Assembly (NCBI GenBank): GCA_002898575.1
Contig: BEHT01000002.1
Coordinates: 1-64,000, forward strand
Source: a bacterium HR17
Lineage (GTDB): Bacteria > Armatimonadota > Fervidibacteria > Fervidibacterales > Fervidibacteraceae
DNA length: 64,000 nucleotides
Direction: 5' to 3'
Part shown: piece after piece, positions 1 through 64,000 of the stretch
How positions within the stretch are numbered: position 1 is the first letter of the stretch
How the letters are laid out: each line of letters starts with the position of its first letter
Notes under the pieces: generated by a model
What the model saw: the letters and a program-made list of their open reading frames with translations, nothing else
Told to the model about the DNA's origin: nothing
Database searches by the model: none
Made by a program: the position numbers and the translations under genes

Positions 1-114
1 CCAGACGAGCATGTCTACCCGATGATTCCGTCGGGTCGCTCGGTCAAAGACATCATCGTTCACCCCAGTTTGCGGGAGAAAGTCAAGCGGGAATTGGCGC
101 GGCATGCCGCCTAA
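1..114 (+). CDS. C-terminal end of an unidentified protein
   Basis: The frame starting at base 1 is open for 37 codons to a TAA at 112-114, and its start lies outside the window. The visible tail is basic and contains PDEHVYPMIPSGRS followed by a Lys/Arg-rich helix. I do not recognise the family. It is on the same strand as cstA, 73 bases upstream of it. Called as coding because the frame is open to the window edge and its codon choice resembles the neighbours. Confidence 0.5.
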   Translation, partial: PDEHVYPMIPSGRSVKDIIVHPSLREKVKRELARHAA

Positions 115-187
115 AGGTGGCAAGGGATACAATGGGCGCGCCGGCTCGCACCCGTGTGCGCTCTCGTTTTGGGGGTGCTGAACAGCG

Positions 188-2026
188 ATGGACTCTATGC
201 TGCTGATCGTTGCGGCATTAGCTGCCTTTGCGCTGGCGTATCGCTTTTACGCCAACTTTTTGGCGGCGAAGGTGGCGATGCTCAACGACATGAACCCGAC
301 ACCCGCCCATCGGCTCAAGGACGGCGTGGACTATGTGCCGACCAACAAATGGGTGCTCTTTGGGCATCACTTCGCCGCCATCGCTGGTCCCGGTCCACTT
401 ATCGGTCCCGTGTTGGCGGCACAATACGGCTACCTACCCGGCTTTCTGTGGATCGTCATCGGTGCTGCATTAGCGGGTGCCGTCCACGATTTCATCGTCC
501 TTGTCGCCTCCGTGCGCAACGATGGGCTGTCGCTGGCAAACCTTTCTCGCACCTATATCGGGCGATTGGCGGGCGTCGCGACGTCGTTGGCGACGCTGTT
601 CATCATCACCACGGCGTTGGCAGGCGTCAGCATCGCGGTCGTGAATGCCCTCAGCGAAAGCCCTTGGGGCGTGTTCACCATCCTCGCTACCATCCCGGCT
701 GCCATTATCACGGGACAATGGATGTATCGCCTTCGCCCCGGCAAAATCGCTGAAGCGTCGCTAATTGGCATTGCTATCGTCCTGTTGGGAGTTTTGCTGG
801 GGCATCCGTTCCAAGAGGGCAGACTGGGCGTTGACCCCAAACTGCTGACTTGGGACCAAACGACCCTCAAAGTGCTTCTGCCCACTTATGCCTTCGTGGC
901 GTCCGTTTTACCCGTTTGGCTTCTGATGTGCCCACGCGATTACTTGAGTTCCTACATGAAGGCGGGCGTGGCGATTTTGCTCGGCGTCGGCGTCATCTTG
1001 GCGCATCCCCCTTTGCAGATGCCCGCGTTGACACCTTACATCAACGGCAGCGGTCCGGTTTTGCCTAACCAGTCGGTGTGGCCTTTTGTGTGCATCACCA
1101 TCATGTGCGGGGCGATTTCGGGCTTCCACTCCCTCATCGCTTCGGGCACGACGCCCAAGATGATTTACCGCGAATCGGACATCAAACCCATTGCCTACGG
1201 GGCGATGTTGCTGGAAGGGTTTGTCGCCGTCGTGGCGCTGATTGCGGCGTGCGCGTTGCATCCCGACACTTACTTCGCCATCAACGCCAAAAAGGAGCTG
1301 GCTGCCCAATTTGCAGCGCGCTCGCCTGATTTGCTGCAATTGACGAAGGAGGTCGGCGAGCAGACTTTAGTCGGACGAACAGGTGGCGCTGTCTCCTTAG
1401 CGGTCGGGATGACCCACATCTTCCGCATGCTGCCAGGCATGCAAACACTGGCGGCTTATTGGTATCACTTCGCCATCATGTTTGAAGCCCTGTTCATCCT
1501 GACGCTGGTGGAAACAGGGACACGGGTCGCCCGCTTCGTCTTCCAAGAGACCATCACGCCGCTTGTCAGACCTGTGCTGGAAAAAGCGTTGCCTGAAAAC
1601 GGTGTGCGTTGGAGCATGAACATCCTTGCCAGCGCTTTGTGCTGTTTGGCGTGGGGCTATCTCCTGTTCACCAACGACATCAGCACGATTTGGCCGATGT
1701 TCGGTATCGCTAACCAGTTGTTGGCAGCTATCGGGTTGGCGTTTGGGACGACTTACATTCTGACCCACGCGCCCAAGCCCATCTACGCGCTGTGCACCTT
1801 CCTGCCACTGTGTTGGGTGTTTGTGACGACGATGGCAGCGGGCATCTTGAGCGTCCCACGCTTCTGGACAACTTTGCCCGCACCGTCCAACTTCATCAAC
1901 GCCACCATGACCGTCTGCATGTTGGTGCTGACGGTTGTCATCGTCGTGGCGTCAACGCGGCGGTGGATGGAGTTGCTCGCAGAGCGCGTTTCTGTGCCCG
2001 CCGCTGTCCGCCAAAGCGCCGACTGA
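188..2026 (+). CDS. cstA: Carbon starvation protein CstA family transporter
   Basis: Predicted 612-residue inner-membrane protein of the CstA/BtsT peptide or pyruvate transporter family. Hydrophobic segments run almost the whole length. Family motifs are visible: GHHFAAIAGPGP at residues 59-70, HDFIVL around 100-105 and RNDGLSL at 110-116. The protein is shorter than E. coli CstA (about 700 residues). The ATG at 188 has a G-rich stretch (GGGGG, 171-175) about 12 bases upstream as a weak ribosome site. Known relatives take up peptides or pyruvate under carbon limitation; which substrate applies here cannot be read from sequence. No sensor kinase gene is adjacent. Confidence 0.93.
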   Translation: MDSMLLIVAALAAFALAYRFYANFLAAKVAMLNDMNPTPAHRLKDGVDYVPTNKWVLFGHHFAAIAGPGPLIGPVLAAQYGYLPGFLWIVIGAALAGAVHDFIVLVASVRNDGLSLANLSRTYIGRLAGVATSLATLFIITTALAGVSIAVVNALSESPWGVFTILATIPAAIITGQWMYRLRPGKIAEASLIGIAIVLLGVLLGHPFQEGRLGVDPKLLTWDQTTLKVLLPTYAFVASVLPVWLLMCPRDYLSSYMKAGVAILLGVGVILAHPPLQMPALTPYINGSGPVLPNQSVWPFVCITIMCGAISGFHSLIASGTTPKMIYRESDIKPIAYGAMLLEGFVAVVALIAACALHPDTYFAINAKKELAAQFAARSPDLLQLTKEVGEQTLVGRTGGAVSLAVGMTHIFRMLPGMQTLAAYWYHFAIMFEALFILTLVETGTRVARFVFQETITPLVRPVLEKALPENGVRWSMNILASALCCLAWGYLLFTNDISTIWPMFGIANQLLAAIGLAFGTTYILTHAPKPIYALCTFLPLCWVFVTTMAAGILSVPRFWTTLPAPSNFINATMTVCMLVLTVVIVVASTRRWMELLAERVSVPAAVRQSAD

Positions 2027-2149
2027 CGCAAGGCTTGGGAGGGGTTTGCGCCGCGCTATGCCCTTTTTGCCCCTCACCGTCCTCTCCCTCGGTGCGTCAA
2101 AGGAGTTGAACACTTCAACTGCCCATCGCGACGGGGACGGTGAGATGGG

Positions 2150-3121
2150 ATGGCAAAAGGTTTGTCCTTTGCTGCCACAGTTCTCCTGCTCTTGCAGCGG
2201 AAGGTAAAGACAGCGACCAGCCTCTATCATATCGGTGGATGGCGGAGGGTCTGGCAAGCGCTTTGGGCGAAAGTGCATCAGCCGCTCATGAAATGGCGAG
2301 AAGAGTGGGAGTGGGTGCAAATTGACGGCTGCGATTATGTGTTGGTCCCCCATGTGCAGGGCTTTAGGATGTTGGTCAGTAGCACTGATGTCGGTATCGG
2401 ACGGGAGTTAGCCTTTTACCGCGTGCATGAGCCGCTCGTTACCAACTTGCTGCCAGGCTTTGTGCGCCAGGGAGACACCGTGTTGGATATCGGCGCCAAC
2501 ATCGGCTATTACACCTTGCTCCTTTCCCGCCTCGTCGGTCCCAACGGTTGCGTCATTGCCGTTGAACCCCATCCTGCCAACGCTCATCTGTTGAGGTTGA
2601 ACTTGCGGCTTAATGGTATCAACAATGTGCAAGTGGTATCAGCCGCCGTCAGCGACGGAGAAGGGCAAGCAACTTTGTTTGAAGCCGAAGGCTCTAATTG
2701 GCATTCATTGCATCCGACTGACCGCACAGCGGGCAAAACGCTCTTGGTGACGACGCTCACTGTAGACACCTTAGCGCGCCAAACCGCCCGTCCCATCGCG
2801 CTCGTCCGCATGGACATTGAAGGCTGGGAGCTCAACGCTTTACGCGGCGGCGCACAGACGCTGGCGCGAGACTGTCCCGCACTTATCGTGGAGTTTCATC
2901 CGTTTTACACAGGGCAGGACGCTGTGCGGGACACCCTGGCGTGGCTGCGATCCTTCGGTTACGAACGGGGTTTTTATGTCCTGCGCGCCGACGACTTTCC
3001 TTGGGTGAAGCGCCCACGCCGTGTCTGGGAGCGCTCACTGTCTGCTTTGCTTTCTGACCCCTCTCTATTGGACGAGCGAGAGTGCTTCACCCTGTTGCTG
3101 GAAAGCCCTGCCCGCTCGTAA
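2150..3121 (+). CDS. FkbM family SAM-dependent methyltransferase
   Basis: 323 residues. The SAM-binding motif DIGANIGYYT lies at residues 113-122. The acidic motif II VEPHP is near 138-142, and the C-terminal part carries DIEGWELNALRGG and IVEFHP, all typical of the FkbM_fam domain (about residues 105-290). The first 100 residues are less conserved. FkbM proteins O-methylate sugars or polyketide-type hydroxyls; the substrate here is unknown and there are no glycan genes next to it. It lies 123 bases after cstA. The chosen ATG has only a poor ribosome site, so the true start could be downstream (for example the Met near residue 47). A hairpin terminator follows. Confidence 0.85.
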   Translation: MAKGLSFAATVLLLLQRKVKTATSLYHIGGWRRVWQALWAKVHQPLMKWREEWEWVQIDGCDYVLVPHVQGFRMLVSSTDVGIGRELAFYRVHEPLVTNLLPGFVRQGDTVLDIGANIGYYTLLLSRLVGPNGCVIAVEPHPANAHLLRLNLRLNGINNVQVVSAAVSDGEGQATLFEAEGSNWHSLHPTDRTAGKTLLVTTLTVDTLARQTARPIALVRMDIEGWELNALRGGAQTLARDCPALIVEFHPFYTGQDAVRDTLAWLRSFGYERGFYVLRADDFPWVKRPRRVWERSLSALLSDPSLLDERECFTLLLESPARS

Positions 3122-3172
3122 GCGGCATCCAAGCTGCTCTGAGGACGACCGCAATCGCACGGAGCGTGTGGC

Positions 3173-3208
3173 AGGCGCCTGCGTTCGTTTGCAGGCGCCT
3201 ATCATTTT
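3173..3208 (+). terminator. Hairpin terminator after the FkbM gene
   Basis: A perfect 10-bp inverted repeat, AGGCGCCTGC (3173-3182) and GCAGGCGCCT (3191-3200), has an 8-base loop and is followed by ATCATTTTA. It starts 51 bases past the FkbM stop and lies before the pyrophosphatase gene, as expected for an intrinsic terminator. The U tract is short. Confidence 0.65.
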
Positions 3209-3375
3209 AGATAGCGTTGCGCGGTTCCCCGCTGAGGTTCTATTTCATCAGCAGCCCAGCGTGATAGCATTTACTGTGACTTTTCGCAAAATTTTGGGGA
3301 CGCGACCATGAAATGTCTCGCAACGAAAGTCCTTAGTAAGGCATTGGTCGTGGCTTAAGGGGGAGATGAGCCGCA

Positions 3376-5745
3376 ATGGCAACGCAGCGGGTAAGCCGTC
3401 TCAAACGGTGCTTTTGGGGTGGGGTTCTGGCAGGAACATCTAACGCGTTTGCTGCGGCAGAAGCCGTCCAATTGCCACCGTTTACCGGTCACGACATCGC
3501 CGTGCTGGTCGCTGTCTTGGCGGTGGCGCTTGTCGCCGTCGGCTACGGCGTTCACCTTATCCGTCGCGTCTTAGCAGAGCCTGAAGGTCCCGAAACGATG
3601 CAACGAGTCGCTCGTGCCGTCCGAGACGGCGCGTTCGCTTATTTGCGCCAGCAGTTTCGGTTGATGCGGTTTTTCGTGTTGTTGCTGGCGTTCGCTTTGC
3701 TCGTCGTTTACTCGCAAGTGCCCGAATACGGTCCGGCACTGGCAGCCGGCACAGCCATTGCGTTTTTGATGGGCGTCGCGGCGTCTTACGGGGCAGGGTT
3801 TGTCGGTATGTGGATGGCGGTTAACGGCAATGTGCGGGTCGCTTACGCGGCGCTCCGCAGTTTCCGTGACGCCCTGCGCATCGCCTTCCAAGCGGGTGCC
3901 GTTTCCGGCATGGCAACGGTTGCCCTCGGTTTGTTGGGCGCGACGCTGATTTTCCTCGCCTTCCGCGAAAAGGCGATGTTCGTGCTGGTCGGGTTCGGGT
4001 TTGGTGGGTGTTTGGCGGCGCTGTTCATGCGCGTCGGCGGCGGCATTTACACGAAAGCCGCTGATGTCGGTGCCGACTTGGTCGGCAAAGTGGAAGCGGG
4101 CATTCCCGAAGATGACCCCCGTAACCCTGCGACCATCGCCGACAATGTCGGTGACAATGTGGGCGATTGCGCCGGCATGGCTGCCGATGTGTTTGAGAGT
4201 TATGAAGTCACTTTGGTCGCCGCCATCTTGCTCGGCTACGGCGCGATGGCGTCCGTCGGTAAAGAGCATGTCATGCAACTCATCCTCTACCCGTTGTTGG
4301 TGCGAGGCGTCGGCGTGATCGCGTCCATCTTCGGCATCTCGGCGGTGAAGGCAAAAGACGAGGAGCGGATTGACCCGATGCGCCCCATCAATGTCGGCTT
4401 CTGGACAGCGGCGGCGCTTTCGGTTCTCGGTTTCTGGCTTGTCAGTTACTTTTACCTCGGCAATATGGCGGATTGGTGGAAATACGCTTTGGCTTGCACC
4501 ATCGGCATCGCCCTGACGCAAGGCATCGGTTGGCTGACCCAATACTTCACGGGCACTGAATACCGACCCGTCAAAGACATCGCCCACAGTTCCAAAACGG
4601 GCACGGCAACGATGATTTTGGAAGGCTTCTCCGTCGGTCTGGAAAGCAGCGTCTGGGCGATCGTCGCCATCGCTTTGACCATCTTTCTGTCCATCCTGCT
4701 ATTTCCTGGCGACTTTGCGTTGTCGGCATACGCCGTGGCGCTGTCAGGATTGGGCTTACTGGCGACGACAGGCTTTGTGCTGGCGATGGACACCTACGGT
4801 CCCATCAGCGACAACGCCAACGGCATTTTTGAGATGTCTGGTGCGTTGCGCGATGCGGAAGCGAAGGGCAACGAACGGGCAGCGCGCATCGTCGCTCAAC
4901 TGGACGCCGTCGGCAACACTGTCAAGGCGCTGACGAAAGGTTTCGCCATTGCGACAGCGGTCATCGCTGCCGTTTCACTGTTCCGCTCCTTTACGGAAGC
5001 GACGGGATTGGTGCGGGCAGGAGGGCAGGGAATAGGCATTCGCATTGACCAACCCGAAGTCTTTATCGGCATCTTGCTCGGTGCGGCGGTGCCCTTCCTC
5101 TTCAGCGCCTTTGCCATCCGCGCCGTCAGCCGCGCAGCGTTCCAGTTGGTGGAAGAAGTGCGCCGACAATTCCGCACTATTCCCGGCATTTTGGAGGGCA
5201 AAGCGACACCCGATTACTCCCGTGCCGTCGCTATCAGCACTGCCGCCGCCCAGCGGGAGTTACTGTCGCCGGGTATCTTAGCCATCGCTTCCCCCATTTT
5301 GGTCGGGTTCGCCTTAGGCTTCATGGACCCCAAAATGGGGGCAGCAGCGTTGGGGGGTTTCCTTGGGGGTGCCATCGTATCGGGGCAGTTGTTAGCTGTG
5401 TTGATGGCGAACAGCGGCGGCGCATGGGACAACGCGAAGAAGTTGATTGAAGCCGGACTGTTTGGTGGCAAGGGCACTGAGTTTCACAAGAGCGCCGTCA
5501 TTTGCGACACCGTCGGTGACCCCTTCAAGGACACGGCTGGACCCGCGCTCAACCCGCTCATCAAGGTCATGAACCTTGTCGGCATTTTGATTGCGCCCAT
5601 CCTTGTCCAGCCGATAGACGCCCTCGTGCGGCTTTTAATCAGCGCCGTCTTGGTAGCGGCGTTAGCAGGCGCGGTGGCGTGGAGCAAACGCACCGCCGTC
5701 TTAGAAGTCGCTGAACCCCTTCCCGCAAGCGAACCTAAGGTCTGA
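3376..5745 (+). CDS. hppA: Membrane-bound H+-translocating pyrophosphatase, K+-independent type
   Basis: 789 residues, multi-spanning membrane protein that hydrolyses PPi to pump protons. Signature sequences are intact: DVGADLVGKVE (about 229-239), the substrate loop with DNVGDNVGDCAGMAADVFE (about 256-274), and the C-terminal GDPFKDTAGP. The switch motif reads GNTVKALTKG (513-522) with Lys517. In this family Lys at that position marks the K+-independent class, which pumps H+, whereas Ala marks K+-dependent enzymes. The N-terminus (residues 1-27) looks like a cleavable signal ending AFAA. A GGGGGAG ribosome site precedes the ATG. Such pumps help save energy under low-energy or stress conditions. 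Confidence 0.96.
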   Translation: MATQRVSRLKRCFWGGVLAGTSNAFAAAEAVQLPPFTGHDIAVLVAVLAVALVAVGYGVHLIRRVLAEPEGPETMQRVARAVRDGAFAYLRQQFRLMRFFVLLLAFALLVVYSQVPEYGPALAAGTAIAFLMGVAASYGAGFVGMWMAVNGNVRVAYAALRSFRDALRIAFQAGAVSGMATVALGLLGATLIFLAFREKAMFVLVGFGFGGCLAALFMRVGGGIYTKAADVGADLVGKVEAGIPEDDPRNPATIADNVGDNVGDCAGMAADVFESYEVTLVAAILLGYGAMASVGKEHVMQLILYPLLVRGVGVIASIFGISAVKAKDEERIDPMRPINVGFWTAAALSVLGFWLVSYFYLGNMADWWKYALACTIGIALTQGIGWLTQYFTGTEYRPVKDIAHSSKTGTATMILEGFSVGLESSVWAIVAIALTIFLSILLFPGDFALSAYAVALSGLGLLATTGFVLAMDTYGPISDNANGIFEMSGALRDAEAKGNERAARIVAQLDAVGNTVKALTKGFAIATAVIAAVSLFRSFTEATGLVRAGGQGIGIRIDQPEVFIGILLGAAVPFLFSAFAIRAVSRAAFQLVEEVRRQFRTIPGILEGKATPDYSRAVAISTAAAQRELLSPGILAIASPILVGFALGFMDPKMGAAALGGFLGGAIVSGQLLAVLMANSGGAWDNAKKLIEAGLFGGKGTEFHKSAVICDTVGDPFKDTAGPALNPLIKVMNLVGILIAPILVQPIDALVRLLISAVLVAALAGAVAWSKRTAVLEVAEPLPASEPKV

Positions 5746-6139
5746 CCTTGCGTGCATAAAACTGGCAGGTCGTTGCAATAAGAGGAAATGAAGCGAGGCG
5801 GAGCCCGCCCTGGAGCGGTGAGAGAGTGGCTCAATTGGCGCTGGGGCACCCGCTGGTCTACCATCGCCGCCACGACCTTCCCGTCAGTTGCCACACTGAT
5901 GAAGGGTCGTAGCAGTGCAGGGCGACCGGCTCGTCTTGAAGTGCGGGGCTAAATTCCGTGAAAGGGCTGGAGCGGTTGGGCATCCGAGGGCTGGGCACAC
6001 CGACCGAGCGATGCTTAGCGGTGCGGGCGACACGGGTCGTTTGAGCGGATTGGGGACAAGGAGACGGAGCGGTTGCGCTAAAATGATACCCGTTTCCTGA
6101 ACATCCTTCTTCTGACGGCTTGAAGGGGTGCGAACGACG
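5746..6139. other. 394-base stretch without a recognisable gene
   Basis: All frames on both strands are short or lack family features. The sequence is G-rich with many short self-complementary stretches. It ends with CGCTAAAATGATA (6078-6090), which could hold a -10 hexamer (TAAAAT) for the acetolactate synthase small-subunit gene. I looked for T-box, RNase P, tmRNA, SRP and common riboswitch cores and found none. It may be an untranslated leader, a structured RNA I do not recognise, or decayed sequence. Confidence 0.4.
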
Positions 6140-6658
6140 ATGCCGTCTGAAAATGGGCGACGCAATGGCTATCGGATGCACACCTTATCCGTGCTGGTGG
6201 AGAACCGACCAGGCGTCTTGGCGCGCATCGCCGGGCTGTTCGCTCGGCGCGGGTTCAACATTGATAGCCTCGCCGTTAACATCACCGACGACCCGCAAAC
6301 TTCGCGCATGACCATCGTCGTCGCCGGCGACGACGACACCATTGAGCAAATCACGAAGCAACTCAACAAACTGATTGATGTCATTAAAGTCCACGACCAC
6401 ACGGGCGAAGCCGTCGTGGAACGCGAGCTGGCGCTCATCAAGGTCAACTGCGAATTGGAGCAGCGCACGCACATCATCCAGTTGGTGGAAATTTTTCGGG
6501 CGTCCATCGTAGATGTGGGTGCCGACACAATGACCATTGAGATCACGGGCGACTCTGACAAAATTGACGCGCTGGTGGAGTTGTTGCGCCCCTTCGGGAT
6601 CCGCGAGTTGGTGCGCACCGGCAAGATCATCTTGGAGCGTGGCAGCAAAAGTCTATGA
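6140..6658 (+). CDS. ilvN: Acetolactate synthase small (regulatory) subunit
   Basis: 172 residues from the ATG at 6140 (an in-frame GTG at 6128 is an alternative; AAGGGG lies at 6123-6127). An N-terminal ACT domain starts HTLSVLVENRPGVLARIAGLF (split: HTLSVLVENR, PGVLARIAGLF) and continues NIDSLAV. A C-terminal small-subunit domain ends in RELVRTGKIILERG. The protein binds branched-chain amino acids and confers feedback inhibition on the catalytic IlvB subunit in valine/leucine/isoleucine synthesis. No ilvB or ilvC gene is present in the window, so it is detached from its usual partner here. It converges on and overlaps the next gene by 6 bases. Confidence 0.93.
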   Translation: MPSENGRRNGYRMHTLSVLVENRPGVLARIAGLFARRGFNIDSLAVNITDDPQTSRMTIVVAGDDDTIEQITKQLNKLIDVIKVHDHTGEAVVERELALIKVNCELEQRTHIIQLVEIFRASIVDVGADTMTIEITGDSDKIDALVELLRPFGIRELVRTGKIILERGSKSL

Positions 6659-7006
6659 GCGCTGTCTTGCGATCGCTTTCAGCGCCGCTTCATCGTAGCC
6701 CACGACGACCCCTGCCGGAGCGACCACGACGGGACGACGCAGCCATTGCGGGTGTTGGGTCAACAACCGCACCGCTTCGTTGAGGTCAATGGCGTCTGGG
6801 TTTGCCCGCCATTGTCGCCACAGCGGGCTGGTGCGACTCACGAATTCGGTGACGGGACGGTGACCTATCATACGACGCAACTCCGCTGCCGTCGGTGGCT
6901 CTCGGATGACATCGCGCCAGCGCACCGTGACACCCAACGCACGCAAGAGCCCGCTTGCGCGGTCGCAACTTCGTCACCCTTTGCGCCCCCATAGTTCCAC
7001 TTCCAT
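6653..7006 (-). CDS. ArsC/Spx-family thioredoxin-fold protein, predicted selenoprotein (UGA at codon 11)
   Basis: Read through one UGA, this is a 117-residue ArsC/Spx/YffB-like protein. The ATG at 7006 has a strong ribosome site (AAGGAGGTG). Codon 11 (6976-6974) is TGA. The N-terminus reads MEVELWGRKG-U-RSC-DRASGLLRALGV, so the UGA falls on the catalytic Cys of the family's CxxC/CxxS motif, giving UxxC. Downstream conserved parts are in the same frame: REPPTAAELRRMI, the TSPLWRQW segment, and LLTQHPQWLRRPVVV with the RRP motif, then VGYDEAAL. A SECIS-like hairpin follows the UGA, and selD is the divergent neighbour. Standard calling would start at an internal TTG (6946) and lose the active site. 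Whether it reduces arsenate, disulfides or another substrate is unknown. The alternative is a simple nonsense mutation. Confidence 0.75.
6940..6961 (-). promoter_or_regulatory. SECIS-like hairpin in the ArsC/Spx-like gene
   Basis: On the minus strand, 12 bases after the UGA, an 8-bp stem (CGCGCAAG, 6961-6954, with CTTGCGTG, 6947-6940, one G-U pair) closes a six-base loop CGGGCT. The loop begins 20 bases after the UGA, about where bacterial SECIS apical loops sit, and has the G-rich loop expected for SelB recognition. Found by eye; no folding was run. Confidence 0.5.
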
Positions 7007-7093
7007 CGCAGAACACCTCCTTGGGACTGCCTCGGTCAAAAAATTGTGCCAAACACCACCAACGGCGTTACACTTTTCAGCGGTGATTTGGTG

Positions 7094-8143
7094 ATGGCTC
7101 AGGCATCAGTCAAACTGACGGCGCTGTCGCCCAAAGGCGGCTGAGCGTGCAAAATCGGTCCGGCGGACCTGCAACGGATTTTGCAAGCACTGCCCAAAGT
7201 GCCCAACCCCAATGTTCTCGTCGGCATTGACACCGCCGACGACGCCGGCGTTTACCGTCTCCGTGACGACCTCGCCATCGTCCAAACGCTGGACTTCATC
7301 ACACCCATCGTGGACGACCCCTTCGCGTTCGGCGCCATCGCTGCCGCCAACGCCGTCAGCGACATTTACGCGATGGGTGCGACACCCGTGACAGCGCTTA
7401 ACATCCTCGGCTACCCCGCTGGCGAGGTGGAGCCCGAATTGGTGGCGACGATTTTGCAAGGCGGTTACGACAAACTAACGGAAGCGGGTATCGCCGTTAT
7501 CGGTGGGCACACCGTTGATGACCCCGTTTTGAAATACGGCGTCGCTGTCACGGGTATCGTTCATCCCGACCGCACCGTCACCAACGCGGGCGCGAAAGTC
7601 GGCGACGCTTTGGTGCTGACGAAGCCGTTGGGCACGGGCGTTATCAATCAGGGAATCAAAGCCAACCGCACGCCGCCTGAAGTCGTGGAGCGCGCCGTTG
7701 AAGTCATGGCGACGCTCAACAAAAACGCGGCGGAAGCGATGACGCAAGTCGGTGTCAACGCGTGCACCGATGTGACGGGCTTTGGGTTGCTGGGGCATTT
7801 GCGCGAAATGCTGGTCGCCAGCGGCGTCAGCGCCCGCCTTTTTGCGGGGCAAGTGCCCCTCATTGACGGCGTGCTGACTTTGGCAGAGCAAAACTTGTTC
7901 CCTGGCGGTTCGCGTTTCAACCGCCGTTTTGTGGAGCCGTTCGTGCATTGGCATGAGCAAGTGCCTGAACCCGTGCGGATGCTGCTGTGCGATGCACAAA
8001 CCTCAGGCGGTTTGCTCATCAGCGTCGCACGAGACAAACTGTCGGACTTGCTAAACGCCTTAAAGGAACGGGGCGTTCGGTGGGCAGCCGTCATCGGTGA
8101 AATCACCGCTAACTCCGTCGGGGAGGTGTGGGTTGAGCCATGA
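7094..8143 (+). CDS. selD: Selenide, water dikinase (selenophosphate synthetase), selenocysteine-containing
   Basis: 349 residues from the ATG at 7094, read through TGA at 7142-7144 (codon 17). SelD makes selenophosphate from selenide and ATP for Sec-tRNA and tRNA 2-selenouridine. The N-terminus reads LTALSPKGG-U-ACKIGPADL. The UGA and Lys20 match the positions of the essential Cys17 and Lys20 of E. coli SelD, and Sec-containing SelD is common in Sec-using bacteria. Body motifs are typical: DTADDAGVY, QTLDFITPIVDDP, AAANAVSDIYAMGA, TDVTGFGLLGHL and the C-terminal DAQTSGGLL. An annotation starting at the next possible codon would lose the catalytic loop. The stop overlaps the next ATG (ATGA). 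No selA, selB or selC lies in the window. Confidence 0.93.
7148..7185 (+). promoter_or_regulatory. SECIS-like hairpin in selD
   Basis: Three bases after the UGA, TGCAAAATC (7148-7156) pairs perfectly with GATTTTGCA (7177-7185). Directly stacked on the 5' side is an inner stem GGTCC (7157-7161)/GGACC (7165-7169) closing the loop GGC, with a 7-base bulge on the 3' side. The apical loop starts 17 bases after the UGA. This geometry suits a bacterial SECIS element. Confidence 0.6.
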
Positions 8144-8529
8144 CCGACAAAACGACCCGTCGTCACCTGCTGCGGCGCTGGACGCAGGCTTTTGCCGTCG
8201 CTGCAACGGGTGCAGCGATCGGCACCCCTTGCCCAAACGCTGCGGGCATCGGGGACGCTGCCCAACTGCAAGTGGACGCACCGGCACAAGTCGCCGCAGG
8301 CAAACCGTTTACCGTGCGGTTAACTGTTCCCGCAAATGGCGGCGCCGAGGCGCCGCATTGGCTGGAAGTGTGGCTCATTGACAGGGAAGGGCAACGATTG
8401 CTCAGCCGCATGGAATTGGGTGGCGCCGCCGTGACAGCAACTTTGACGCTCACGCTGCAGCGTTCTGCCACCCTGCGCGTGCGCGATATGCGTGGGCGTA
8501 TCCTCCAGCGTCGCATCCAAGTGCGCTGA
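8140..8529 (+). CDS. Small Tat-exported protein with a SoxZ/Ig-like beta fold, function unknown
   Basis: 129 residues, translationally coupled to selD through an ATGA overlap, with GGGAGGTG 12 bases before the ATG. The N-terminus TTRRHLLRRWTQAFAVAATG resembles a twin-arginine signal with an A-rich hydrophobic stretch. The remainder (about residues 40-129) is a beta-sandwich-like pattern: an APAQVAAGKPFTVRLTV strand pair, a WLEVWL segment and a TLTLQRSATLRVR end. This resembles SoxZ/SoxY-type or superoxide-reductase-like beta domains, but I see no conserved metal or carrier-Cys motif. The coupling suggests co-expression with selD; a functional link to selenium is only inferred. Confidence 0.7.
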   Translation: MTDKTTRRHLLRRWTQAFAVAATGAAIGTPCPNAAGIGDAAQLQVDAPAQVAAGKPFTVRLTVPANGGAEAPHWLEVWLIDREGQRLLSRMELGGAAVTATLTLTLQRSATLRVRDMRGRILQRRIQVR

Positions 8530-8569
8530 ACATTTTCGCCTACAACGGCTTGACCGCAGGTGACCGACG

Positions 8570-9859
8570 ATGACAGGCGAAGGCTCTCGGGCACTGTTTG
8601 AGCGGGCGCAGCGCTTGATGCCAGGCGGCGTCAACTCACCCGTGCGGGCTTTTCGGGCAGTCGGCGGTGTGCCCTTCTTTGTTGCCAAGGGTGAAGGGTG
8701 CTTCCTTTGGGATGTGGACGGCAACAGATATGCCGACTTCGTCTGCTCATGGGGCGCGCTCATCTTGGGGCATGCGCATCCCGAAGTCGTCGCCGCTGTG
8801 AAAGCCGCTGTGGAGCGGGGCACGACCTACGGTGCGCCGACCGAACTGGAGGTGCGCCTCGCCGAAAAAATTCGCGCCGCCTTCCCGACGATGGAACTGG
8901 TGCGGCTGGTCAATTCGGGCACGGAGGCGACGATGAGCGCCATCCGCGTCGCCCGTGGCTACACGGGGCGCAGCAAAGTCATCAAGTTTGAAGGTTGCTA
9001 CCACGGGCACGCCGACTATTTGCTCGTCAAGGCTGGCTCAGGGGCAACGACTTTCGGCATGCCGGACAGCGCAGGCGTGCCCACCAGTCTCTCGCAGGAA
9101 ACGATCGTCTTGCCCTACAACGATGTCGCCGCTTTCACTACCGTCATGGATGCTCTCGGCGACCAAATCGCTGCCGTCATCGTGGAACCCATCGCGGGCA
9201 ACATGGGGGTCGTCTTGCCCGAGCCTGAATTTCTGCAAGCCCTGCGGGAACAAACCCGCAAGCACGGCGCCGCGCTCATTTTTGACGAAGTGATCACGGG
9301 CTTTCGTGTGACTTACGGCGGGGCTCAACACTTGTTCGGCATTGAACCCGATATGACTTGCTTGGGCAAGATCGTCGGCGGCGGTTTCCCGTTGGCTGCT
9401 TATGGCGGGCGTCGCGACCTCATGCAAATGGTCGCCCCGTTGGGCGCCGTTTATCAGGCAGGCACTTTGTCGGGCAACCCCGTCGCCGTCACAGCGGGCT
9501 TGACAACGCTGAGCATTTTGGAACGCGACCGCCCTTACGCTGACTTGGAGCGCAAAACGCAAATGTTGGCTGACGCCGTCCTTGACGCCGCCAAACAAGC
9601 GGGCGTGCCTGTGCACATCAACCGTATCGCGTCCATGTTCACCGTCTTCTTCACCGACCAACCTGTCACCGACTACGCATCCGCCAAACGCAGCGACACA
9701 CAGCGGTTTGCCCGCTTCTTCCACACCCTTTTGGCGCGGGGTGTTTTTCTGCCCCCGTCGCAATTTGAAGCGGCGTTCGTCTCAACGGCCCACGACGACG
9801 CCACCCTCGCCCTCGTTCAAGACGCCATCTTGCACGCGATGCGCGCCGCCGCATCATAG
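8570..9859 (+). CDS. hemL: Glutamate-1-semialdehyde 2,1-aminomutase
   Basis: 429 residues, the usual length. A PLP-dependent class III aminotransferase-fold enzyme that converts glutamate-1-semialdehyde to 5-aminolevulinate in C5-pathway tetrapyrrole synthesis. Motifs: PGGVNSPVRAF near the N-terminus, NSGTEATMSAIRVARGYTGR for phosphate binding, DEVITGFR, and the PLP lysine in CLGKIVGGGFP (Lys267). The ATG at 8570 follows AGGTGA. It is downstream of the selD operon by 40 bases and could be co-transcribed. No other heme gene is in the window. Confidence 0.96.
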   Translation: MTGEGSRALFERAQRLMPGGVNSPVRAFRAVGGVPFFVAKGEGCFLWDVDGNRYADFVCSWGALILGHAHPEVVAAVKAAVERGTTYGAPTELEVRLAEKIRAAFPTMELVRLVNSGTEATMSAIRVARGYTGRSKVIKFEGCYHGHADYLLVKAGSGATTFGMPDSAGVPTSLSQETIVLPYNDVAAFTTVMDALGDQIAAVIVEPIAGNMGVVLPEPEFLQALREQTRKHGAALIFDEVITGFRVTYGGAQHLFGIEPDMTCLGKIVGGGFPLAAYGGRRDLMQMVAPLGAVYQAGTLSGNPVAVTAGLTTLSILERDRPYADLERKTQMLADAVLDAAKQAGVPVHINRIASMFTVFFTDQPVTDYASAKRSDTQRFARFFHTLLARGVFLPPSQFEAAFVSTAHDDATLALVQDAILHAMRAAAS

Positions 9860-9882
9860 AGGCACATGGTAATGTGTCCGCT

Positions 9883-10875
9883 TTACGGCACTTCTAACGC
9901 CACGATGTAGCGCCACCAATTTGCCAACTTGCCGTCGGGCGCAAAGCCGCCGGCTTTGGGCATGTGCTTAAGCCACCACTTGTGGTGCAACCGAATATCG
10001 CCGCCACCCCATTCGTCGCAATTGACCTTGCGCTTTTTGCCCGTCAGGTGCGGGTAGTTTAGCCAATCGTCACAAGTGCTCCAAACGAACCGCTTGTTGC
10101 CCCAGTCGTAATCGCGTTCGCTGTTGGGCGCAAAATGCACATTGCCGCATGCCGCGTTGTCAGGCGCCACCTTGTCATACAGCGTGAACCGCTCCCATGT
10201 GTTCATCTGCGCCAGCGGGACAGTGTAGTCCCAGCGCCCGTAAACCTTCGTCATGATGCTCTCTACCCGATGCCCAAAATTTTCCAGCATCTCCCCGACG
10301 CCCCGCTCGTAGTTGAAGCCCATGATGACAAAGTTGCGCCGAAAGCGCTTGTCGGTCAGCGGCGGTGAATTGCACCAAAAAGCCGTCGGTCCGACCATGT
10401 GTGATTCCCAAAAGCCAAAGTAAGGTCCGCCAAACAGCCACACTTCGTCCACTTCACCCGCATTGACCCGCTGCACCAAATCAAACGCGTCAATGATGCG
10501 CCGATAATCGGCGCCGTCAGGTTCATGCCATCCCTTGCGTTCGCGCCAGCAACGCAGGTAAGCCGATTCGTCGTAAACGAAGCCGTCCACTTTGACAGGA
10601 AACGCGTCAATGTCGCACCACTCCACGATGCGGTAGCGAACGAACCCGCCGCTGCATTCGGCGAGGTCGGCGATGTATTGCTCCGCAAGTTGACGGGGGT
10701 CGTTCCAGCCGCAAACTTCGTGCAGCCGTTTGTTGCCGCCTGCATCTATTACGGGGTCAAAGTTGATCACCAGCACTTTCGGTCGCAACCCTGCCTCAGG
10801 GACATCGTGGCGCAACCGGCATGCCGCCGTAACTGCCACACCACTGACCAGTAGCAGCAGTGCCATTCTCACCAT
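9883..10875 (-). CDS. Putative secreted lipoprotein of unknown function next to an arabinofuranosidase
   Basis: 330 residues from the ATG at 10875 (GAGGCGG lies 8 bases upstream). The N-terminus MVRMALLLLVSGVAVTAAC is a lipoprotein signal with the lipid-modifiable Cys at residue 19. The mature part is rich in aromatic residues and contains VLVINFDPVID, FVYDESAYLRCW, DEVWLFGGPYFGFWESHMVG and DEWGGGDIRLHHKWW. I do not recognise a characterised family. It follows the GH51 gene by 37 bases on the same strand, so a role in plant-polysaccharide use at the cell surface is plausible but inferred only from position. Confidence 0.75.
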   Translation of the reverse strand: MVRMALLLLVSGVAVTAACRLRHDVPEAGLRPKVLVINFDPVIDAGGNKRLHEVCGWNDPRQLAEQYIADLAECSGGFVRYRIVEWCDIDAFPVKVDGFVYDESAYLRCWRERKGWHEPDGADYRRIIDAFDLVQRVNAGEVDEVWLFGGPYFGFWESHMVGPTAFWCNSPPLTDKRFRRNFVIMGFNYERGVGEMLENFGHRVESIMTKVYGRWDYTVPLAQMNTWERFTLYDKVAPDNAACGNVHFAPNSERDYDWGNKRFVWSTCDDWLNYPHLTGKKRKVNCDEWGGGDIRLHHKWWLKHMPKAGGFAPDGKLANWWRYIVALEVP

Positions 10876-10912
10876 TTTGACCGCCTCGCAGACATTGCGT
10901 GGCAATGCCGAT

Positions 10913-13405
10913 TCAGCGCTCCAACCGCAACAGGGTAACGGAATGGCGGGGCAGAACAAAGCGGGTCAAGTCACTGACCGCTATCGTTTGCTGGGTCGGC
11001 TTCACGGTGTCCGGACGCTCAAAGGTGTTGGTGTCGGTGAAATGCTCGCTCCACAGCCGCCACAGGGTCGCCGTCGGTTTCGCCTTGAAGCTGCCGAAAT
11101 CCAACCGCACTGTCACATCGCTTTCCGGATGACGGTTGATGAGCGCCACGAACAGCGTTTTGCCGTCGGCGCTCAGCGTCGCCGAAGCGTCCACGACGGG
11201 TGTTTCGCCGCCGACGGGCATTGTGCCGACAGGGCAATCCACATCGCAGGCGACCCGCCATTTGCCCGTATTGCGCACATACAGCCAAAATGCCCAGTAA
11301 ATTGGCGTCTTGAGGACTTGCGTTTGCGTCGTGCGGAGGGCACCCAACACATTGACCGTTTGCGCCAAGCACGCCAACTCCACGAAATCACTGCAGCGGT
11401 GCATCGCGTGAAACACGCCTGCCGCAAAGATGCCATCGCGCAGCGCGTAAAAACTTTCCAGCCCCGTCGCGGGCACTTGGTGCGGCTCCCACACATTCCA
11501 CTCATCAAACGCCAGCGTGATGCGTTTACCCGTCGGTTTGTTGCGCTCCACGATGGCAAAAGTTTCGTGCAGCATCCGCTCAATGTGCACGGGCGAGCCG
11601 GCGACAACGGTGTAAATCTGCCGGGCGTCATCGTTGGGGTTGTAGCCTTGATAGTAGTGCGGGGCGATGAGGTCAAAGTGCGCGCCAGCTATTTTCGTCA
11701 CGATGGCGTTCCAATTCCCCCAACCCCCGCCGTCCACGCCGACAGCGACGAGCCGGGCGTCGGGCATCACTTGCCGCATCGCCGTCGCAAACAGAATCGC
11801 CTTCAGCGCGTATTTGGTGGCATCCAAGTGTCCTAACTGCCAGCGCCCATACATCTCGTTGCCGATACCCCAATAGCGCACCTTGTAGCCCTTCTCTTTG
11901 CAGTAACGCATCCAATCGGCGGCTTCGTGTTCGTAGCCCTCGCCCGCGTTAGTGCAGATATAGGGTTCAGCGCCGATGTAGCGGCAGAACTGCATGAACT
12001 CGTCGGTGCCAAAGTCGTTCCACTCCCACGCGCCCCATGCCCGATCCCAGCGGGGCGGGCGCTTGTCGGGGTCGCCGATACCGTCCCGCCAATCGTAACC
12101 CGAGACGAAGTTGCCGCCCGGCCAACGCACGATGGGCGGTTTAATGTCTTTGATGGCGTCCAACACATCCTTGCGCATCCCATGCACATTGTCGGCGGGC
12201 ATCAGCGATGCCGCTCCAACCCACAACCTACCCTTACCGCTGAAGGCGATGACAAATTGCGCGTCGCTCACTGCTTCGTTGACCCGCAAGCGGAAGGGCA
12301 ATTTTTTCCAGCGGCTCGTCACGCCTTTGAGGGTTTGGCTTGCCAGCACTTTTCCGTTTTTACGCAGGCTGACGGTGATTTCGCTGACGCCGTCGCCCTT
12401 GACGATGACCCGCCCGACATAACCCTTGGGCAGCAAGTCCAAGTCGGATTGCGCGATGCCGTGCTCGCCGCTGCCCGTGCCTTCAATCACCTGCGATTGC
12501 CCGCCGACGAAAAACTCCCTATTGTCGGCATACCAGCGGGCGTTTTTGCCGAAAGGTTGCCAATGCTCCACGACGCCGTTTTCCTGCACCGACGCGTGCA
12601 TCTTTCGGTTGCGCAGCATCTCCGCCCAGATGCCGCCATAAATGCAGCGCCCCAAGTGCTCAATGAATTGCCCGTAAATGAGCGGGTTGATTTCGCTGAG
12701 GCGTCTTTGTGGGTTGATTTTGACCGTCACCGTCAAGCCTTCATCGGCAGGTGACGGTATGCTTTCCAGTCGGAAGCGGTCAAAGCGCGCTGCCAATGGG
12801 CGCCCGTTGCCCCAGGTCTTGACGATGAGCCCGATGTGCTTAGGGGAAAACCAAATCAGCGATTTGCCCGCTTCTTGCCATGGCATGCGGTCACCGTGCC
12901 GCCAGAAAAAGTGCAGCCACCATCCACGCCTTTCGGCGCGTAAATGCACGACCTTGCTTTCCAGTGGCACTTGGAGCAAACGCCCTTCACCTGTCCGTTC
13001 CAGCCACAGTTCGGGGCGCTGCATTTTCCAAGTCGTGGTGCTGTAAAACATGCCCCACAGCCACAAGTAACGCTCGGAAACCGCAATCGCCATACCGACA
13101 TGAAAATCGCTGTCGGGGGCGTAATCGGGGATGTGGACCGTCGTTTCTGCCGCCCAATCGCCGTCGGGCAACTCCGTCAACACCATCGGTGCATCAAACA
13201 CGCCGTTCCAGTGATTGAAGCCCTTTTCGCGTTGCGGCACAGAGATAACCAACCAACCGTCCCGCAACTCGTAACTGCCGCCAGCAGGTGCCATCCACCG
13301 CCACTGTTTTTGCAACCGCGTCCCGTCAAACTCATCCGTCCACGCCACCATTGCCATCAACCCTCCTACCAACCATACCGTTAGTGCATGCCACACCTTG
13401 CGCAT
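10913..13405 (-). CDS. GH51 alpha-L-arabinofuranosidase with N-terminal lectin-like domain
   Basis: 830 residues from the ATG at 13405; a TTG at 13420 in frame is an alternative, and neither has an ideal ribosome site. A signal peptide (about 1-22) is followed by a concanavalin-like beta domain (about 23-210). The GH51 region then starts SEINPLIYGQFIEHLGRCIYGG (split: SEINPLIYGQFIEHL, GRCIYGG). The acid/base Glu517 lies in GIGNEMYG and the nucleophile Glu635 in FDEWNVW, both in the expected order. A C-terminal beta-sandwich ends the protein. It releases arabinose from arabinan or arabinoxylan side chains, probably outside the cytoplasm. The lipoprotein gene follows 37 bases downstream. Confidence 0.92.
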   Translation of the reverse strand: MRKVWHALTVWLVGGLMAMVAWTDEFDGTRLQKQWRWMAPAGGSYELRDGWLVISVPQREKGFNHWNGVFDAPMVLTELPDGDWAAETTVHIPDYAPDSDFHVGMAIAVSERYLWLWGMFYSTTTWKMQRPELWLERTGEGRLLQVPLESKVVHLRAERRGWWLHFFWRHGDRMPWQEAGKSLIWFSPKHIGLIVKTWGNGRPLAARFDRFRLESIPSPADEGLTVTVKINPQRRLSEINPLIYGQFIEHLGRCIYGGIWAEMLRNRKMHASVQENGVVEHWQPFGKNARWYADNREFFVGGQSQVIEGTGSGEHGIAQSDLDLLPKGYVGRVIVKGDGVSEITVSLRKNGKVLASQTLKGVTSRWKKLPFRLRVNEAVSDAQFVIAFSGKGRLWVGAASLMPADNVHGMRKDVLDAIKDIKPPIVRWPGGNFVSGYDWRDGIGDPDKRPPRWDRAWGAWEWNDFGTDEFMQFCRYIGAEPYICTNAGEGYEHEAADWMRYCKEKGYKVRYWGIGNEMYGRWQLGHLDATKYALKAILFATAMRQVMPDARLVAVGVDGGGWGNWNAIVTKIAGAHFDLIAPHYYQGYNPNDDARQIYTVVAGSPVHIERMLHETFAIVERNKPTGKRITLAFDEWNVWEPHQVPATGLESFYALRDGIFAAGVFHAMHRCSDFVELACLAQTVNVLGALRTTQTQVLKTPIYWAFWLYVRNTGKWRVACDVDCPVGTMPVGGETPVVDASATLSADGKTLFVALINRHPESDVTVRLDFGSFKAKPTATLWRLWSEHFTDTNTFERPDTVKPTQQTIAVSDLTRFVLPRHSVTLLRLER

Positions 13406-13466
13406 CACCTCGGCACGCAAATTATCATGGGTGCAACAATGATGCCACGCAATGTGTTGGACGCAC

Positions 13467-15350
13467 TCACTTCAGCAACCGCATGGCGTTCAAGATGACT
13501 GCCATCGCGCTGCTTTCGTGGATGAACGCGCCCCATACAGGGTCAATCCATTTCGCCCATGCCGCAATGACCGCACCGAGGTTGACGGCGACGCTGAAGG
13601 CGATGTTTTGCCAAACGACCCGCAGTGTCCGTCGGGAAAGACGCAGCAGTTCAGGCAACTTGTGCAGGTCGTCGCTCAGGATGGCGATGTCCGCTGTTTC
13701 CATCGCGACATCGGTGCCCGCAGCGCCCATTGCGATGCCGATGTCGGCGGCTGCCAGTGCCGGCGCGTCATTCACGCCATCGCCGACAAAAGCAACGGTC
13801 AACCCGCGCTGCTGCCATTCGCGCACCAATCGCAGTTTGTCTTCAGGTAGCAAGTTAGCGTGCACTTCGTCGATGCCCGCTTCAGCGGCGATGACTTTTG
13901 CGACGCGTTCGTTGTCGCCCGTGACCATTACGACCTTGACACCCATCGCCTTTAAAGCAGCGACGGCGTTTTTCGCTGAGGGGCGTAAAGTGTCGCGCAA
14001 CGCGATCAAGCCGACGATACGGTTATTGACAGCGACGGGCAACACCGTTCGCCCATGGGCTTCCAATTCGGCGATGCGCTGCAAGACAGTGTCGGGCACT
14101 TGTGTCCCCTGCTCTCGCAGCCACGCCAACCGCCCGATGCACACCCGCATCCCGTTCAATTGCGCTGCCACACCGCGCCCCGCAAAGGGGCGAAATTCAT
14201 CGGGTTCAGGCAACACTAACCGCCGCTCCGAGGCGGCGCGGCAAATGGCTTGCCCCAACGGATGCTCGCTCAACCGCTCCGCTCCTGCCGCCAACTGCAA
14301 CAAAGCGTCAGTCGACAGCGCGTCCAACGGGACGATTTCCGTCACCTGCGGTTTGCCGACCGTCAGCGTGCCCGTTTTGTCCAGCGCGATGAGACGCACT
14401 TGCCCGACGGCTTCCAAAAATTCGCCGCCTTTGACCAACACAGCGCGACGGGCGGCGTGAGCGATAGCGGCGGCAACCGCTGTCGGCGTCGCTAACACCA
14501 ACGCACACGGGCAAAACACGATCAGCACCGTGATGCCCCGCACGATGTCGTCTGTGATTGCCCAAACGATAGCGGCGAGCGCCAGCGCCGTCGGGACATA
14601 CCAACGCGCGTAGCGGTCGGCAAGGCGTTGGATGGGCGCTTGGGACGCTTGGGCTTCTTGCACCAATCGGGCGATGCGCCCTAAAGTCGTTTCGCTGCCG
14701 ACGCGCTGAGCGTCTACTTCCAAAACGCCCGTCAAATTGATGCTCCCTGCGAACACTTGGTCACCGACGGTTTTGTCAACGGGCACCGATTCGCCCGTGA
14801 GGGGGCTTTCGTCAACGGCGGATTCGCCCGCGACGACGACGCCGTCAACCGGGATGCGTTCCCCGACCCGCACCAAGACATGGTCACCCCATTGCACCTC
14901 GCTGATGGGCACTTCCCTTTCCGTGCCGCCTCGTCGCACCAAGGCTGTTTGGGGCACCAATTGCAACAACGCCGTCAGCGCCGATCGCGCCCGCGCCGCT
15001 GTCAGTTGCTCCAACACGCTGCCGCCCAACAACAGCACCGCCACGACGGCGCCGGCATGGAATTCGCCGATAACCAGTGACGCCGCGACAGCGAGGGTGA
15101 CGAGCACTTCCATGCTGATTTGGCGCTCCCGCAGGCTTTCCACGCACTCTCGGGCGATAGGTATGCCTGCGATGAGGGCGGCGGCGAAGTAGCACCATTG
15201 GCTCAACGGGCTTTTAATTGCCGCTAAAACCCACCCGGCGACCAAAAAGAGGGCACCGGTCAGCGCCGCCCGCGCTTCCCGCGAGCGCCACACAGCGCGC
15301 ACATCGGTGCGCCAATCGGTCGGACAACACTGCTCTGGACGACCTTGCAT
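13467..15350 (-). CDS. P1B-type heavy-metal-transporting ATPase
   Basis: 627 residues. Membrane pump that exports a transition metal using ATP. Motifs: the transmembrane CPC in VFCPCALVLATP, phosphorylation site DKTGTLT (Asp324), the SEHPLGQAI His-Pro, MVTGDN and GDGVNDAPAL. There is no N-terminal metal-binding domain; the start has only a CC pair at residues 8-9. The last transmembrane helix carries HESSA, where Zn/Cd pumps usually have an Asp motif and the SPC-type Co/Fe pumps have HEGG. CPC with HESS is therefore a mixed pattern and the metal cannot be assigned. It ends 61 bases before the GH51 start. Confidence 0.92.
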   Translation of the reverse strand: MQGRPEQCCPTDWRTDVRAVWRSREARAALTGALFLVAGWVLAAIKSPLSQWCYFAAALIAGIPIARECVESLRERQISMEVLVTLAVAASLVIGEFHAGAVVAVLLLGGSVLEQLTAARARSALTALLQLVPQTALVRRGGTEREVPISEVQWGDHVLVRVGERIPVDGVVVAGESAVDESPLTGESVPVDKTVGDQVFAGSINLTGVLEVDAQRVGSETTLGRIARLVQEAQASQAPIQRLADRYARWYVPTALALAAIVWAITDDIVRGITVLIVFCPCALVLATPTAVAAAIAHAARRAVLVKGGEFLEAVGQVRLIALDKTGTLTVGKPQVTEIVPLDALSTDALLQLAAGAERLSEHPLGQAICRAASERRLVLPEPDEFRPFAGRGVAAQLNGMRVCIGRLAWLREQGTQVPDTVLQRIAELEAHGRTVLPVAVNNRIVGLIALRDTLRPSAKNAVAALKAMGVKVVMVTGDNERVAKVIAAEAGIDEVHANLLPEDKLRLVREWQQRGLTVAFVGDGVNDAPALAAADIGIAMGAAGTDVAMETADIAILSDDLHKLPELLRLSRRTLRVVWQNIAFSVAVNLGAVIAAWAKWIDPVWGAFIHESSAMAVILNAMRLLK

Positions 15351-15461
15351 GGGCGACCCTACCTTTCAGCAGGCATCACGCCTTCAAAAATGATGCCATC
15401 TACCGTTGGCAGCGTTTTCGCCGCAATGGCACAATTCGGGTGCGGAAGGAGGGATGCACCG

Positions 15462-15962
15462 ATGAACGAGTGGCAGAACACCGACGGTGAACTGGACGAT
15501 TTGACTGAAGAGTTGGACGAGTTGCTGCCCATGTTAGGGCACCGTAACTGGCTGCTTATCACCGACATGGCGTTCCCCGCGCTCAGCGGAGCGGGCGTGC
15601 AAACACTGTGGGCGGAGACCGACATCCTTTCCGTGCTGGATTTGGTGCTGGATTTACTCAACGAGTATCAGCACATCCGCCCGCGCGTTTGGCTAGACGC
15701 AGAACTGGACTTTGTGCAGGACGATTGGGCACAAGGCATCAGCGAGTTCCGCCAAGCCCTCGCCGAACGGTTGCGCGATTTGCCCGTTTACCGCTTGCCC
15801 CACGAGCAACTGATTGCCCAAGTGGATGAAGCCGCACAACGGTTTCAAGTCGTCATCATCAAGACCGCCACGCTGCTGCCTTACACTTCGGTCTTTTTGG
15901 AACTGGACTGCGCCTATTGGGACAGCGAACGCGAAGCCTTGCTGCGGGCGACGATGGGGTGA
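15462..15962 (+). CDS. RbsD/FucU-like sugar mutarotase-fold protein
   Basis: 166 residues from the ATG at 15462, with AAGGAGGG upstream. The start LPMLGHRNWLLITDMAFP matches the RbsD/FucU pattern LGHTDxLVVxDAGLP, and VVIIKTATLLPYTSVFLEL matches the C-terminal segment where RbsD has a GECSPYANIIL-like strand. RbsD and FucU interconvert the pyranose or anomeric forms of ribose and fucose. This protein is longer and the catalytic His/Asp context is only partly kept, so activity is uncertain. It sits 7 bases before moaC, in the same likely operon, without sugar-transport genes. Confidence 0.7.
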   Translation: MNEWQNTDGELDDLTEELDELLPMLGHRNWLLITDMAFPALSGAGVQTLWAETDILSVLDLVLDLLNEYQHIRPRVWLDAELDFVQDDWAQGISEFRQALAERLRDLPVYRLPHEQLIAQVDEAAQRFQVVIIKTATLLPYTSVFLELDCAYWDSEREALLRATMG

Positions 15963-15969
15963 TGGGAAA

Positions 15970-16431
15970 ATGGCATCGGTGCAGATGGTGGATGTCAGCG
16001 GAAAACCCGTCACAGAGCGGAGCGCAACGGCATCGGTCACGCTGCGGATGCGCCCCCAGACAGCGCGCCACATCGCCGATGGGACGGTGCCGAAGGGTGA
16101 TGTGCTAGCGGCGGCACAAATCGCCGCCTATCTCGCCATCAAACGAACGCCGGATTTGCTCCCGTTGTGCCATCCCATCCCCCTCAGCGGCGCCGAAGTG
16201 CGGTTTGACCTGCGCCCTGATGACGGGACGCTGCGCATTGAAGTCACCGTCCGTTGCACCGCCCAAACGGGCGCGGAGATGGAAGCCTTGACGGGTGCCG
16301 CTGTCGCCGCCCTGACGGTTTACGATATGTGCAAAGGGCTGGAACCGGGCATCGTCATTGAGCGGCTGCAACTGGAACAAAAAAGCGGCGGCAAATCGGG
16401 CGAATGGCGCCGTCCCGTTCAATCGCGGTAG
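15970..16431 (+). CDS. moaC: Cyclic pyranopterin monophosphate synthase
   Basis: 153 residues. MoaC acts with MoaA to turn GTP into cyclic pyranopterin monophosphate, the first intermediate of molybdenum cofactor. Conserved blocks: MVDVSGKPVTERSA near the start, GTVPKGDVLAAAQIA, TPDLLPLCHPIPL and MEALTGAAVAALTVYDMCK with the conserved Lys/Asp. The ATG at 15970 is preceded by GATGGGA. The 3' end overlaps the convergent antiporter gene by 13 bases. moaA is not in the window. Confidence 0.96.
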   Translation: MASVQMVDVSGKPVTERSATASVTLRMRPQTARHIADGTVPKGDVLAAAQIAAYLAIKRTPDLLPLCHPIPLSGAEVRFDLRPDDGTLRIEVTVRCTAQTGAEMEALTGAAVAALTVYDMCKGLEPGIVIERLQLEQKSGGKSGEWRRPVQSR

Positions 16432-19178
16432 GCAGCCCCCAGCAAAGAAAACGCCATCAGAACGACGCCGACGACGACCAGCAGGACGCCCAAGTCAAAG
16501 AGCGTCGCCGACGCAAGTTCTATCTCGCCCAACAGCGGCAGGTGCAGGAAGCGGAAACCGCTGGTCAGGAAAGGCATCCCCATCGCCCACGCCCCGACGC
16601 CGGTCAGCATCGCTGCCAACCAGCCCCACGCGATCAAAGCGCGGTAGTTGACGGGCAACGCCCGCCGAACATGGCGTTCCCCGAAGGCGATGTATTGCAG
16701 TGCGATCAACCCAGCGATGACCAACCCAGCGACGAACCCGCCGCCAGGCGCGTTGTGCCCGCGCCAAAACAGGTAAAACGCCACCATCGCCCCCGGCAAC
16801 AAAATCAACCGGGCGAGGGTCATCAGCAGCGGCGACGGGACATAGCCCGTCGGGTTCTCGGGACGGTCGCTTCCGCTGACACCTACGGGTGCACCCGCCG
16901 GCGCCACAGCGCGGCGGCGTAACCGCATCAGGACATAAAGGCTCAGCCCGGCGATACCCATGACGACGATTTCGCCCAAGGTGTCGTAGCCGCGATAGTC
17001 CACGACGATGACATTGACGACATTGCGCCCACCCGCCAACGCTTTTGCTGTCGTCAGGTAAAAATTGCGCACCGTCGGGTCAACGGGTTGGCTCAGCAGG
17101 CTCAGCGTCAGCGCTCCCACACCGGCACCGATGGTGGCGGCAAACGCCATATCCGCCAGTTTGCGCCCACGCGGTTCGGCGTCCGGCGCTTTGCGGGGCA
17201 AAAACGCTAACAGTAGCAGCAAAATCAGCAGCGACGCGATTTCCACGACGAGTTGCGTAAGGGCCAAGTCAGGGGCGCTTAGCCAAAGGAAGTGGACGAT
17301 GACCATCACGCCGACAACGCTCAACCCCAACACGGCGACCAGCCGGTGCGGATAAGTGACAGCGACAAGCACCGCCGCACCGCAAAGCACCAGCCCCATC
17401 GCCACCGTCGCCCAAGGCACCGGTTGCACGACAGGCAGTTGAAACCAACCGCCCGGCAGCAGCACCGCGCTAACGGCAGTGGCGGCAAAGCCCACTGTCC
17501 ACCAAAGGTAGCGGCGCAAAACGCCTGACTGCCAAAAGTTCGTCAGCCCTTTCGCCCCCTTGAGCAACCCGCGTGCGAGGGCGTCGTAAACGCCGTCGCC
17601 CGTCCACGCCGGCAACCGTTGATGCCACCGCACTAACACAGACAAGGCGGCGTGCAATGCGACGCCACCGCAAAGGGCGATAGCGCTCATCGCCATCGGG
17701 GCACCGAAGCCGTGCCATAGCGTCAGTTTGGGGACGCGTTCGGCGGCGCCCTGAAGGGCGGGCGCCCACAGCGGCGCCGTGAACAGGGATGGCATCACGC
17801 CCGCACCGATACACCATGCGCTCAAAATCGCCGCCGGCACCCAAAGAGCAGGCGGCACCGCCCAAGACTTCGCCGTTGACTGCTGGGGCGGCCGGAAAAA
17901 AATGCCCCACGCAAACCGCACGGCGTAAGCGGTCGTGAACGCGCTGGCAAGGGTCACGACCGCTGCCAACCGCCAATCGCTCTCGTGCACGACAGCATCA
18001 AAGGCTATCTCCTTGCTCAAATAGCCGCTGAGGGGTGGCACACCTGCCAACGCGGCGGCGGCGACGGCGGTGATGGCAGCGACTACCGGCATTGCCCGCG
18101 CTAAGCCGCCCAACTCATCCAAATGGCGCGTGTGCGTTTTGTGCTCCACGATTCCCGCCACCAAAAACAGCGCCGCTTTGAAGCCTGCGTGGGTGACCAG
18201 CAGCAGCAGTGCCGCTGCCATCCCGTTAGGTGTGCCCAAGCCCAAGAGCGCTGTCATGAAGCCCAACTGGCTGACAGTGGAGTAAGCCAGCAGCGCCTTT
18301 ATGTCCCGTTGCAAGACGGCGACATAGCCTGCCCATAGCATCGTCACGGCGCCGACGCCACCCACCAACGGTGTCCAAAGGGGATGGTCACGCAACATCG
18401 GATGCAGCCGCGCCAGCAAAAAGATGCCTGCCTTGACCATCGTCGCCGAGTGGAGGTAAGCCGAAACGGGTGTCGGTGCCGCCATCGCGTTGGGCAGCCA
18501 AAAGTGGAACGGATATTGCGCCGACTTGGTGAAGGCGCCCAACAGGATGAGCAGCAGCGCCGGCGTCAACCAAGGGTTGGCGTTTAGGGTCTCCGTGCGC
18601 CGCACCAAAACGCTCCATTCAAACGCCCCACCGATCTGCCCCAGCATGAGGATACCTGCCAACAACGCCAGCCCGCCCAGCGCCGTCACGATGAGGGCTT
18701 GGTAAGCGGCAGCACGGGCTTCAGCGCGATCGTGCCAGTAGCCAATGAGCAAAAACGATGCGACGCTCGTCAACTCCCAAAAGATGCAAAGGGCAATCAA
18801 GTTGTCAGCAAGGACGACTCCCAGCATCGCGCCGGCAAACAGCAGCAACGCCCCAAAAAACCGTGCCGGCGGGTCATCGGGGTGCAAGTAGCCGTGCGCA
18901 TAAACGACGATGAGCAATCCGATGCCGAGCACGAGCACGGCAAACAACGCCGCCAACCCATCCATCCGCAGCGTCAGGTTGACGCCTAACGACGGCAACC
19001 AGTTGAGTGTCGCAGTAGCGGGTATATTCGGCCAAAGCGTCAGCACCGTCACGAGAGCCGTGACGAAGGCGCCGCTTGAGAGCGCGACATAGACGAACCG
19101 TTGGCGGACGAACCGCGCTAACAACAAACACACCGCTGCTGTCCAAAACAGCGCTACAAGAGCACCCCACAGCGGCAT
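16419..19178 (-). CDS. mrpA: Mrp-type Na+/H+ antiporter, fused MrpA-MrpB subunit
   Basis: 919 residues from the ATG at 19178 (AAAGGGG about 9 bases upstream). The first 600 or so residues are an MrpA/NuoL-like channel with many transmembrane helices and the antiporter motif around ELTSVASFLLIGYWHD and the Lys-containing HSATMVKAGIF. A DUF4040-like segment follows, and the last 150 residues (RGHNAPGGGFVAGL) are an MnhB domain. A/B fusions are known in Mrp systems, but the other subunits (MrpC, D, E, F, G) are absent from this window. Either they lie elsewhere or this protein works with a different partner set. Confidence 0.9.
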   Translation of the reverse strand: MPLWGALVALFWTAAVCLLLARFVRQRFVYVALSSGAFVTALVTVLTLWPNIPATATLNWLPSLGVNLTLRMDGLAALFAVLVLGIGLLIVVYAHGYLHPDDPPARFFGALLLFAGAMLGVVLADNLIALCIFWELTSVASFLLIGYWHDRAEARAAAYQALIVTALGGLALLAGILMLGQIGGAFEWSVLVRRTETLNANPWLTPALLLILLGAFTKSAQYPFHFWLPNAMAAPTPVSAYLHSATMVKAGIFLLARLHPMLRDHPLWTPLVGGVGAVTMLWAGYVAVLQRDIKALLAYSTVSQLGFMTALLGLGTPNGMAAALLLLVTHAGFKAALFLVAGIVEHKTHTRHLDELGGLARAMPVVAAITAVAAAALAGVPPLSGYLSKEIAFDAVVHESDWRLAAVVTLASAFTTAYAVRFAWGIFFRPPQQSTAKSWAVPPALWVPAAILSAWCIGAGVMPSLFTAPLWAPALQGAAERVPKLTLWHGFGAPMAMSAIALCGGVALHAALSVLVRWHQRLPAWTGDGVYDALARGLLKGAKGLTNFWQSGVLRRYLWWTVGFAATAVSAVLLPGGWFQLPVVQPVPWATVAMGLVLCGAAVLVAVTYPHRLVAVLGLSVVGVMVIVHFLWLSAPDLALTQLVVEIASLLILLLLLAFLPRKAPDAEPRGRKLADMAFAATIGAGVGALTLSLLSQPVDPTVRNFYLTTAKALAGGRNVVNVIVVDYRGYDTLGEIVVMGIAGLSLYVLMRLRRRAVAPAGAPVGVSGSDRPENPTGYVPSPLLMTLARLILLPGAMVAFYLFWRGHNAPGGGFVAGLVIAGLIALQYIAFGERHVRRALPVNYRALIAWGWLAAMLTGVGAWAMGMPFLTSGFRFLHLPLLGEIELASATLFDLGVLLVVVGVVLMAFSLLGAAYRD

Positions 19179-19390
19179 TTGCGCTACCCCTTTCGGAGGA
19201 CATTCCTCCATTTCTGCGTTCGCTCGCGAGAAGCATGCACCCCCCCAAAGGAAGCGATAGGGGTGCAGCCCACCCTCCGTGTCAGAGGGAGCCGTCAAAT
19301 TGTAACGCCTTTGCCGCTGCCGTCCGAGGGGAAGCCCAGCGTTAAAATTCAATGCGCGCCGTTTGTGGTTCAAAAAGGAGACTGCACACG

Positions 19391-20185
19391 ATGTTGTTGA
19401 TCCCGCGCGTGACGGTGACTACAGCGTTGGTGCTGCGGGCTGAGGCGTGGCGGGAAAAGGACCGCTTGTTGGTGCTGCTGACGCGGGAACGGGGTAAAGT
19501 GACGGCGCTCGCGCAAGGGGCGCAACGACCGCAAAACCGGTTGGTAGCGGCGGCACAAACGGGTGTGCAAGCCGTTTTCTGGCTGGCGCGCGGGCGCGAA
19601 CGCGACCGCGTGACGGATGTCTTGATCACGCATCTCCCTCAGCGTTTACGGTCGGACGGGATGGCGTTGACGGCTTTCGGTGTGCTCGCTGAAGTGTTGA
19701 AATTGGCGACACCCGCAGAAGCGCCGGACGCCGCTCTGTTTGATGAGGTTGTGGCGCTGTATGCCCGGTTAGAAGCCGGTGCGCCCGTCCACAAATGGCT
19801 GGTAACGGTGTTGATACGCCTTTTGTGGCGTTTCGGCTGGATGCCCTACCTACTGGACTGTGCCATATGTCGGCAACCCATCGGGGGCAGTGAAACGGTG
19901 TTCGCCCCTTCCGCAGGTGGCGCGCTGTGCGGGGGGTGTGCTGTCCATTGCCGGTTGCCCGACCGGCAAACCGTGACAGTGGCGACCTTACGGGCGCTGG
20001 ACGCGCTGTGGCGTGAACCTCGGCTGATGGACACGCTGCATTTGCGCCCGGTTTTGTGGGAACAAGCGATAGGGTTGCTGCGGTCAGTTTGGTGCTATCA
20101 TCTGGAAAGCGATTTGCGAGCGTGGCGCGTGTGGCACCAATGGAGTGGGCGACGGACGCCATCTGTCCTATTGCCTCGCCCCTGA
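19391..20185 (+). CDS. recO: DNA repair protein RecO
   Basis: 264 residues from the ATG at 19391 with AAGGAG upstream. An N-terminal OB-fold (VTTALVLRAEAWREKDRLLVLLTRERGKVTA, given in part) with the RecO-typical E-x-D pattern is followed by a helical domain. A zinc-finger-like CAIC at about 156-159 and CGGC with a further Cys follow, as in many RecO proteins. RecO loads RecA onto SSB-coated DNA with RecR. It is divergent from the antiporter gene; a TTAAAATT box lies upstream at 19343-19350. Confidence 0.9.
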   Translation: MLLIPRVTVTTALVLRAEAWREKDRLLVLLTRERGKVTALAQGAQRPQNRLVAAAQTGVQAVFWLARGRERDRVTDVLITHLPQRLRSDGMALTAFGVLAEVLKLATPAEAPDAALFDEVVALYARLEAGAPVHKWLVTVLIRLLWRFGWMPYLLDCAICRQPIGGSETVFAPSAGGALCGGCAVHCRLPDRQTVTVATLRALDALWREPRLMDTLHLRPVLWEQAIGLLRSVWCYHLESDLRAWRVWHQWSGRRTPSVLLPRP

Positions 20186-20199
20186 AATCAGGGCATAAT
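20171..20199 (+). promoter_or_regulatory. Putative sigma-70 promoter for korAB
   Basis: TTGCCT (20171-20176), a 17-base spacer and CATAAT (20194-20199) lie 70 bases before the korA start, overlapping the end of recO. The spacer holds the short palindrome CCCTGAAATCAGGG. Found by eye only. Confidence 0.45.
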
Positions 20200-20268
20200 T
20201 GCATCGGTATCTCGGTCAAGGGTGCGACGGCGTAGTGCGCAAGTAGCGTGTAAAGGAGGCACTGGCTC

Positions 20269-22056
20269 ATGATCAAAAACGATGTCGCATTCAAATTGGG
20301 CGGCGAAGCCGGGCAGGGTGTGGAGTCCAGCGGTATGGGATTTGCCAAAGCCATCGCCCGCGCCGGGCTTTACATCTTCGGCGTTCAGGACTACATGTCC
20401 CGCATTCGTGGCGGGCACAACTGGTATCAAGTCCGCGTCGCCGAACGCCAACTTTACTCCCACGAACCCCACATCCAACTGCTCATCGCTTTTGACGAAC
20501 GGACAGTCAGCGAGCACCTGCACGAGGTCGTGGAAGGCGGGGGTGTCCTTTACGATGACACTTTCAAAGTAGACGCCGACGCCATTAAAGCGCACGGGGC
20601 AATTCCGATGCCGATGCCGCTGTTGACCATCGCGGAGGAAGTCGGCGGCAACAAACTGATGATGAACACCGCCGCTGTCGCTGCGGCGGCGGGCATCATG
20701 GAGTTTGACCTCAGTTACATTGAGCAAGTGATTCGCGACAACTTCGGGCGGCGCAAAGGCTCAGACATCGCCGACCGCAACATCCGCGTCGCTGACGCCG
20801 CTTATGAGGAAGCCCGCAAGCGTTACGCCCACCTTTTTGAGTGGAAACTGGAGGCTGTCCCCAACGCTCCCCAGCGGATGGTCATCAACGGCAATCAGGC
20901 GCTGGGGTTTGGTGCGTTGGCAGCGGGATGCAAGTTTGTCGCCAGTTACCCCATGACACCGGCGTCCAGTTTGTTTGAGTTCATGTGCGCCCAGGCACGC
21001 CGCTTCGGCATCGTCGTCCGCCAGACGGAAGACGAAATCTCCGGCTTGCTCCATTGTATCGGTGCGGCGCACGCCGGTGTGCGGGCATTTGCTTGCACTT
21101 CGGGTGGCGGGTTCAGTTTGATGGTTGAGTCGCTGAGTTTGGCAGGTTCCACCGAAACGCCTGTCGTCATTGTCTTGGCACAGCGCCCCGGTCCTGCGAC
21201 GGGCTTGCCGACCCGCACAGGGCAAGAGGATTTGCTGTTTGCTTTGCACGCAGGCCACGGAGAATTTCCGCGTGCCGTAGTGGCGCCTGGCACGATTGAG
21301 CAGTGCTTCTACGAAATGGCGCGGGCGTTCAACCTCGCCGAGAAGTATCAGATGCCCGTTATCGTCTTTACCGACAACTTTTTGGCGAACTCCATCCGCG
21401 CCGTTGAACCGGAGGCTTTTGATGTCCAGAAAGTCGCGAGGGAAATTGATCGCGGTAAACTCATCCTGCCGCACGAACACGGAAAAATTGAGCAAGCGGT
21501 TACAAACGGTTACCGCCGCTATGAATTCACGGAGGACGGCATCTCGTTGCGCATCCCGCCTGGTCACCCGAAAGCCATCTACTCGGTCGCCGGTGAGGAG
21601 CACTTGCCCGAAGGCTTCATTGATTGGGAAGAGACGGCTGAAAACCGCAACCGCATGATGCAGAAGCGTATGCGCAAGATGACCGTCGCCGCGCACGCAG
21701 ACATGCGGTTGCCCGAGTTTTACGGTCCCGATGACGCCGAAGTGACGCTGGTGTGTTGGGGGTCCTCTTACGGTCCGGTGCTGGAGGCTGTAGACACCCT
21801 CAACCGCAACGGGATGCGGGCGAACATGCTGCACTTCGTGGACATCCACCCGCTGGATTGGGACCGCGTGGCGGACATTTTGGGCAGTTGCCGCAGTTGG
21901 GTCGCGGTGGAAGGCAACTACACGGGGCAACTGGCGCGCTGGATTCGCATGAACACCGGGCTTAAAGCCGATGGGGTTATCGCCCGATATGACGGGCGAC
22001 CGTTGAACCCGACTTACATCATTGAGCACCTGAATAGGGTGCTGACGCGCGTTTGA
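20269..22056 (+). CDS. korA: 2-oxoacid:ferredoxin oxidoreductase, fused gamma-alpha subunit
   Basis: 595 residues, with AAAGGAGG before the ATG. The N-terminal gamma domain has GGEAGQGVESSG (11-22) and DYMSRIRGGHNWYQVR. The alpha domain begins around residue 205 (NGNQALGFGALAAGC, YPMTPASSLFE) and contains TEDEISGLLHCIGAAHAGVRA. With the next gene it forms a KorAB-type enzyme that oxidatively decarboxylates a 2-oxoacid, most likely 2-oxoglutarate, to the acyl-CoA and reduced ferredoxin in the cytoplasm. The exact substrate cannot be proven from sequence. No ferredoxin-like domain is fused. Confidence 0.94.
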   Translation: MIKNDVAFKLGGEAGQGVESSGMGFAKAIARAGLYIFGVQDYMSRIRGGHNWYQVRVAERQLYSHEPHIQLLIAFDERTVSEHLHEVVEGGGVLYDDTFKVDADAIKAHGAIPMPMPLLTIAEEVGGNKLMMNTAAVAAAAGIMEFDLSYIEQVIRDNFGRRKGSDIADRNIRVADAAYEEARKRYAHLFEWKLEAVPNAPQRMVINGNQALGFGALAAGCKFVASYPMTPASSLFEFMCAQARRFGIVVRQTEDEISGLLHCIGAAHAGVRAFACTSGGGFSLMVESLSLAGSTETPVVIVLAQRPGPATGLPTRTGQEDLLFALHAGHGEFPRAVVAPGTIEQCFYEMARAFNLAEKYQMPVIVFTDNFLANSIRAVEPEAFDVQKVAREIDRGKLILPHEHGKIEQAVTNGYRRYEFTEDGISLRIPPGHPKAIYSVAGEEHLPEGFIDWEETAENRNRMMQKRMRKMTVAAHADMRLPEFYGPDDAEVTLVCWGSSYGPVLEAVDTLNRNGMRANMLHFVDIHPLDWDRVADILGSCRSWVAVEGNYTGQLARWIRMNTGLKADGVIARYDGRPLNPTYIIEHLNRVLTRV

Positions 22057-22093
22057 ACGGCGTGGGAATTGACGACAACGGAGGTGCCCGAAC

Positions 22094-22975
22094 ATGGCGA
22101 CGGCTACCGTAACGATGAAGGAACTACAAAGTCCCGTAGAACCGACTTGGTGCCCGGGATGCGGTGACTATGGGATTTTGAACGCTGTCAAGCGGGCGAT
22201 GGTGCAATTGGGCTTGCGCCCCCACGAGGTCTTTTTCGTCAGCGGCATCGGGTGCGGTAGCAAATTGCCCGACTACATTCGGGCAAACGGTTTCAACAGC
22301 CTGCACGGTCGCCCAGTGCCTATCGCGCAAGGCTTTAAACTGGCGCACCACGATATGAAGGTCATCATCGTGGACGGCGACGGCGACAACTACGGCATCG
22401 GCGGCAATCACTGGTTGCATATCATGCGGCGCAACCCAGACATCACCCACATCGTCCAAAACAACATGGTCTACGGCTTAACGAAAGGGCAATATGCCCC
22501 GACAAGCATGAAGGGCTATGTCAGCACGACTTCGCCTGAAGGGACGATTGAGTGGCCTGTCAACCCGATCGCTATTGCGCTGGCAGCAGGTGCCACCTTC
22601 GTGGCGCGGGGCTTTTCGGGTGACCCCAAGCACCTCGCTGACCTCATCGCCAAAGGCATTCAGCATAAAGGCTATGCGTTGATTGATGTCTTTCAACCCT
22701 GCGTCATTTTTAACCGCATCAACACCTACGATTGGTTCCGCGAGCGCATTTACAAACTGGACGAAGACCCCACCTACGACCCCCGCGACCGCGACGCTGC
22801 GTGGGAGAAAGCCCACGAGTGGGGTGACCGCATCCCGGTCGGCGTCTTCTACATCAACGAGGACGCGCCGACGCTGGAAGAACAAATTCCCGCGCTGGCA
22901 GAAAAGCCCCTCTACCAGCACGAGATTCCGCCCAAAGCCGAGGAGTTAGAAGCGCTGAAACGCGCCTTTATGTAG
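22094..22975 (+). CDS. korB: 2-oxoacid:ferredoxin oxidoreductase beta subunit (TPP and FeS)
   Basis: 293 residues, 37 bases after korA, with GGAGGTG before the ATG. It binds thiamine diphosphate and an iron-sulfur cluster: WCPGCGDYG places two cluster cysteines at 20 and 23, GIGCGS adds another, and the TPP site is VDGDGDNYGIGGNHW with QNNMVYGLTKGQ. Length fits KorB. It completes the two-subunit enzyme with korA. A hairpin follows the stop. Confidence 0.95.
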   Translation: MATATVTMKELQSPVEPTWCPGCGDYGILNAVKRAMVQLGLRPHEVFFVSGIGCGSKLPDYIRANGFNSLHGRPVPIAQGFKLAHHDMKVIIVDGDGDNYGIGGNHWLHIMRRNPDITHIVQNNMVYGLTKGQYAPTSMKGYVSTTSPEGTIEWPVNPIAIALAAGATFVARGFSGDPKHLADLIAKGIQHKGYALIDVFQPCVIFNRINTYDWFRERIYKLDEDPTYDPRDRDAAWEKAHEWGDRIPVGVFYINEDAPTLEEQIPALAEKPLYQHEIPPKAEELEALKRAFM

Positions 22976-23024
22976 TCACGCGCACGGCGTCGCCGCGCCG
23001 TTTGGAACCGGGCAAGCGGTGGCT

Positions 23025-23046
23025 CTGAGCGTCTTGCCACGCTCAG
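23025..23046. terminator. Hairpin between korB and the convergent PEP-CTERM gene
   Basis: CTGAGCGT (23025-23032) and ACGCTCAG (23039-23046) form a perfect 8-bp stem with loop CTTGCC between two convergent genes. There is no U tract on either side, so intrinsic termination is uncertain. Confidence 0.4.
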
Positions 23047-23048
23047 GG

Positions 23049-23540
23049 TTATCGCTTGCTCTTTTTACGGGGAGCGAATCTGCCCCAGACGACAATGCCC
23101 GCCAGTAATAACCAACCGACACCCGGTTCGGGAGTGTGAACGGGGTTGTTGGAAGGCGGCGGTTGGTTAGTGTTTTCACCGCCTGCGGGAGGAAATCGCT
23201 CACCAGCGGGTGAGGCGTCGCTGCGGCTGCCCCCGTCCAACGCGGCAAAAGCAGCGCCACCCGACAACAACAGCCAAACAACTGCGTCCTTGTCCTTCCT
23301 CTTGCACTTGTCTTCTCCTGCCTTGCTTGCGTCGTCTGTGGCATTGATCCCCGTTAATGCCGGGTTTATGCCATCTGGCATGTCGGTAAAGGTGTCCGTC
23401 GCAAAACTTTGCGTTTGTGTGGGGTTATCGGATGTGATGATGCCCGTGATGGGGCATGCGTTGCTCCAAGGGGATAACGCGCTACAACCCAGAAGTGAGG
23501 AGATCAACACTACACGGACGCTGAAACCTTTTGTCACCAT
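23049..23540 (-). CDS. Secreted protein with lipoprotein-like signal and PEP-CTERM-like tail
   Basis: 163 residues from the ATG at 23540 (AGGAGG upstream). The N-terminus has a hydrophobic segment ending SSLLGC, which fits a lipobox. A low-complexity middle is rich in Thr, Asn, Asp and Pro. The C-terminus has PEPGVGWLLLAGIVVWGRF followed by APRKKSKR. That tail, with PEP, one transmembrane helix and a basic end, is the PEP-CTERM sorting layout. Having both signals is odd. No exosortase is visible in the window. Function unknown. Confidence 0.65.
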   Translation of the reverse strand: MVTKGFSVRVVLISSLLGCSALSPWSNACPITGIITSDNPTQTQSFATDTFTDMPDGINPALTGINATDDASKAGEDKCKRKDKDAVVWLLLSGGAAFAALDGGSRSDASPAGERFPPAGGENTNQPPPSNNPVHTPEPGVGWLLLAGIVVWGRFAPRKKSKR

Positions 23541-23575
23541 AAAGTGCACCTCCTGCAGGCATCCCAAAGAAATCG

Positions 23576-23597
23576 GACACTGCCCAGCCGCAGTGTC
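23576..23597 (-). promoter_or_regulatory. Hairpin upstream of the PEP-CTERM-like gene
   Basis: GACACTG (23576-23582) and CAGTGTC (23591-23597) are perfect complements across an 8-base gap. They lie 36 bases before the start of the minus-strand gene, so this could be an operator or a leader hairpin. No further support. Confidence 0.3.
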
Positions 23598-23725
23598 ACG
23601 CCATCAATCGCTGGTAGAATTTATGCCGCATTTGCGCGATGTTCTTTAGGCTGCAAGCCGGCACGAGGTCGCCCGAATGGGGGTAGAAAGCGCCTACATC
23701 TGGGGGGCATCCAGCGCCAGGCATC

Positions 23726-24682
23726 CTACCGATTCACGAGGCACCGATACAGATTGGGCACGGTCAACCGATGGTCGCCCTGCACATAGAAACTTTCGCC
23801 GCCTGATGCGACTGTGCGCACCAGCAGAGTTTTAAGGGGACGAAAGTAATAACGGGGGTCGTCCTTAGGCGGTTCGCTTTGCACCTCTCCCAACGGCACC
23901 AAGTCAAAGACAGCGACCGTGAAGCGGTCGATGCGCCGTCCTTCTTGGTGCGCCACATTGCGTGCCATCGCCAACGCCTTCAAAAACACCTCAGGTCCCA
24001 TCACTTGTGTCCCAAAGTTCAGCACGACACCGCCTTCCAAATGCGCCACTGTCTCGGCGAAGATGAGAAAGTCGGTGTAGGAAGTCGCGCCCAGCGCCGC
24101 CCCGTCGCAATTGGGGTGCTCGTGGATGATGTCGTAGCCGATACCGACATGCACCGTCACGGGCACCCGCAACCGATAACCTGCCGCCAAAATGCTGATG
24201 TCCTTGTGCGGGAAATCGCCTTCGGCGATGAACTTGCCGATGGCTTCGCCCATACCCAAGCCCGCTGCGTAGCCCTGTTTGATGGCGTCGTTGAGCCAGC
24301 CGGTCTCTTGCCACAGCCCAAACTGCCCTTCGCGGATATAGCGGGCGACACTTTCTGTCGTCGCGCCGACGAGCGCCAACTCAAAATCGTGGATGGGTCC
24401 TGCACCGTTCATGGCGATATGGGTTAAAACGCCCCGCTCCATCAAGTCAATGAGGAAGCGGGAGACGCCTGCCCGAATGACATGGGCGCCCATCAGCAGA
24501 ATGACCGGCGCCCCGTTACGCCGCGCCTGCACGATTCGATCGGCAATGACCGGCAACGCGGGGTGGTCAAAAGGCGGGACAGGGTCGCCCAAGCGGTAAA
24601 AACGCTCTAAAGTCAGGTCGTGCACCCGTTCCGACAGCGGCTTCAGCCGCAACCGGCGACGGTCAAACTGCGGAAAGGGCAT
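23726..24682 (-). CDS. Deoxyhypusine synthase-like protein
   Basis: 318 residues from the ATG at 24682 (AAGGAGG, 9-base spacing). The sequence has GAHVIRAGVSRFLIDLMERG, then THIAMNGAGPIHDFELALVG, then a C-terminal HEHPNCDGAALGATSYTDFL and GGVVLNFGTQVMGPEVFLKAL. This pattern recalls the deoxyhypusine synthase fold, in which NAD and spermidine bind; I see no clear hypusine-type lysine site and bacteria lack eIF5A. Some bacterial relatives use polyamines or agmatine. Treat the family assignment as moderate and the function as unknown. It follows the deacylase gene by 69 bases on the same strand. Confidence 0.6.
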   Translation of the reverse strand: MPFPQFDRRRLRLKPLSERVHDLTLERFYRLGDPVPPFDHPALPVIADRIVQARRNGAPVILLMGAHVIRAGVSRFLIDLMERGVLTHIAMNGAGPIHDFELALVGATTESVARYIREGQFGLWQETGWLNDAIKQGYAAGLGMGEAIGKFIAEGDFPHKDISILAAGYRLRVPVTVHVGIGYDIIHEHPNCDGAALGATSYTDFLIFAETVAHLEGGVVLNFGTQVMGPEVFLKALAMARNVAHQEGRRIDRFTVAVFDLVPLGEVQSEPPKDDPRYYFRPLKTLLVRTVASGGESFYVQGDHRLTVPNLYRCLVNR

Positions 24683-24751
24683 CGCCCATTGCCTCCTTCG
24701 GTTGGCGAGTCCCCGACGCAAACGGTGCCAGCCACGAAAAAAGTCGGGTGC

Positions 24752-26347
24752 TTACGCCCCTGCGAACCGCAGCACGCATCCGCTGCGGGCACCCGTCGGT
24801 CTGCCGTCGGCGATAGCGGGCTGCCCGTTGACAAACACCCATTCAATTCCGTCCGCTGGCTGGTGTGGCTCATCGTAGGTCGCCCTATCGGCGATGCGCT
24901 CAGGGTCAAAGACGACGACATCGGCAAAGTAACCCTCGCGCAGCAACCCGCGCTCTTTCAGCCGCAACTTGTCGGCAGCCTTACCTGTCATCTTGGCGAT
25001 GGCGTCTTCCCAGCGCAATTTGCCTGTCTCTCGCACCAGCCACCGCAAAACGCGCGGAAAAGTCCCGTAAGTGCGGGGATGCACCTTCGGCAAAGTTTGC
25101 GGGTCAACGGTCAGCGGGTTGGATGGGATGGTCAAGGCATCCGAACCGACCAAGCACAGCGGATGGGTCAACACCTGCGCCACATCCGCTTCGTCCATGA
25201 CAAACCACACCATCGTCACGGCGTTTTGCTCATGCTCAATCAAGTGCAGCACCGCTTCCGCTGGCGTCCGTTGAAGCAACTCAGCGATTTCCGCGACCGT
25301 TTTGCCTTGCAGCGGTTTGTAGTCGTCCGACGCCACTGAGGCGATGCGGACCGCCGTAAAGTCCAACGCTGGGTCGCTCTCCATCGCTTGGCGAATTTGC
25401 GCACGGGTTTGGGGGTCCCGCAACCGCTGCAGCATCGCCGATGCACCGCCTTCCAACGCCCACAGGGGCAACAGTTGTGCCAAGTAGGAACTGCCCGCTG
25501 TGTAAGGATAGGCGTCAAAGGAGACATCGTGTCGCAAGGCGGCGTCTTCAATCATCCGCAGCGTTACGGCGACTTTGCCCCAGTTGGGTTTTCGGGCGGC
25601 TTTGTGGTGCGAAATTTGCAGCCGCACACCTGACCGCAGCGCCGTTTGCAACGCTTCCGCCACCGCCGCTACCAAAGCATCGCTCTCGTTGCGCATGTGG
25701 GTCGCGTAGATGCCGCCCCGTTCAGCGACGACTTTGTTCAGTTCCACCAGTTCATCCACGGGCGCGTAAGCGCTGGGCGGATAGACCAGCCCGCTGCTTA
25801 ACCCAAACGCCCCTTCGTCCATACATTCGCGCAACAAGCGCTGCATCGCTTTCAGTTCGTCGTCCGTTGCGGGGCGGTTTTTAAACCCGACGACCGCTGC
25901 CCGCAAGGCACAATGCCCGACCAAAGCGACCGTGTTGATGGCAGGTTTCACTTCTTCCAGCGCCGTCAAGTAATCCGCAAAGCGCTGCCAGCGCCATTCC
26001 ACACCCGCTTCAATGACGCTTAACAATTGGCGCAATTCGTCACGGCGCTCATCGGTAATGGGCACGGGCGAGTGCCCGCAGTTGCCGATAACCGCTGTCG
26101 TCACGCCCTGCGAGACGACATTGAAAGCGTCAGGGTTGACAAGCAGAGCGACATCGTAATGCGTGTGCATGTCAATGAAGCCGGGCGCGACGAACTTGCC
26201 TGCCGCATCAATGCGATAGCGGGCAGGGGCGTGAAAGAGCTGCCCGATGGCAGCGATGCGGTCGCCGGCGATGGCGACATCGGCGAACGCTGGCGGTCGC
26301 CCCGTCCCGTCAATGATCCGTCCGTTGACGATCAGGTAGTCAAACAT
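24752..26347 (-). CDS. N-acyl-D-amino-acid deacylase (D-aminoacylase family amidohydrolase)
   Basis: 531 residues. Metal-dependent amidohydrolase: GFIDMHTHYD gives His61 and His63, GNCGHSP provides the typical Cys, SGLVYPP and ATHMRNE (His) follow, and ISHHKAA carries another metal-site His. The C-terminal VGSDALTIPSNPLT holds the catalytic Asp. Family members remove acyl groups from N-acyl-D-amino acids or act on related cyclic amides. Cytoplasmic, with no signal peptide. Likely in one transcription unit with the deoxyhypusine-synthase-like gene downstream. Confidence 0.9.
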   Translation of the reverse strand: MFDYLIVNGRIIDGTGRPPAFADVAIAGDRIAAIGQLFHAPARYRIDAAGKFVAPGFIDMHTHYDVALLVNPDAFNVVSQGVTTAVIGNCGHSPVPITDERRDELRQLLSVIEAGVEWRWQRFADYLTALEEVKPAINTVALVGHCALRAAVVGFKNRPATDDELKAMQRLLRECMDEGAFGLSSGLVYPPSAYAPVDELVELNKVVAERGGIYATHMRNESDALVAAVAEALQTALRSGVRLQISHHKAARKPNWGKVAVTLRMIEDAALRHDVSFDAYPYTAGSSYLAQLLPLWALEGGASAMLQRLRDPQTRAQIRQAMESDPALDFTAVRIASVASDDYKPLQGKTVAEIAELLQRTPAEAVLHLIEHEQNAVTMVWFVMDEADVAQVLTHPLCLVGSDALTIPSNPLTVDPQTLPKVHPRTYGTFPRVLRWLVRETGKLRWEDAIAKMTGKAADKLRLKERGLLREGYFADVVVFDPERIADRATYDEPHQPADGIEWVFVNGQPAIADGRPTGARSGCVLRFAGA

Positions 26348-26383
26348 TTGCCCTCGCCTCCACGGGCAAAGTCTGGCGCGCTG

Positions 26384-26722
26384 CTACCGCTGATGCGGTC
26401 GAACGGGCAGCAACAGCCAACACTGTCCCTGCCGCTTCACCAGTTGCGGCGCGCCGACCAAGCGCCAACGCCCCAGCGGCAAATTGACCGTCCAGTGTCC
26501 GCACCATCTTTCCGTCGCGACCCACGAGCCGTTTCGCTCTGCCATCGCCAGCACAGCAAAAGTGCCTGACAGCGCCGCTGTCTTTGCGGTCCATCGCACC
26601 CGCACTTGCTGTAGCGGCGCCGGCACCGGCACCAGCAACGCCCACTTGTCTTGCCACCGCACGAGGTGTCCGCGCGGCGTGTCTCGCCACTGCCACCGAC
26701 GGCTACCTTTTTGCCCACTCAT
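26384..26722 (-). CDS. Small hypothetical protein between the deacylase and tolC-like genes
   Basis: 112 residues from the ATG at 26722; an in-frame GTG lies at 26737, and neither has a good ribosome site. The product is rich in Trp, Arg and Val with alternating hydrophobic residues (KWALLVPVPAPLQQVRV, GHWTVNLPLGRWRLVG), suggesting beta structure. I do not recognise a family. It fills the gap between genes on the same strand. A second open frame overlaps it (26340-26696) but is Ala/Arg-rich and less protein-like. Confidence 0.4.
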   Translation of the reverse strand: MSGQKGSRRWQWRDTPRGHLVRWQDKWALLVPVPAPLQQVRVRWTAKTAALSGTFAVLAMAERNGSWVATERWCGHWTVNLPLGRWRLVGAPQLVKRQGQCWLLLPVRPHQR

Positions 26723-26781
26723 GCGGCTGCACCCCACTGCACGACATAACCCTCAGCGCCGCCAACGCCGTGTCGGCTGGG

Positions 26782-28086
26782 TCAACGATGGGTGCGGGCG
26801 GCAAAATAGGTGACGATTTCGCCGACCGCATGGCGCAAGGCGTAAACAGCGCGGCGTAAATCGTAGCGTGCCTGAATTTCCTGCGTCTCGGCTTGCGCCA
26901 ATGCCACTTGGGCGTTGAGCACATCCAGCAAACTAGCAGCCCCTGTGCGGTAGGCTTCTTCGGTCAAGCGGGCAGTTTCGCTGGCTTCCTTGACTGCCAA
27001 CTGTGCAGCCGACCAGCGTTCGCGAGCGTTTTGCCAGTTCAGGTAGGCTTGCTGCACTTCCAACCGCACCGTGTCTAGCGTCTGCTTCAGGCTCAGTTCG
27101 GCTTGCTCTGCTTGCAATTGTGCCTGCTCCAATTCTGCCCGCACCCGCCCGCCGTCAAAAATCGGGTAACTAACGATGAGGTTGAGCGACCACTCCTTGT
27201 CAATGGCGCGGGTCGTGGACGGATAGCGGCTGTAGTTGCCCGTGACCGTCAGCAAGGGAAAAGTTTGCAACCGTGCCAGTTGTTTGGCGGCGTCAGCGCT
27301 TGCCCGTTGCCATTCGCCCTGCTTGACTTCGGGGCGCTGCCGCAGCGCTTGCGCCAGCAACACCGTCAGCGACGGCGGCGCAAAGGTTTCGTCGGGCGGC
27401 TCAGCGATATCAAAAGCGAAATCGTCGTTCACACCCATTAGGTTGCGCAAGGTGAGCATGGCGACCCGTTCCTGGTTTTGCGCCGCCAGTAAATCCACTT
27501 CGGCAGTGCGGACTTGCACCTGCGCCCTCAGGACATCTAACCTTGCAGCGGTGCCCGCTTTGTAACCGGCTTCTGCGGCTTCCAGCAAGCGGCGCGCTCG
27601 GTCTAAAACCCGTCGCTGCAATTGCACTTGTGCCCGCGCTTGCAGCACGGCGAAAAATTGCTGGGCGACGCGCAACGCGATATCGGCGCGGGTGCGCTCG
27701 TAAGCGAACGATGCGGCGTTGGCTTGAGCGCGCGCCTGCCGAATTTGCAGCGGTGTCTGGAAGGTGTCAAAGAGCAACTGGGACAACGATAGGGAAGTCT
27801 CACGGAAGTCAGTCGGTTCGGTGATGACGCGGGTCAAGCCCAACTGGAAGACGCTACGGGTAGACAGGAAGCGGCGAAATTGGTAGCCCGCTGACAGTTG
27901 CGGGAACAAATTTGCCCGCACGCTTTTGACCCGCTCCAACGCCACGCGCCAATCGCGTTCGGCGATAGCGACTTGCGGTTGCTCGCCCCAAGCGATGCGG
28001 ACGCACTCATCCAGCGTCAGCACCCGTTGGGCGGCGGCGAGGTGGACGGTGCAGAGAGTTGCAGCGACCATCACCCATCGGCGCAT
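26782..28086 (-). CDS. TolC-family outer-membrane efflux protein
   Basis: 434 residues from the ATG at 28086. A signal peptide ends near HLAAAQ (about 20). Two repeated halves of long helices follow, each opening with the TolC/OEP pattern: LTLDECVRIAW near the N-terminus, and ARLDVLRAQVQVRTAEVDLL matched later by ASLLDVLNAQVALAQAETQ. It forms the outer-membrane channel for the export system whose adaptor and ABC genes start 108 bases away on the opposite strand, an arrangement that could share a divergent promoter. Its presence indicates a double-membrane cell. Confidence 0.9.
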   Translation of the reverse strand: MRRWVMVAATLCTVHLAAAQRVLTLDECVRIAWGEQPQVAIAERDWRVALERVKSVRANLFPQLSAGYQFRRFLSTRSVFQLGLTRVITEPTDFRETSLSLSQLLFDTFQTPLQIRQARAQANAASFAYERTRADIALRVAQQFFAVLQARAQVQLQRRVLDRARRLLEAAEAGYKAGTAARLDVLRAQVQVRTAEVDLLAAQNQERVAMLTLRNLMGVNDDFAFDIAEPPDETFAPPSLTVLLAQALRQRPEVKQGEWQRASADAAKQLARLQTFPLLTVTGNYSRYPSTTRAIDKEWSLNLIVSYPIFDGGRVRAELEQAQLQAEQAELSLKQTLDTVRLEVQQAYLNWQNARERWSAAQLAVKEASETARLTEEAYRTGAASLLDVLNAQVALAQAETQEIQARYDLRRAVYALRHAVGEIVTYFAARTHR

Positions 28087-28194
28087 CAGTTCTAAACACC
28101 CCCATGCGCACAGTGTGCCGCGTCGTCGGCAGAGCATCACAATGTTGTGACGCAGGGCGCTGTCGGGCGTCTAAGGAAAAGGGAGGTCGGTCCG

Positions 28195-30291
28195 ATGCGA
28201 CGCTGGCTGAACAAAGGACGCCGCTGGTTTTGGGTGCCGATCGCTGCCGGGTTGATTGCAGGCGGGTGGTGGCTGCGGCGCGTTCAAGCCGCCAAAGCCA
28301 ATCAGCCTTTCATCCAAACCGCTAAGGTGGAACGCACAACGGTCACCCTCACCGTTTCAGCCCAAGGCACGATCCAGCCTTACGAAATCGTGGAAGTCAA
28401 ATCCAAAGCCGCCGGCAAAGTCATTCAAATGGCGGTGGAAGTCGGCGATCGCGTCAAGAAGGGGCAACTGATTTGCCGCATTGACCCGTCCGATGTCCAA
28501 ACCGTCGTCAATCAAGCCCAAGCCGATTTGGACTCGGCGTTAGCCCGCGTCCAGCAAGCGATGATCAACTGGCAGATGCAACAGCGGTTGACGCCGGCAC
28601 AACTGGACGAAGCCCGTCAAGCACTGGAAGCAGCGCGGGCGCGGTTGCGGCAAGCCGAAAGTGCGTTAGCGGCGCAGGAGAAGCAGGCTCATGCCAGTTT
28701 GCGCCAAGCCGAGCAAGCCGTCGCCGCCGCAAAAGCCCGCTACGAGCAAGCCAAAAAGCAGGCAGACATCCAACCGACGCTGACCCAAACCGCCATTCAA
28801 CAGGCTGAAGCAGCGTATAGGAGTGCTTTGGAGAGCCTGCGACAGTTGAAGGAAGCGACCATCCCACAGCAACGCGCCCAAGCCCAAGCCGCCGTCCAGC
28901 AAGCCGAAGCGGCGTATAGGAGCGCTTTGGAGAGCCTGCGACAGTTGAAGGAAGCGACCATCCCACAGCAACGCGCCCAAGCCCAAGCCCAATACAACGA
29001 CGCCAAAGCCCAACTGGACAACGCCGAAAAAAACCTGCAACGGCAGCGGGAGTTGTTTGAGAAAGGCTTTGTCGCTAAGAGCCAACTGGACGCCGCTGAA
29101 GCCCAATTCGCCGCCGCCAAAGCCCAATTTGACACCGCTACCGAAAAGTTGCGCACCGTTGAGCAAGAGTTGTCTGCTGCTTTGCAGATGGCAGAAGCAC
29201 GGGTCGCCGACGCTAAAGCCCAACTGGACAGTGCCCGTGAACGGCTGCGGACTTTGGACGCCGAACACCAAGCCGCATTGCGCGATGCCGAAGCCCGCGT
29301 CGCTCAAGCCACTGCCCAACTGGAAGCCGCAAAAGCCAACGCCGTTCAGGATGAACTGCGTCGACAGGAAGTTGCTGCCGCTGAAGCGGCGCTGCGGCAA
29401 GCCGAAGCCCAACTGGAAGCGACAAAGGCTGAACTGCTGACCGTTGAACAGCGCCGCGCCGATGTGGACGCCGCCCGCGCCGCATTGGCGCAAGCGGAAG
29501 CGTCCTACCGCCAAGCATTGGTCAACACCCAGCAAGTCAAACTGCGCCAAGAGGATGTCAGGCAAGCCAAAGCGCAAGTCCAGCGCGCCTTAGCCCAACT
29601 GCGCAATGCCCGCATCCAGTTAGCGGACACGGTGATCACTGCGCCCCGTGACGGCGTCATCGTAGAAAAACTCGTGCAGGAAGGAACGGTCATCAGTTCC
29701 AGCACTTCCGCCTTCGCCCAAGGGACGACCATTGTCCGCTTAGCGGATATGCGCCGCATCTATGTGGACGCCGAGGTCGCTGAAGCCGATATCGCATCGG
29801 TGTGGGTCGGGCAACATGTGGATGTCTCGGTGGACGCTTTCCCTGGCGAAATTTTTGAGGGCAAAGTCATCCGCATCGACCCGCGCACGACGATTGAGCA
29901 GAATGTCGTCTATGTCCATGTGCTCGTGGAATTGACCGAAGTGGACGAACGACTCAAGCCGGGCATGTCCGCCACCTGCGACTTCCTCGTAGACCGTAAG
30001 GAGAATGTCCTTGCGGTCCCCAACGAAGCCATCAAGGAAGACGAAGAGGGTAAAACCTATGTGGAAGTGCTCGTCCACGCTAACCCCGAACCGCAAATGG
30101 AGCGGCGCTATGTGGAAGTCGGATTGCAAGGCACGGCGTTCACCGAAATCAAAAAGGGCTTGAAAGCGGGCGATGTCGTCGTCACGGCATTCGTTCAACC
30201 CCAAGCCCTCACACAACAACCGCCACAAGGTGGCGGCAGAGGGAGCTTCAGCGGACCGATGGGAGGCATGCGCGGCTTGATGCGCCGTTAG
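28195..30291 (+). CDS. HlyD/MacA-type periplasmic adaptor with a very long helical hairpin
   Basis: 698 residues from the ATG at 28195 (GGGAGG upstream). One transmembrane segment near residues 11-27 is followed by half of a lipoyl/barrel domain ([27 protein letters not shown], given in part). An Ala/Gln/Glu-rich coiled-coil hairpin spans about 95-480, then the other half ([16 protein letters not shown]) and the beta-barrel and membrane-proximal domains ([11 protein letters not shown]). Usual MacA adaptors are 370-480 residues, so the hairpin is strongly enlarged, partly by a 33-residue tandem duplication. It links the inner-membrane ABC transporter to TolC. A Gly-rich end closes the protein. 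Confidence 0.92.
28798..28995 (+). repeat. 99-bp tandem duplication within the adaptor gene
   Basis: Two adjacent 99-base units (28798-28896 and 28897-28995) encode residues 202-267. The stretch [20 protein letters not shown] and the following AQAQA occur in both. From TATAGG onward about 75 bases match with a single difference (AGT/AGC), which indicates a recent in-frame duplication lengthening the coiled coil by 33 residues. Confidence 0.85.
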
Positions 30292-30311
30292 CCTTTGGCG
30301 GGGGTCGGCTT

Positions 30312-31037
30312 ATGGACAACGCGCTCATTGAAGTCGTGGACTTGCACAAGGAATATCGGCTGGGTGAAGTCACCGTCCCTGCGCTGCGGGGCGTAACTTT
30401 GACCATTCAGCGGGGCGAGTTCGTCGCCATCATGGGTCCATCGGGCTCAGGGAAAAGCACCTTCATGCACATCATCGGCTGCTTGGACAAACCGACCGGC
30501 GGCATCTACCGGTTGGAAGGCGTGGATGTCGCTCAGATGGACGACGACGAATTAGCTGACATCCGTAACCGCAAAATCGGTTTCATCTTCCAACAGTTCA
30601 ACTTGCTGCCGCGCCTGAACGCCTTGCAAAATGTCATGTTACCGATGGTTTACGCTGGCGTGCCCCGCAAAGAGCGTGAAGAGCGAGCGGCTTACCTGCT
30701 AGAGCGAGTGGGGTTAGCCGACCGCATGCACCATTACCCGACGCAGATGTCGGGGGGACAGCAACAGCGGGTCGCGATCGCCCGCGCCCTCGCCAACGAC
30801 CCAGCGGTCATCATGGGCGACGAACCGACGGGCAACTTGGACACCCGAACCAGTGAGGAAATCATGGCGTTGCTGCAAGACTTGCACCGCGAAGGGCGCA
30901 CCATCATCATCGTCACCCACGAACCTGACATCGCCCGCCATTGTCACCGCATTGTGCGGTTTCGGGACGGGAAGGTCGTTAGGGATGAACCCGTCGCTGA
31001 ACCCGTTGACGCCCATGCTATCTTGGCGACGCTATGA
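30312..31037 (+). CDS. ABC transporter ATP-binding protein (MacB/LolD type)
   Basis: 241 residues. Walker [10 protein letters not shown] (42-50), Q-loop [18 protein letters not shown], signature [15 protein letters not shown], Walker [13 protein letters not shown], and the H-loop His in VTHEP. The [15 protein letters not shown] context is typical of the LolD/MacB/FtsE group, which powers mechanotransmission rather than classical import. It is 20 bases after the adaptor gene and 124 bases before the permease gene, forming an efflux operon with them. Confidence 0.94.
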
Positions 31038-31161
31038 AGGGCGCGGCAAAAGGAGCGAGAGCAAATGGGATGGGGCGTTGTCGCAGCGTTGAACCGAGAG
31101 ACCCAGAGCATGGTGATAAGCGTTAGGTCATCCACCGTCACCGACTGAGAGGTGATGGCAG

Positions 31162-32379
31162 GTGTTGTGGTTGGAAATGTTGAAAGTCGCATGGGACAGT
31201 TTGGTCGCCAACAAACTGCGGTCGGTGCTGACGACGCTGGGCGTGTTGATCGGTGTCGCTGCCGTCATCACGATGTTGGCGATCGGGCAAGGCGCCCGCG
31301 AAGAGCAACTGCGGCGCATCCAACAAATGGGCGCCAATGTCGTGCTGATTTTCCCAGGGCAGGCGCAACGGGGCGCCGTCCGCATGGGGTTCGGCATGAT
31401 GCCCAGTTTGACCCTTAACGACATAGAAGCCCTCAGCAAAAGCGACGGTTTGATCAAGCAAGTCGCAGCGGAGGTGCGCCGCTCGGCGCAAGTCGTCTAT
31501 CGCCAGAAAAACACCAGCACGCAAATCTTCGGTGTCACCGCTAACTATCCCGCCGTGCGCGCCTTTCAGATCGCCAAAGGGCGTTTCTTTTCCGAACGAG
31601 AAGACCGCGCGATGGTGCGGGTCGCGGTGTTAGGGCAAACGGTCGCAGCAGAACTGTTTGGCGAGACGGCTAACCCTGTCGGTAAAACCATTCGCATTGA
31701 CGGCGCCCCTTACAAAGTCATCGGCGTGCTCGCCCCCAAAGGGGCGACTGGCTGGATTGACTACGACGACATCATCATGGTGCCGTTACGCACCGCCATG
31801 TATCGGTTGATCGGCACTCAGTATCTCAACGCTATCAGCGTCCAGGTCGCCCGGATGGAATGGACGGTCGCGGCGATGCAAGAGATTGAACGCATCCTGC
31901 GCCGCTCTCATCGGTTACCGCCTAACAAGGAAAACGACTTCGTCATGCGCGCTCAAGCCGAGTGGCAGGAACTGGCGGAGCAAACTTCCCGCATGTTCAT
32001 CATCCTGCTGCTAAGCATCGCCGGCGTTTCGCTGGTCGTCGGCGGCATCGGCATCATGAACATCATGCTCGTCTCCGTCGCGGAACGGACGCGGGAAATC
32101 GGCATCCGCAAGGCTGTCGGGGCAAAACCGCGCGACATCCAACTGCAATTTTTGCTGGAGTCGGTCGTCCTGAGTTTAGTCGGTGGCGGTTTGGGGGTCG
32201 GGTTGGGAATCGCTGCGTCTTACCTGATTGGCAGGGTCGCCGAGTGGACGATCATCGTAACGCCAGCGTCGGTCGTTTTAGCCTTCGGCTTTGCAGCGGC
32301 TGTGGGTATCTTCTTCGGCTACTACCCCGCCCGCAAAGCGGCGTCGTTGGAGCCAGTGGAAGCGTTGCGTTATGAGTAG
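31162..32379 (+). CDS. MacB-like ABC transporter permease
   Basis: 405 residues from a GTG at 31162 with AGAGGTGA upstream. The first transmembrane helix (about 20-42) carries LRSVLTTLGVLIGVAAVI, typical of the MacB family. A periplasmic MacB-PCD domain follows (about 45-270, with NPVGKTIRIDG). Three helices form the FtsX domain, with VSERTREIGIRKA-like VAERTREIGIRKAVGAKP and the ending YPARKAASLEPVEALRYE. With the ATPase, adaptor and TolC protein it makes a tripartite exporter for a macrolide-, peptide- or lipid-like substrate, not identifiable here. Confidence 0.94.
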   Translation: MLWLEMLKVAWDSLVANKLRSVLTTLGVLIGVAAVITMLAIGQGAREEQLRRIQQMGANVVLIFPGQAQRGAVRMGFGMMPSLTLNDIEALSKSDGLIKQVAAEVRRSAQVVYRQKNTSTQIFGVTANYPAVRAFQIAKGRFFSEREDRAMVRVAVLGQTVAAELFGETANPVGKTIRIDGAPYKVIGVLAPKGATGWIDYDDIIMVPLRTAMYRLIGTQYLNAISVQVARMEWTVAAMQEIERILRRSHRLPPNKENDFVMRAQAEWQELAEQTSRMFIILLLSIAGVSLVVGGIGIMNIMLVSVAERTREIGIRKAVGAKPRDIQLQFLLESVVLSLVGGGLGVGLGIAASYLIGRVAEWTIIVTPASVVLAFGFAAAVGIFFGYYPARKAASLEPVEALRYE

Positions 32380-32474
32380 GGGCACATACGAAGGCGCAAT
32401 GTGCCCCCAAAACACCGTCGGGGTGGCAGCCCGCTGCACCCCAATGCCAAACGCTTGTCAGGAGGTGAGCCGTC

Positions 32475-33038
32475 ATGCGGCGCTGGGCGTTTGTTATGGC
32501 ATCGCTTTGGTCAGTCGCCATCGCTGGGGCACAACCGCCTGCTCCTAACCCGCAATGGCAGCAATTTCGCGAGCAGCACAAATACCACTTCCAATTGCGC
32601 GAGACCTTCTACAAAATTGGCGAACTGGAAAAGAAGGGCGGGCAAACGGCGCTGACAAAAGAGCAGGCGAAAAAGTTGCTGGACATCTTCAAGCCCTTGA
32701 CGCAAAAGGATAAACTGACCGCCGACGAGGCGAAAGATGCCCTCAGGCGCATCAAAGCTGTCTTGCGCCCTGACCAACTCAACGCCCTGCAGCGCATTCA
32801 ATTGCCTCGTTGGGGCGGGCGACAAGGCGGTCCTGGCGGCGGACCGGGCGGTTCTGGCGGCGGTCCTGCAGGGGGTGGACCAGGCGGGATGCGGTTTGAC
32901 CCGTCCCGTATGCAAAACTTCAACCCCCTCTCGGTGAAGGTGGACGAAAAATCACCCGCTGCCGAGTTTCAAAAACGCCGCGCCCAACGCGTCAAAGAGG
33001 TGCTGGCGCTACTGGAGAAGAAAGCCAAGGGGCATTGA
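32475..33038 (+). CDS. Secreted Gly-rich protein at the end of the efflux operon
   Basis: 187 residues with an excellent ribosome site (AGGAGGTGA). A signal peptide ends near AIAGAQ. The mature part has a charged helical stretch with LTKEQAKKLLDIFKPL, then LTADEAKDALRRI and VLRPDQLNALQRIQLP. A Gly/Pro-rich linker (about 113-140, GGPGGG units) and a second Lys-rich helix follow. The helix pattern resembles periplasmic CpxP/Spy-like or EF-hand-like small proteins encoded next to efflux systems, but I cannot place it in a family. Position suggests it serves the exporter. Confidence 0.7.
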   Translation: MRRWAFVMASLWSVAIAGAQPPAPNPQWQQFREQHKYHFQLRETFYKIGELEKKGGQTALTKEQAKKLLDIFKPLTQKDKLTADEAKDALRRIKAVLRPDQLNALQRIQLPRWGGRQGGPGGGPGGSGGGPAGGGPGGMRFDPSRMQNFNPLSVKVDEKSPAAEFQKRRAQRVKEVLALLEKKAKGH

Positions 33039-33240
33039 AACCCGAATGGCGAAGACAGGACACCTGCTTGCTCACAGTCAACAAACGGACGCCGTCGTTG
33101 CACAATGTCCCTGGCAGCCACAACACTGTCGTCCGTTTCCGTCAAGTGCTAAACTGTCTAACGCAGGGGGCGAACGCATCGGTGTATCTCCGTGATGGGG
33201 ACAAGGGGGTGATAGCCGCCCGTATTTGGAGGGTCGTCTC

Positions 33241-33804
33241 GTGGAACCTGTGCGGAACATCTTGGAGCAGTTCATCGGGCAATTTGCCTCACCGACATGG
33301 TTGCGCGATGTGCTGCAAGCCAAGTGGCGTCAGATCGTCGGGGAACAGTTAGCCAGGCGCACCCAAGTGCGGCAGGTGAAAAACGGTATCGTTACTGTCG
33401 TCGCTAGCACCCCTGCGATCGCCCACGAATTGCAATTCCGCAAAGATGAACTGCGGCAACGCATCCGCCACATCGCTCAATTTGAGCCGACGGACATCCG
33501 CGTGCGTATCGGCGTCATCCGCCCTGAATTGCCTGCATCCGCTCAGCGCTGGGAGCGCCAAGTAGACCGCATCGTCCTCACCGCCCGCGATCAATCTGTC
33601 ATTGAGCGAGCGGTTGCCCCCATCACTGACCCACAGTTGAAGGAGCAAGCCCGCAAAGTCTTTGAGCGCCTCCTACGGATTTCCTTGTGGAAGCGCCGGC
33701 ATGGGTTCAAAGAATGTCCGAAGTGTCAAGCGCTGTATCGCGGGCACCGCACCCTTTGTCCCGTTTGCCGCGTTCCGTTGCGCCGCTTCCCCTCCCGCAA
33801 CTGA
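33241..33804 (+). CDS. DciA-like (DUF721) protein with C-terminal zinc ribbon
   Basis: 187 residues from the GTG at 33241, which has GGAGGG 7 bases upstream; a TTG at 33226 is possible. The N-terminal KH-like DUF721 domain has KWRQIVGEQLARRTQV, then GIVTVVASTPAIAHELQFRKDELRQRI (partly shown). The C-terminus has CPKC and CPVC spaced as a zinc ribbon. DciA proteins help load replicative helicase in bacteria without DnaC. The zinc ribbon is an addition I do not associate with standard DciA. The 3' end overlaps the opposite-strand SorC gene by 98 bases. Confidence 0.75.
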   Translation: MEPVRNILEQFIGQFASPTWLRDVLQAKWRQIVGEQLARRTQVRQVKNGIVTVVASTPAIAHELQFRKDELRQRIRHIAQFEPTDIRVRIGVIRPELPASAQRWERQVDRIVLTARDQSVIERAVAPITDPQLKEQARKVFERLLRISLWKRRHGFKECPKCQALYRGHRTLCPVCRVPLRRFPSRN

Positions 33805-35770
33805 AAGGACGCCGCACATTGCCCGCAAGGAGCGCCTTTGCCAGCGAGCGGTCAACAACAAGGCAGTTGAACAGTTGGGCACGATGCGCTGCACGCACTG
33901 CTTGTGCCTTTTGTTCGCTCCGTGCGATGACGACGACTGGTTTGCCTTCCGCGACCATCTGTTGCAACTTTGTCAATGGCAGCGCTTGCACCTTTCCGTT
34001 CCATCGGTCAGGCATCAGTCGCCCTTTGCGGTCAAAAAATTGAAACAGCATCTCACCTTGCCACTTTCGGGTTTCAACCTTCAACCCCAACTCATGGGAG
34101 TAAGCCTCAATCAACTTACCCGTTCCGAAAATTCCGATGCCCGTGAACACAGCATCCAACAATGGAGCAGGTTCGTCGCTGCGGAAAGTTTTGCAGGAAA
34201 CGGAAAAAGGCAGAGAGCGCAAAGTGTTTGACGATGCATTGAAGCGCAACATCAAAGTGCCTAAAAGCGATGACGGCGCTGTTCCCAGAAGCAAAGGTGA
34301 ATGGGCGGGTGGGATATGGACGAGTGCGACAAAGGTCAACTCTTTCAACCTTCTCAACCGTTTCGTTACTTCCGTTAGAGCCAATGCTTCCACCATCGCT
34401 AACAGTGACCGTCCCCAACTTATTCCGACGCAAAAACTGTCCTTGTCTTCTGCCAGTTGCCAAAAGAATTCCTTAGCCGCTTCGCCCAATGCTGCGTAAC
34501 CTTTCTCGTCATCATCAAATGTGGGCACTACTCGCACTTCCTTCAACTTCCAAGTTTCCAGCAGAGCCAACTCTAACTCATGTTCCACCGATGGCGGTTT
34601 CACTTTCAACTGCACCAAAGGCAACTCATCGTCATCGCCTTGCATTGCTTCGTCCAACAACTTGGGCACTTGTTTTCGGCTCAAATGCAATCGTTTGGCG
34701 ACGGCTTTGTTGGAAAAATGACCTGTTGAATTGCCATAACGCAAATGGGCGACCCGAAACCTTTGGCTTATTGTCCACCACCGTTGGCGTTGTGGGACAT
34801 CGGCAAGGCGGTGTCTCGGTGTCATTTGACGCAACACAGCAACAGCACAACGGTCATCGGTGACGAGGGCGTTGAACAACAAACCACCAGCCCTCTGCGC
34901 TCGGTAAGTTGCCGAGAGCGCTTCAGCATCCGTAGCGAGGGCTACGACCCATTTGCCTTTCTGCACCATCTTTTGCAACAAAGACAGCGGGATGGCATGA
35001 ACTTGTGGGCAAAGGGGAGCAGTGTCAAAGAGAGAACCGTTACGAGTCAAGCGATAACCTAAAACCTCAGCAGCGACACCTTTTTGCCTGAGCGCCTCAT
35101 CGGGCTTTTGCACACTAACGAAGGCGAAGTCCAGTGTATCGGTTGAAAGGTGCGATGGTTCAACGGTCACTTTCGGTTTGGGCGCATCGGGGGCAACCAA
35201 AGTTTGCCAGTGGCGGGCTAAAAGTTCACCCAGCAAAATGTCCGCTGTGATGCTGGTCGGTTGCCTGCCACCTTGACAATTGAGCGCAAACAGGCTCAAA
35301 CTCATAAGCCTTGACAAATCTAATTCTTGCAAAAAGGCTTGAAGGGCTAAACCGCCAGAAATGCCGATGGCTGTCCCGTCTACAAAGTGATGTGCAAAGT
35401 TCTGAAAGGCAGCAATCCCCAAATAGCGTTCGTTGGCAGCCTCATCCAAATCGGCGACGCTCGGGATAACGATGACCCGTTTTAACCCTTGCAAAACCCG
35501 CTTCAATTCTTCCCCCAAAGGTGCATCAACGGGCGGATGAAACTTCACATCCAGCAAATCAACGGTTCGTGAGTCATTCAACGCTTGCAAAACCAATCTT
35601 CGCAGTTGCGATGGAGACCGTTGCGAATAAGGCATCCAGTTTTTCAATCGCTCCACAACTTCCTTTGGCGCTCTCGCTGACCGAACTATGGAGGTGGGGG
35701 CAAAGCGAAGAGCGAGGATGCGATAGAGGTCACGGACGCTTAGCCTTTGTGCCCTCGTTGAAATTGTCAT
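33707..35770 (-). CDS. Regulator with two tandem SorC-type sugar-binding halves
   Basis: 687 residues from the ATG at 35770. The order is: a degenerate HTH-like segment (about 5-90), a SorC sugar-binding domain (about 95-360, IVIPSVADLDE, DGTAIGISGGLAL, PQVHAIPLSLLQKMV and FNALVTDDR), a SorC-type HTH (about 380-420, KAVAKRLHLSRKQVPKLLDEA), and a second SorC domain (about 440-650, VRVVPTFDDDE, CVGISWGRSLLA, VQALPLTKLQQMV and FNCLVVDRS). Standard SorC regulators have one HTH and one domain in about 320 residues. The last 30 residues run antisense through the DciA gene and may be a read-through tail. It is divergent from the pseudopilin gene and is probably a sugar-responsive regulator of that block. 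Confidence 0.8.
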   Translation of the reverse strand: MTISTRAQRLSVRDLYRILALRFAPTSIVRSARAPKEVVERLKNWMPYSQRSPSQLRRLVLQALNDSRTVDLLDVKFHPPVDAPLGEELKRVLQGLKRVIVIPSVADLDEAANERYLGIAAFQNFAHHFVDGTAIGISGGLALQAFLQELDLSRLMSLSLFALNCQGGRQPTSITADILLGELLARHWQTLVAPDAPKPKVTVEPSHLSTDTLDFAFVSVQKPDEALRQKGVAAEVLGYRLTRNGSLFDTAPLCPQVHAIPLSLLQKMVQKGKWVVALATDAEALSATYRAQRAGGLLFNALVTDDRCAVAVLRQMTPRHRLADVPQRQRWWTISQRFRVAHLRYGNSTGHFSNKAVAKRLHLSRKQVPKLLDEAMQGDDDELPLVQLKVKPPSVEHELELALLETWKLKEVRVVPTFDDDEKGYAALGEAAKEFFWQLAEDKDSFCVGISWGRSLLAMVEALALTEVTKRLRRLKELTFVALVHIPPAHSPLLLGTAPSSLLGTLMLRFNASSNTLRSLPFSVSCKTFRSDEPAPLLDAVFTGIGIFGTGKLIEAYSHELGLKVETRKWQGEMLFQFFDRKGRLMPDRWNGKVQALPLTKLQQMVAEGKPVVVIARSEQKAQAVRAAHRAQLFNCLVVDRSLAKALLAGNVRRPFSCGRGSGATERGKRDKGCGARDTALDTSDIL

Positions 35771-35830
35771 CGTTCTGATCACCGCCTCTCGCTGGTGCGA
35801 AACAAAATTGTTTCTTGACAACTTTCGTAG

Positions 35831-35851
35831 CGTCGGGGCTTGCCCCCGACG
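35831..35851. promoter_or_regulatory. Palindrome in the SorC/pseudopilin intergenic region
   Basis: CGTCGGGG (35831-35838) pairs perfectly with CCCCGACG (35844-35851) over a 5-base gap, 61 bases upstream of the SorC start. It could be an operator for the regulator or an unrelated repeat; the sequence gives no way to decide. Confidence 0.35.
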
Positions 35852-35912
35852 GTCGTTAAACTGCCAAAATGACGCACTGCTGTCAAATTGTCCCCAACCT
35901 GTTGACACCAAC

Positions 35913-35940
35913 TTGCTGTTTTGTTGCCTTCCGTTAAATT
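35913..35940 (+). promoter_or_regulatory. Putative promoter of the pseudopilin gene
   Basis: TTGCTG (35913-35918), a 16-base spacer and TAAATT (35935-35940) lie 44 bases before the ATG at 35984. Found by eye, weak consensus match. Confidence 0.3.
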
Positions 35941-35983
35941 ATGCGATGATGCGCTTGCAACGAAACCAAAGGAGGGATCAGTT

Positions 35984-36802
35984 ATGCAACGGCATTTCGG
36001 TTTCACCCTGATTGAATTGCTGGTTGTGATAGCGATAATTGCGATTTTGGCAGCGATGCTGTTTCCGGTGTTCAGTCAAGTCAGGGAGAAAGCGCGACAA
36101 ACGACTTGCCTGTCCAACCAGAAGCAAATTGGATTGGCGTTCATGGCTTACGCTCAAGATTACGATGAGATGCTCCCACCAAGCAACTACGCTCCAGACC
36201 CTAACGCTCCCAATTGGGTTTGGCAGCAGTTCGTTGAGCCTTACATTAAAGGCAACTTTCCCAGCAATGTTGTTGCCTCACAAAATCAGCGCATCAGCAT
36301 CTTCGTTTGCCCCAGTTGGGACAGAAGTTTGGGCACACTGGGAGCAGATATTTCCAGTTGGCTGCAGTGGATGGTGACCCGACCGTCCAGCAGTTACTGC
36401 AGCAACTATTGGGTCATGGGCAGTTTTGACCGACTTTTGGCTCCTGCTTTGCGTCGTCCGCCTGTTTCTTTGGCTCAAATTCAAACTCCCGCCCAAACCG
36501 TTTTGGCAGGTGAAGGGTTGGGCACTTGCGTTTGGTCGCCTGGCGACGATACGGGTCCGCCTTACCCCCATGCTTCCTACCGTGATTGCAGTTACAACTA
36601 TGTCTACGGTCGTTTCCGCCACAACGACGGGGCAAATCACATCTTTTCCGATGGTCACGCCAAATGGTTCAAATCCGTCATGCCCAGTTTCACGAGAACG
36701 GGTCCAAACTACGCAAACATCATCCCGAACAGAAGCACTGCCAACATCGTCTATCGTCGCAGTTTAGCGCCCAACCCTGCTGGCTGGTTTCGTGACGATT
36801 GA
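35984..36802 (+). CDS. Type II secretion-like pseudopilin, DUF1559 / H-X9-DG family
   Basis: 272 residues from the ATG at 35984 with GGAGGGA upstream. The prepilin cleavage site is GFTLIE with the hydrophobic helix [18 protein letters not shown]. Near the C-terminus, [19 protein letters not shown] carries the H-X9-DG signature. Such proteins are abundant in Planctomycetota, Verrucomicrobiota and Armatimonadota and are often near carbohydrate genes. It would be processed by a prepilin peptidase and anchored at the cell envelope. It starts the rightward run pseudopilin, phosphodiesterase, broken hydrolase. Confidence 0.92.
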
Positions 36803-36863
36803 ACTGAGAATGCAACATGTCGCGTTCAACCCACTAAAATCGTGAAGGCAGGTGAAAAGGCTG

Positions 36864-37814
36864 ATGAACCGTCGGCAATGGCTGAAAGTGATGGTGGTGA
36901 CCACACTGATGGGTTGGTTGACCCTTATTGAAGGCAAGGGAGTTGAACGACTGGTGATCATCGTCAGCATTGACGGTGGCAAAAGTTCGGCAATAAAAAT
37001 GTTGCTTTCGGAAAACAAGTTGCCCAACCTGAAACGGCTGATGGACGAAGGCAGTTACACCTTGACAGCGCAAACAGTCATCCCCAGCAGCACTGCACCC
37101 GCTCATGTCTCCATGCTTACGGGCATTGATTATCCCAAGCGATTTCCCGATGACGAAGCGATTGTCAAGCAAAACGAACCTTTTGACGAGAATCGCCATA
37201 AACCTGTCTCCGTCACAACCGTTTTTGAAGTTGCAAAGCAAGCGAGTTTGCGGACGGCGCTGATAGCGGGAACAGGCAAACGCATCAAGTATGTGGAAAA
37301 ACCCAACACTTTGGATGTCGCCCAGTATCTTCCCAGTGACGACGAAAGGTTGCAACTTGCCATTGATTTGCTGAGCGATGAGCGGAAGCGACCACACCTT
37401 TTGTTCTTGCACATGACGGAGACCGATCACGCAGGACACAAATACGGTTGGGGCAACGACGAAAAAGGCATCAAACCTTCACCTGAGTATCTGCAAGCGC
37501 TGCAAAATATTGACCGTCGCATCGGCAAGTTGGTGAAAACGCTGCAAGAACTCAAACTTTGGAAGCGGACGCTCTTAATCATCACCGCTGATCATGGTGG
37601 CATTGACAAAAAACACGGCGGCAAAACGCCCGACGAGTTGACCATCCCTTGGATCGCTGCAGGTGGACTGGCTCGCAAAAGCAGCGAGTTGCGAACGGAA
37701 CGAACTATCTTCGTCTATGACACTGCTGCCACTGCTTTGGGGGCGTTGGGTTTGCCTGTTCCTTCCGACTGGGATGGGAAACCTGTTTGGGAATCGCTGA
37801 AGAGCAGCCTTTGA
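36864..37814 (+). CDS. Tat-exported type I phosphodiesterase/nucleotide pyrophosphatase-like protein
   Basis: 316 residues from the ATG at 36864; a GTG at 36852 is an alternative. The start NRRQWLKVMVVTTLMGW is a twin-arginine signal. Alkaline-phosphatase-superfamily metal residues are all visible: Asp in VSIDGGK, the nucleophile Thr in SSTAPAHVSML, Asp/His in TETDHAGHKYG, Asp-His in TADHGG and the last His in KKHGGKTPDE. Substrates in the family are nucleotides, phosphodiesters or phosphonates; none is indicated here. It lies 61 bases after the pseudopilin gene. Confidence 0.85.
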   Translation: MNRRQWLKVMVVTTLMGWLTLIEGKGVERLVIIVSIDGGKSSAIKMLLSENKLPNLKRLMDEGSYTLTAQTVIPSSTAPAHVSMLTGIDYPKRFPDDEAIVKQNEPFDENRHKPVSVTTVFEVAKQASLRTALIAGTGKRIKYVEKPNTLDVAQYLPSDDERLQLAIDLLSDERKRPHLLFLHMTETDHAGHKYGWGNDEKGIKPSPEYLQALQNIDRRIGKLVKTLQELKLWKRTLLIITADHGGIDKKHGGKTPDELTIPWIAAGGLARKSSELRTERTIFVYDTAATALGALGLPVPSDWDGKPVWESLKSSL

Positions 37815-37860
37815 ACGCCTTCCCCTACAAATGCTGCGCAAGTTGAATGATGAGGATTAG

Positions 37861-37937
37861 TCGGAGGACTGCTCTCCTGAGCAGCCGAAAAAATTGGTGC
37901 GAAAAATCGGCGCGTCAGGCGACGCACCCTACGAGGA
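37861..37937. repeat. 77-bp palindromic (BIME-like) element, copy A
   Basis: Two hairpins inside terminal inverted ends: CTGCTC-TCCT-GAGCAG (37869-37884) and GCGTC-AGGC-GACGC (37912-37925), flanked by TCGGAGG on the left and CCTACGAGG on the right. It has the same length and layout as the copy at 63453-63529, with compensated stem changes (CTGCTC/GAGCAG here, GGCGGCTC/GAGCCGCC there). It lies between the phosphodiesterase and the hydrolase pseudogene. Confidence 0.75.
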
Positions 37938-38061
37938 ACTGCAGAAAGGAAAATTCAACAAAGCCCTCTCATTGCATTCTGCGGGATTTGAACGGCAAAA
38001 TTCTCACAAAGGTTCAAAGGTTAGCGACTTACTCGCAACAGCCAATTGGGGTAATGTGGCA

Positions 38062-39464
38062 ATGAGGTTACGGGTTAGCGCATCGGTGATAGCGTTGTTG
38101 ACAATTTTGCTCCCAGCAACAGTAACAGCCGAACAGGAAACGGTGCGTTGGAATGACTGGCAATTGACTTTTGATAGCCAAACGGGAGATTGGCTCAGTT
38201 TGAGATGGCGGGGACAAATCATCGCCAGAGAGCCTCAATCGGGCAACTTGGCATCGGTGGATATTTCTGTCGGCGAAAGGGAAGGGCAACGGCGATGGCT
38301 CATTGAAGGTCGCTTGTCAACCTCTCGCCTCACCTATTGGCACTTTGACCCGAAAACCGCCACGCTAACTTTGACCCGAGAGGTTTCTGTTGACAAAGGA
38401 CGATGGCAGTTTCAGGAACTTATCCAGTTCGGCGCTTTTGACAACCCCAACCGCATTACCCGCAATTTGCGTTTGACTTGGACGGGCAATTTTGAAATGC
38501 GACCATCGGGTCGGTGAACGAGCGCTGAATGGGGCGTCGGGCAATTGTTGGTTCAGCAAGATGATACCGAACATTGCTTTTTGTCAACGATGCTCGCCGT
38601 GACCCCGCTGCAACTCATCTGTGGTCAACGGACGACACCGTCTTCGTTGCCTATGAATTTGTAGCGATGGGTTGGGCTGAGCCAAACGAGCCTCAAACTG
38701 TCGGGATAGCATTTCTTGAGGTCGTGCCGACAAATTTGCCGACAGCCCTCAGAACGGCTTTTTGGCGCTTTTATGACGATGTGGGCATTAAAGTTCCTCC
38801 TGACCGACCCGATTGGGTTCACAAGGTTGCTCTTTACTCCTTTGATGCTGGCGGGACAATCGGAAGCGATTTCAGAGATTTAGATGGTCTGGGCACACCC
38901 GAGGAGTATAAGGCTCTGATTTCGGAAGCCCATCGGTTGGGATTGAAAGTTTGGTAAGACATCGTCCCTCACGGCGGAAGCCCCGAGCACGGCAAAGTGA
39001 AAGGCAACAAGCCTTGGTGGTTGGTGCTTGATGAAGATGGCAACGCCCTCAACTATTGGTGTTTTGACTTCCGCGAACCAGAATGGCAGCGCTACATCGG
39101 AGAAGTTGCCGAGTATTATGTCCGAACTTTTGGCATTGACGGTTTCAGGGTTGACGCTGTCGGCGGAAGTCGCACTATGAATTGGCGACGAGAAGGTTTC
39201 CCTCCTGCAGCGAAAGTTCCATCTAATGTCCCAGCCGATTGGTGGCAAAGCGAATTGACAAAAGTTGGTGGTCAAGTCCCACCTTTGCCTTACGAACGGG
39301 GCAGTTTGACCTTGAGGGAAGGCGGGTTGCAAAGGCTTCAAGTCATCCGACAAGCGACCAGAAAGCACAACCCTGATAGAGCGATTTTAGGCGAAGTGGG
39401 CATCGTCCCTTCCATGCAAGAAGCCGAGTACAAGTTGAAGTTGTGCGGTAGAGGGGAAGCATGA
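38062..39464 (+). pseudogene. Glycoside hydrolase (GH13-like catalytic core), decayed
   Basis: Opens with a signal peptide at 38062 (MRLRVSASVIALLTILLPA) and a beta-sandwich domain with WNDWQLTFDSQTGDWLSLRW. Damage: an in-frame TGA at 38515, a frameshift before 38574, an in-frame TAA at 38955 in the middle of the conserved LGLKVW-DIVPHGG, and a missing C-terminal region. The catalytic core is still readable: FGIDGFRVDAVGG with the nucleophile Asp and ILGEVG with the acid/base Glu. It would have been a secreted alpha-glucan or related glycosidase. Its end overlaps the next start. Confidence 0.85.
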
Positions 39465-40694
39465 AGGTGACAGCGACGGATTACTTGGGACGAAGGTGGC
39501 GGTGTGCAGCGTGTGGGCAGGCGCGTAGCGTCCCGACCCGTTGGGTGGAAGTGGCTGAGGGCGTGCTGGCGCATTTGCCTGACACCATCCCAGCGGACGC
39601 GACACCGCTGGTCGTCGCCGACGAAATCGCTTGGGAAGTGGCGGTGCGAACGGTGGCGCATTTGTTGCAATCTGCCTGTCCCTCAGTGCGCACCGTCGTT
39701 TTGCCAATCGCTTTGCATGCGACGGACAAAACGGCGGAGTTTTTGATGGAACGCTTGTCAACGGACATCACAACAGCGTTGGCGGTCGGGAGCGGTGCGG
39801 TTAACGATGTCGTCAAGTGGGGCGCGACCCAGCGGGCAGTGCCTTACATCACTGTCCCGACGGCTGCCAGCGTCAACGGCTACACCTCGCCTATCGCAGC
39901 GTTAACGGTGGATGGCGTCAAGGGGACACTGCCGTGTCATCCGCCTATCGGGGTGCTGGCCGAACCGCGCACCGTGGCGTCTGCGCCTTTAGCGATGACA
40001 GCAGCAGGTTATGCCGATTTGGATTGGCAAGTGGCTCATCGGTTGTGGGATGAACCTTATTGCCCTTTGCCCCGCCGTTTGATCGCTTTCGCCGATGCGT
40101 GGTCGTTGGACCACTTGCGAAAGTTGGCTGCCAGCGGACAAAAAGCGGTCGCTGAACTGCTGTTGGCGCTCATCGCTGCGGGCATCGGGATGACCATCGC
40201 CGGGTCATCCGCTCCCTCGTCGGGGGGTGAACATCTCATCTCGCATTGGCTGGACATTCAAGCCGACCGTCGCGGGCGCTCGCCTGCCCTGCGTTGGGCT
40301 GCAGGTTGGCGTCGGAACGCTTGCGGCGTTGGCGCTCTACGAACTTTGGCTGGAGACTGAACTCGGAGGGCGGCTCTCCTGAGCCGCCATAGATCATCCA
40401 CTTTACGAACTTTGGCTGGAGACTGAACCGAGGGAGTGGCGGACAGATCCGGAAGCAGTGCGCCCGCCGCCAGACCGAGCCGCCGAATTTGCGGAACGCT
40501 ACGGGCAAAGAGCAGAAGCGGTCGGGGCAGCGACCCATCCACATCACATCGGCGTCTCGCGGGGCGAGATGAAGATAGCGATTTTGCATGCCCGCGAAAT
40601 TCGGCGGCGCTGGACGATCTTGGACGCTGCCTCTCTCGTCGGCGTTTCGCCCGACCGTTTGGACGAAGTGATGCAGCGGTGCAGCTGGCGATGA
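39461..40694 (+). pseudogene. Glycerol-1-phosphate dehydrogenase-like gene (AraM/EgsA family), frameshifted and interrupted
   Basis: The first 280 codons are intact: WRCAACGQARSVPTRWVEV, nucleotide-binding AVGSGAVNDVVKWGA, PTAASVNGYTSPIA, and metal-site GEHLISHWLD. A one-base shift near 40292-40310 moves the frame, after which GLQVGVGTLAALALYELWLETE is readable. A 66-bp insertion (palindromic element plus repeated 25 bp) adds a TGA. The tail then continues in frame with FAERYG and HAREIRRRWTILDAASLVGV to 40694. Relatives reduce dihydroxyacetone phosphate to sn-glycerol-1-phosphate. Inactive unless the errors are sequencing artefacts. Confidence 0.8.
40363..40403. repeat. Half palindromic element (copy B) inserted between 25-bp direct repeats
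   Basis: TCGGAGG followed by the hairpin GGCGGCTC-TCCT-GAGCCGCC (40369-40388) is the left half of the 77-bp element. It is flanked by identical 25-base direct repeats at 40338-40362 and 40404-40428 that begin TACGAACTTTGG. The repeats look like a target duplication made on insertion into the dehydrogenase gene. Confidence 0.8.
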
Positions 40695-40808
40695 AAGAAC
40701 AAGGCGCATCGACGGCGGCGAGGTTGTCCCGATAAAATTTTCAGCGGCGTCCAAAGGGTGCGGTGGCGACGGTGAGCGTTGCTGCCCATCGGCGAAGGGG
40801 TGAAACCG

Positions 40809-42002
40809 ATGCGCATTTACGCTGTAGCCGTTGGCGCCGTTGCCTTACTGGTAGGGTTCAGCGTTCAGCCGTCAACGCTGATCAACCGTGAGCGGCTCAC
40901 GGCGTTATTTTTGCAACTGGTGCGCATAGACAGCGGGCGTGAGAACGAAGCGGAAATCGCCCGGTTTGTCGCCCATCGGTTGGAGGAGTTAGGTGCGGAG
41001 TTTGTGACGATAGACGACGCCAGTCAACGGTTAGGCGGCTCGGGCGGCAATGTGTTCGCCCGCTTTGCCGGCACGGTGTCTGCACCGCCCGTGTTATTGT
41101 CCGCTCATTTGGACACCGTCGCCCCGACGACCAATCTGCGGCTCGTTCAAACGCCGGACGCGATCGCTACTGACGGCACGACCATCTTGGGCGCTGACGA
41201 CAAAGCGGGTGTCGCGCTGATTTTGGAAGCCATCCAGACATTGCGCGAGCGGCGCTTTTCATACCCGCCGCTTGAAATCGTCTTCACTATCCGTGAGGAG
41301 AAGGGGCTGCTGGGTGCGAAAGCCTTTGACAAAAGCCGGTTGCGGGCGCGTTACGGTATCGTCGTGGACGGCGCTGGCAAACCCGGCGACTTGATCGTCG
41401 GCTCGCCGACCCACATCCGCTTTGAAGTGACCTTCTTTGGCAGAGCCGCGCACGCCGGCGTTGAACCTGAAAAGGGGCGTAACGCCATCGCCATGGCTGC
41501 TGCCGCTATCGCAGCGATGCAATGGGGGCGTTTGGACGCGGAAACGACGGCAAATGTCGGGACAATTGAAGGCGGTCAAGCGATGAACATCGTGCCTGAC
41601 CGTTGCCGATTGGTCGGTGAAGTGCGCAGCCACAACCCGCAAAAGTTACAACGCTGGCTGTCCCGTTGGCGCACCCTTTGCCAGAAAGTGGCGCGTCAAT
41701 ACGGGGGCAAAGTAGACCTCCGCGCGGAAACGACTTTTCAAGGCATTCGTCTCACACCCAACGACCCCATCGTCCAAGCCGCTGTCGCTGCGACGAAGCG
41801 TTTGGGGCTTGTGCCCCGCTTCGTGCGCATGGGGGGTGGCACCGACGGCAATGTGTTCACGGCACACGGCGTCCGTTGCCTCGTTTTGCCGACCGGCGGC
41901 GAAAACTACCACTCACCGCAAGAGCGCCTCATCTTGCGCGATTTTTATCTGATGGGAGACCTTTTGGTGCACCTCCTCACCCAATTGGCAACGCCAAAGT
42001 AA
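40809..42002 (+). CDS. M20-family metallopeptidase, PepT-like
   Basis: 397 residues from the ATG at 40809 (GAAGGGG upstream). A hydrophobic N-terminal stretch (about 4-20) may be a signal or anchor. The metal-site residues of M20 peptidases are visible: SAHLDTVAP (His, Asp), GADDKAG (Asp), REEKGLLGA (Glu-Glu) and the C-terminal His in ENYHSPQE. A dimerisation domain sits between (FGRAAHAGVEPEKG). Likely a tripeptidase or di-zinc aminopeptidase; the exact substrate is unknown. Confidence 0.9.
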   Translation: MRIYAVAVGAVALLVGFSVQPSTLINRERLTALFLQLVRIDSGRENEAEIARFVAHRLEELGAEFVTIDDASQRLGGSGGNVFARFAGTVSAPPVLLSAHLDTVAPTTNLRLVQTPDAIATDGTTILGADDKAGVALILEAIQTLRERRFSYPPLEIVFTIREEKGLLGAKAFDKSRLRARYGIVVDGAGKPGDLIVGSPTHIRFEVTFFGRAAHAGVEPEKGRNAIAMAAAAIAAMQWGRLDAETTANVGTIEGGQAMNIVPDRCRLVGEVRSHNPQKLQRWLSRWRTLCQKVARQYGGKVDLRAETTFQGIRLTPNDPIVQAAVAATKRLGLVPRFVRMGGGTDGNVFTAHGVRCLVLPTGGENYHSPQERLILRDFYLMGDLLVHLLTQLATPK

Positions 42003-42012
42003 GGTGATGTGC

Positions 42013-42414
42013 ATGCGCTGGACGACAACGGCGACGCTTGTGTTAGGTGACGCGGTCATGTTCGGGTTGTTTGCGCTGGTAGGTGTAGCACATCACAAAC
42101 AACCCGTAACTTTCGGACGCCTTTGGCACGCTGCGTTACCGTTTGCCATCGCGTGGTTTGCGTTAGCCCCGGCGCTCGGTGCGTTCCGCGCCCCGGTGGT
42201 CAATGAGCCGCGCCAAGCCCTTAGGCGCATCCCTGTTTGCTGGCTCGTTTGTGGGCTTATCGGTTTAGCCGTGCGTTATGGATTGTGGGGTCGTCCGCCC
42301 GTCCTTTCATTTGCCCTCGTGGCGCTAACCAGCATGGGGCTGCTTTTGACAGCGTGGCGCATGGCTTTCGCCTTTTGGCAAACAACTTGTCGGACGGCTC
42401 ATCAAAGGCTGTAA
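42013..42414 (+). CDS. DUF3054 membrane protein
   Basis: 133 residues from the ATG at 42013 (AAGG 8 bases upstream; other in-frame starts at 42004 and 42007). Four hydrophobic segments and the sequence LVLGDAVMFGLFALVGVAHHKQ followed by ALPFAIAWFAL match the DUF3054 family, known from Actinobacteria and other phyla but with no assigned role. It begins 10 bases after the peptidase stop and is probably co-transcribed. Confidence 0.75.
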   Translation: MRWTTTATLVLGDAVMFGLFALVGVAHHKQPVTFGRLWHAALPFAIAWFALAPALGAFRAPVVNEPRQALRRIPVCWLVCGLIGLAVRYGLWGRPPVLSFALVALTSMGLLLTAWRMAFAFWQTTCRTAHQRL

Positions 42415-42434
42415 AGATCGGGGAGTGTAGGCGC

Positions 42435-42722
42435 ATGATGCCTTTGTGGATGTGGAGCACGCTGCTCATACCGCTGGGGTTTATCGGTTGGCTGGTGTGG
42501 CTGCGGTTGCGGGCAGGGGGTGCTTCGCACGCACAAGCATTCAAAATGCTCCTCGCGCTCGGCGCCTTGGGGGCGATTTTTGTCGGCAGTGTCAGCACAG
42601 CCGTGAACGCATGGCGAACGGCGCAATGGCAAAGTGCTGTCAGCGGCGTTGTCGGTGCGGTCGCTTTCCTCACGATGCGTCGCGTCCTTCAGCGAGCGTG
42701 GGAACGCTTTCCGCTGGGGTAA
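42435..42722 (+). CDS. Small membrane protein of unknown function
   Basis: 95 residues from the ATG at 42435 (or 42438), with GGGGAG upstream. Three hydrophobic stretches: MPLWMWSTLLIPLGFIGWLV, MLLALGALGAIFVGSVST and SAVSGVVGAVAFLTM. A basic tail follows. I do not recognise a family. It is 20 bases after the DUF3054 gene and its end overlaps the convergent ABC ATPase gene by 53 bases. Confidence 0.6.
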   Translation: MMPLWMWSTLLIPLGFIGWLVWLRLRAGGASHAQAFKMLLALGALGAIFVGSVSTAVNAWRTAQWQSAVSGVVGAVAFLTMRRVLQRAWERFPLG

Positions 42723-43728
42723 GGGGGGCAGTAACGGTGAAGGCGATTTCGTCGCCGACACTGTAAGGGCACGGGGAGGGTGCTTCCAGCCGAACGAGCA
42801 CCCCTTCCGCCAACTCCACGACGAGCACGGTGCGGTCGCCCAACTCCATCGTTTCGTCCACGATGCCCCGCCACGCGTCAGGGGTATCGCCCAAACGCAC
42901 CTGTGACGGGAAAAATTGCCACCGCACCGTAGAGCCATCAGGCAAATCCGTTTGCACGGGCAACAGTGTCGCGCCGATGCGCAAAAACGCTCGGTCGCCT
43001 TTACGCTCAATCCGCCCGCTGAGCCGATTGACGCCAATGAAGTCAGCGACGAACGCACTTTGCGGCTCCGCCACGATGTCGCGCCACGCCCCACTTTGCG
43101 CGATACGCCCGTGCTCTAAAACGAAGACGACATCGCCCAGCGCTGCGGCATCCCAAACATCGTGGGTGACAATCAGCACAGTTGTTTGCAGCGTTTGAAA
43201 GATACGCCGCAAAGTCCGTCGCACGGTCGGGCGCATCTGCGGGTCAAGGGCGGCAAAAGGTTCGTCCAAGAGCAACAGTTGTGGGCGCAACATCAACGCC
43301 CGCGCCAACGCGACCCGCTGCCGTTCCCCGCCGGAAAGTTGATGCGGGTGCCGATGCAACAATGCGTGCAAGTTGAGCAAGTCGCACAGAAAGTTAAACC
43401 GTTGCCGCACCTCGTTAGCGGGCAACCGCAACAGACGGGGCGCCAACAGGATGTTGCTTTGCGCCGTCAGGTGCGGGAAAAGGGCGTAATCCTGCGGGAC
43501 AAAGGCGATTCCCCGCCGCTCAGGGGGCAGAAGGGTGATGTCGCGCCCGTTGAGCCAAACGGTGCCGCTTTCAGGTCGGCGTAACCCCGCCAGCGTCTCC
43601 AACAGCGTGGATTTGCCTGCCCCTGATGGACCGACGACAACGCCACATGCGCCCTGCGGCACGCTCAGGTTGATGTCACGCAAAACGAAGACGCCTGCCC
43701 GCACAGTCAAGCCAGTGACCTGGAGCAT
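42670..43728 (-). CDS. ABC transporter ATPase of the molybdate/sulfate/polyamine importer type
   Basis: 352 residues. Walker A GPSGAGKST, FVPQDYALFPHLTAQSNI at the Q-loop, signature LSGGERQRVALARALM, Walker B LLLDEPFAALD and the H-loop His in VTHDVWDA. The C-terminal third is a TOBE-like domain (SGRIERKGDRAFLRIG and onward). The architecture is that of ModC/CysA/PotA. No binding protein or permease gene is adjacent, so the substrate is undetermined and its partners must lie elsewhere. Confidence 0.88.
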   Translation of the reverse strand: MLQVTGLTVRAGVFVLRDINLSVPQGACGVVVGPSGAGKSTLLETLAGLRRPESGTVWLNGRDITLLPPERRGIAFVPQDYALFPHLTAQSNILLAPRLLRLPANEVRQRFNFLCDLLNLHALLHRHPHQLSGGERQRVALARALMLRPQLLLLDEPFAALDPQMRPTVRRTLRRIFQTLQTTVLIVTHDVWDAAALGDVVFVLEHGRIAQSGAWRDIVAEPQSAFVADFIGVNRLSGRIERKGDRAFLRIGATLLPVQTDLPDGSTVRWQFFPSQVRLGDTPDAWRGIVDETMELGDRTVLVVELAEGVLVRLEAPSPCPYSVGDEIAFTVTAPLTPAESVPTLAEGRDAS

Positions 43729-43806
43729 GAAGCGTTCACCGCTTCAATTGTAGCCTTGCGGTTTTGTGATGGCGCTGCATCTAAACGGGCGGAGGCGTAA
43801 ACGGGG

Positions 43807-44373
43807 ATGGATGAGCACGAACTGGTGCGCCAAGCCAAACGGGGCGACACGGCAGCGTTTGAGGCGTTGGTGCAGCGCTATTGGGCGAAAGCCTATCGGC
43901 TGGCGGAAAGTCTGGTCGGCGCCCAAGATGCCGCCGATGTGACCGTTGACGCTTTCGCGCGGGCATGGCAGGGCTTGCCCCGGTTCCGCGAGCAGGCATC
44001 GTTTGGGACATGGCTCTTCCGCATCCTCGTCAATTGCGCCAAAGAGTGGCAACGCAAGAGGGCGACGGCGCCCGTTGAGCCGCTGGAAGAAGTTGACACC
44101 GAGGACGAGGAAGGGGTTTCGCTGCGGGACATTGAAGCAATAGCGTGTGAGCGGGATCGGCAGCGGTTTGTCCGCCAAGCCGTGCAGCAGTTGCCCGATC
44201 ATTTGCGGCTGCCCTTAGTGCTGCGGTTTTGGGACGAATTGACTTACGCCGAAATCGCCCAAGTGTTAGGCATCAAGGAAAGCACGGCGCGGATGCGAGT
44301 CGTTGCCGCTCTAAAAATGCTGGCAGAAACATTGGCGTCTGTGGAACGCTCCGGTAGGAGGCGAACACCATGA
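43807..44373 (+). CDS. ECF-type RNA polymerase sigma factor
   Basis: 188 residues. Region 2: GDTAAFEALVQRYWAKAYRLAESLVGAQDAADVTVDAF (partly given) and SFGTWLFRILVNCAKEWQRK. Region 4: LPDHLRLPLVLRFWDELTYAEIAQVLGIKESTARMRV (partly given). The linker is acidic. The stop overlaps the next ATG by four bases (ATGA), coupling it to the anti-sigma gene. It is divergent from the ABC ATPase gene across 78 bases. It likely responds to an envelope signal and may autoregulate; I could not identify its promoter. Confidence 0.93.
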   Translation: MDEHELVRQAKRGDTAAFEALVQRYWAKAYRLAESLVGAQDAADVTVDAFARAWQGLPRFREQASFGTWLFRILVNCAKEWQRKRATAPVEPLEEVDTEDEEGVSLRDIEAIACERDRQRFVRQAVQQLPDHLRLPLVLRFWDELTYAEIAQVLGIKESTARMRVVAALKMLAETLASVERSGRRRTP

Positions 44374-45263
44374 CTTGCTGTCAAGTGCACCGCCACTTGC
44401 TGGCATGGCTGGAGGGCGAACTGGATGAGGCGACTTGGCTGGCGGTCGCGCAACATGTGGACACTTGCGAACGCTGCCGGTCAGAGGCGCAACGGCAGCG
44501 CCAACTGATAGCGACGCTGCGAGCCGTCGCCCACAGTGACGGCGTTCCGTCCATTCCGCCCCGTTTGTGGCGGCAATTGGCGCCGCAACGAAAACGGTTG
44601 CCGTCGTTCGTGTCCGTGTTTGTGACGGCGTGTTTGGCGTTTGTGCTCGGTTGGCACGCCCGCAGTATCGCGTCGTCCATCACGCCCTTGCCCCAAACCA
44701 CAAGGTCAACGGAACGCAGCGCCATCGTGACGCAACATCTTGTATCCCAACGGCGCTGTTCGCTGGCGGATATTCCGCTGCGCGCTCCGAGACCCAGCAG
44801 TCACCGCAAGTGCGAGTGGCAAGATCAAGACGCTGAAATGTTGACGGGGAAAAAATCGCTTACCCCTGCACCAACAGCGTTGCAGCGCCCGCAGCCATTG
44901 ACGCTCAACGGAGCGACAGCGTCGGTGTGGGGCGAGAGGGCTGGCAACTGGCAGGCGTGGCGGGCGAACCGTCGTTCGCCTCTGCCTTCACCCTTTCAGT
45001 TGGACGAAAGGCGCTGGCGCTTTGATGAAGGCAAAGGAGCGGAGCGTCTGTGCCCGCCAGTGTTGAGCGAGGGGCAAGTTTTTGAAACCGACGATGAGGT
45101 CGTGGACGCTTTTGCCGGGCTTTGCGCCCCTACAGACACAACCGCAGAGCCATCGCCTTACCGCATCTTTGTGCAGGTGACCGACCCGCAAACGCAAAGG
45201 GTGCGGACGGTCCGCGTGGACACGACCGACCCGCACCACATCGTCGCCGAATGGCAACAGTAA
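44370..45263 (+). CDS. Membrane anti-sigma factor with zinc-binding N-terminus
   Basis: 297 residues. The cytoplasmic N-terminus carries the zf-HC2/ZAS pattern HVDTCERC (His-x3-Cys-x2-Cys, about 30-37), with CCQVHRHLLAWLEGELDE before it. One transmembrane helix lies at about 78-95 (FVSVFVTACLAFVLGW). The outer part is low-complexity, then an acidic region and a basic beta-like end (VRTVRVDTTDPHHIVAEW). It should sequester the co-encoded ECF sigma factor until an outer signal releases it. Confidence 0.85.
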   Translation: MTCCQVHRHLLAWLEGELDEATWLAVAQHVDTCERCRSEAQRQRQLIATLRAVAHSDGVPSIPPRLWRQLAPQRKRLPSFVSVFVTACLAFVLGWHARSIASSITPLPQTTRSTERSAIVTQHLVSQRRCSLADIPLRAPRPSSHRKCEWQDQDAEMLTGKKSLTPAPTALQRPQPLTLNGATASVWGERAGNWQAWRANRRSPLPSPFQLDERRWRFDEGKGAERLCPPVLSEGQVFETDDEVVDAFAGLCAPTDTTAEPSPYRIFVQVTDPQTQRVRTVRVDTTDPHHIVAEWQQ

Positions 45264-45299
45264 GGGGCGAAAAACGATGCCCCACGGAGGTGAACAGCG

Positions 45300-45932
45300 A
45301 TGTCTCGGCACATTGGGGCATTAACACTGCTCGCAGTAAGTATCCTGACGCTGGCAGGGGGATGGGCGCAAAACGAAAAACGGGTCACGATAGAGTTGAA
45401 GGAGGCGCCCATCGCCGACGCTTTTGACCAACTCTTCCGGGCAGCCGGGGAAAACTTCATCCTCCAACCCAGCGTTTTGACGGCGCAGCGGTTAACGATG
45501 CGGTTGACAGAGGTGCCGTTTGAGAAGGCGTTGAACTTTCTGTGCGACTTGGCGGGGCTAAGGTGGGAGCGTAAAAACGGCGTGTATCTCATCAGCCCCC
45601 GCACGCCAGCAGGCGCCGCCGTGGGCGGGGCGTTCTTTGTTCAACCGTCAATCTCGCTGCCGCGTATGGCGGTCGGTCCAGCGGAGGTGCCCGGCGCTCC
45701 GGTCAGAACGCCCTTTGGCTTACAGCCCTTTAACATCTGCCCACGGTGTCGGCAAGTTGTCACGCGCTCTTGCCCCAAGTGCCGGCGCGCAATGGAGTTT
45801 TACTGGCACTTTTGCCCCTTTGACGGGGCGAAGCTACCGCCGGCGCCGACCAAGTGTCCCAAGTGCGGCACACTTTTGCCGAAGGTGCCCGACCCATTTG
45901 CTCCTTCAAGGAAACCGCCGATAGCGGAATGA
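45300..45932 (+). CDS. Secretin N-domain (STN-like) protein with two zinc ribbons
   Basis: 210 residues with GGAGGTG before the ATG. A signal peptide ends near GGWAQ. Residues 28-100 are an STN/secretin-and-TonB-short-domain fold: VTIELKEAPIADAFDQLFRAAG, then LTMRLTEVPFEKALNFLCDLAGLRW and YLISPR. The C-terminal third has CPRC/CPKC (about 143-157), a CPFD segment and CPKC, which look like zinc ribbons. A secretin-type domain with zinc ribbons and no secretin pore is unusual. Third gene of the sigma/anti-sigma operon, so it may be part of envelope sensing; function unknown. Confidence 0.7.
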   Translation: MSRHIGALTLLAVSILTLAGGWAQNEKRVTIELKEAPIADAFDQLFRAAGENFILQPSVLTAQRLTMRLTEVPFEKALNFLCDLAGLRWERKNGVYLISPRTPAGAAVGGAFFVQPSISLPRMAVGPAEVPGAPVRTPFGLQPFNICPRCRQVVTRSCPKCRRAMEFYWHFCPFDGAKLPPAPTKCPKCGTLLPKVPDPFAPSRKPPIAE

Positions 45933-46060
45933 GACAATTGCGGCGCTGTTTTTACCTTCCGCTGACGAACGGCACCTTGTCAGCCCCAAAACGGATGCCG
46001 TTCGCTGAAACGAAGCGACACAATCAGAGTGCATTTTCGGGTTTTGCACGGTGAATAAGC

Positions 46061-47971
46061 ATGTTGAGCGAAATCGCGCACCGCTTGGCAGACAAATTGA
46101 TGGCGTTGCCCGAAGCACCTGGCGTTTACCTGTTCAAAGACGGTAGCGGGCGGGTGCTGTATGTCGGCAAAGCGGTCAACCTGCGGGCGCGGGTGCGGTC
46201 TTACTTTCACGGCGAAGACGCCACCCGCCCTTGGCTCAAAGAGATGGTGGCGCAGGTCGCCGATGTGGAAGTGCTAACGACCCGTAGCGAGAAGGAAGCG
46301 CTGATTTTGGAGTGTAACCTGATCAAGTTGCACCGACCGCCCTTCAACATCCGTTTCAAGGACGACAAAGCCTACCCGTTCCTGAAAGTCACCCTCAACG
46401 AGCCGTTCCCCGCACTTGTTATCACCCGCCAGCCCAAGGACGACGGCGCCCGCTATTTCGGTCCCTACCCAGACGGACGGGCGTTGCGTGAGACAGTGGA
46501 GTTACTCAAACGCCTCTTTGGCATCCGCACGGTGACCGTCGCCAATGACCGGCGCAAGAGCGGTTGCCCTTGGCGGGACACCAGCAAGCCGTTACCCCGC
46601 CCTTGCTTGGAGTATCACCTGCACCGCTGCTTGGGTCCGTGCATCGGCGTCGTCAGCCCCGACGACTACCGCGATGCCGCCAAGCGCCTCTGCGAGTTTC
46701 TGGAAGGGCGCACCGATGAAGTCCTTCGGCAATTGGAGCGGGCGATGTGGGACGCCGCTGACCGGGAAGAGTTTGAAAGGGCGGCGAAGTTACGCGACCA
46801 GATTCGGGCTGTCCAAGCGGTGACCGAGCGCCAAGCGGTCCATTTGCCCGTGCCCGACGACATTGACGCCTACGCTTTCGCCTGCGAGATGGGCGTCGGG
46901 TGCGTGCAAATGCTGTTGGTGCGGGGGGGCATGCTGCTGGGTGATCAACATTTTATCGTGCGCGTCAGCGATGGGCAAAGCACTGCCGACATCTTAGGCG
47001 CCTTCATCAAGCAGCGCTATTCGGCGGGTGTGCCCGTGCCTAAAGTCGTCCTGTTGCCCGTTGAACTGGACGACGCTGCCGTTCTCGCCGAATGGCTCAG
47101 CGACAAGCGGGGCGAGCCCGTTACGGTGCGCACCGCCACCGGAGGCGTCTTGCGCGACCTACTGGACATTGCCGAACGCAACGCTTGCCAAGTCCTGCGG
47201 GAAGAATTACTGCACGCCGAGCGGGAGCGGTTGAGCCGCGAGTGGGCGTTGCGCAGCCTGCAAACTCACCTAAACTTGCCCGCTTTACCCCGCCGCATTG
47301 AATGCTACGACATCTCCACGACGATAGGCGTGGAGACGGTCAGTGCGATGGTCGTCTTCGTGGACGGCAAGCCCGCAAAAAGCGAATATCGTCGCTTCCG
47401 TATCAAGGGGGTGTGGGGCATTGATCCGGCGACGGGCAAACCTCGCCCCGACGACTACGCGGCGATGCGTGAAGTCCTGACGCGCCGGTTCCGCCACTAC
47501 GCTGAAGGTGACCCAAAGTTCACCACCTTGCCCGACCTGTTGCTGGTGGACGGGGGCAAAGGGCAATTGGCGGTGGCGCAACAAGTCGTGCGGGAGTTTG
47601 GGCTTTCCGTCCCGGTCGCGGCGCTGGCGAAGGAGCAAGAGTTGCTCTATGTGCCCCACGCCGCGACGCCCATCGCCTTGCCTTTTCATAGCCCGGCGTT
47701 GCACTTGCTGCAGCGTATTCGGGACGAAACCCATCGGTGCGCCTTAAAGTTCCACCGCAAGCGCCGGGCACAGCGGGCGTTGCGGAGTTTGCTGGACGAA
47801 GTGCCGGGCATCGGTGAGGTGCGCAAAAAGGCGCTGCTGCAACATTTCGGTTCGCTGGACGCTCTGATGCAGGCGTCGGTGGACGAACTGGCAAAGGTGC
47901 CTCACATGAACCGTGCCGTCGCCCAACGGCTTTGGGAGTTTCTGCACCACCCGGAACTTGCCCGCTCATAA
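46061..47971 (+). CDS. uvrC: Excinuclease ABC subunit C
   Basis: 636 residues, normal length. GIY-YIG nuclease (about 17-95) with PGVYLFKDGSGRVLYVGKA, a Cys-containing region (SGCPW, CLEYHLHRCLGPC), the UVR domain (about 205-240), the C-terminal RNase-H-like nuclease (IECYDISTT, LLLVDGGKGQL) and two helix-hairpin-helix motifs at the end (LLDEVPGIGEVRKKALL). It makes both incisions in nucleotide excision repair with UvrA and UvrB, which are not in the window. Confidence 0.97.
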   Translation: MLSEIAHRLADKLMALPEAPGVYLFKDGSGRVLYVGKAVNLRARVRSYFHGEDATRPWLKEMVAQVADVEVLTTRSEKEALILECNLIKLHRPPFNIRFKDDKAYPFLKVTLNEPFPALVITRQPKDDGARYFGPYPDGRALRETVELLKRLFGIRTVTVANDRRKSGCPWRDTSKPLPRPCLEYHLHRCLGPCIGVVSPDDYRDAAKRLCEFLEGRTDEVLRQLERAMWDAADREEFERAAKLRDQIRAVQAVTERQAVHLPVPDDIDAYAFACEMGVGCVQMLLVRGGMLLGDQHFIVRVSDGQSTADILGAFIKQRYSAGVPVPKVVLLPVELDDAAVLAEWLSDKRGEPVTVRTATGGVLRDLLDIAERNACQVLREELLHAERERLSREWALRSLQTHLNLPALPRRIECYDISTTIGVETVSAMVVFVDGKPAKSEYRRFRIKGVWGIDPATGKPRPDDYAAMREVLTRRFRHYAEGDPKFTTLPDLLLVDGGKGQLAVAQQVVREFGLSVPVAALAKEQELLYVPHAATPIALPFHSPALHLLQRIRDETHRCALKFHRKRRAQRALRSLLDEVPGIGEVRKKALLQHFGSLDALMQASVDELAKVPHMNRAVAQRLWEFLHHPELARS

Positions 47972-48116
47972 AGGGTGTGGTGCTGCCCCTTTGCCCAGCA
48001 TGCGAACGAAACGCGAGGGGCGAAGTTTACATCGTTGTCAAGGGGGAAAAATATCAATGGCTTCGGGCGCTTTCCCCGGCGGCGGGGTGCATGAGACCTT
48101 GTGGGGGTGATGCCGT

Positions 48117-49055
48117 ATGGCGCGCCGCGACCCAAAGACCACCGAAGCGGAAGAGGGACTTGCGGAGAGTGAAGAGATATCTGCCGCTGTGCGGGAAGAG
48201 CGCAAGCCGTTGCTGGAAAGTCTGGCGACTTTGCAGGAAGTAGGCAAACGCGTCCCGCGCTTATTCGGCGTCGCTTCAGGTGTTGAGGGCTTGGACAACC
48301 TGTTTTTTACGACTGAACTCCGCGACGGTAAACCTGTCAAGAAACCGCTGGGCGGTTTTCCGTCTTATGCCGTCATCAACATCACGGGTGTGCCCGACAC
48401 GGGCAAGAGTTTGATGGTGGAACAGTTCGCCATCAAACAAGCCAGCATGGGCTACCCCGTGTTGTTCGTGACGATTGAAAGTCCCGCGCCGTTCGTTGCG
48501 GCGGGACTGCGCCAGCGGGCGTTGGCGATGGGCGTGGATTACGAAGCGGTGCAGGACAAAATCGTTTTGGTGGACGCCGCCAGTTACGCCGTCCTGCGTC
48601 ACAGTTTACCGACACTGCTGAGCACCCTTGCCTACGCCATCAAGACTTACGACACCAAGTCGCTGGTCGTTGACTCCATCACGGGGCTTTACGAAGCCAA
48701 AGAAATGATGGCACGGGACATCGTGCGGACGCTGTTTAACTTCGCCAAGAAGTGGCGGCAAACAGCGCTGTTCGTCTCGCAAAAGCGCAGCGCCCACGAG
48801 CAACTTTCGCCCGAAGCGGCAGGCGGTTACGCTGTCAGCCATATCGTGGACTGTTCTCTCGTGCTGTCTAAAGTGCTCATCACCAACCGCTTTGAGGCGA
48901 ACCTTTACAAGGCACCTGTCGGCGAAGTCGTGCGGCTCTTCCGCATTGACGGCTGTCGCTTGTGCGGACATGACACCCGCACCCACCTGATGGAAATCAC
49001 CGAAACGGGGTTAGTGCGCATCGGTCCACCTTTGGCGGTGGAATCCGAAGAGTGA
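48117..49055 (+). CDS. KaiC-like RecA-fold ATPase
   Basis: 312 residues with GGGGGTG upstream. A charged N-terminal helix precedes a single KaiC/RadA domain: Walker A GVPDTGKS (91-98), LFVTIESPAPFVAAGLRQRA, Walker B-like SLVVDSITGLYE and AGGYAVSHIVDCS. The C-terminus contains CRLCGHDTRTH, a possible zinc site. I recall this as the single-domain KaiC family of thermophilic archaea and bacteria (TIGR03878-like), not the clock protein. The next gene encodes its usual small partner. Role unknown, probably signalling or regulation. Confidence 0.85.
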   Translation: MARRDPKTTEAEEGLAESEEISAAVREERKPLLESLATLQEVGKRVPRLFGVASGVEGLDNLFFTTELRDGKPVKKPLGGFPSYAVINITGVPDTGKSLMVEQFAIKQASMGYPVLFVTIESPAPFVAAGLRQRALAMGVDYEAVQDKIVLVDAASYAVLRHSLPTLLSTLAYAIKTYDTKSLVVDSITGLYEAKEMMARDIVRTLFNFAKKWRQTALFVSQKRSAHEQLSPEAAGGYAVSHIVDCSLVLSKVLITNRFEANLYKAPVGEVVRLFRIDGCRLCGHDTRTHLMEITETGLVRIGPPLAVESEE

Positions 49056-49103
49056 CACGAGCCTTTATCTACGCAAAAAACTGCGTGATGGGGGTGAGCG
49101 ACG

Positions 49104-49508
49104 ATGGCGGTCGTTGTGAAACCGCGCCGTTACAGTGTGGACTTTGTGGCGATGCGGGTGTTCGCGAAGGCGTTGAAGTTGTTGGGCGGTCCGCGCAAGT
49201 TGATTGAGTTGCGCCGAGTCACTTGGCTGCCTAGTTTGATGGAAGCCGTCTATGTCGTGTTGCTGCACGAAATGGAACGCAAGACTGCCAAAGAGATCGC
49301 CGCCGCGTTGGGGTTGACCCCCCAAACCGTGCAGAACATCTTGCGCGCCAAACCCGAGTTTGCCCGCAAGCGCTTGGAGGCGCTGTTGGCGGGCGAACTG
49401 GAAACCGCCGACGAAGAAACCCGCACCCACATGGCAGGGGCGTTGGCGAAATTGGCGTTTGAAGAGATGCGCAGCCAATTGGTCGCCGTCCCCGAGGAGA
49501 TGGCGTAG
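49104..49508 (+). CDS. Small HTH protein accompanying the KaiC-like ATPase
   Basis: 134 residues, 48 bases after the KaiC-like gene. A conserved N-terminal half (VFAKALKLLGGPRKLIELRRVTWLPSLMEA, given in part) is followed by a helix-turn-helix with TAKEIAAALGLTPQTVQNILRAKPEF. The C-terminal half is acidic and helical. It matches what I recall as the near-KaiC domain (TIGR03879), which occurs next to KaiC-like genes. It may bind DNA or serve as a transcriptional output of the ATPase. Confidence 0.8.
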   Translation: MAVVVKPRRYSVDFVAMRVFAKALKLLGGPRKLIELRRVTWLPSLMEAVYVVLLHEMERKTAKEIAAALGLTPQTVQNILRAKPEFARKRLEALLAGELETADEETRTHMAGALAKLAFEEMRSQLVAVPEEMA

Positions 49509-49545
49509 TCCTTTTGGGCTACACGAACAGCGGCGACCCGTAAGG

Positions 49546-50658
49546 CTACTCCAGTAACTCATACATCGTGGTGCGCTTTTTGGGGACGAAGCCCGCTTCG
49601 CGAATGGCGCGGAGCATTTCGTCAATTGTCGCCCAATAGCGCGCCCCTGCCAAGCGGGTGACATTTTCTTCAATCACGGTGTCGCCGAAATCGTTGGCGC
49701 CAAAAAAGAGCGCCATTTGCGCCACTTTCAACCCTTGCGTCACCCACGACGCTTGCAAGTTGGGGAAATTGTCCAGCGCCAACCGCGCAATTGCCGTCAG
49801 TTTCAGGTAAGGGTGCCCACCCGCTTGGTGCCCCTTCACGCGTTTGCCCAGCGGCGTGCCGCCCGGCTGAAAGACCCAGTGAATGAATGCGGTGAACCCG
49901 CCCGTTTCGTCCTGCAGCGCACGGATAGCGGTCAAATGCTCGGCAATGTCTTCGGGTTCTTCAATGTGCCCGAACATCATCGTCGCCGACGATCGGATGC
50001 CCAACTCGTGGGCGGTGCGCATGACCGCCAGCCATTGGTCTTTGCTGCATTTGAGCCGGCTGATGATGTAGCGGACGCGGTCGCTTAAAATCTCTGCGCC
50101 GCCACCGGGGATGGAGCCGAGCCCCGCCTCCTTCAACTTCAGCAGCACTTCCCGCACGCTCATGTTTTCCAGTTCGGCGATGTAAAGGATTTCGGCGGGC
50201 GAAAGACAGTGCAGCCAGATGTCGGGGAAACGCTCCTTAATGGCGGCGAAGGTGTGGCAATACCAGTCCAGCCGCAGGTTGGGGTTGAGCCCGCCTTGCA
50301 TCAGAATCTGGGTCGCCCCCAACTCTTTCGCTTCTCGCACCTTCTGCAGGATGACTTCCAGCGGCAGGACATAACCTTCCGCGTGCCCCGGCGGACGGTA
50401 GAAGGCGCAAAAACTGCAGTAGTCCACGCAGACATTGGTGTAGTTGATGTTGCGCGAGACGACATAAGTGACGACAGGTTCGGGGTGCAAGCGGAAGCGA
50501 ATTTCGTTCGCCACCATACCGATGGACAAAAGGTCGGGGCTTTTCAGCAGCGCCACGATGTCGTCAAAACTCAACCGTTCGCCGTCCAACGCCTTGCGCA
50601 AGACGGGCAAAATCGTTGGGTCGCGTTCCGTCCGCTCCATCGCTGCTATTGCCGTCAT
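49546..50658 (-). CDS. mqnC: Cyclic dehypoxanthinyl futalosine synthase (radical SAM)
   Basis: 370 residues, with GGAGG before the ATG. The radical SAM cluster motif is CVDYCSFC in NINYTNVCVDYCSFCAF. Further conserved parts: ILMQGGLNP, LKEAGLGSIPGGGAEIL, SATMMFGHIEEPEDIAEHL and WVFQPGGTPL, ending in DFGDTVIEENV. The pattern is that of MqnC rather than CofH or MqnE. It carries out the cyclisation step of the futalosine menaquinone pathway. The other mqn genes are not in the window. Confidence 0.92.
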   Translation of the reverse strand: MTAIAAMERTERDPTILPVLRKALDGERLSFDDIVALLKSPDLLSIGMVANEIRFRLHPEPVVTYVVSRNINYTNVCVDYCSFCAFYRPPGHAEGYVLPLEVILQKVREAKELGATQILMQGGLNPNLRLDWYCHTFAAIKERFPDIWLHCLSPAEILYIAELENMSVREVLLKLKEAGLGSIPGGGAEILSDRVRYIISRLKCSKDQWLAVMRTAHELGIRSSATMMFGHIEEPEDIAEHLTAIRALQDETGGFTAFIHWVFQPGGTPLGKRVKGHQAGGHPYLKLTAIARLALDNFPNLQASWVTQGLKVAQMALFFGANDFGDTVIEENVTRLAGARYWATIDEMLRAIREAGFVPKKRTTMYELLE

Positions 50659-50889
50659 CGGTGTGCCTCCTTTCAGCGACCGACAGGTGCTCGCTCAGGT
50701 GCGGGCTGTTTCGTCCATCCACGCGGCTCCGCCACCAAAATTTGGCGTCGGTGCAAACCCAACGCTATGTGCCTGCCCTGACGAGAGGCATTGAGGGCAT
50801 TTGCGGGGTTGACGGGCGAAAACCTTTTGGGCAACATTGAGGGGATAGCGACGGTTGTGCGACGGATGCTGTGAAGGAGTGAAGGCACC

Positions 50890-51795
50890 ATGCGGGTGAC
50901 GGTTTTGTGGCTGTTTGGCTTTCTTGTGGGTGTTAGCGTCGCCGGCGTCGTGGCAATGCAGGCAGGCGATGTGTGGAACCTGTCCGAACCTGCTGCCGTC
51001 GTCAACGGCGCAACTGTCACGAAAGGTGAACTGCTGCGGCGGCTCTTGGCGGACTTCGGCGAAGACACGCTCAAACAACTCATCACGCTGAAACTGTTGG
51101 AACAAGAGGCGCAGAAAGAGGGAATCGCCGTCAGCGATGAGGAAATCCAAAAGCGCTTTGAGGAGTTAAAGGCACAGCGGAACGAACTGGAAAAACGCAT
51201 CGGGCGTGGGCGGTTGAGCGACTTGACCTTGCGGGACGAAGCGAAAAAGTTGTTGCTGCTGGAGCGGTTGGTGCAAAAGCGAACGCAAGTGTCCGACGAG
51301 GAATTGCGGCGCTTTTACGCCCGTCACTTCATCCGCTACAACCGTCCCGAAGAGGTGACCATTCGCGAAATCGTCGTCTTTTCGTTTCCCGAAGCCCAAG
51401 AAATTTTCCAGCAGTTGCAACGGACACCGCTGGCAAAGTTGGCGGAAACTTTTGAGCGGCTCAGCAGAGAACGCTCCGTCGTCGCGGGGTTTGCAGGGGC
51501 TTTCGTTTACGACGAACTGCCCGAAGAAATGCGGGAACCGCTGAAACGGGCAAAGCCCAACGAAATTCTGCCGCCCTTGCTGGTGCGGTCTACGGGGCAA
51601 CCGACCTACCGCATCGTTTGGGTGCAAAAGAAGACGCCCGCACAAGTCAACCCTTTTGAGAAAATCCGCGACATCGTGCGCCAAGATTATGTGACGGAAC
51701 GGGCGGTCGTTTTGGCGCCTGAGTTGGTGGAGCGTCTGTGGAAAAAAGCCGATATCAAATACACCGCGCTGTTGCCTGACGGCGCGGGGCAATAG
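50890..51795 (+). CDS. SurA/PrsA-like peptidyl-prolyl isomerase or chaperone
   Basis: 301 residues with AAGGAG before the ATG. A signal or anchor helix (about 4-24) is followed by a SurA-N-like helical domain: AAVVNGATVTKGELLRRLL, TLKQLITLKLLEQEAQKEGIAVSDEEIQKRF (partly given) and LLLLERLVQKRTQVSDEELRRFY. A parvulin-like region then starts IREIVVFSFPEAQEIFQQL. The usual parvulin catalytic residues are hard to place, so it may act mainly as a periplasmic chaperone. It is divergent from mqnC across 231 bases, which hold no other gene I can see. Confidence 0.8.
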   Translation: MRVTVLWLFGFLVGVSVAGVVAMQAGDVWNLSEPAAVVNGATVTKGELLRRLLADFGEDTLKQLITLKLLEQEAQKEGIAVSDEEIQKRFEELKAQRNELEKRIGRGRLSDLTLRDEAKKLLLLERLVQKRTQVSDEELRRFYARHFIRYNRPEEVTIREIVVFSFPEAQEIFQQLQRTPLAKLAETFERLSRERSVVAGFAGAFVYDELPEEMREPLKRAKPNEILPPLLVRSTGQPTYRIVWVQKKTPAQVNPFEKIRDIVRQDYVTERAVVLAPELVERLWKKADIKYTALLPDGAGQ

Positions 51796-51810
51796 AGGAG
51801 GTGGCTTGTC

Positions 51811-53028
51811 ATGGCGCAAAAAGAGGTCGGTATCGGGTTGGTCGGTTACGCGTTCATGGGCAAAGCCCATAGCAATGCGTGGCGGCAAGTCCGCCACTTC
51901 TTTGACCCTCCTTTGACGCCCCGGTTAGCCGCTATCTGTGGGCGCAGCGAGGAGCGGGTCAAAGCCGCCGCCGAAAAACTGGGTTGGGCAAGTTACGAGA
52001 CCGATTGGCGTAAATTGGTGCGCCGCGATGACATCCACATCGTGGATGTCTCTACGGCAAACGACACCCATGCGCCTATCAGCATTGAAACCGCCAAGCA
52101 AGGCAAGCATGTTTTCTGTGAGAAACCCCTTGCGCGCACCTTGCGTGAAGCGGAAAAGATGTTGGACGCCGTCGTCGCCGCTGGCGTCACGCACGGCGTC
52201 TGTTTCAACTACCGGCGGGCTCCCGCCGTTCAATTGGCGAAGCACTTGATTGCCAGTGGGCGGATGGGCAAAGTCTTCCACTTTCGCGGCACCTACCTGC
52301 AAGATTGGATCGTTGACCCCAACTTTCCGTTAGTGTGGCGGCTGCGCAAAAGCGTCTCGGGGTCTGGGGCGTTGGGTGACTTAGCGGCGCATGTCATTGA
52401 CTTGGCGCGCTTTCTCGTCGGCGAGATCGTAGAGGTCGTCGGCTACCTGCACACTTTCATCAAACAGCGTCCGCTGCCCGCTGAGGAAGTCGGTGGCTTA
52501 GCGGGACGGGCGGGACGACAAATGGGCGAGGTGGATGTGGACGATGCGTCGTTGGCGATCGTCACCTTTGACAACGGTGCCATCGGCTACATTGAAGCGA
52601 CCCGCTTTGCGCCCGGACGCAAAAACTACAATCGCTTTGAAATCAACTGCGAAAACGGCAGTCTCGTCTTCAACTTGGAGCGCATGAACGAGTTGGAGGT
52701 TTACTTCCGCGACGAGCCCCAGGAAGTGCAAGGTTTCCACCAAGTCATGGTCACTGAGCCGGGCGCTCACAAATATGTCGCCGCGTGGTGGCCGCCTGGT
52801 CACATCATCGGCTACGAACATACCTTCGTCCACACCGTTTACGACTACCTGCGCGGTATGGCGGGTGAGGAACACTTTGAGCCTGACTTCTACGACGGCG
52901 TGCAGTGTCAACGGGTGCTGGACGCCATTGAGCGGTCGGCGCAAAAGCGTAAGTGGGTCAAGGTGGAAGTTTTGCCTGAACTCCAAAAACGCCACAAATC
53001 CGACAATACCCGTCAGCGCAAGCGATAA
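51811..53028 (+). CDS. Gfo/Idh/MocA-family oxidoreductase
   Basis: 405 residues, 15 bases after the previous stop, with AGGAGGTGG upstream. An N-terminal Rossmann fold carries [16 protein letters not shown] and [20 protein letters not shown]. The family motif [15 protein letters not shown] contains the catalytic Lys of EKP. The C-terminal substrate domain carries [20 protein letters not shown] with the conserved Asp-x3-His. Probably an NAD(P)-dependent sugar or inositol dehydrogenase; substrate unknown. A strong terminator follows. Confidence 0.92.
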
Positions 53029-53047
53029 GGGCAAAAGGCTCAGCACC

Positions 53048-53084
53048 GTCGGGGCGACCGGCTGGGTCGCCCCGACCATTTTTC
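53048..53084 (+). terminator. Intrinsic terminator after the oxidoreductase gene
   Basis: GTCGGGGCGACC (53048-53059) and GGTCGCCCCGAC (53065-53076) form a perfect 12-bp stem with a 5-base loop, followed by CATTTTTC. It sits 20 bases after the stop and before dxr. Confidence 0.85.
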
Positions 53085-53128
53085 AGGCGACCGGACAGTC
53101 GCCCCCACAGTGTGAGGGTTTTTTCGGC

Positions 53129-54280
53129 ATGCATGGGATCAGTGTTATCGGCGCGACAGGCTCCATCGGGCGGCAAACGCTGGAGGTCATTGCCCACCAC
53201 GCCGACAAGTTGCGCGTCGTAGCGCTGGCGGCGGGGCGGGACGCAGAGGCACTGCGGCAATTGTGCCTGCATTGGCGCCCGAAATTGGCAGCGCTGATGG
53301 ACGACCGCGCGGCGGAAGCGCTGCGCGGGCGTGTGGGTTGCCCCGTCCGTGCAGGCATGGACGGCTTGACCGAAGTCGCCACGCACCCTGACGCTGACAC
53401 CGTCGTCATCGCCATCCCGACCGCTAAAGCGCTGCCACCGACTTTAGCCGCATTGCAAGCGGGCAAGCGCGTCGCGTTGGCGACAAAAGAGGTGCTCGTC
53501 GCCGGCGGGCATTTGGTCACGCGCCAATTGCAACAGGGCGGTGAACTGCTGCCCATTGACAGCGAGCACAGTGCGCTATTCCAATGTTTGCAAGGCGAAA
53601 ATGTCGCGGCGGTGCAGCGTTTATGGCTGACCGCATCGGGTGGACCGTTCCGCACCAAATCGCTACAGGAACTGCGCCACACCACCGTTGAAGACGCATT
53701 AGCCCACCCGACTTGGCGCATGGGCGCAAAGGTAACGGTTGACTCGGCGACCCTGATGAACAAGGGTTTGGAAATCATTGAAGCCCACTGGCTGTTTGGT
53801 GTCCCGGTTGAGCGCATCGGGGTCGTCATTCACCCGCAAAGCATCGTCCACTCGTTGGTGGAGTTTGTGGACGGCGCGGTCAAGGCGCAGCTTTCGGTGC
53901 CCGACATGCGCTTGCCTATTCAGTATGCCCTGTTGTATCCCGACCGTTTACCGTCCCTCACGCCGTCGCTGGATTTGACAGCGATCGGCACGCTGACTTT
54001 TGAGCCACCCGATGAAGGGCGCTTCCCGTGTTTGCGCCTTGCCCGTTACGCGGCACAAACTGGCGGGACGATGCCAGCGGTGCTCAATGCAGCCAACGAA
54101 ATCGCTGTGCAGGCGTTTTTGCAGCGCCGCATCGGCTTTCTGGACATCCCCGCTGTCATCGCCGCGACGATGGAGCGGCATGAACCCGTCGCCGCCCCTG
54201 ATTTGGGCGCCCTTTGGCAAGTGGACGAATGGGCGCGGGCGACGGCGGAGCAAGTGGCGCGCCAGTTGGCAAGTCGTTAA
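53129..54280 (+). CDS. dxr: 1-deoxy-D-xylulose 5-phosphate reductoisomerase
   Basis: 383 residues from the ATG at 53129, the normal length. NADPH site GATGSIG near the N-terminus, IPTAKALPPTLAAL, LATKEVLVAGGHLV, the metal and substrate residues in LPIDSEHSALFQCL, SGGPFR and MGAKVTVDSATLMNKGLEIIEAHWLF (partly given). It makes 2-C-methyl-D-erythritol 4-phosphate, the committed step of the MEP isoprenoid pathway. The ribosome site is poor (GAGGG 13 bases upstream). An open frame extends upstream, but the conserved N-terminus starts here. Confidence 0.97.
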   Translation: MHGISVIGATGSIGRQTLEVIAHHADKLRVVALAAGRDAEALRQLCLHWRPKLAALMDDRAAEALRGRVGCPVRAGMDGLTEVATHPDADTVVIAIPTAKALPPTLAALQAGKRVALATKEVLVAGGHLVTRQLQQGGELLPIDSEHSALFQCLQGENVAAVQRLWLTASGGPFRTKSLQELRHTTVEDALAHPTWRMGAKVTVDSATLMNKGLEIIEAHWLFGVPVERIGVVIHPQSIVHSLVEFVDGAVKAQLSVPDMRLPIQYALLYPDRLPSLTPSLDLTAIGTLTFEPPDEGRFPCLRLARYAAQTGGTMPAVLNAANEIAVQAFLQRRIGFLDIPAVIAATMERHEPVAAPDLGALWQVDEWARATAEQVARQLASR

Positions 54281-54349
54281 AAACGGCATTAACAGGGCGC
54301 CGCTCTGGCGACGGCTTCTAAGCCCTCACTGAGGAGGCGCAAAGAAGGG

Positions 54350-55528
54350 ATGGCGGCTGCGACTCGGCAGCGGTTGCCTAAAACGGTCGTTACGCTGGGC
54401 ATTGTCAGTTTGCTCAACGACGCCAGCAGCGAGATGATTTACCCGCTGCTGCCCTTTTTCCTCCGAGAGCAGTTGAAGGCGTCGGTGGCGTTCGTCGGGT
54501 TGGTGGAAGGCGTCGCGGAGACAACGGCGAGTTTGCTCAAACTGTTTTCGGGGTGGCTGGCGGACCGCGTCGGTCACCACAAGGCTTTGACCGTTTGTGG
54601 CTACGCGGTGGCAGGGCTGACACGCCCGCTGATGGCAGCGGCAACAGCGGCGTGGCAAGTGCTGGCGCTGCGGTTCATTGACCGCTTCGGTAAAGGTATT
54701 CGCACTGCACCTCGCGACGCCTTGCTGGCAAACGCTAGCGACGCCAGCGTGCGGGGTTACGCTTTCGGGTTTCACCGGGCGATGGATCATTTGGGTGCCG
54801 TCGTCGGACCCCTGTTGGCGTCAGGCGTGCTGCTCTGTGCGCCGGGCAATTACCGGCTGGCGTTTGCGTTGGCAGCGGTGCCGGCGCTCATGGCGCTGGC
54901 AGTTTTGTGGTGGGGGGTGCGAGAAGCCACGACGCCACCGTCCCGAGCGGCGCTGCGGCTGGGCGATGTGCTGGCGTGGCGCACCTTTGACCCCCGGCTG
55001 CGGTGGTATCTGCTGGCAGTGGGGTTATTCACGCTGAGCAACTCCAGTGATGCCTTCTTGCTGCTGCGGGCGAAAGCCTGCGGCGTTGCCGAAAGCGCCA
55101 TTCCGCTGTTGTGGACATGGCTGCACATCGTCAAGAGCGGGACAGCGACACTTGGTGGGCGATTGTCCGACCGCATCGGGCGGGTGCGCGCTATCGCGTT
55201 GGGATGGTTCATTTACGCCGTCGTTTACGCAGGCTTTGCTTTCGCGAACACGGCGTGGCAAGTGTGGGCGCTGTTCACGGTTTACGGGCTTTATTTCGGC
55301 TTGACGGAAGGGGCGGAGCGGGCTCTTGTCGCTGACCTCTCCGCTCCCGACCAGCGGGGGCGGGGTTACGGGGCTTTTCACTTCGTCGTCGGCGTCGGGA
55401 TGCTGCCTGCCAGCGTGCTGTTCGGCGTCCTCTGGCAACAGTGGGGTGCCAAAGTGGCGTTTTTGTTTGGAGCGGCTTTGGCTCTGACAGCGATGGGTGT
55501 GTTGAAAGCCTCCGTCGCACGGCGTTGA
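54350..55528 (+). CDS. Major facilitator superfamily transporter
   Basis: 392 residues with 11-12 hydrophobic helices. The first cytoplasmic loop has GWLADRVGHHKAL, the classic MFS G-x-L-a-D-r-x-G pattern, and the second half repeats it (GGLSDRIGRVRAIA-like GGRLSDRIGRVRAIALG). The motifs LNDASSEMIYPLLPFFL and FRAMDHLGAVVGP-like FHRAMDHLGAVVGPLLA mark a bacterial MFS subgroup often annotated as an efflux permease. Substrate unknown. It lies between dxr and argB on the same strand. Confidence 0.88.
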   Translation: MAAATRQRLPKTVVTLGIVSLLNDASSEMIYPLLPFFLREQLKASVAFVGLVEGVAETTASLLKLFSGWLADRVGHHKALTVCGYAVAGLTRPLMAAATAAWQVLALRFIDRFGKGIRTAPRDALLANASDASVRGYAFGFHRAMDHLGAVVGPLLASGVLLCAPGNYRLAFALAAVPALMALAVLWWGVREATTPPSRAALRLGDVLAWRTFDPRLRWYLLAVGLFTLSNSSDAFLLLRAKACGVAESAIPLLWTWLHIVKSGTATLGGRLSDRIGRVRAIALGWFIYAVVYAGFAFANTAWQVWALFTVYGLYFGLTEGAERALVADLSAPDQRGRGYGAFHFVVGVGMLPASVLFGVLWQQWGAKVAFLFGAALALTAMGVLKASVARR

Positions 55529-55558
55529 TTGCGCCACAATGAAAGGCATCCCACGCCA

Positions 55559-56467
55559 ATGCAGCAAAAGGGGGCACGAGCAACCGTGTCGGTCAACGCC
55601 GAATTGCGCGAACGGGCTGCCGTGCTTGTAGAAGCGTTGCCCTATATCCGCCAATTTTACGGCAAAACCTTCGTCGTCAAGTATGGCGGTAAGGCGATGG
55701 TGGACGATGAACTGAAACGGAGCGTCGTCCAAGATATCGTGCTGCTGCGCTATGTCGGCATCGTGCCCATCGTGGTGCATGGAGGCGGACCCGAAATCAC
55801 CGAGTTGATGCAGCGGTTGGGCAAGGAACCCCAGTTCGTGCGGGGCTTGCGCGTCACTGACGCAGAAACGGCGGAAATCGCTGAAATGGTGCTGGCGGGT
55901 AAGGTCAACAAGGAGTTGGTGGACCTGATCAACCGCGCCGGTGGGTTGGCGGTGGGCTTAGGGGGGAAAGACGCTAACTTGCTCAAAGCGCGCAAGTTGG
56001 CGCCCGAACGGACAGGCGGCGTGGATTTGGGCTTTGTCGGCGAGGTGGAAGCCGTCAACCCGTCCATCCTGCATTTGCTTGCCAACGAGGGTTACATCCC
56101 CGTCGTCAGTTCCACCAGCGCCGATGACGACGGCAACACGCTCAACCTGAACGCCGACCATGTGGCGGGAAAAATCGCGGCGGCGCTGCGGTGCATCAAA
56201 CTCATTTTCCTGACCGATGTGGACGGAATCTACCGCGATCCGGGCGACCCGACGACGCTGATTTCCACCCTAACAGCCTCTGAGGCGCGGGAACTGCTGC
56301 GGGCGGGCATCATAGAGCGGGGCATGGTGCCGAAGGTGGAAGCCTGTTTGGAAGCGCTGGCGGGAGGTGTCCCCCACACCCACATTATCAACGGTGCTGT
56401 CCCCCACGCCTTGCTCATGGAAATCTTCACCGATAAGGGCATCGGGACAATGATCGTCGCAGATTGA
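55559..56467 (+). CDS. argB: Acetylglutamate kinase
   Basis: 302 residues from the ATG at 55559; a GTG at 55586 with AAGGGGG upstream is possible. ATP-site KYGGKAM, GGGPEI after VVVHGG-type IVVHGGGPEI, the substrate region VDLGFVGEVEAVN, NLNADHVAGKIAAAL and the final KVEACLEALAGGVPHTHIINGAVPHALLMEIFTDKGIGT (partly given). It phosphorylates N-acetyl-L-glutamate in arginine synthesis. The other arg genes are not nearby. Confidence 0.95.
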   Translation: MQQKGARATVSVNAELRERAAVLVEALPYIRQFYGKTFVVKYGGKAMVDDELKRSVVQDIVLLRYVGIVPIVVHGGGPEITELMQRLGKEPQFVRGLRVTDAETAEIAEMVLAGKVNKELVDLINRAGGLAVGLGGKDANLLKARKLAPERTGGVDLGFVGEVEAVNPSILHLLANEGYIPVVSSTSADDDGNTLNLNADHVAGKIAAALRCIKLIFLTDVDGIYRDPGDPTTLISTLTASEARELLRAGIIERGMVPKVEACLEALAGGVPHTHIINGAVPHALLMEIFTDKGIGTMIVAD

Positions 56468-56488
56468 ATTGAGCCGAACATACTCAAT
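56468..56488. promoter_or_regulatory. HAIR-like HspR operator upstream of dnaK
   Basis: ATTGAGC, seven bases, ACTCAAT (56468-56488). The known HspR operator HAIR is CTTGAGT-N7-ACTCAAG, so the core TTGAG/CTCAA and the spacing match exactly. It sits 150 bases before dnaK and just upstream of a possible promoter, and an hspR gene lies in the same cluster. Confidence 0.6.
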
Positions 56489-56498
56489 GCCTGTTGCC

Positions 56499-56526
56499 TT
56501 GCGCCTGCGAAGAAAGCCGTTAAAAT
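56499..56526 (+). promoter_or_regulatory. Putative dnaK promoter
   Basis: TTGCGC (56499-56504), a 16-base spacer and TAAAAT (56521-56526). The -10 is good, the -35 partial. Position next to the HAIR-like palindrome fits repression by HspR. Confidence 0.4.
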
Positions 56527-56637
56527 TTACATCCAGCCACAAGGGTTTAGTGTATTGCTGTCAATGGGTAACATGACAACGACCAAGACGAACGGACAGC
56601 AAACGGAACCCTGCACGACATTAAGGAGGTGTCACCA

Positions 56638-58542
56638 ATGCCCCGGGCTGTAGGGATTGATTTGGGCACAACCAACTCGGTCATTGCGGTCATGGAGGCG
56701 GACGGGAGCGTCAAGGTCATCCCAAACGCGGAGGGTTCTAACTTGACGCCCAGCGTCGTCGCGTTCACGAAGGACGGGCAACGCTTGGTGGGCATCCCTG
56801 CCAAGCGGCAAGCCCTGCTCAACCCGGAAAACACCGTCTACTCCATCAAGCGTTTCATCGGGCGCACTTACACGGCGACGGAAGTGGAGCGGCGACGCGT
56901 GCCTTACAAAGTTGTGCCTGGTCCGAACGACATACCGATGGTGGAAATCCCCGCTTTGGGCAACAAGCGCTTTACGCCCGAAGAGATTTCGGCGTTCGTC
57001 CTGCAGAAACTCAAGCAGGACGCCGAAGCCTACTTGGGCGAGGAGGTCAAACAGGCAGTCATCACGGTGCCCGCTTACTTTGACAGCGCCCAACGGACGG
57101 CGACCAAAAACGCCGGCGAAATTGCGGGCTTAGAAGTCCTGCGCATCATCCCCGAACCGACAGCCGCAGCCCTCGCTTACGGCTTTGACAAGAAGAAGGA
57201 AGGGCTCATCTTGGTCTGGGACTTGGGCGGTGGGACTTTTGATGTGTCCCTCTTGGAGATCGGTGAAGGGGTCTTTGAGGTCAAGGCGACCGCCGGTGAC
57301 AGCCACTTGGGCGGCGACGATTGGGACGAGCGCTTGATGAACTACCTTGCGGACATCTTCGCCAACGAGCACGGCATTGACCTGCGCAAGGACCGCCAAG
57401 CGCTTCAGCGGCTCAAGGAAGCCGCTGAGAAGGCGAAGATTGAACTGTCGTCCATGCTTGAAACTGAGGTCAACTTGCCCTTCATCAGTTTCCATCCCGA
57501 CAAAGGTCCGCTGCACTTGAATGTCCGCATCACCCGCGCCAAATTTGAGGAACTGACCCGTGACTTGTTGGAGCGGTGTGAGCGCCCGTTCAAGCAAGCC
57601 ATCCAAGATGCGGGTGTCAAGTTGTCGCAAATTGAGGAAGTCATCTTGGTCGGTGGCGCAACACGCATGCCGATGGTTCAGGAACTTGTCCGCAAGTTGA
57701 CGGGCAAAGAGCCCCACAAAGGCGTCAACCCTGATGAAGTCGTTGCCGTCGGCGCTGCTATCCAAGCCGCCGTCTTGACAGGAAAGACCAAGGACATTGT
57801 GCTGTTGGATGTGACGCCACTGTCGCTGGGCGTTGAAACACTGGGAGGCGTCATGACAGTTCTCATCCCGCGCAACACGACCATCCCGACCCGCAAGAGC
57901 GAAATCTTCACGACCGCTGTGGACGGGCAAACGACCGTTGAAATTCATGTCTTGCAGGGCGAACGACCTTTGGCGAAGGACAACCGCAGTTTGGGCAAAT
58001 TCTACTTGACGGGAATCCCACCCGCACCGCGCGGCGTCCCGCAAATTGAGGTCACTTTTGACATCGACTCCAACGGCATCTTGCATGTGACGGCAAAAGA
58101 CTTGGCGACGGGGCGCGAGCAATCCATCGTCATCAAAGACTCCACCAACCTGCCCCGCGAAGAGATTGACCGCATGGTGCGGGAAGCCGAAATGTTTGCC
58201 GAGCAAGACCGCAAGATGCGGGAACTGGCGGAAACCCGCAACGAAGCCGATGCGCTCATCTACTCGGCAGAAAAAACCTTGCGGGAGCACGGCGACCGCA
58301 TCGGTGCGTCTGATAAATCGGCGATTGAGGCGGCGATCAATGACCTGCGGGAGAAGATGAAGGGTGACGATGTCGCCGCTCTCCGTGCAGGCATCGAGCG
58401 GTTGAAGGAAGCGATGTTCCGCGTCTCCGAACGACTGTATCGGGCAACGGCACAGACGGCGGAAGGCGATGGCGGCACAACGCGCCGTGAGGCGACAACA
58501 GGTGGTGAGGTCATTGACGCCGACTACAAACCCGCCGAGTGA
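56638..58542 (+). CDS. dnaK: Chaperone DnaK (Hsp70)
   Basis: 634 residues from the ATG at 56638 (AAGGAGG, 8-base spacing; a GTG at 56629 is less likely). Nucleotide-binding domain: [34 protein letters not shown] (split from the next residues), [17 protein letters not shown] and [12 protein letters not shown]. The substrate domain begins after [13 protein letters not shown], and the C-terminal lid ends with a [10 protein letters not shown] tail. First gene of a heat-shock cluster with two HtrA proteases, dnaJ and hspR; grpE is missing from the usual place. Confidence 0.98.
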
Positions 58543-58555
58543 GCCAGCAGGATGT

Positions 58556-58587
58556 GCAGCGGGGCAGCGTCCCTGCTGCCCCGCTGC
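58556..58587. terminator. Strong hairpin after dnaK
   Basis: GCAGCGGGGCAGC (58556-58568) and GCTGCCCCGCTGC (58575-58587) form a perfect 13-bp stem with loop GTCCCT, starting 14 bases after the dnaK stop. There is no U tract. It may attenuate read-through into htrA or protect the dnaK mRNA 3' end. Confidence 0.55.
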
Positions 58588-58617
58588 GTCGCGAACGCCC
58601 AAAGGAGGGTGACGACA

Positions 58618-60174
58618 ATGCGCCGTGTGTGGGAAACTCCCCGCGGACAGATGACTGTGTTGGCGTTGACCGTTGCCGTCTCGTTGGCGTTAGGGGCTAT
58701 GTTGAGCCGGTTGTTTTTGCCCTTGCCGTCTAACTTAACGGCGCAAACGAACCCCACCGTTGCCGCTCCCCCCCGTAATGCGTTGCAAGTTGCCGAATCG
58801 CTGCAAGACGCTTTTGCTTGGGTTGCTGAGCGCGTGGAACCGTCTACGGTTACCGTCTTAGCGCCCCGCACACGGGCACCGGCGTTGCGGTTCCGCTTCC
58901 CCCCGACCCCTGAACCCGACCCTTTTGAGGAGTTTTTCCGTCGGTTCTTTGAGCGGGGCATCCCATCGCCCGGAGAACGACCGCAAGAGCGGAGCCAACC
59001 GCCGCAGACTGAATTAGCCCCTCGCGGCTCGGGGGTCATCGTTAGTGCTGACGGTTACATCCTGACTAACCGCCATGTCATTGAGGGTGTAGATCGCATC
59101 GTCATCGCCCTTTGGAACAACCAGCGCTTTGAGGCGAAAGTCGTCGGCGCCGATGAGTTCACAGACATCGCCGTCCTGAAAATTGAACCTGGTGGGACAA
59201 GGCTTGTGCCTGCAGTTTTGGGCGATAGCGACAAAGTGCGGGTCGGTGACTGGGCAATCGCTTTGGGCAATCCCTTTGGCTTGCGCCAAACGATGACCGT
59301 CGGCGTCGTCAGCGCCATCGGGCGCAGCCCCCGAGAAACTGGCGCGGGCATCGGCTACACGGAGTTCATTCAAACCGATGCCGCCATCAACCAAGGCAAC
59401 AGCGGCGGACCGTTGTGCAACATTCGCGGTGAGGTCATCGGCATCAACACGGCGATCCTATCGCCGACAGGGGGCAGCATCGGCATCGGCTTCGCTATCC
59501 CCATCAACACCGCCAAGTTCGTTATGGAACAGCTGCTCAAGCGGGGCAAAGTCGTGCGGGGTTGGCTGGGCGTGGAGTTGATGGATGTGGAGCAGTTACC
59601 TGACCCCGCCGCGTTGGGATTGAAGGAGTTGCGGGGCGTCGTCGTCAACGAGGTCATCCCGAACTCACCCGCAGCCCAAGCAGGCATCAAACCGCAAGAT
59701 GTCATCGTGGAATACAACGGCGTTCCCGTCCGCAACATCGCCCATTTGCAAATGTTGGTCGGTCGCACCGCTCCAGGCACGACGGTGCCCATCAAAATCG
59801 TTCGCGGCGGAAAGGAATTGACCGTCCAAGTGCAAATCGGTGAGTTGACGGAAGAGGCTCTAGCTGCGGCGACCGGCAGCGCTGAATGGCGGGGCATGGT
59901 CGTCGGCGAACTGACGCCCGAACTGCGCCGCCAGTTAAACCTCCCCGACGATGTCAAGGGAGTCGTCGTCATGGCGGTACGCCCTGGCACCCCAGCCGCA
60001 CAAGCCGGGATCCGACAGGGCGATATCGTCATGGTCTTGGCGAACCAGGAAGTGAGTTCTGTGCGCGAGTTCCAACGAGTGACACGCACCCTTCGGGCAA
60101 ACCGTTCCGTGCCGGTCACGATTCGGCGCGACAACGCGACAACGATGCTCATCGTGCCGCCAGAAGGGCGTTAG
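58618..60174 (+). CDS. HtrA/DegP-type serine protease with two PDZ domains
   Basis: 518 residues from the ATG at 58618 (AGGAGGG upstream). One N-terminal membrane helix (about 14-33) and a Pro-rich linker precede the trypsin-like domain: catalytic His in LTNRHVIEG, Asp in TDIAVLKI and Ser in QGNSGGPL. Two PDZ domains follow (about 318-400 and 425-510, each with an NSPAAQAGI- or GTPAAQAGI-type loop). It is anchored facing the periplasm and degrades or refolds damaged envelope proteins. Second gene of the heat-shock cluster. Confidence 0.95.
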   Translation: MRRVWETPRGQMTVLALTVAVSLALGAMLSRLFLPLPSNLTAQTNPTVAAPPRNALQVAESLQDAFAWVAERVEPSTVTVLAPRTRAPALRFRFPPTPEPDPFEEFFRRFFERGIPSPGERPQERSQPPQTELAPRGSGVIVSADGYILTNRHVIEGVDRIVIALWNNQRFEAKVVGADEFTDIAVLKIEPGGTRLVPAVLGDSDKVRVGDWAIALGNPFGLRQTMTVGVVSAIGRSPRETGAGIGYTEFIQTDAAINQGNSGGPLCNIRGEVIGINTAILSPTGGSIGIGFAIPINTAKFVMEQLLKRGKVVRGWLGVELMDVEQLPDPAALGLKELRGVVVNEVIPNSPAAQAGIKPQDVIVEYNGVPVRNIAHLQMLVGRTAPGTTVPIKIVRGGKELTVQVQIGELTEEALAAATGSAEWRGMVVGELTPELRRQLNLPDDVKGVVVMAVRPGTPAAQAGIRQGDIVMVLANQEVSSVREFQRVTRTLRANRSVPVTIRRDNATTMLIVPPEGR

Positions 60175-60247
60175 CCCGACTGACCTCGCCGGTTGACTTC
60201 GGAGGGCAGGCACGGCGATCAGGGCGTCCGTGCGCAGGTGATGGGTT

Positions 60248-61396
60248 ATGCCTCAGCGAGTCAAGCGGGATTACTACGAAATCTTAGGTGTCTCCCGAAA
60301 CGCCACAGACAAGGAAATCAAGCAAGCCTATCGGCGATTGGTCCGCCAGTATCACCCGGACCTGAACCCGAACAGCAAGGAGGCTGAGGAGCGGTTCAAG
60401 GAAATCCAAGAAGCCTACGAGGTGCTGTCCGACCCTGAGAAGCGACGCCTTTACGACCGGTTTGGACACAACTGGCGCACCGCATGGCAGGCGAAACAGC
60501 AGGGCATTGATGTGGAAAATGTCGGCTGGGTGCCGCCGACCGCCGGCGAAGGGTTTGAATGGGAGTGGACCGACCTGCGCGATTTGTTTGACTCGTTCAG
60601 CGATTGGCTCAACGGTTTCTTTGGCAGCGGCACCACCCGCACACGGCGCTCTCGCGTCTCGCGCGGACGCGATGTTGAAGTGGAGTTAGAGATTGACTTG
60701 GAGGACGCAGCGTTCGGAAGCACTAAGCGCGTCACCGTGCCCGTAGAAGAACCGTGTCCGCAATGTGAAGGCGAAGGAGGCACGACGCGCCCTTGCCCCA
60801 CCTGCGGTGGCAGCGGTGTCGTTCAGCAGACTCGCGGTTTCTTCAGCATCGGCGCCACTTGTTCGCGGTGCCGCGGTGAGGGGACGGTGGTGGAGAGCCG
60901 CTGCACCCGCTGTGGCGGGTCTGGCACCATCCAAACTAACCGCACCGTAGAGGTGCGTATCCCTGCCGGCATAGAAGACGGCGCCGTCCTGCGGTTGGCG
61001 GGGCAAGGGGCGCGGGGGCGCGACGGGAGTCCCCCTGGCGACCTTTACCTGCGCGTCAAAATCCGTCGCCATCCGTTCTTTGAGCGGCAAGGCGATGACC
61101 TCTACTGCGAAGTGCCAATCACCTTCGCTGAAGCGGCATTGGGCGCGGAAATCGAAGTGCCGACGCTTTATGGCAAAGTGAAAGTGCGTGTTCCGCCCGG
61201 CACACAGAGTGGACAACTTTTGCGGTTGGCGAACTTAGGGATGCCCAAACGGACAGGAGGGCGCGGTGACTTGTATGTGCGGGTCACAATCGTCGTTCCT
61301 CGTGACCTGACGCCTAAGGAGCGACAACTGATTGAGGAACTGCAACGCCTGCGTGCGGACAACCCCCGTGCCGGTCTGTGGCAACCGCGCCGATGA
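60248..61396 (+). CDS. dnaJ: Chaperone DnaJ (Hsp40)
   Basis: 382 residues. The J domain at 5-70 contains [16 protein letters not shown] with the HPD motif. A short Trp-rich region replaces a classic Gly/Phe linker ([19 protein letters not shown], split after this). Four zinc-finger repeats follow ([32 protein letters not shown]) and then the C-terminal substrate-binding domains. It stimulates DnaK ATPase and delivers clients. It lies 73 bases after htrA and 29 bases before hspR. Confidence 0.96.
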
Positions 61397-61425
61397 CGCG
61401 GAGTGCGGGAAGGAGGTGACGACCG

Positions 61426-61896
61426 ATGGCGCGTCGTAGAGCGACGGAGGCAGCACCGCGTCGGTTTTATTCCATCAGTGTCGTCGCCCGCATGCTTAAC
61501 ACGCATCCGCAAACCTTGCGCCTGTATGAACGGTTGGGATTGGTCAAACCCCACCGCAACGAGCACGGCAACCGCCTTTATTCCGAGGCGGACATTGAAC
61601 GCATCCGCAAGATTCAAGAACTGACGCAAGGCATGGGCGTCAACTTAGCAGGCGTAGAAGTCGCTTTCAAGTTGATGGCGCGTATTGAAAAATTGGAAGC
61701 GGAACTTGCGCGGCTGCGCCGTCGTTTTCAGCAGGCAGTGCGTGAACAAGCGGAGCAGTTGGCGGCGCAGTTGGTCGCTGACCACTGGGAAGAGTATCTG
61801 CGGCAGCAGTCGTTTCCGGTGCAAGTGTGGCGGGAAGTGCCCATCGCCAAACGCGTCAAAATTTCTTTCACTCCAGAAGGCTCAGAACCGATGTGA
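61426..61896 (+). CDS. hspR: HspR-like MerR-family heat-shock repressor
   Basis: 156 residues with AAGGAGGTGA before the ATG. A MerR winged HTH carries YSISVVARMLNTHPQTLRLYERLGL and RLYSEADIERIRKIQELTQ (in part) with the HspR-typical GMGVNLAGVEV. A coiled-coil helix follows (EKLEAELARLRRRFQQAV). HspR represses dnaK operons, often with DnaK as co-repressor, which agrees with the operator-like palindrome upstream of dnaK. The stop overlaps a possible ATG (TGATG) of the next gene. Confidence 0.9.
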   Translation: MARRRATEAAPRRFYSISVVARMLNTHPQTLRLYERLGLVKPHRNEHGNRLYSEADIERIRKIQELTQGMGVNLAGVEVAFKLMARIEKLEAELARLRRRFQQAVREQAEQLAAQLVADHWEEYLRQQSFPVQVWREVPIAKRVKISFTPEGSEPM

Positions 61897-61922
61897 TGGA
61901 CGCAAAAGGGGAGCGACCCGAG

Positions 61923-63077
61923 ATGGCTGCACGCAACGCTTGGCGCGATCTGTTCTTTTGGTTGCTGGGTGTTCTCATCGGCGCAGGGTTAATCGTTGTG
62001 GGACAACGGATGGGATGGCAAGACGCACAGCGTTCGGGACGCGCCGTCGCCCCTGTCGCTTACCGCCCCAGCGCCACACCCTCGCACCTGCAACTTGAGC
62101 GGTCTATAGAAACCGTTCCGATGACGCCGACATCGCCGACGACGGATTTTTGGGTGCCGATCGTGGAACGGGTGGGGCAGGCGGTTGTGAGCATTGAGGC
62201 TGACGAACCAGGCGTGCCCGGTGAGCAAAACGCCGGTTCCGGCGTCATCTTTGACGGCGGACGCGGGTTGATCGTGACCAACTACCATGTCACCGAAGGG
62301 GCGCGGCGGTTGTTCGTCACCCTCAAGGACGGGCGTCGGTTTCGCGCCCGCGTCATCGGCAGCGAGCCGCACATGGACATCGCTGTCCTACAAATCCCCG
62401 CCCGCAACTTGCCTGAAGCCAAGTTTGGGTCAACGGACGGCCTCAAAGAAGGTGCGTGGGTGTTAGCCATCGGTAACCCCTTCGGGTTCGCCAACACGGT
62501 CACGGTCGGCGTCGTCAGCGCTAAAGGGCGCCGCCTCCCCGACGAAAATGTCTTGTTAGATGACCTCATCCAAACAGACGCTGCCATCAACCCCGGCAAC
62601 AGCGGCGGTGCCCTCGTCAACAGCCGGGGCGAAGTCGTCGGCATCAATGTCGCAATGCGCCCCGGTGCACAAGGCATCGCCTTCGCCATCCCGATTGAGA
62701 CTGTCCGCGATGTCGTGGAGCAACTGCTCCGCCACCAGCAAGTCCGCCAGCCGATGCTGGGCATCAGTTACGAGATGGCGACGGAAGAGGAGCGTCAACG
62801 CTTGGGTATCCCCGTGGAGCGAGCGTTAGTGGTGCAAGATGTGATGAGCGGCTTGCCTGCCGCCAAGTTCGGGTTGCAACAAGGCGATGTCATCATCGCT
62901 ATTAACGGGCAACCTGTCCGTGACACCCACCATTTGCGAACGGTCGTGCGTCAAGCCGCCCGCGCCGGTCAAACAGTGCGGTTGCGCGTTTTTCGTCAAG
63001 GGCACACATTGGACATCTCCGTCCGCCCTGAATGGGTGCCCATTCGGCAACTGCTCCGCGATTTGCGGGAGCGATGA
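61923..63077 (+). CDS. HtrA-like serine protease with one PDZ domain
   Basis: 384 residues from the ATG at 61923 (AAGGGGAG, 9-base spacing); an ATG at 61896 overlapping the hspR stop is an alternative. One N-terminal membrane helix (about 9-26). Catalytic His in VTNYHVTEG, Asp in MDIAVLQI and Ser in PGNSGGALV. A single C-terminal PDZ domain (about 278-370, GLPAAKFGLQQGDVI). A second HtrA paralog in the same cluster, with a different domain count, suggests divided roles in envelope quality control. Confidence 0.94.
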   Translation: MAARNAWRDLFFWLLGVLIGAGLIVVGQRMGWQDAQRSGRAVAPVAYRPSATPSHLQLERSIETVPMTPTSPTTDFWVPIVERVGQAVVSIEADEPGVPGEQNAGSGVIFDGGRGLIVTNYHVTEGARRLFVTLKDGRRFRARVIGSEPHMDIAVLQIPARNLPEAKFGSTDGLKEGAWVLAIGNPFGFANTVTVGVVSAKGRRLPDENVLLDDLIQTDAAINPGNSGGALVNSRGEVVGINVAMRPGAQGIAFAIPIETVRDVVEQLLRHQQVRQPMLGISYEMATEEERQRLGIPVERALVVQDVMSGLPAAKFGLQQGDVIIAINGQPVRDTHHLRTVVRQAARAGQTVRLRVFRQGHTLDISVRPEWVPIRQLLRDLRER

Positions 63078-63129
63078 GCGGTGCTTACTGCAGACCCGGT
63101 TAGGCAAGCGTTCTGCGGCGATTTAGGGG

Positions 63130-63450
63130 CTACGGTGTCCATCGGCTGAACACCAAATCGCGGTCGCGCACCTTGAAATGACACCCGACACACTGATTAG
63201 TTGGGTCGGTGACCAGCGGTTTGCCTGTTGCGTCCCACGCCTGCCAACCCCAGCCGCCCGTCTTGGCATAGCGCTTGCTGTCTTTGACCATGACAGCGAC
63301 GAACTTCTTGTCACCCGCGACACACATACCGTTTTCGTCTTTCGCCTCATAGAACGCTGCGGCGATGACGCTGCCGTCGGGCAACTTTTTCGCGCCCTGC
63401 TGGTAAGCAGCGGCAGCAATTTTGTTACGCTGTGTTGGAAAAGGGGTTTT
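63130..63450 (-). pseudogene. Cytochrome P460-like protein, 5'-truncated
   Basis: The readable part ends TNQCVGCHFKVRDRDLVFSRWTP, with a c-type heme CxxCH and the P460-family ending DRDxVFSR. Upstream are KKLPDGSVIAAAFYEAK and GGWGWQAWDATGKPLVTDP. No start codon, ribosome site or signal peptide remains; the frame runs into the palindromic element at 63453. Probably the 3' remnant of a periplasmic P460-type cytochrome gene cut by the element. Confidence 0.65.
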
Positions 63451-63452
63451 TG

Positions 63453-63529
63453 TCGGAGGGCGGCTCTCCTGAGCCGCCGAACAATGACATGAAACCGTAA
63501 GGGCGCGTCAGGAGACGCCCCCTCCGAGG
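63453..63529. repeat. 77-bp palindromic (BIME-like) element, copy C
   Basis: TCGGAGGG starts the element and CCTCCGAGG ends it. Inside are GGCGGCTC-TCCT-GAGCCGCC (63459-63478) and GCGTC-AGGA-GACGC (63505-63518). The right half is an inverted, diverged version of the left half, so the whole element is a long imperfect palindrome. Same length as copy A at 37861-37937. It separates two gene remnants. Confidence 0.8.
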
Positions 63530-63531
63530 CG

Positions 63532-63687
63532 CTGCCGATAGGGTTGGTGCGCCGTGAAGTCGTCCCGACCCGCCCTGCGCGGGTGTTCTACCACTTGACC
63601 GAGCGCGCCCGCACCGTGCTGCCGCTGCTCATGCGCCAACCCGTTGGGCTCGCGGAGGGCAACACTGCCCCTCCGCCGAAGGGTTAA
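63532..63687 (+). pseudogene. Remnant of an HxlR/MarR-like transcriptional regulator
   Basis: The frame encodes LPIGLVRREVVPTRPARVFYHLTERARTVLPLL (shown in part as LVRREVV, PARVFYHLTERAR, TVLPLL). This is the wing region of an HxlR-type HTH protein, where the usual pattern is GLVxRxVYPExPPRVEYxLTExGRxLLPVL. The N-terminal HTH is missing because the palindromic element abuts the fragment. Non-functional remnant. Confidence 0.5.
63652..63676. repeat. Short palindrome
   Basis: GCGGAGGGCA (63652-63661) and TGCCCCTCCGC (63666-63676) pair over 10 bp with one bulged C and loop ACAC. The GGAGGG/CCTCC core recalls the 77-bp element ends but the rest differs. The following bases up to 63865 hold no gene I can see. 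Confidence 0.5.
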
Positions 63688-63865
63688 TCCCGGCGGTCGG
63701 GCACCCAAGCGTTCGTGAGGCTGACACGCATAAATCGCAGCGGTAACGGGTAAACACAAAACGGCTTCAGGCACTTTCCCCCGATGCGGTAGGCTTCTCG
63801 TCGCTCGGTGCTTTACGCCCTTACGCCGCACGCATTACGCTTTTACGACCGAGGTGACGGCACAA

Positions 63866-64000
63866 TGGACCTGAACCGCTTCACGGTGAAAGCGCAAGAA
63901 ACTTTACAGGCTGCCCATAGCCTTGCGGTGGAGCGACGCAACCCTGAGCTGACGCCCGAGCACTTGCTTGTCGCACTGCTCCGGGATCGTGACGGCGTGG
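63866..64000 (+). CDS. clpB: ATP-dependent chaperone ClpB, N-terminal part
   Basis: 45 codons from the ATG at 63866 to the window end, with GAGGTGA upstream. MDLNRFTVKAQETLQAAHSL followed by NPELTPEHLLVALLRDRDGV is the conserved Clp N-domain of ClpB (ClpC would begin differently). ClpB rescues aggregated proteins with DnaK, so it extends the heat-shock cluster. I see no HAIR-type palindrome directly upstream. Confidence 0.85.

Follow-up and report, generated by a model that had tools for sequence, protein, structure and literature searches.

The regulator gene and its surroundings

The window, i.e. the whole stretch of 64,000 nucleotides that was analysed, carries on its minus strand an uninterrupted reading frame for a protein of 687 amino acids, with an ATG at 35770 and a stop at 33707. 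Two helix-turn-helix (HTH) domains and two effector-binding domains of the SorC type alternate along this chain (Table 1). At its far end the regulator gene is convergent with a DciA-like gene (33226-33804) and overlaps it tail to tail (33707-33804); the DciA-like gene ends in CxxC pairs. On the other side lies a divergent gene for a DUF1559/prepilin-type protein, followed by a gene for a type I phosphodiesterase/sulfatase-like protein. Farther downstream, a GH13/GH66-like gene is present in three broken frames (37894-39461), with a weak Pfam match in the last piece only, and behind this broken glycosidase gene a member of the iron-containing alcohol dehydrogenase family was located (39461-40360; Fe-ADH_2, 3e-27).

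Table 1 Features of the regulator locus (positions in the window)
Feature	Position	Strand	Evidence
Tandem SorC regulator, 687 aa	33707..35770	-	open frame; PF04198 in four stretches, 1.9e-35; AlphaFold pLDDT 79.9, pTM 0.73
HTH 1, residues 12-72, 3-4 helices	35555..35737	-	model helices; residues invariant in six paralogues; core identity 0.475
Effector-binding domain 1, residues 83-316	34823..35524	-	PF04198 2.2e-10 (half); LsrR profile match 1.1e-17
HTH 2, residues 328-384	34619..34789	-	model helices; profile alignment to LsrR HTH
Effector-binding domain 2, residues 395-649	33824..34588	-	PF04198 8.5e-25 (half); LsrR profile match 4.9e-21
C-terminal tail, unconserved, residues 652-687	33707..33817	-	absent from paralogues; pLDDT ~30
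Candidate operator box 1, CTGCCAAAATGACG	35861..35874	.	paired-box test: controls 0/48, shuffles 4/300
Candidate operator box 2, TGTCAAATTGTCCC, 20 bp from box 1	35881..35894	.	same paired-box test
DUF1559/prepilin-type gene, divergent	35984..36802	+	PF07596 2.7e-10; N_methyl PF07963 1.1e-8; ATG at 35984 probable
Type I phosphodiesterase/sulfatase-like protein, probable target	36852..37814	+	PF01663 3.1e-32; same family downstream of the C10 copy

Two SorC modules in one chain

The four stretches matched by the Pfam family Sugar-bind (PF04198) represent two domains, each split in two. Cut at residue 318, the halves (half 1, 34817-35770; half 2, 33815-34816) scored separately above the curated cut-off, and both thus possess the effector domain that characterizes the SorC family. 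Profiles built for each half from six paralogues aligned with each other across 293 columns, the HTH region among them (99.9%, E 1.8e-35), and each of the two profiles found LsrR, SorC and further structurally characterized members of the SorC family. LsrR was also the best structural match of the full-chain AlphaFold model; fold matches comprised LsrR, SorC, CggR and DeoR. Because the whole-chain model matched mainly via its second half, the first half was modelled apart, and its best model (pLDDT 81.2; the other four of five, 52-68) aligned with full-length LsrR over 327 columns (Foldseek E 2.1e-13). The sequence-only reading had described two SorC domains in a single chain. Domain search, profiles and predicted structures of the full chain and of the first half agree with this description, and its reservation that the first half might not be SorC-like is removed by the Pfam, LsrR profile and Foldseek matches of that half.

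The homeodomain-like HTH located N-terminal to the effector domain is characteristic of the SorC/DeoR subfamily. Its members LsrR of E. coli, SorC of Klebsiella and DeoR of B. subtilis share this HTH followed by a NagB-like phosphosugar-binding domain, and the subfamily provided the best sequence and fold matches to the tandem regulator. CggR of B. subtilis, a member of the SorC/CggR subfamily, shares the fold of the effector domain, but has a winged HTH of ~100 residues and a single module. The protein is not a DeoR or LsrR orthologue according to the NCBIfam equivalog cut-offs (76 bits vs 420 and 60 vs 486). One module per chain is usual for SorC proteins, not strictly defining. Known SorC/DeoR proteins consist of one module of ~310-345 aa per chain and assemble from four chains, whereas two diverged modules are present here in 687 aa, and two in all intact paralogues. 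The regulator belongs to a well-known family and represents a new variant in architecture.

The HTH ahead of the second effector domain, recognized before from the letters, was confirmed: in the sequence profile HTH 2 aligns to LsrR from the HTH of LsrR onward, and its helices are present in the model. The first HTH had been called degenerate, which does not hold. Its core is better conserved among the paralogues than that of HTH 2 (pairwise identity 0.475 vs 0.38), AlphaFold predicted its helices at a fair to good level of confidence, and the third of them contains many arginines. The sequence profile reaches only the end of HTH 1; the domain is covered by the model helices and by the structural alignment with full-length LsrR. 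HTH 1 is atypical in sequence and has a longer turn, yet it is not decayed.

Paralogues, distribution and origin

A search of the whole genome with PF04198 gave 23 stretches, which fell into seven loci, all of them tandem: the window copy (C2), two copies on C21 (C21a and C21b) and one each on C10, C7, C5 and C27. A single-module SorC gene was not found in this search. One intact frame of at least 651 aa was present at five of the seven loci, on five contigs; at C21b the gene is split and a piece of the first half is missing, and at C27 the frame is interrupted close to its end. Another, partial genome of the same genus (G001, 61% complete) has one tandem locus that covers both halves, with a frame break near the start. 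Copies with broken frames were taken unmended. That an assembly error merged two neighbouring genes, a case the sequence-only reading had considered, or that the frame is open by chance, is refuted by the paralogues and has practically no probability left: the broken frames at C21b, C27 and G001 do indicate some decay or sequencing error in the family, but the same architecture occurs at seven loci on six contigs, five of them with intact frames, and at the G001 locus in a second species.

Within the phylum, the tandem-profile search detected the architecture in only two of 291 genomes. Strong matches in Verrucomicrobiota (388 genomes) and Pseudomonadota (398 genomes) were all single modules of ~320-390 aa, with no tandem among them, and only single modules were obtained in scans of a species-level genome collection (with one short motif) and of plasmids. 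The layout, which had been unfamiliar to the first reading, thus recurs outside this genome at one further locus of the same genus, and was absent from the matches in ~1,075 other genomes of three phyla. The genome searches used a loose first pass with few candidates scored per genome and the collection scan a single motif, so rare distant tandems may have escaped. Open papers yielded nothing on tandem SorC proteins, and to our knowledge none has been described. So far, the tandem SorC architecture is confined to one genus. A different fusion was seen in another genome of the phylum (L066:1462-3327, minus strand), where an ABC-transporter ATPase (PF00005) and a SorC Sugar-bind domain (7.3e-61) form one chain of 622 aa.

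In a maximum-likelihood tree of the halves and a small set of single-module relatives, all first halves formed one clade (100/99) and all second halves another (97/95), and both clades together were set apart from the single-module relatives (100/99). The branching largely matches between the half clades; the window copy, C7 and G001 are grouped in both. One clade per half suggests a single internal duplication prior to the expansion, and this order of events explains the tree most simply.

Prepilin genes next to the regulators

At all seven loci of the genome a DUF1559/prepilin gene is divergent from the tandem SorC gene. The genome (G000) has 57 DUF1559/prepilin matches; with an assumed ~2,900 genes we estimate the chance of a random DUF1559 neighbour at ~2% per locus, which makes seven out of seven very unlikely. 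Duplication of regulator and prepilin gene as one block fails to explain the pairing, because most of the seven neighbouring prepilins resemble prepilins elsewhere more than they resemble one another. The neighbour of the G001 tandem locus is not a prepilin gene and had no Pfam match. Behind the prepilin genes, phosphodiesterase genes were present at the window locus and C10, a beta-helix protein at C21a, a GH38 enzyme with a BadF-type ATPase at C7 and a GH42-like protein at C27. Seven other DUF1559 genes, chosen for a regulator-like upstream gene, were preceded by genes for LacI, GntR-Peripla_BP or AraC proteins. Like the tandem SorC proteins, these are local sugar regulators adjoining a prepilin gene, which suggests that the tandem proteins fill the same slot. 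They differ in being single-module members of other families and, in the examined cases, in lying codirectionally upstream, whereas the tandem SorC genes are divergent.

A candidate operator of paired boxes

A palindromic motif close to GGCAAATTTGCC recurs in the intergenic regions of the tandem loci. Two boxes at a distance of 17-22 bp were required in a leave-one-out test, with the motif trained on the other loci. A box pair was detected in seven of eight intergenic regions, spaced mostly by 20 bp, while equally good pairs occurred in 0-4 of 48 control upstream regions and in 0-4 of 300 dinucleotide shuffles; for the C5 copy this test found no pair. The G+C content was 0.57 in the control regions versus 0.50 in the tested ones, a difference for which the shuffles allow. 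The pair at C21a is a perfect inverted repeat of 30 bp, GCAAATTTTGC-N8-GCAAAATTTGC. In unsupervised discovery the motif was not significant at width 16, where 23 of 40 control upstream sets scored equally well; with widths of 14 and 24 it was weak, hardly above random control upstream sets. Therefore the paired boxes are seen as a candidate operator, though a well-supported one. The operator of the SorC/DeoR subfamily has two halves, and the paired boxes suggest the same for the tandem regulators. A promoter scan found no strong promoter to which the boxes could be related, and Rfam detected no RNA element between 33200 and 36900.

A palindrome at 35831-35851, the perfect G+C-rich hairpin CGTCGGGGCTTGCCCCCGACG, had been proposed as the binding site. 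It occurs once in the genome and no counterpart was seen at the other tandem loci, hence it is probably not the operator. A second palindrome, GAAACAAAATTGTTTC (35799-35814), just upstream of the regulator start, is much like the core of the B. subtilis DeoR operator; it may be an extra site and is regarded as a second candidate only.

Effector pockets

SorC-family proteins bind a phosphorylated sugar, which lowers their affinity for DNA. The pocket motif GG..K / LFNxLVTD, whose lysine we take to contact the ligand, is kept in most first halves. In the window copy, GG and K of the first half are lost (ATDAE-ALSA), while the sister first halves keep GG..K; the second half of the C5 copy has lost K. 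These losses in different halves suggest that the demands on each of the two pockets differ from one paralogue to another.

The first reading had suggested that the fused pair could sense two sugars. Effector domains that bind different phosphosugars, and so place the locus under an AND/OR logic on two substrates, would agree with the retention of GG..K and LFNxLVTDE in the first half of most paralogues, with a K or R in four of the five second halves whose site is readable and with the divergence of the halves into separate clades. Against it, the window copy lacks GG and K in its first half and C5 lacks K in its second, so that at least some copies probably retain one working site, and we consider such a two-input sensor rather unlikely. 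A division of labour, in which one half (in the window copy the first) would be ligand-blind and serve structure and DNA binding while the other half senses the sugar, takes up just this loss of the GG..K stretch, together with the weaker PF04198 score of the window first half. It appears doubtful as well, since across the tandem family the effector domain of the first half is better conserved than that of the second (0.422 vs 0.362) and the affected half varies between paralogues.

A probable covalent repressor dimer

We consider it probable that the regulator is a covalent SorC/DeoR-type repressor dimer, of which two chains would form a pseudo-tetramer on the paired boxes and repress the prepilin/sugar loci. 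The idea of a pseudo-dimer, voiced already in the first reading, is well supported; the assembly of two chains, the repression with ligand-triggered release and the class of ligand are inferred. DeoR and CggR of B. subtilis are dimers of dimers, in which each half-operator is recognized by a pair of HTHs, and the effector domains, which respond to a phosphosugar, connect the two half-operators (PMC11229326). This arrangement of CggR on two half-operators resembles the layout proposed here, and the boxes ~20 bp apart are compatible with such a dimer of dimers. Since one tandem chain brings two HTHs and two effector domains, two chains would suffice. In an ancestor of the genus, two full HTH-effector modules would have become joined through internal duplication, so that a pair of chains could present four HTHs and four effector domains to the two palindromic boxes between the regulator gene and the divergent prepilin gene. 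The bound protein would repress the prepilin gene and the downstream sugar/phospho-ester genes, and probably its own gene too, until a phosphorylated sugar of the same pathway binds and the repressor leaves the DNA. A more specific form of the covalent repressor dimer is tentative: a genus-specific, heterotypic pseudo-tetramer of two chains, in which inner and outer half-sites would be read by different HTHs and the pockets would be tuned in each of the seven paralogues for sugar use at prepilin loci.

Significance

The genome encodes seven versions of a two-copy, fused sugar-sensing DNA-binding regulator, each back to back with a gene for a surface protein. The likely role, that of a sugar-responsive local repressor, would be ordinary; the assembly would be unusual. 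If the model is true, these proteins represent a naturally occurring, covalently linked form of a sugar-responsive tetramer, and mutation of one half at a time would separate the roles of the DNA-binding interface, the effector interface and each pocket. DUF1559 prepilin genes are numerous in this genome and poorly understood as a class; a regulator for their loci, together with a candidate operator, is now at hand.

Follow-up and report, generated by a model that had tools for sequence, protein, structure and literature searches.

The lone hairpin at positions 40363-40388 of the window, by which we mean the whole 64,000-nucleotide stretch of bacterium HR17 DNA analysed here, sits in a short insertion that probably works like off-target integration of a CRISPR spacer. 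A 36-nt insert carrying the hairpin lies between two copies of a target of about 30 bp, structures of the same form recur in this genome at a near-constant period with different targets and inserts, and their ruler is that of the native CRISPR array, whose terminal spacer itself contains the hairpin. We liken the working of the structure to off-target spacer integration, without assigning it to that class, because the targets are unlike the CRISPR repeat, the duplication lengths are scattered, the assembly holds no intact cas1, the control sample is small and 413 kb of the genome are empty of further cases.

The exact 25-mer TACGAACTTTGGCTGGAGACTGAAC is present at 40338-40362 and again at 40404-40428 (25/25 identical). 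The 41 nt that separate the two copies consist of the 26-nt half-element TCGGAGGGCGGCTCTCCTGAGCCGCC (40363-40388) and another 15 nt, and the half-element lies between two identical 25-mers, as a first-pass annotation of this DNA had described. Its figure of 25 bp for the duplication holds for the exact core; the duplication is better read as about 30 bp, given that the repeat pair extends to the left with 27/28 identical positions and with 28/30 over 30 bp (40333-40362 / 40399-40428), both mismatches being transitions. On this reading the insert measures 36 nt and the period is 66. The site and the gene around it comprise the following features:

39461..40360, + strand: 5' part of a decayed glycerol-1-phosphate dehydrogenase-like gene (ORF, Pfam, NCBIfam, homologues).
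40333..40362, + strand: A1, first copy of the duplicated target, exact over 40338-40362 (repeat comparison).
40363..40388, + strand: single left-type hairpin (half-element) with the head TCGGAGG (copy searches, folding).
40363..40398, + strand: insert X, 36 nt long; with a duplication of 25 bp it would extend to 40403 (41 nt).
40399..40428, + strand: A2, second copy of the duplicated target, exact over 40404-40428 (repeat comparison).
40458..40694, + strand: C-terminal remnant of the same dehydrogenase gene, which aligns with the C-terminus of homologues and has no Pfam match of its own.

The insert folds as a hairpin (-11.2 kcal/mol, z -3.86, 0 of 200 shuffles equally good), and the flanking-repeat score of 25.5 at this site was reached by 7 of 20000 random positions outside element clusters. 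A search for a donor of the insert including its 15-nt tail (GAGCCGCC plus tail) gave no other genomic match at up to 3 mismatches, and an Rfam search of the window returned no match.

The proposal of an insertion with a long flanking duplication is supported by four aligned glycerol-1-phosphate dehydrogenase-type homologues, which run through the site and lack a counterpart of the insert. The accompanying claim that removal of the insertion restores an uninterrupted frame is true locally: deletion of 66 bp opens plus-strand frames of 144 and 91 codons over the site, and the minus-strand frames are open with or without the insert. The restoration remains local because the gene is broken elsewhere too. 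The product of 39461..40360 matches Pfam Fe-ADH_2 (3e-27) and NCBIfam NF002022 (1.5e-38, under that model's curated cut-off), but its frame differs from the frame at the insertion site, which indicates a frameshift between about 40260 and 40310. Between the site and the C-terminal block, a count by eye gives about 50 residues fewer than in homologue L032. The upstream frameshift and the shortened downstream part thus place the window insertion in a decayed gene. An uninterrupted homologue in a sister genome, proposed as a check, was not seen among 41 genomes that include two of the same genus and one of the same family; the dehydrogenase was matched in 8 of the 41 (own genome included), in neither of the same-genus genomes and not in the same-family one. 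A search of the wider contig collection, which may omit near relatives, with the dehydrogenase gene yielded no relative.

The half-element is part of an abundant family. Three copies of the 23-mer GAGGGCGGCTCTCCTGAGCCGCC occur in the window at up to 3 mismatches (expected 0.00), and the left-type 24-mer GGAGGGCGGCTCTCCTGAGCCGCC has 294 matches at up to 2 mismatches in the 3.15-Mb draft genome, whereas the reversed control gave none. Hairpins of the left (GGAGGGCGGCTCTCCTGAGCCGCC) and right type (GGAGGGCGCGTCTCCTGACGCGCC) are arranged as inverted pairs. In our sample, which covers slightly over 61% of the genome, 16 of the 34 isolated inverted pairs carry both outer ends (TGCTGTGTTGAA / TTCAACAAAGCA; accepted at an alignment score of at least 8 of 12). 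Fifteen of these are 121-140 bp long (about 134) and one measures 200 bp, and flanking duplications of 7-10 bp (at most one mismatch) are present at 10 of the 16. The full inverted-pair unit with its outer inverted repeats is a MITE. The window harbors two such copies:

37833..37964, + strand: diverged MITE-form copy with compensated stem changes; left hairpin at 37861-37886, right hairpin ending at about 37934, ends set by eye.
63429..63527, + strand: second full copy with left end, left hairpin 63453-63478 and right hairpin to 63527; right MITE end not recognised.

Hairpin pairs are also amplified as tandem arrays of variable period, and changes in the stems are often compensated (of 71 distinct right-type sequences, 45 have GC and 11 have AT at the pair 10-19). 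At up to 2 mismatches the element was found in 2 of the 41 genomes, its own included. The same-order relative G004 contains two left-right hairpin pairs with changed stems (L040, L041), and the element family therefore seems older than the genus. The exact 26-mer half-element had no match in the wider contig collection or in IMG/VR, both of which may omit near relatives.

The window site had been regarded as a snapshot of how these elements integrate. Their usual form is the inverted pair, often within a MITE with 7-10-bp duplications, or the array, and the reading as the element's own integration is probably wrong, since a period of about 66 bp at seven places with unrelated inserts points to a machinery that is not specific to the element. 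Like other MITEs, the full copies combine outer inverted repeats with short duplications; the half-element at 40363 is without such ends. It is a lone left hairpin, and the outer terminal inverted repeats are absent from 40363-40403. Ordinary MITE transposition with subsequent loss of the ends, the flanking repeat being due to chance or to a secondary tandem duplication, would agree with the membership of the hairpin in an abundant MITE and with some single hairpins without repeats that look like decayed MITEs. We nevertheless hold this scenario to be very unlikely, as no MITE end remains anywhere in 40333-40428, the duplications of the MITEs (10/16) are far from 30 bp, and long flanking repeats recur at single hairpins far above chance.

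This recurrence emerged from a comparison of all single hairpins, in line with the suggestion that other half-elements be checked for long flanking repeats. With up to 4 errors allowed, the main sample and the window together contain 13 clusters of a single hairpin, to which a tandem pair of two identical single hairpins is added; singles with 5 errors, at least seven, were left out, and L123:8051, counted here as a single, lies near a degenerate partner. Flanking direct repeats are present at 6 of these 14 loci, namely the window, C1:75467, C9:43365, C18:9532, C11:4476 and, weakly, C7:51526 (score 12, p=0.006), and absent at the other 8; three more single hairpins in the last part of the sample have none. 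The five clear cases score 16.5-27.5 compared with at most 11.5 for pairs and arrays, a contig-edge artefact (L117) aside; for the last part of the sample, scores are given for clusters of one or two hairpins only. Flanks that differ at other copies had been named as evidence against the proposed insertion. Their sequence does differ at every copy, but a rule of length is common to the copies. The inserts of the window, C9 and C18 start precisely with the hairpin head TCGG and match genomic element copies over 28-30 identical nt. From these exact starts we would guess that the foot of the hairpin may be a cut site. C11 (L167 4476-4626) comprises a pair of 66-bp units whose right-type hairpin inserts are identical, and the flank is present a third time; an ectopic insertion may here have been duplicated later in tandem.

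High copy number, a stem-loop with conserved head, inverted pairs, tandem mosaics and compensated stems liken the hairpins to REP, REPIN and BIME sequences as portrayed in published accounts (PMC8266576, PMC2817692, PMC3116915, PMC3733652). They differ from REPs and REPINs with a REP-associated tyrosine transposase (RAYT) in that they are embedded in a MITE bounded by inverted repeats, and some single hairpins here have long duplications. The only Y1 transposase found is a RAYT (NF047646, 86.2 bits with a cut-off of 80), and its gene (L039; G000:C41:29343-29672) lies among a second family of GTAG-headed palindromes (GGTAGCGTCGGGG...CCCCGACGG). The presence of this gene and the insert starts at TCGG in the window, C9 and C18 would fit a REP mobilised by the RAYT with an unusually long duplication. 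This is quite unlikely, since the RAYT adjoins the other palindrome family and not the present one (by inspection), and seven cases of the same period have no hairpin insert. The related IS200/IS605 transposases, moreover, are not known to make a target duplication.

The length rule extends beyond the hairpin. Thirteen candidate structures of the form A-X-A, an insert X between two copies of a target A, were found in the sampled DNA, and while A and X differ among them, the period is nearly constant (65-70). The cargo is the hairpin in six of them and other DNA in seven. A first scan, which was blind to the hairpin (at least 22/28 matches, offsets 35 to 140, arrays and CRISPR excluded), detected 32 repeat-pair regions in 1,513,049 bases, with one at an offset of 65, six at 66 and one at 69, and the other 24 at 42-132, including four at 93 and three at 126. 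A further 413,091 bases contained eight regions and none at 65-69, where about two new cases were expected. The second scan, a gapped alignment over 194 loci of the genome (G000), returned 35 pairs at offsets 40-110, of which 25 score at least 20. The target is free of element sequence in seven of the 25 (window, C9, C55, C1:48986, C2:115778, C33 and C1:75467; offsets 65, 65, 66, 66, 66, 68 and 70), and MITE or hairpin sequence in A is combined with other DNA in X at C2:66574, C30 and C39 (offsets 66, 67 and 68). The remaining 15 comprise ten element arrays (one at 68), two family-B palindromes and three coding or tRNA repeats. C18, C11 and C7 come from other scans and are absent from this one because of filters, a tandem copy and a low score. 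The 25 pairs were assigned to families by eye, and the nine cases for length comparison were likewise chosen by eye.

In these nine cases, with the window entered as 30+36 and C2:115778, C18, C11 and C7 left out, A measures 28-33 and X 33-39 (means 31.0 and 35.7). Duplications outside this range are found at C2:115778 (20-23), C11 (23-24), C18 (38-39) and C7 (17-20), and the inserts of these four less clear cases span 28 to 50 nt, depending on the placement of the ends. The two copies of A have diverged in most cases. This divergence, together with the single period shared by sites of differing sequence, makes an assembly artefact extremely unlikely, even though the draft consists of 75 contigs and the frameshift and broken cas1 could reflect errors as well as decay.

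An internal reference is provided by C2:66574, where the insertion lies inside a MITE. This copy (L124 2572-2720) is 200 bp long, compared with 121-140 in the other 15, and it keeps its outer 9-bp duplication GATGGGCAC / GATGGGCGC (8/9). It is about 66 bp longer because a stretch of the left end is present twice with unrelated DNA in between, and the other, uninterrupted MITE copies thus serve as the empty site for this target. The locus shows a 66-bp insertion of the same form as in the window; it does not by itself identify the enzyme. The insert at C1:48986 interrupts a pilin-like frame, the first half of which matches prepilin and DUF1559 models and the second half none, the insert at C33 ends its ORF early, and at C2:115778 the opening bases of the insert supply the stop codon of a gene that we take from its sequence to be radA. 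With respect to empty sites in sister genomes, the matches of C9 and of the radA end in same-genus contigs stop at the edge of the site.

The inserts other than the hairpin are unrelated to each other, and inspection shows no ends that they share. None of the seven has a second copy in the sampled ~61% of the genome, the best matches being at most 16 identical nt and one 26-nt stretch at 88%, and five of the seven, searched against IMG/VR as exact 20-mers or degenerate codons, had no viral match. Insertion sequences of the IS1202 type generate duplications of about 27 bp and are comparable in this respect. The present inserts are unlike them in sharing no termini, their ends being unrelated on inspection, and in being too short for a transposase. 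A further scenario is repair by copying and switching. When a fork breaks or stalls, the growing strand would take a REP hairpin or some other DNA as template for about 36 nt and then re-enter the original site about 30 nt upstream, leaving the flank twice with the filler in between. A filler with a duplicated flank is the expected product of such repair, the duplication lengths vary, and the sequence that follows A2 in the window, CGAGGGAGTGGCG, bears, by eye, some resemblance to the hairpin head. Nevertheless, no fixed sum of flank and filler is predicted, whereas the ten strong pairs fall at 65-70, and the seven non-hairpin inserts are without a donor in the sampled DNA, so that we regard this scenario as unlikely.

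These structures share their period with the native CRISPR array. A single array is present, split over two contigs (C53, L119 1-3402; C37, L180 from 15331), with 97 full-length repeats of 30 nt, one repeat cut by the contig edge and a degenerate last repeat. Its 96 complete spacers are 34-40 nt long (mean 36.2), and its period is 64-70. The A-X-A structures agree with it in insert and period: inserts of 33-39 nt in the nine chosen cases compare with native spacers of 34-40, and periods of 65-70 with 64-70. Beside a native repeat of 30, the duplications measure 28-33 in the nine chosen cases, 17-24 in three and 38-39 in one, a wider spread than a strict ruler would permit. The last spacer of the array consists of a left-type hairpin, 24/24 identical to genomic copies, and bases that flank it; this spacer is bounded by the degenerate repeat (9/29 differ) at a period of 67. 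Spacer number 5 of C37 ends in a 13-nt piece of the hairpin, and matches between native spacers and the sampled DNA are at most 21 nt, the hairpin spacer aside. The trailer end of the array runs into an element array of 103-bp period.

Type I-A cas8a, cas11a, cas7, cas5a and cas2 are located at the end of contig C13, and this cas2 is without stops. Remnants of cas1 and cas2 with stops and frame changes are present on C15 (L172 1175-2131; C15:21175-22131). The assembly holds no intact cas1, the sole copy found being the broken one on C15, and the C13 locus reaches the contig end; a search for Cas3_C found none. The targets are neither leader- nor repeat-like at any of the 13 sites, and their 21 strings resemble the CRISPR repeat no better than random 30-mers. 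The best of them, the window A1 and C2:115778 (15/30, p=0.023 each), are unremarkable for 21 strings. In about 322 kb of the same-family relative G003, a small sample for a control, no pair falls at 64-70.

A near-constant sum of target and insert, whatever the sequence of either part, points to an integrase that acts as a ruler on DNA; the known process of this kind is off-target integration by Cas1-Cas2. In the presumed order of events, a 36-nt fragment with the REP-like hairpin would have been captured from one of the hundreds of genomic copies and joined to both strands of a chromosomal site, with the joints about 30 bp apart. Gap filling would then have duplicated the 30 bp and produced target-insert-target with a 66-bp period, a product with the geometry of repeat-spacer-repeat in the genome's own array, and the putative agent would be Cas1-Cas2. 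Off-target integration would have used hairpin cargo six times and other DNA seven times, and would sometimes have landed in element DNA.

Nivala, Shipman and Church reportedly described off-target (non-canonical) spacer integration by Cas1-Cas2 in 2018, with 'neo-CRISPR' loci as its products (cited in PMC11687729 and PMC9456107). The present structures correspond to these loci in the spacer-sized insert, the approximately repeat-sized target duplication, the location outside the array and the presence of a CRISPR-Cas system in the genome. They deviate in targets that do not resemble the native repeat, in the REP-like hairpin cargo of 6 of the 13, in the element sequence of three targets and in the many cases within one genome. 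No prior report of REP hairpins as off-target spacers is apparent from the titles and abstract openings of the matches listed, which is no proof of absence.

It is possible, and we suggest it tentatively, that the CRISPR adaptation machinery is a route for REP-like hairpins, which would be captured as prespacers and written into both array and genes, with REP or MITE DNA also acting as a landing site. The mechanisms of REP dissemination are poorly understood according to the abstract of PMC8266576, and the spread of single REP hairpins is an open question. If the suggested route is true, Cas1-Cas2 would spread palindromic repeats and give rise to 66-bp insertions that break genes. If the ruler is that of the CRISPR integrase, the dozen off-target spacers would represent a natural record of Cas1-Cas2 going astray, self hairpins could be its cargo, and two repeat systems that are normally studied apart would be connected by a testable link. 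A simple genome screen would search for isolated direct repeats spaced at the same period as the CRISPR array native to the genome.

Direct repeats of other spacing were also observed. The analysed stretches of G003 (L181-L199) contain 23 direct-repeat pairs at an offset of 54, and a near-perfect tandem duplication of 99 bp is located at 28784-28981 of the window, apparently within a repetitive coding region.
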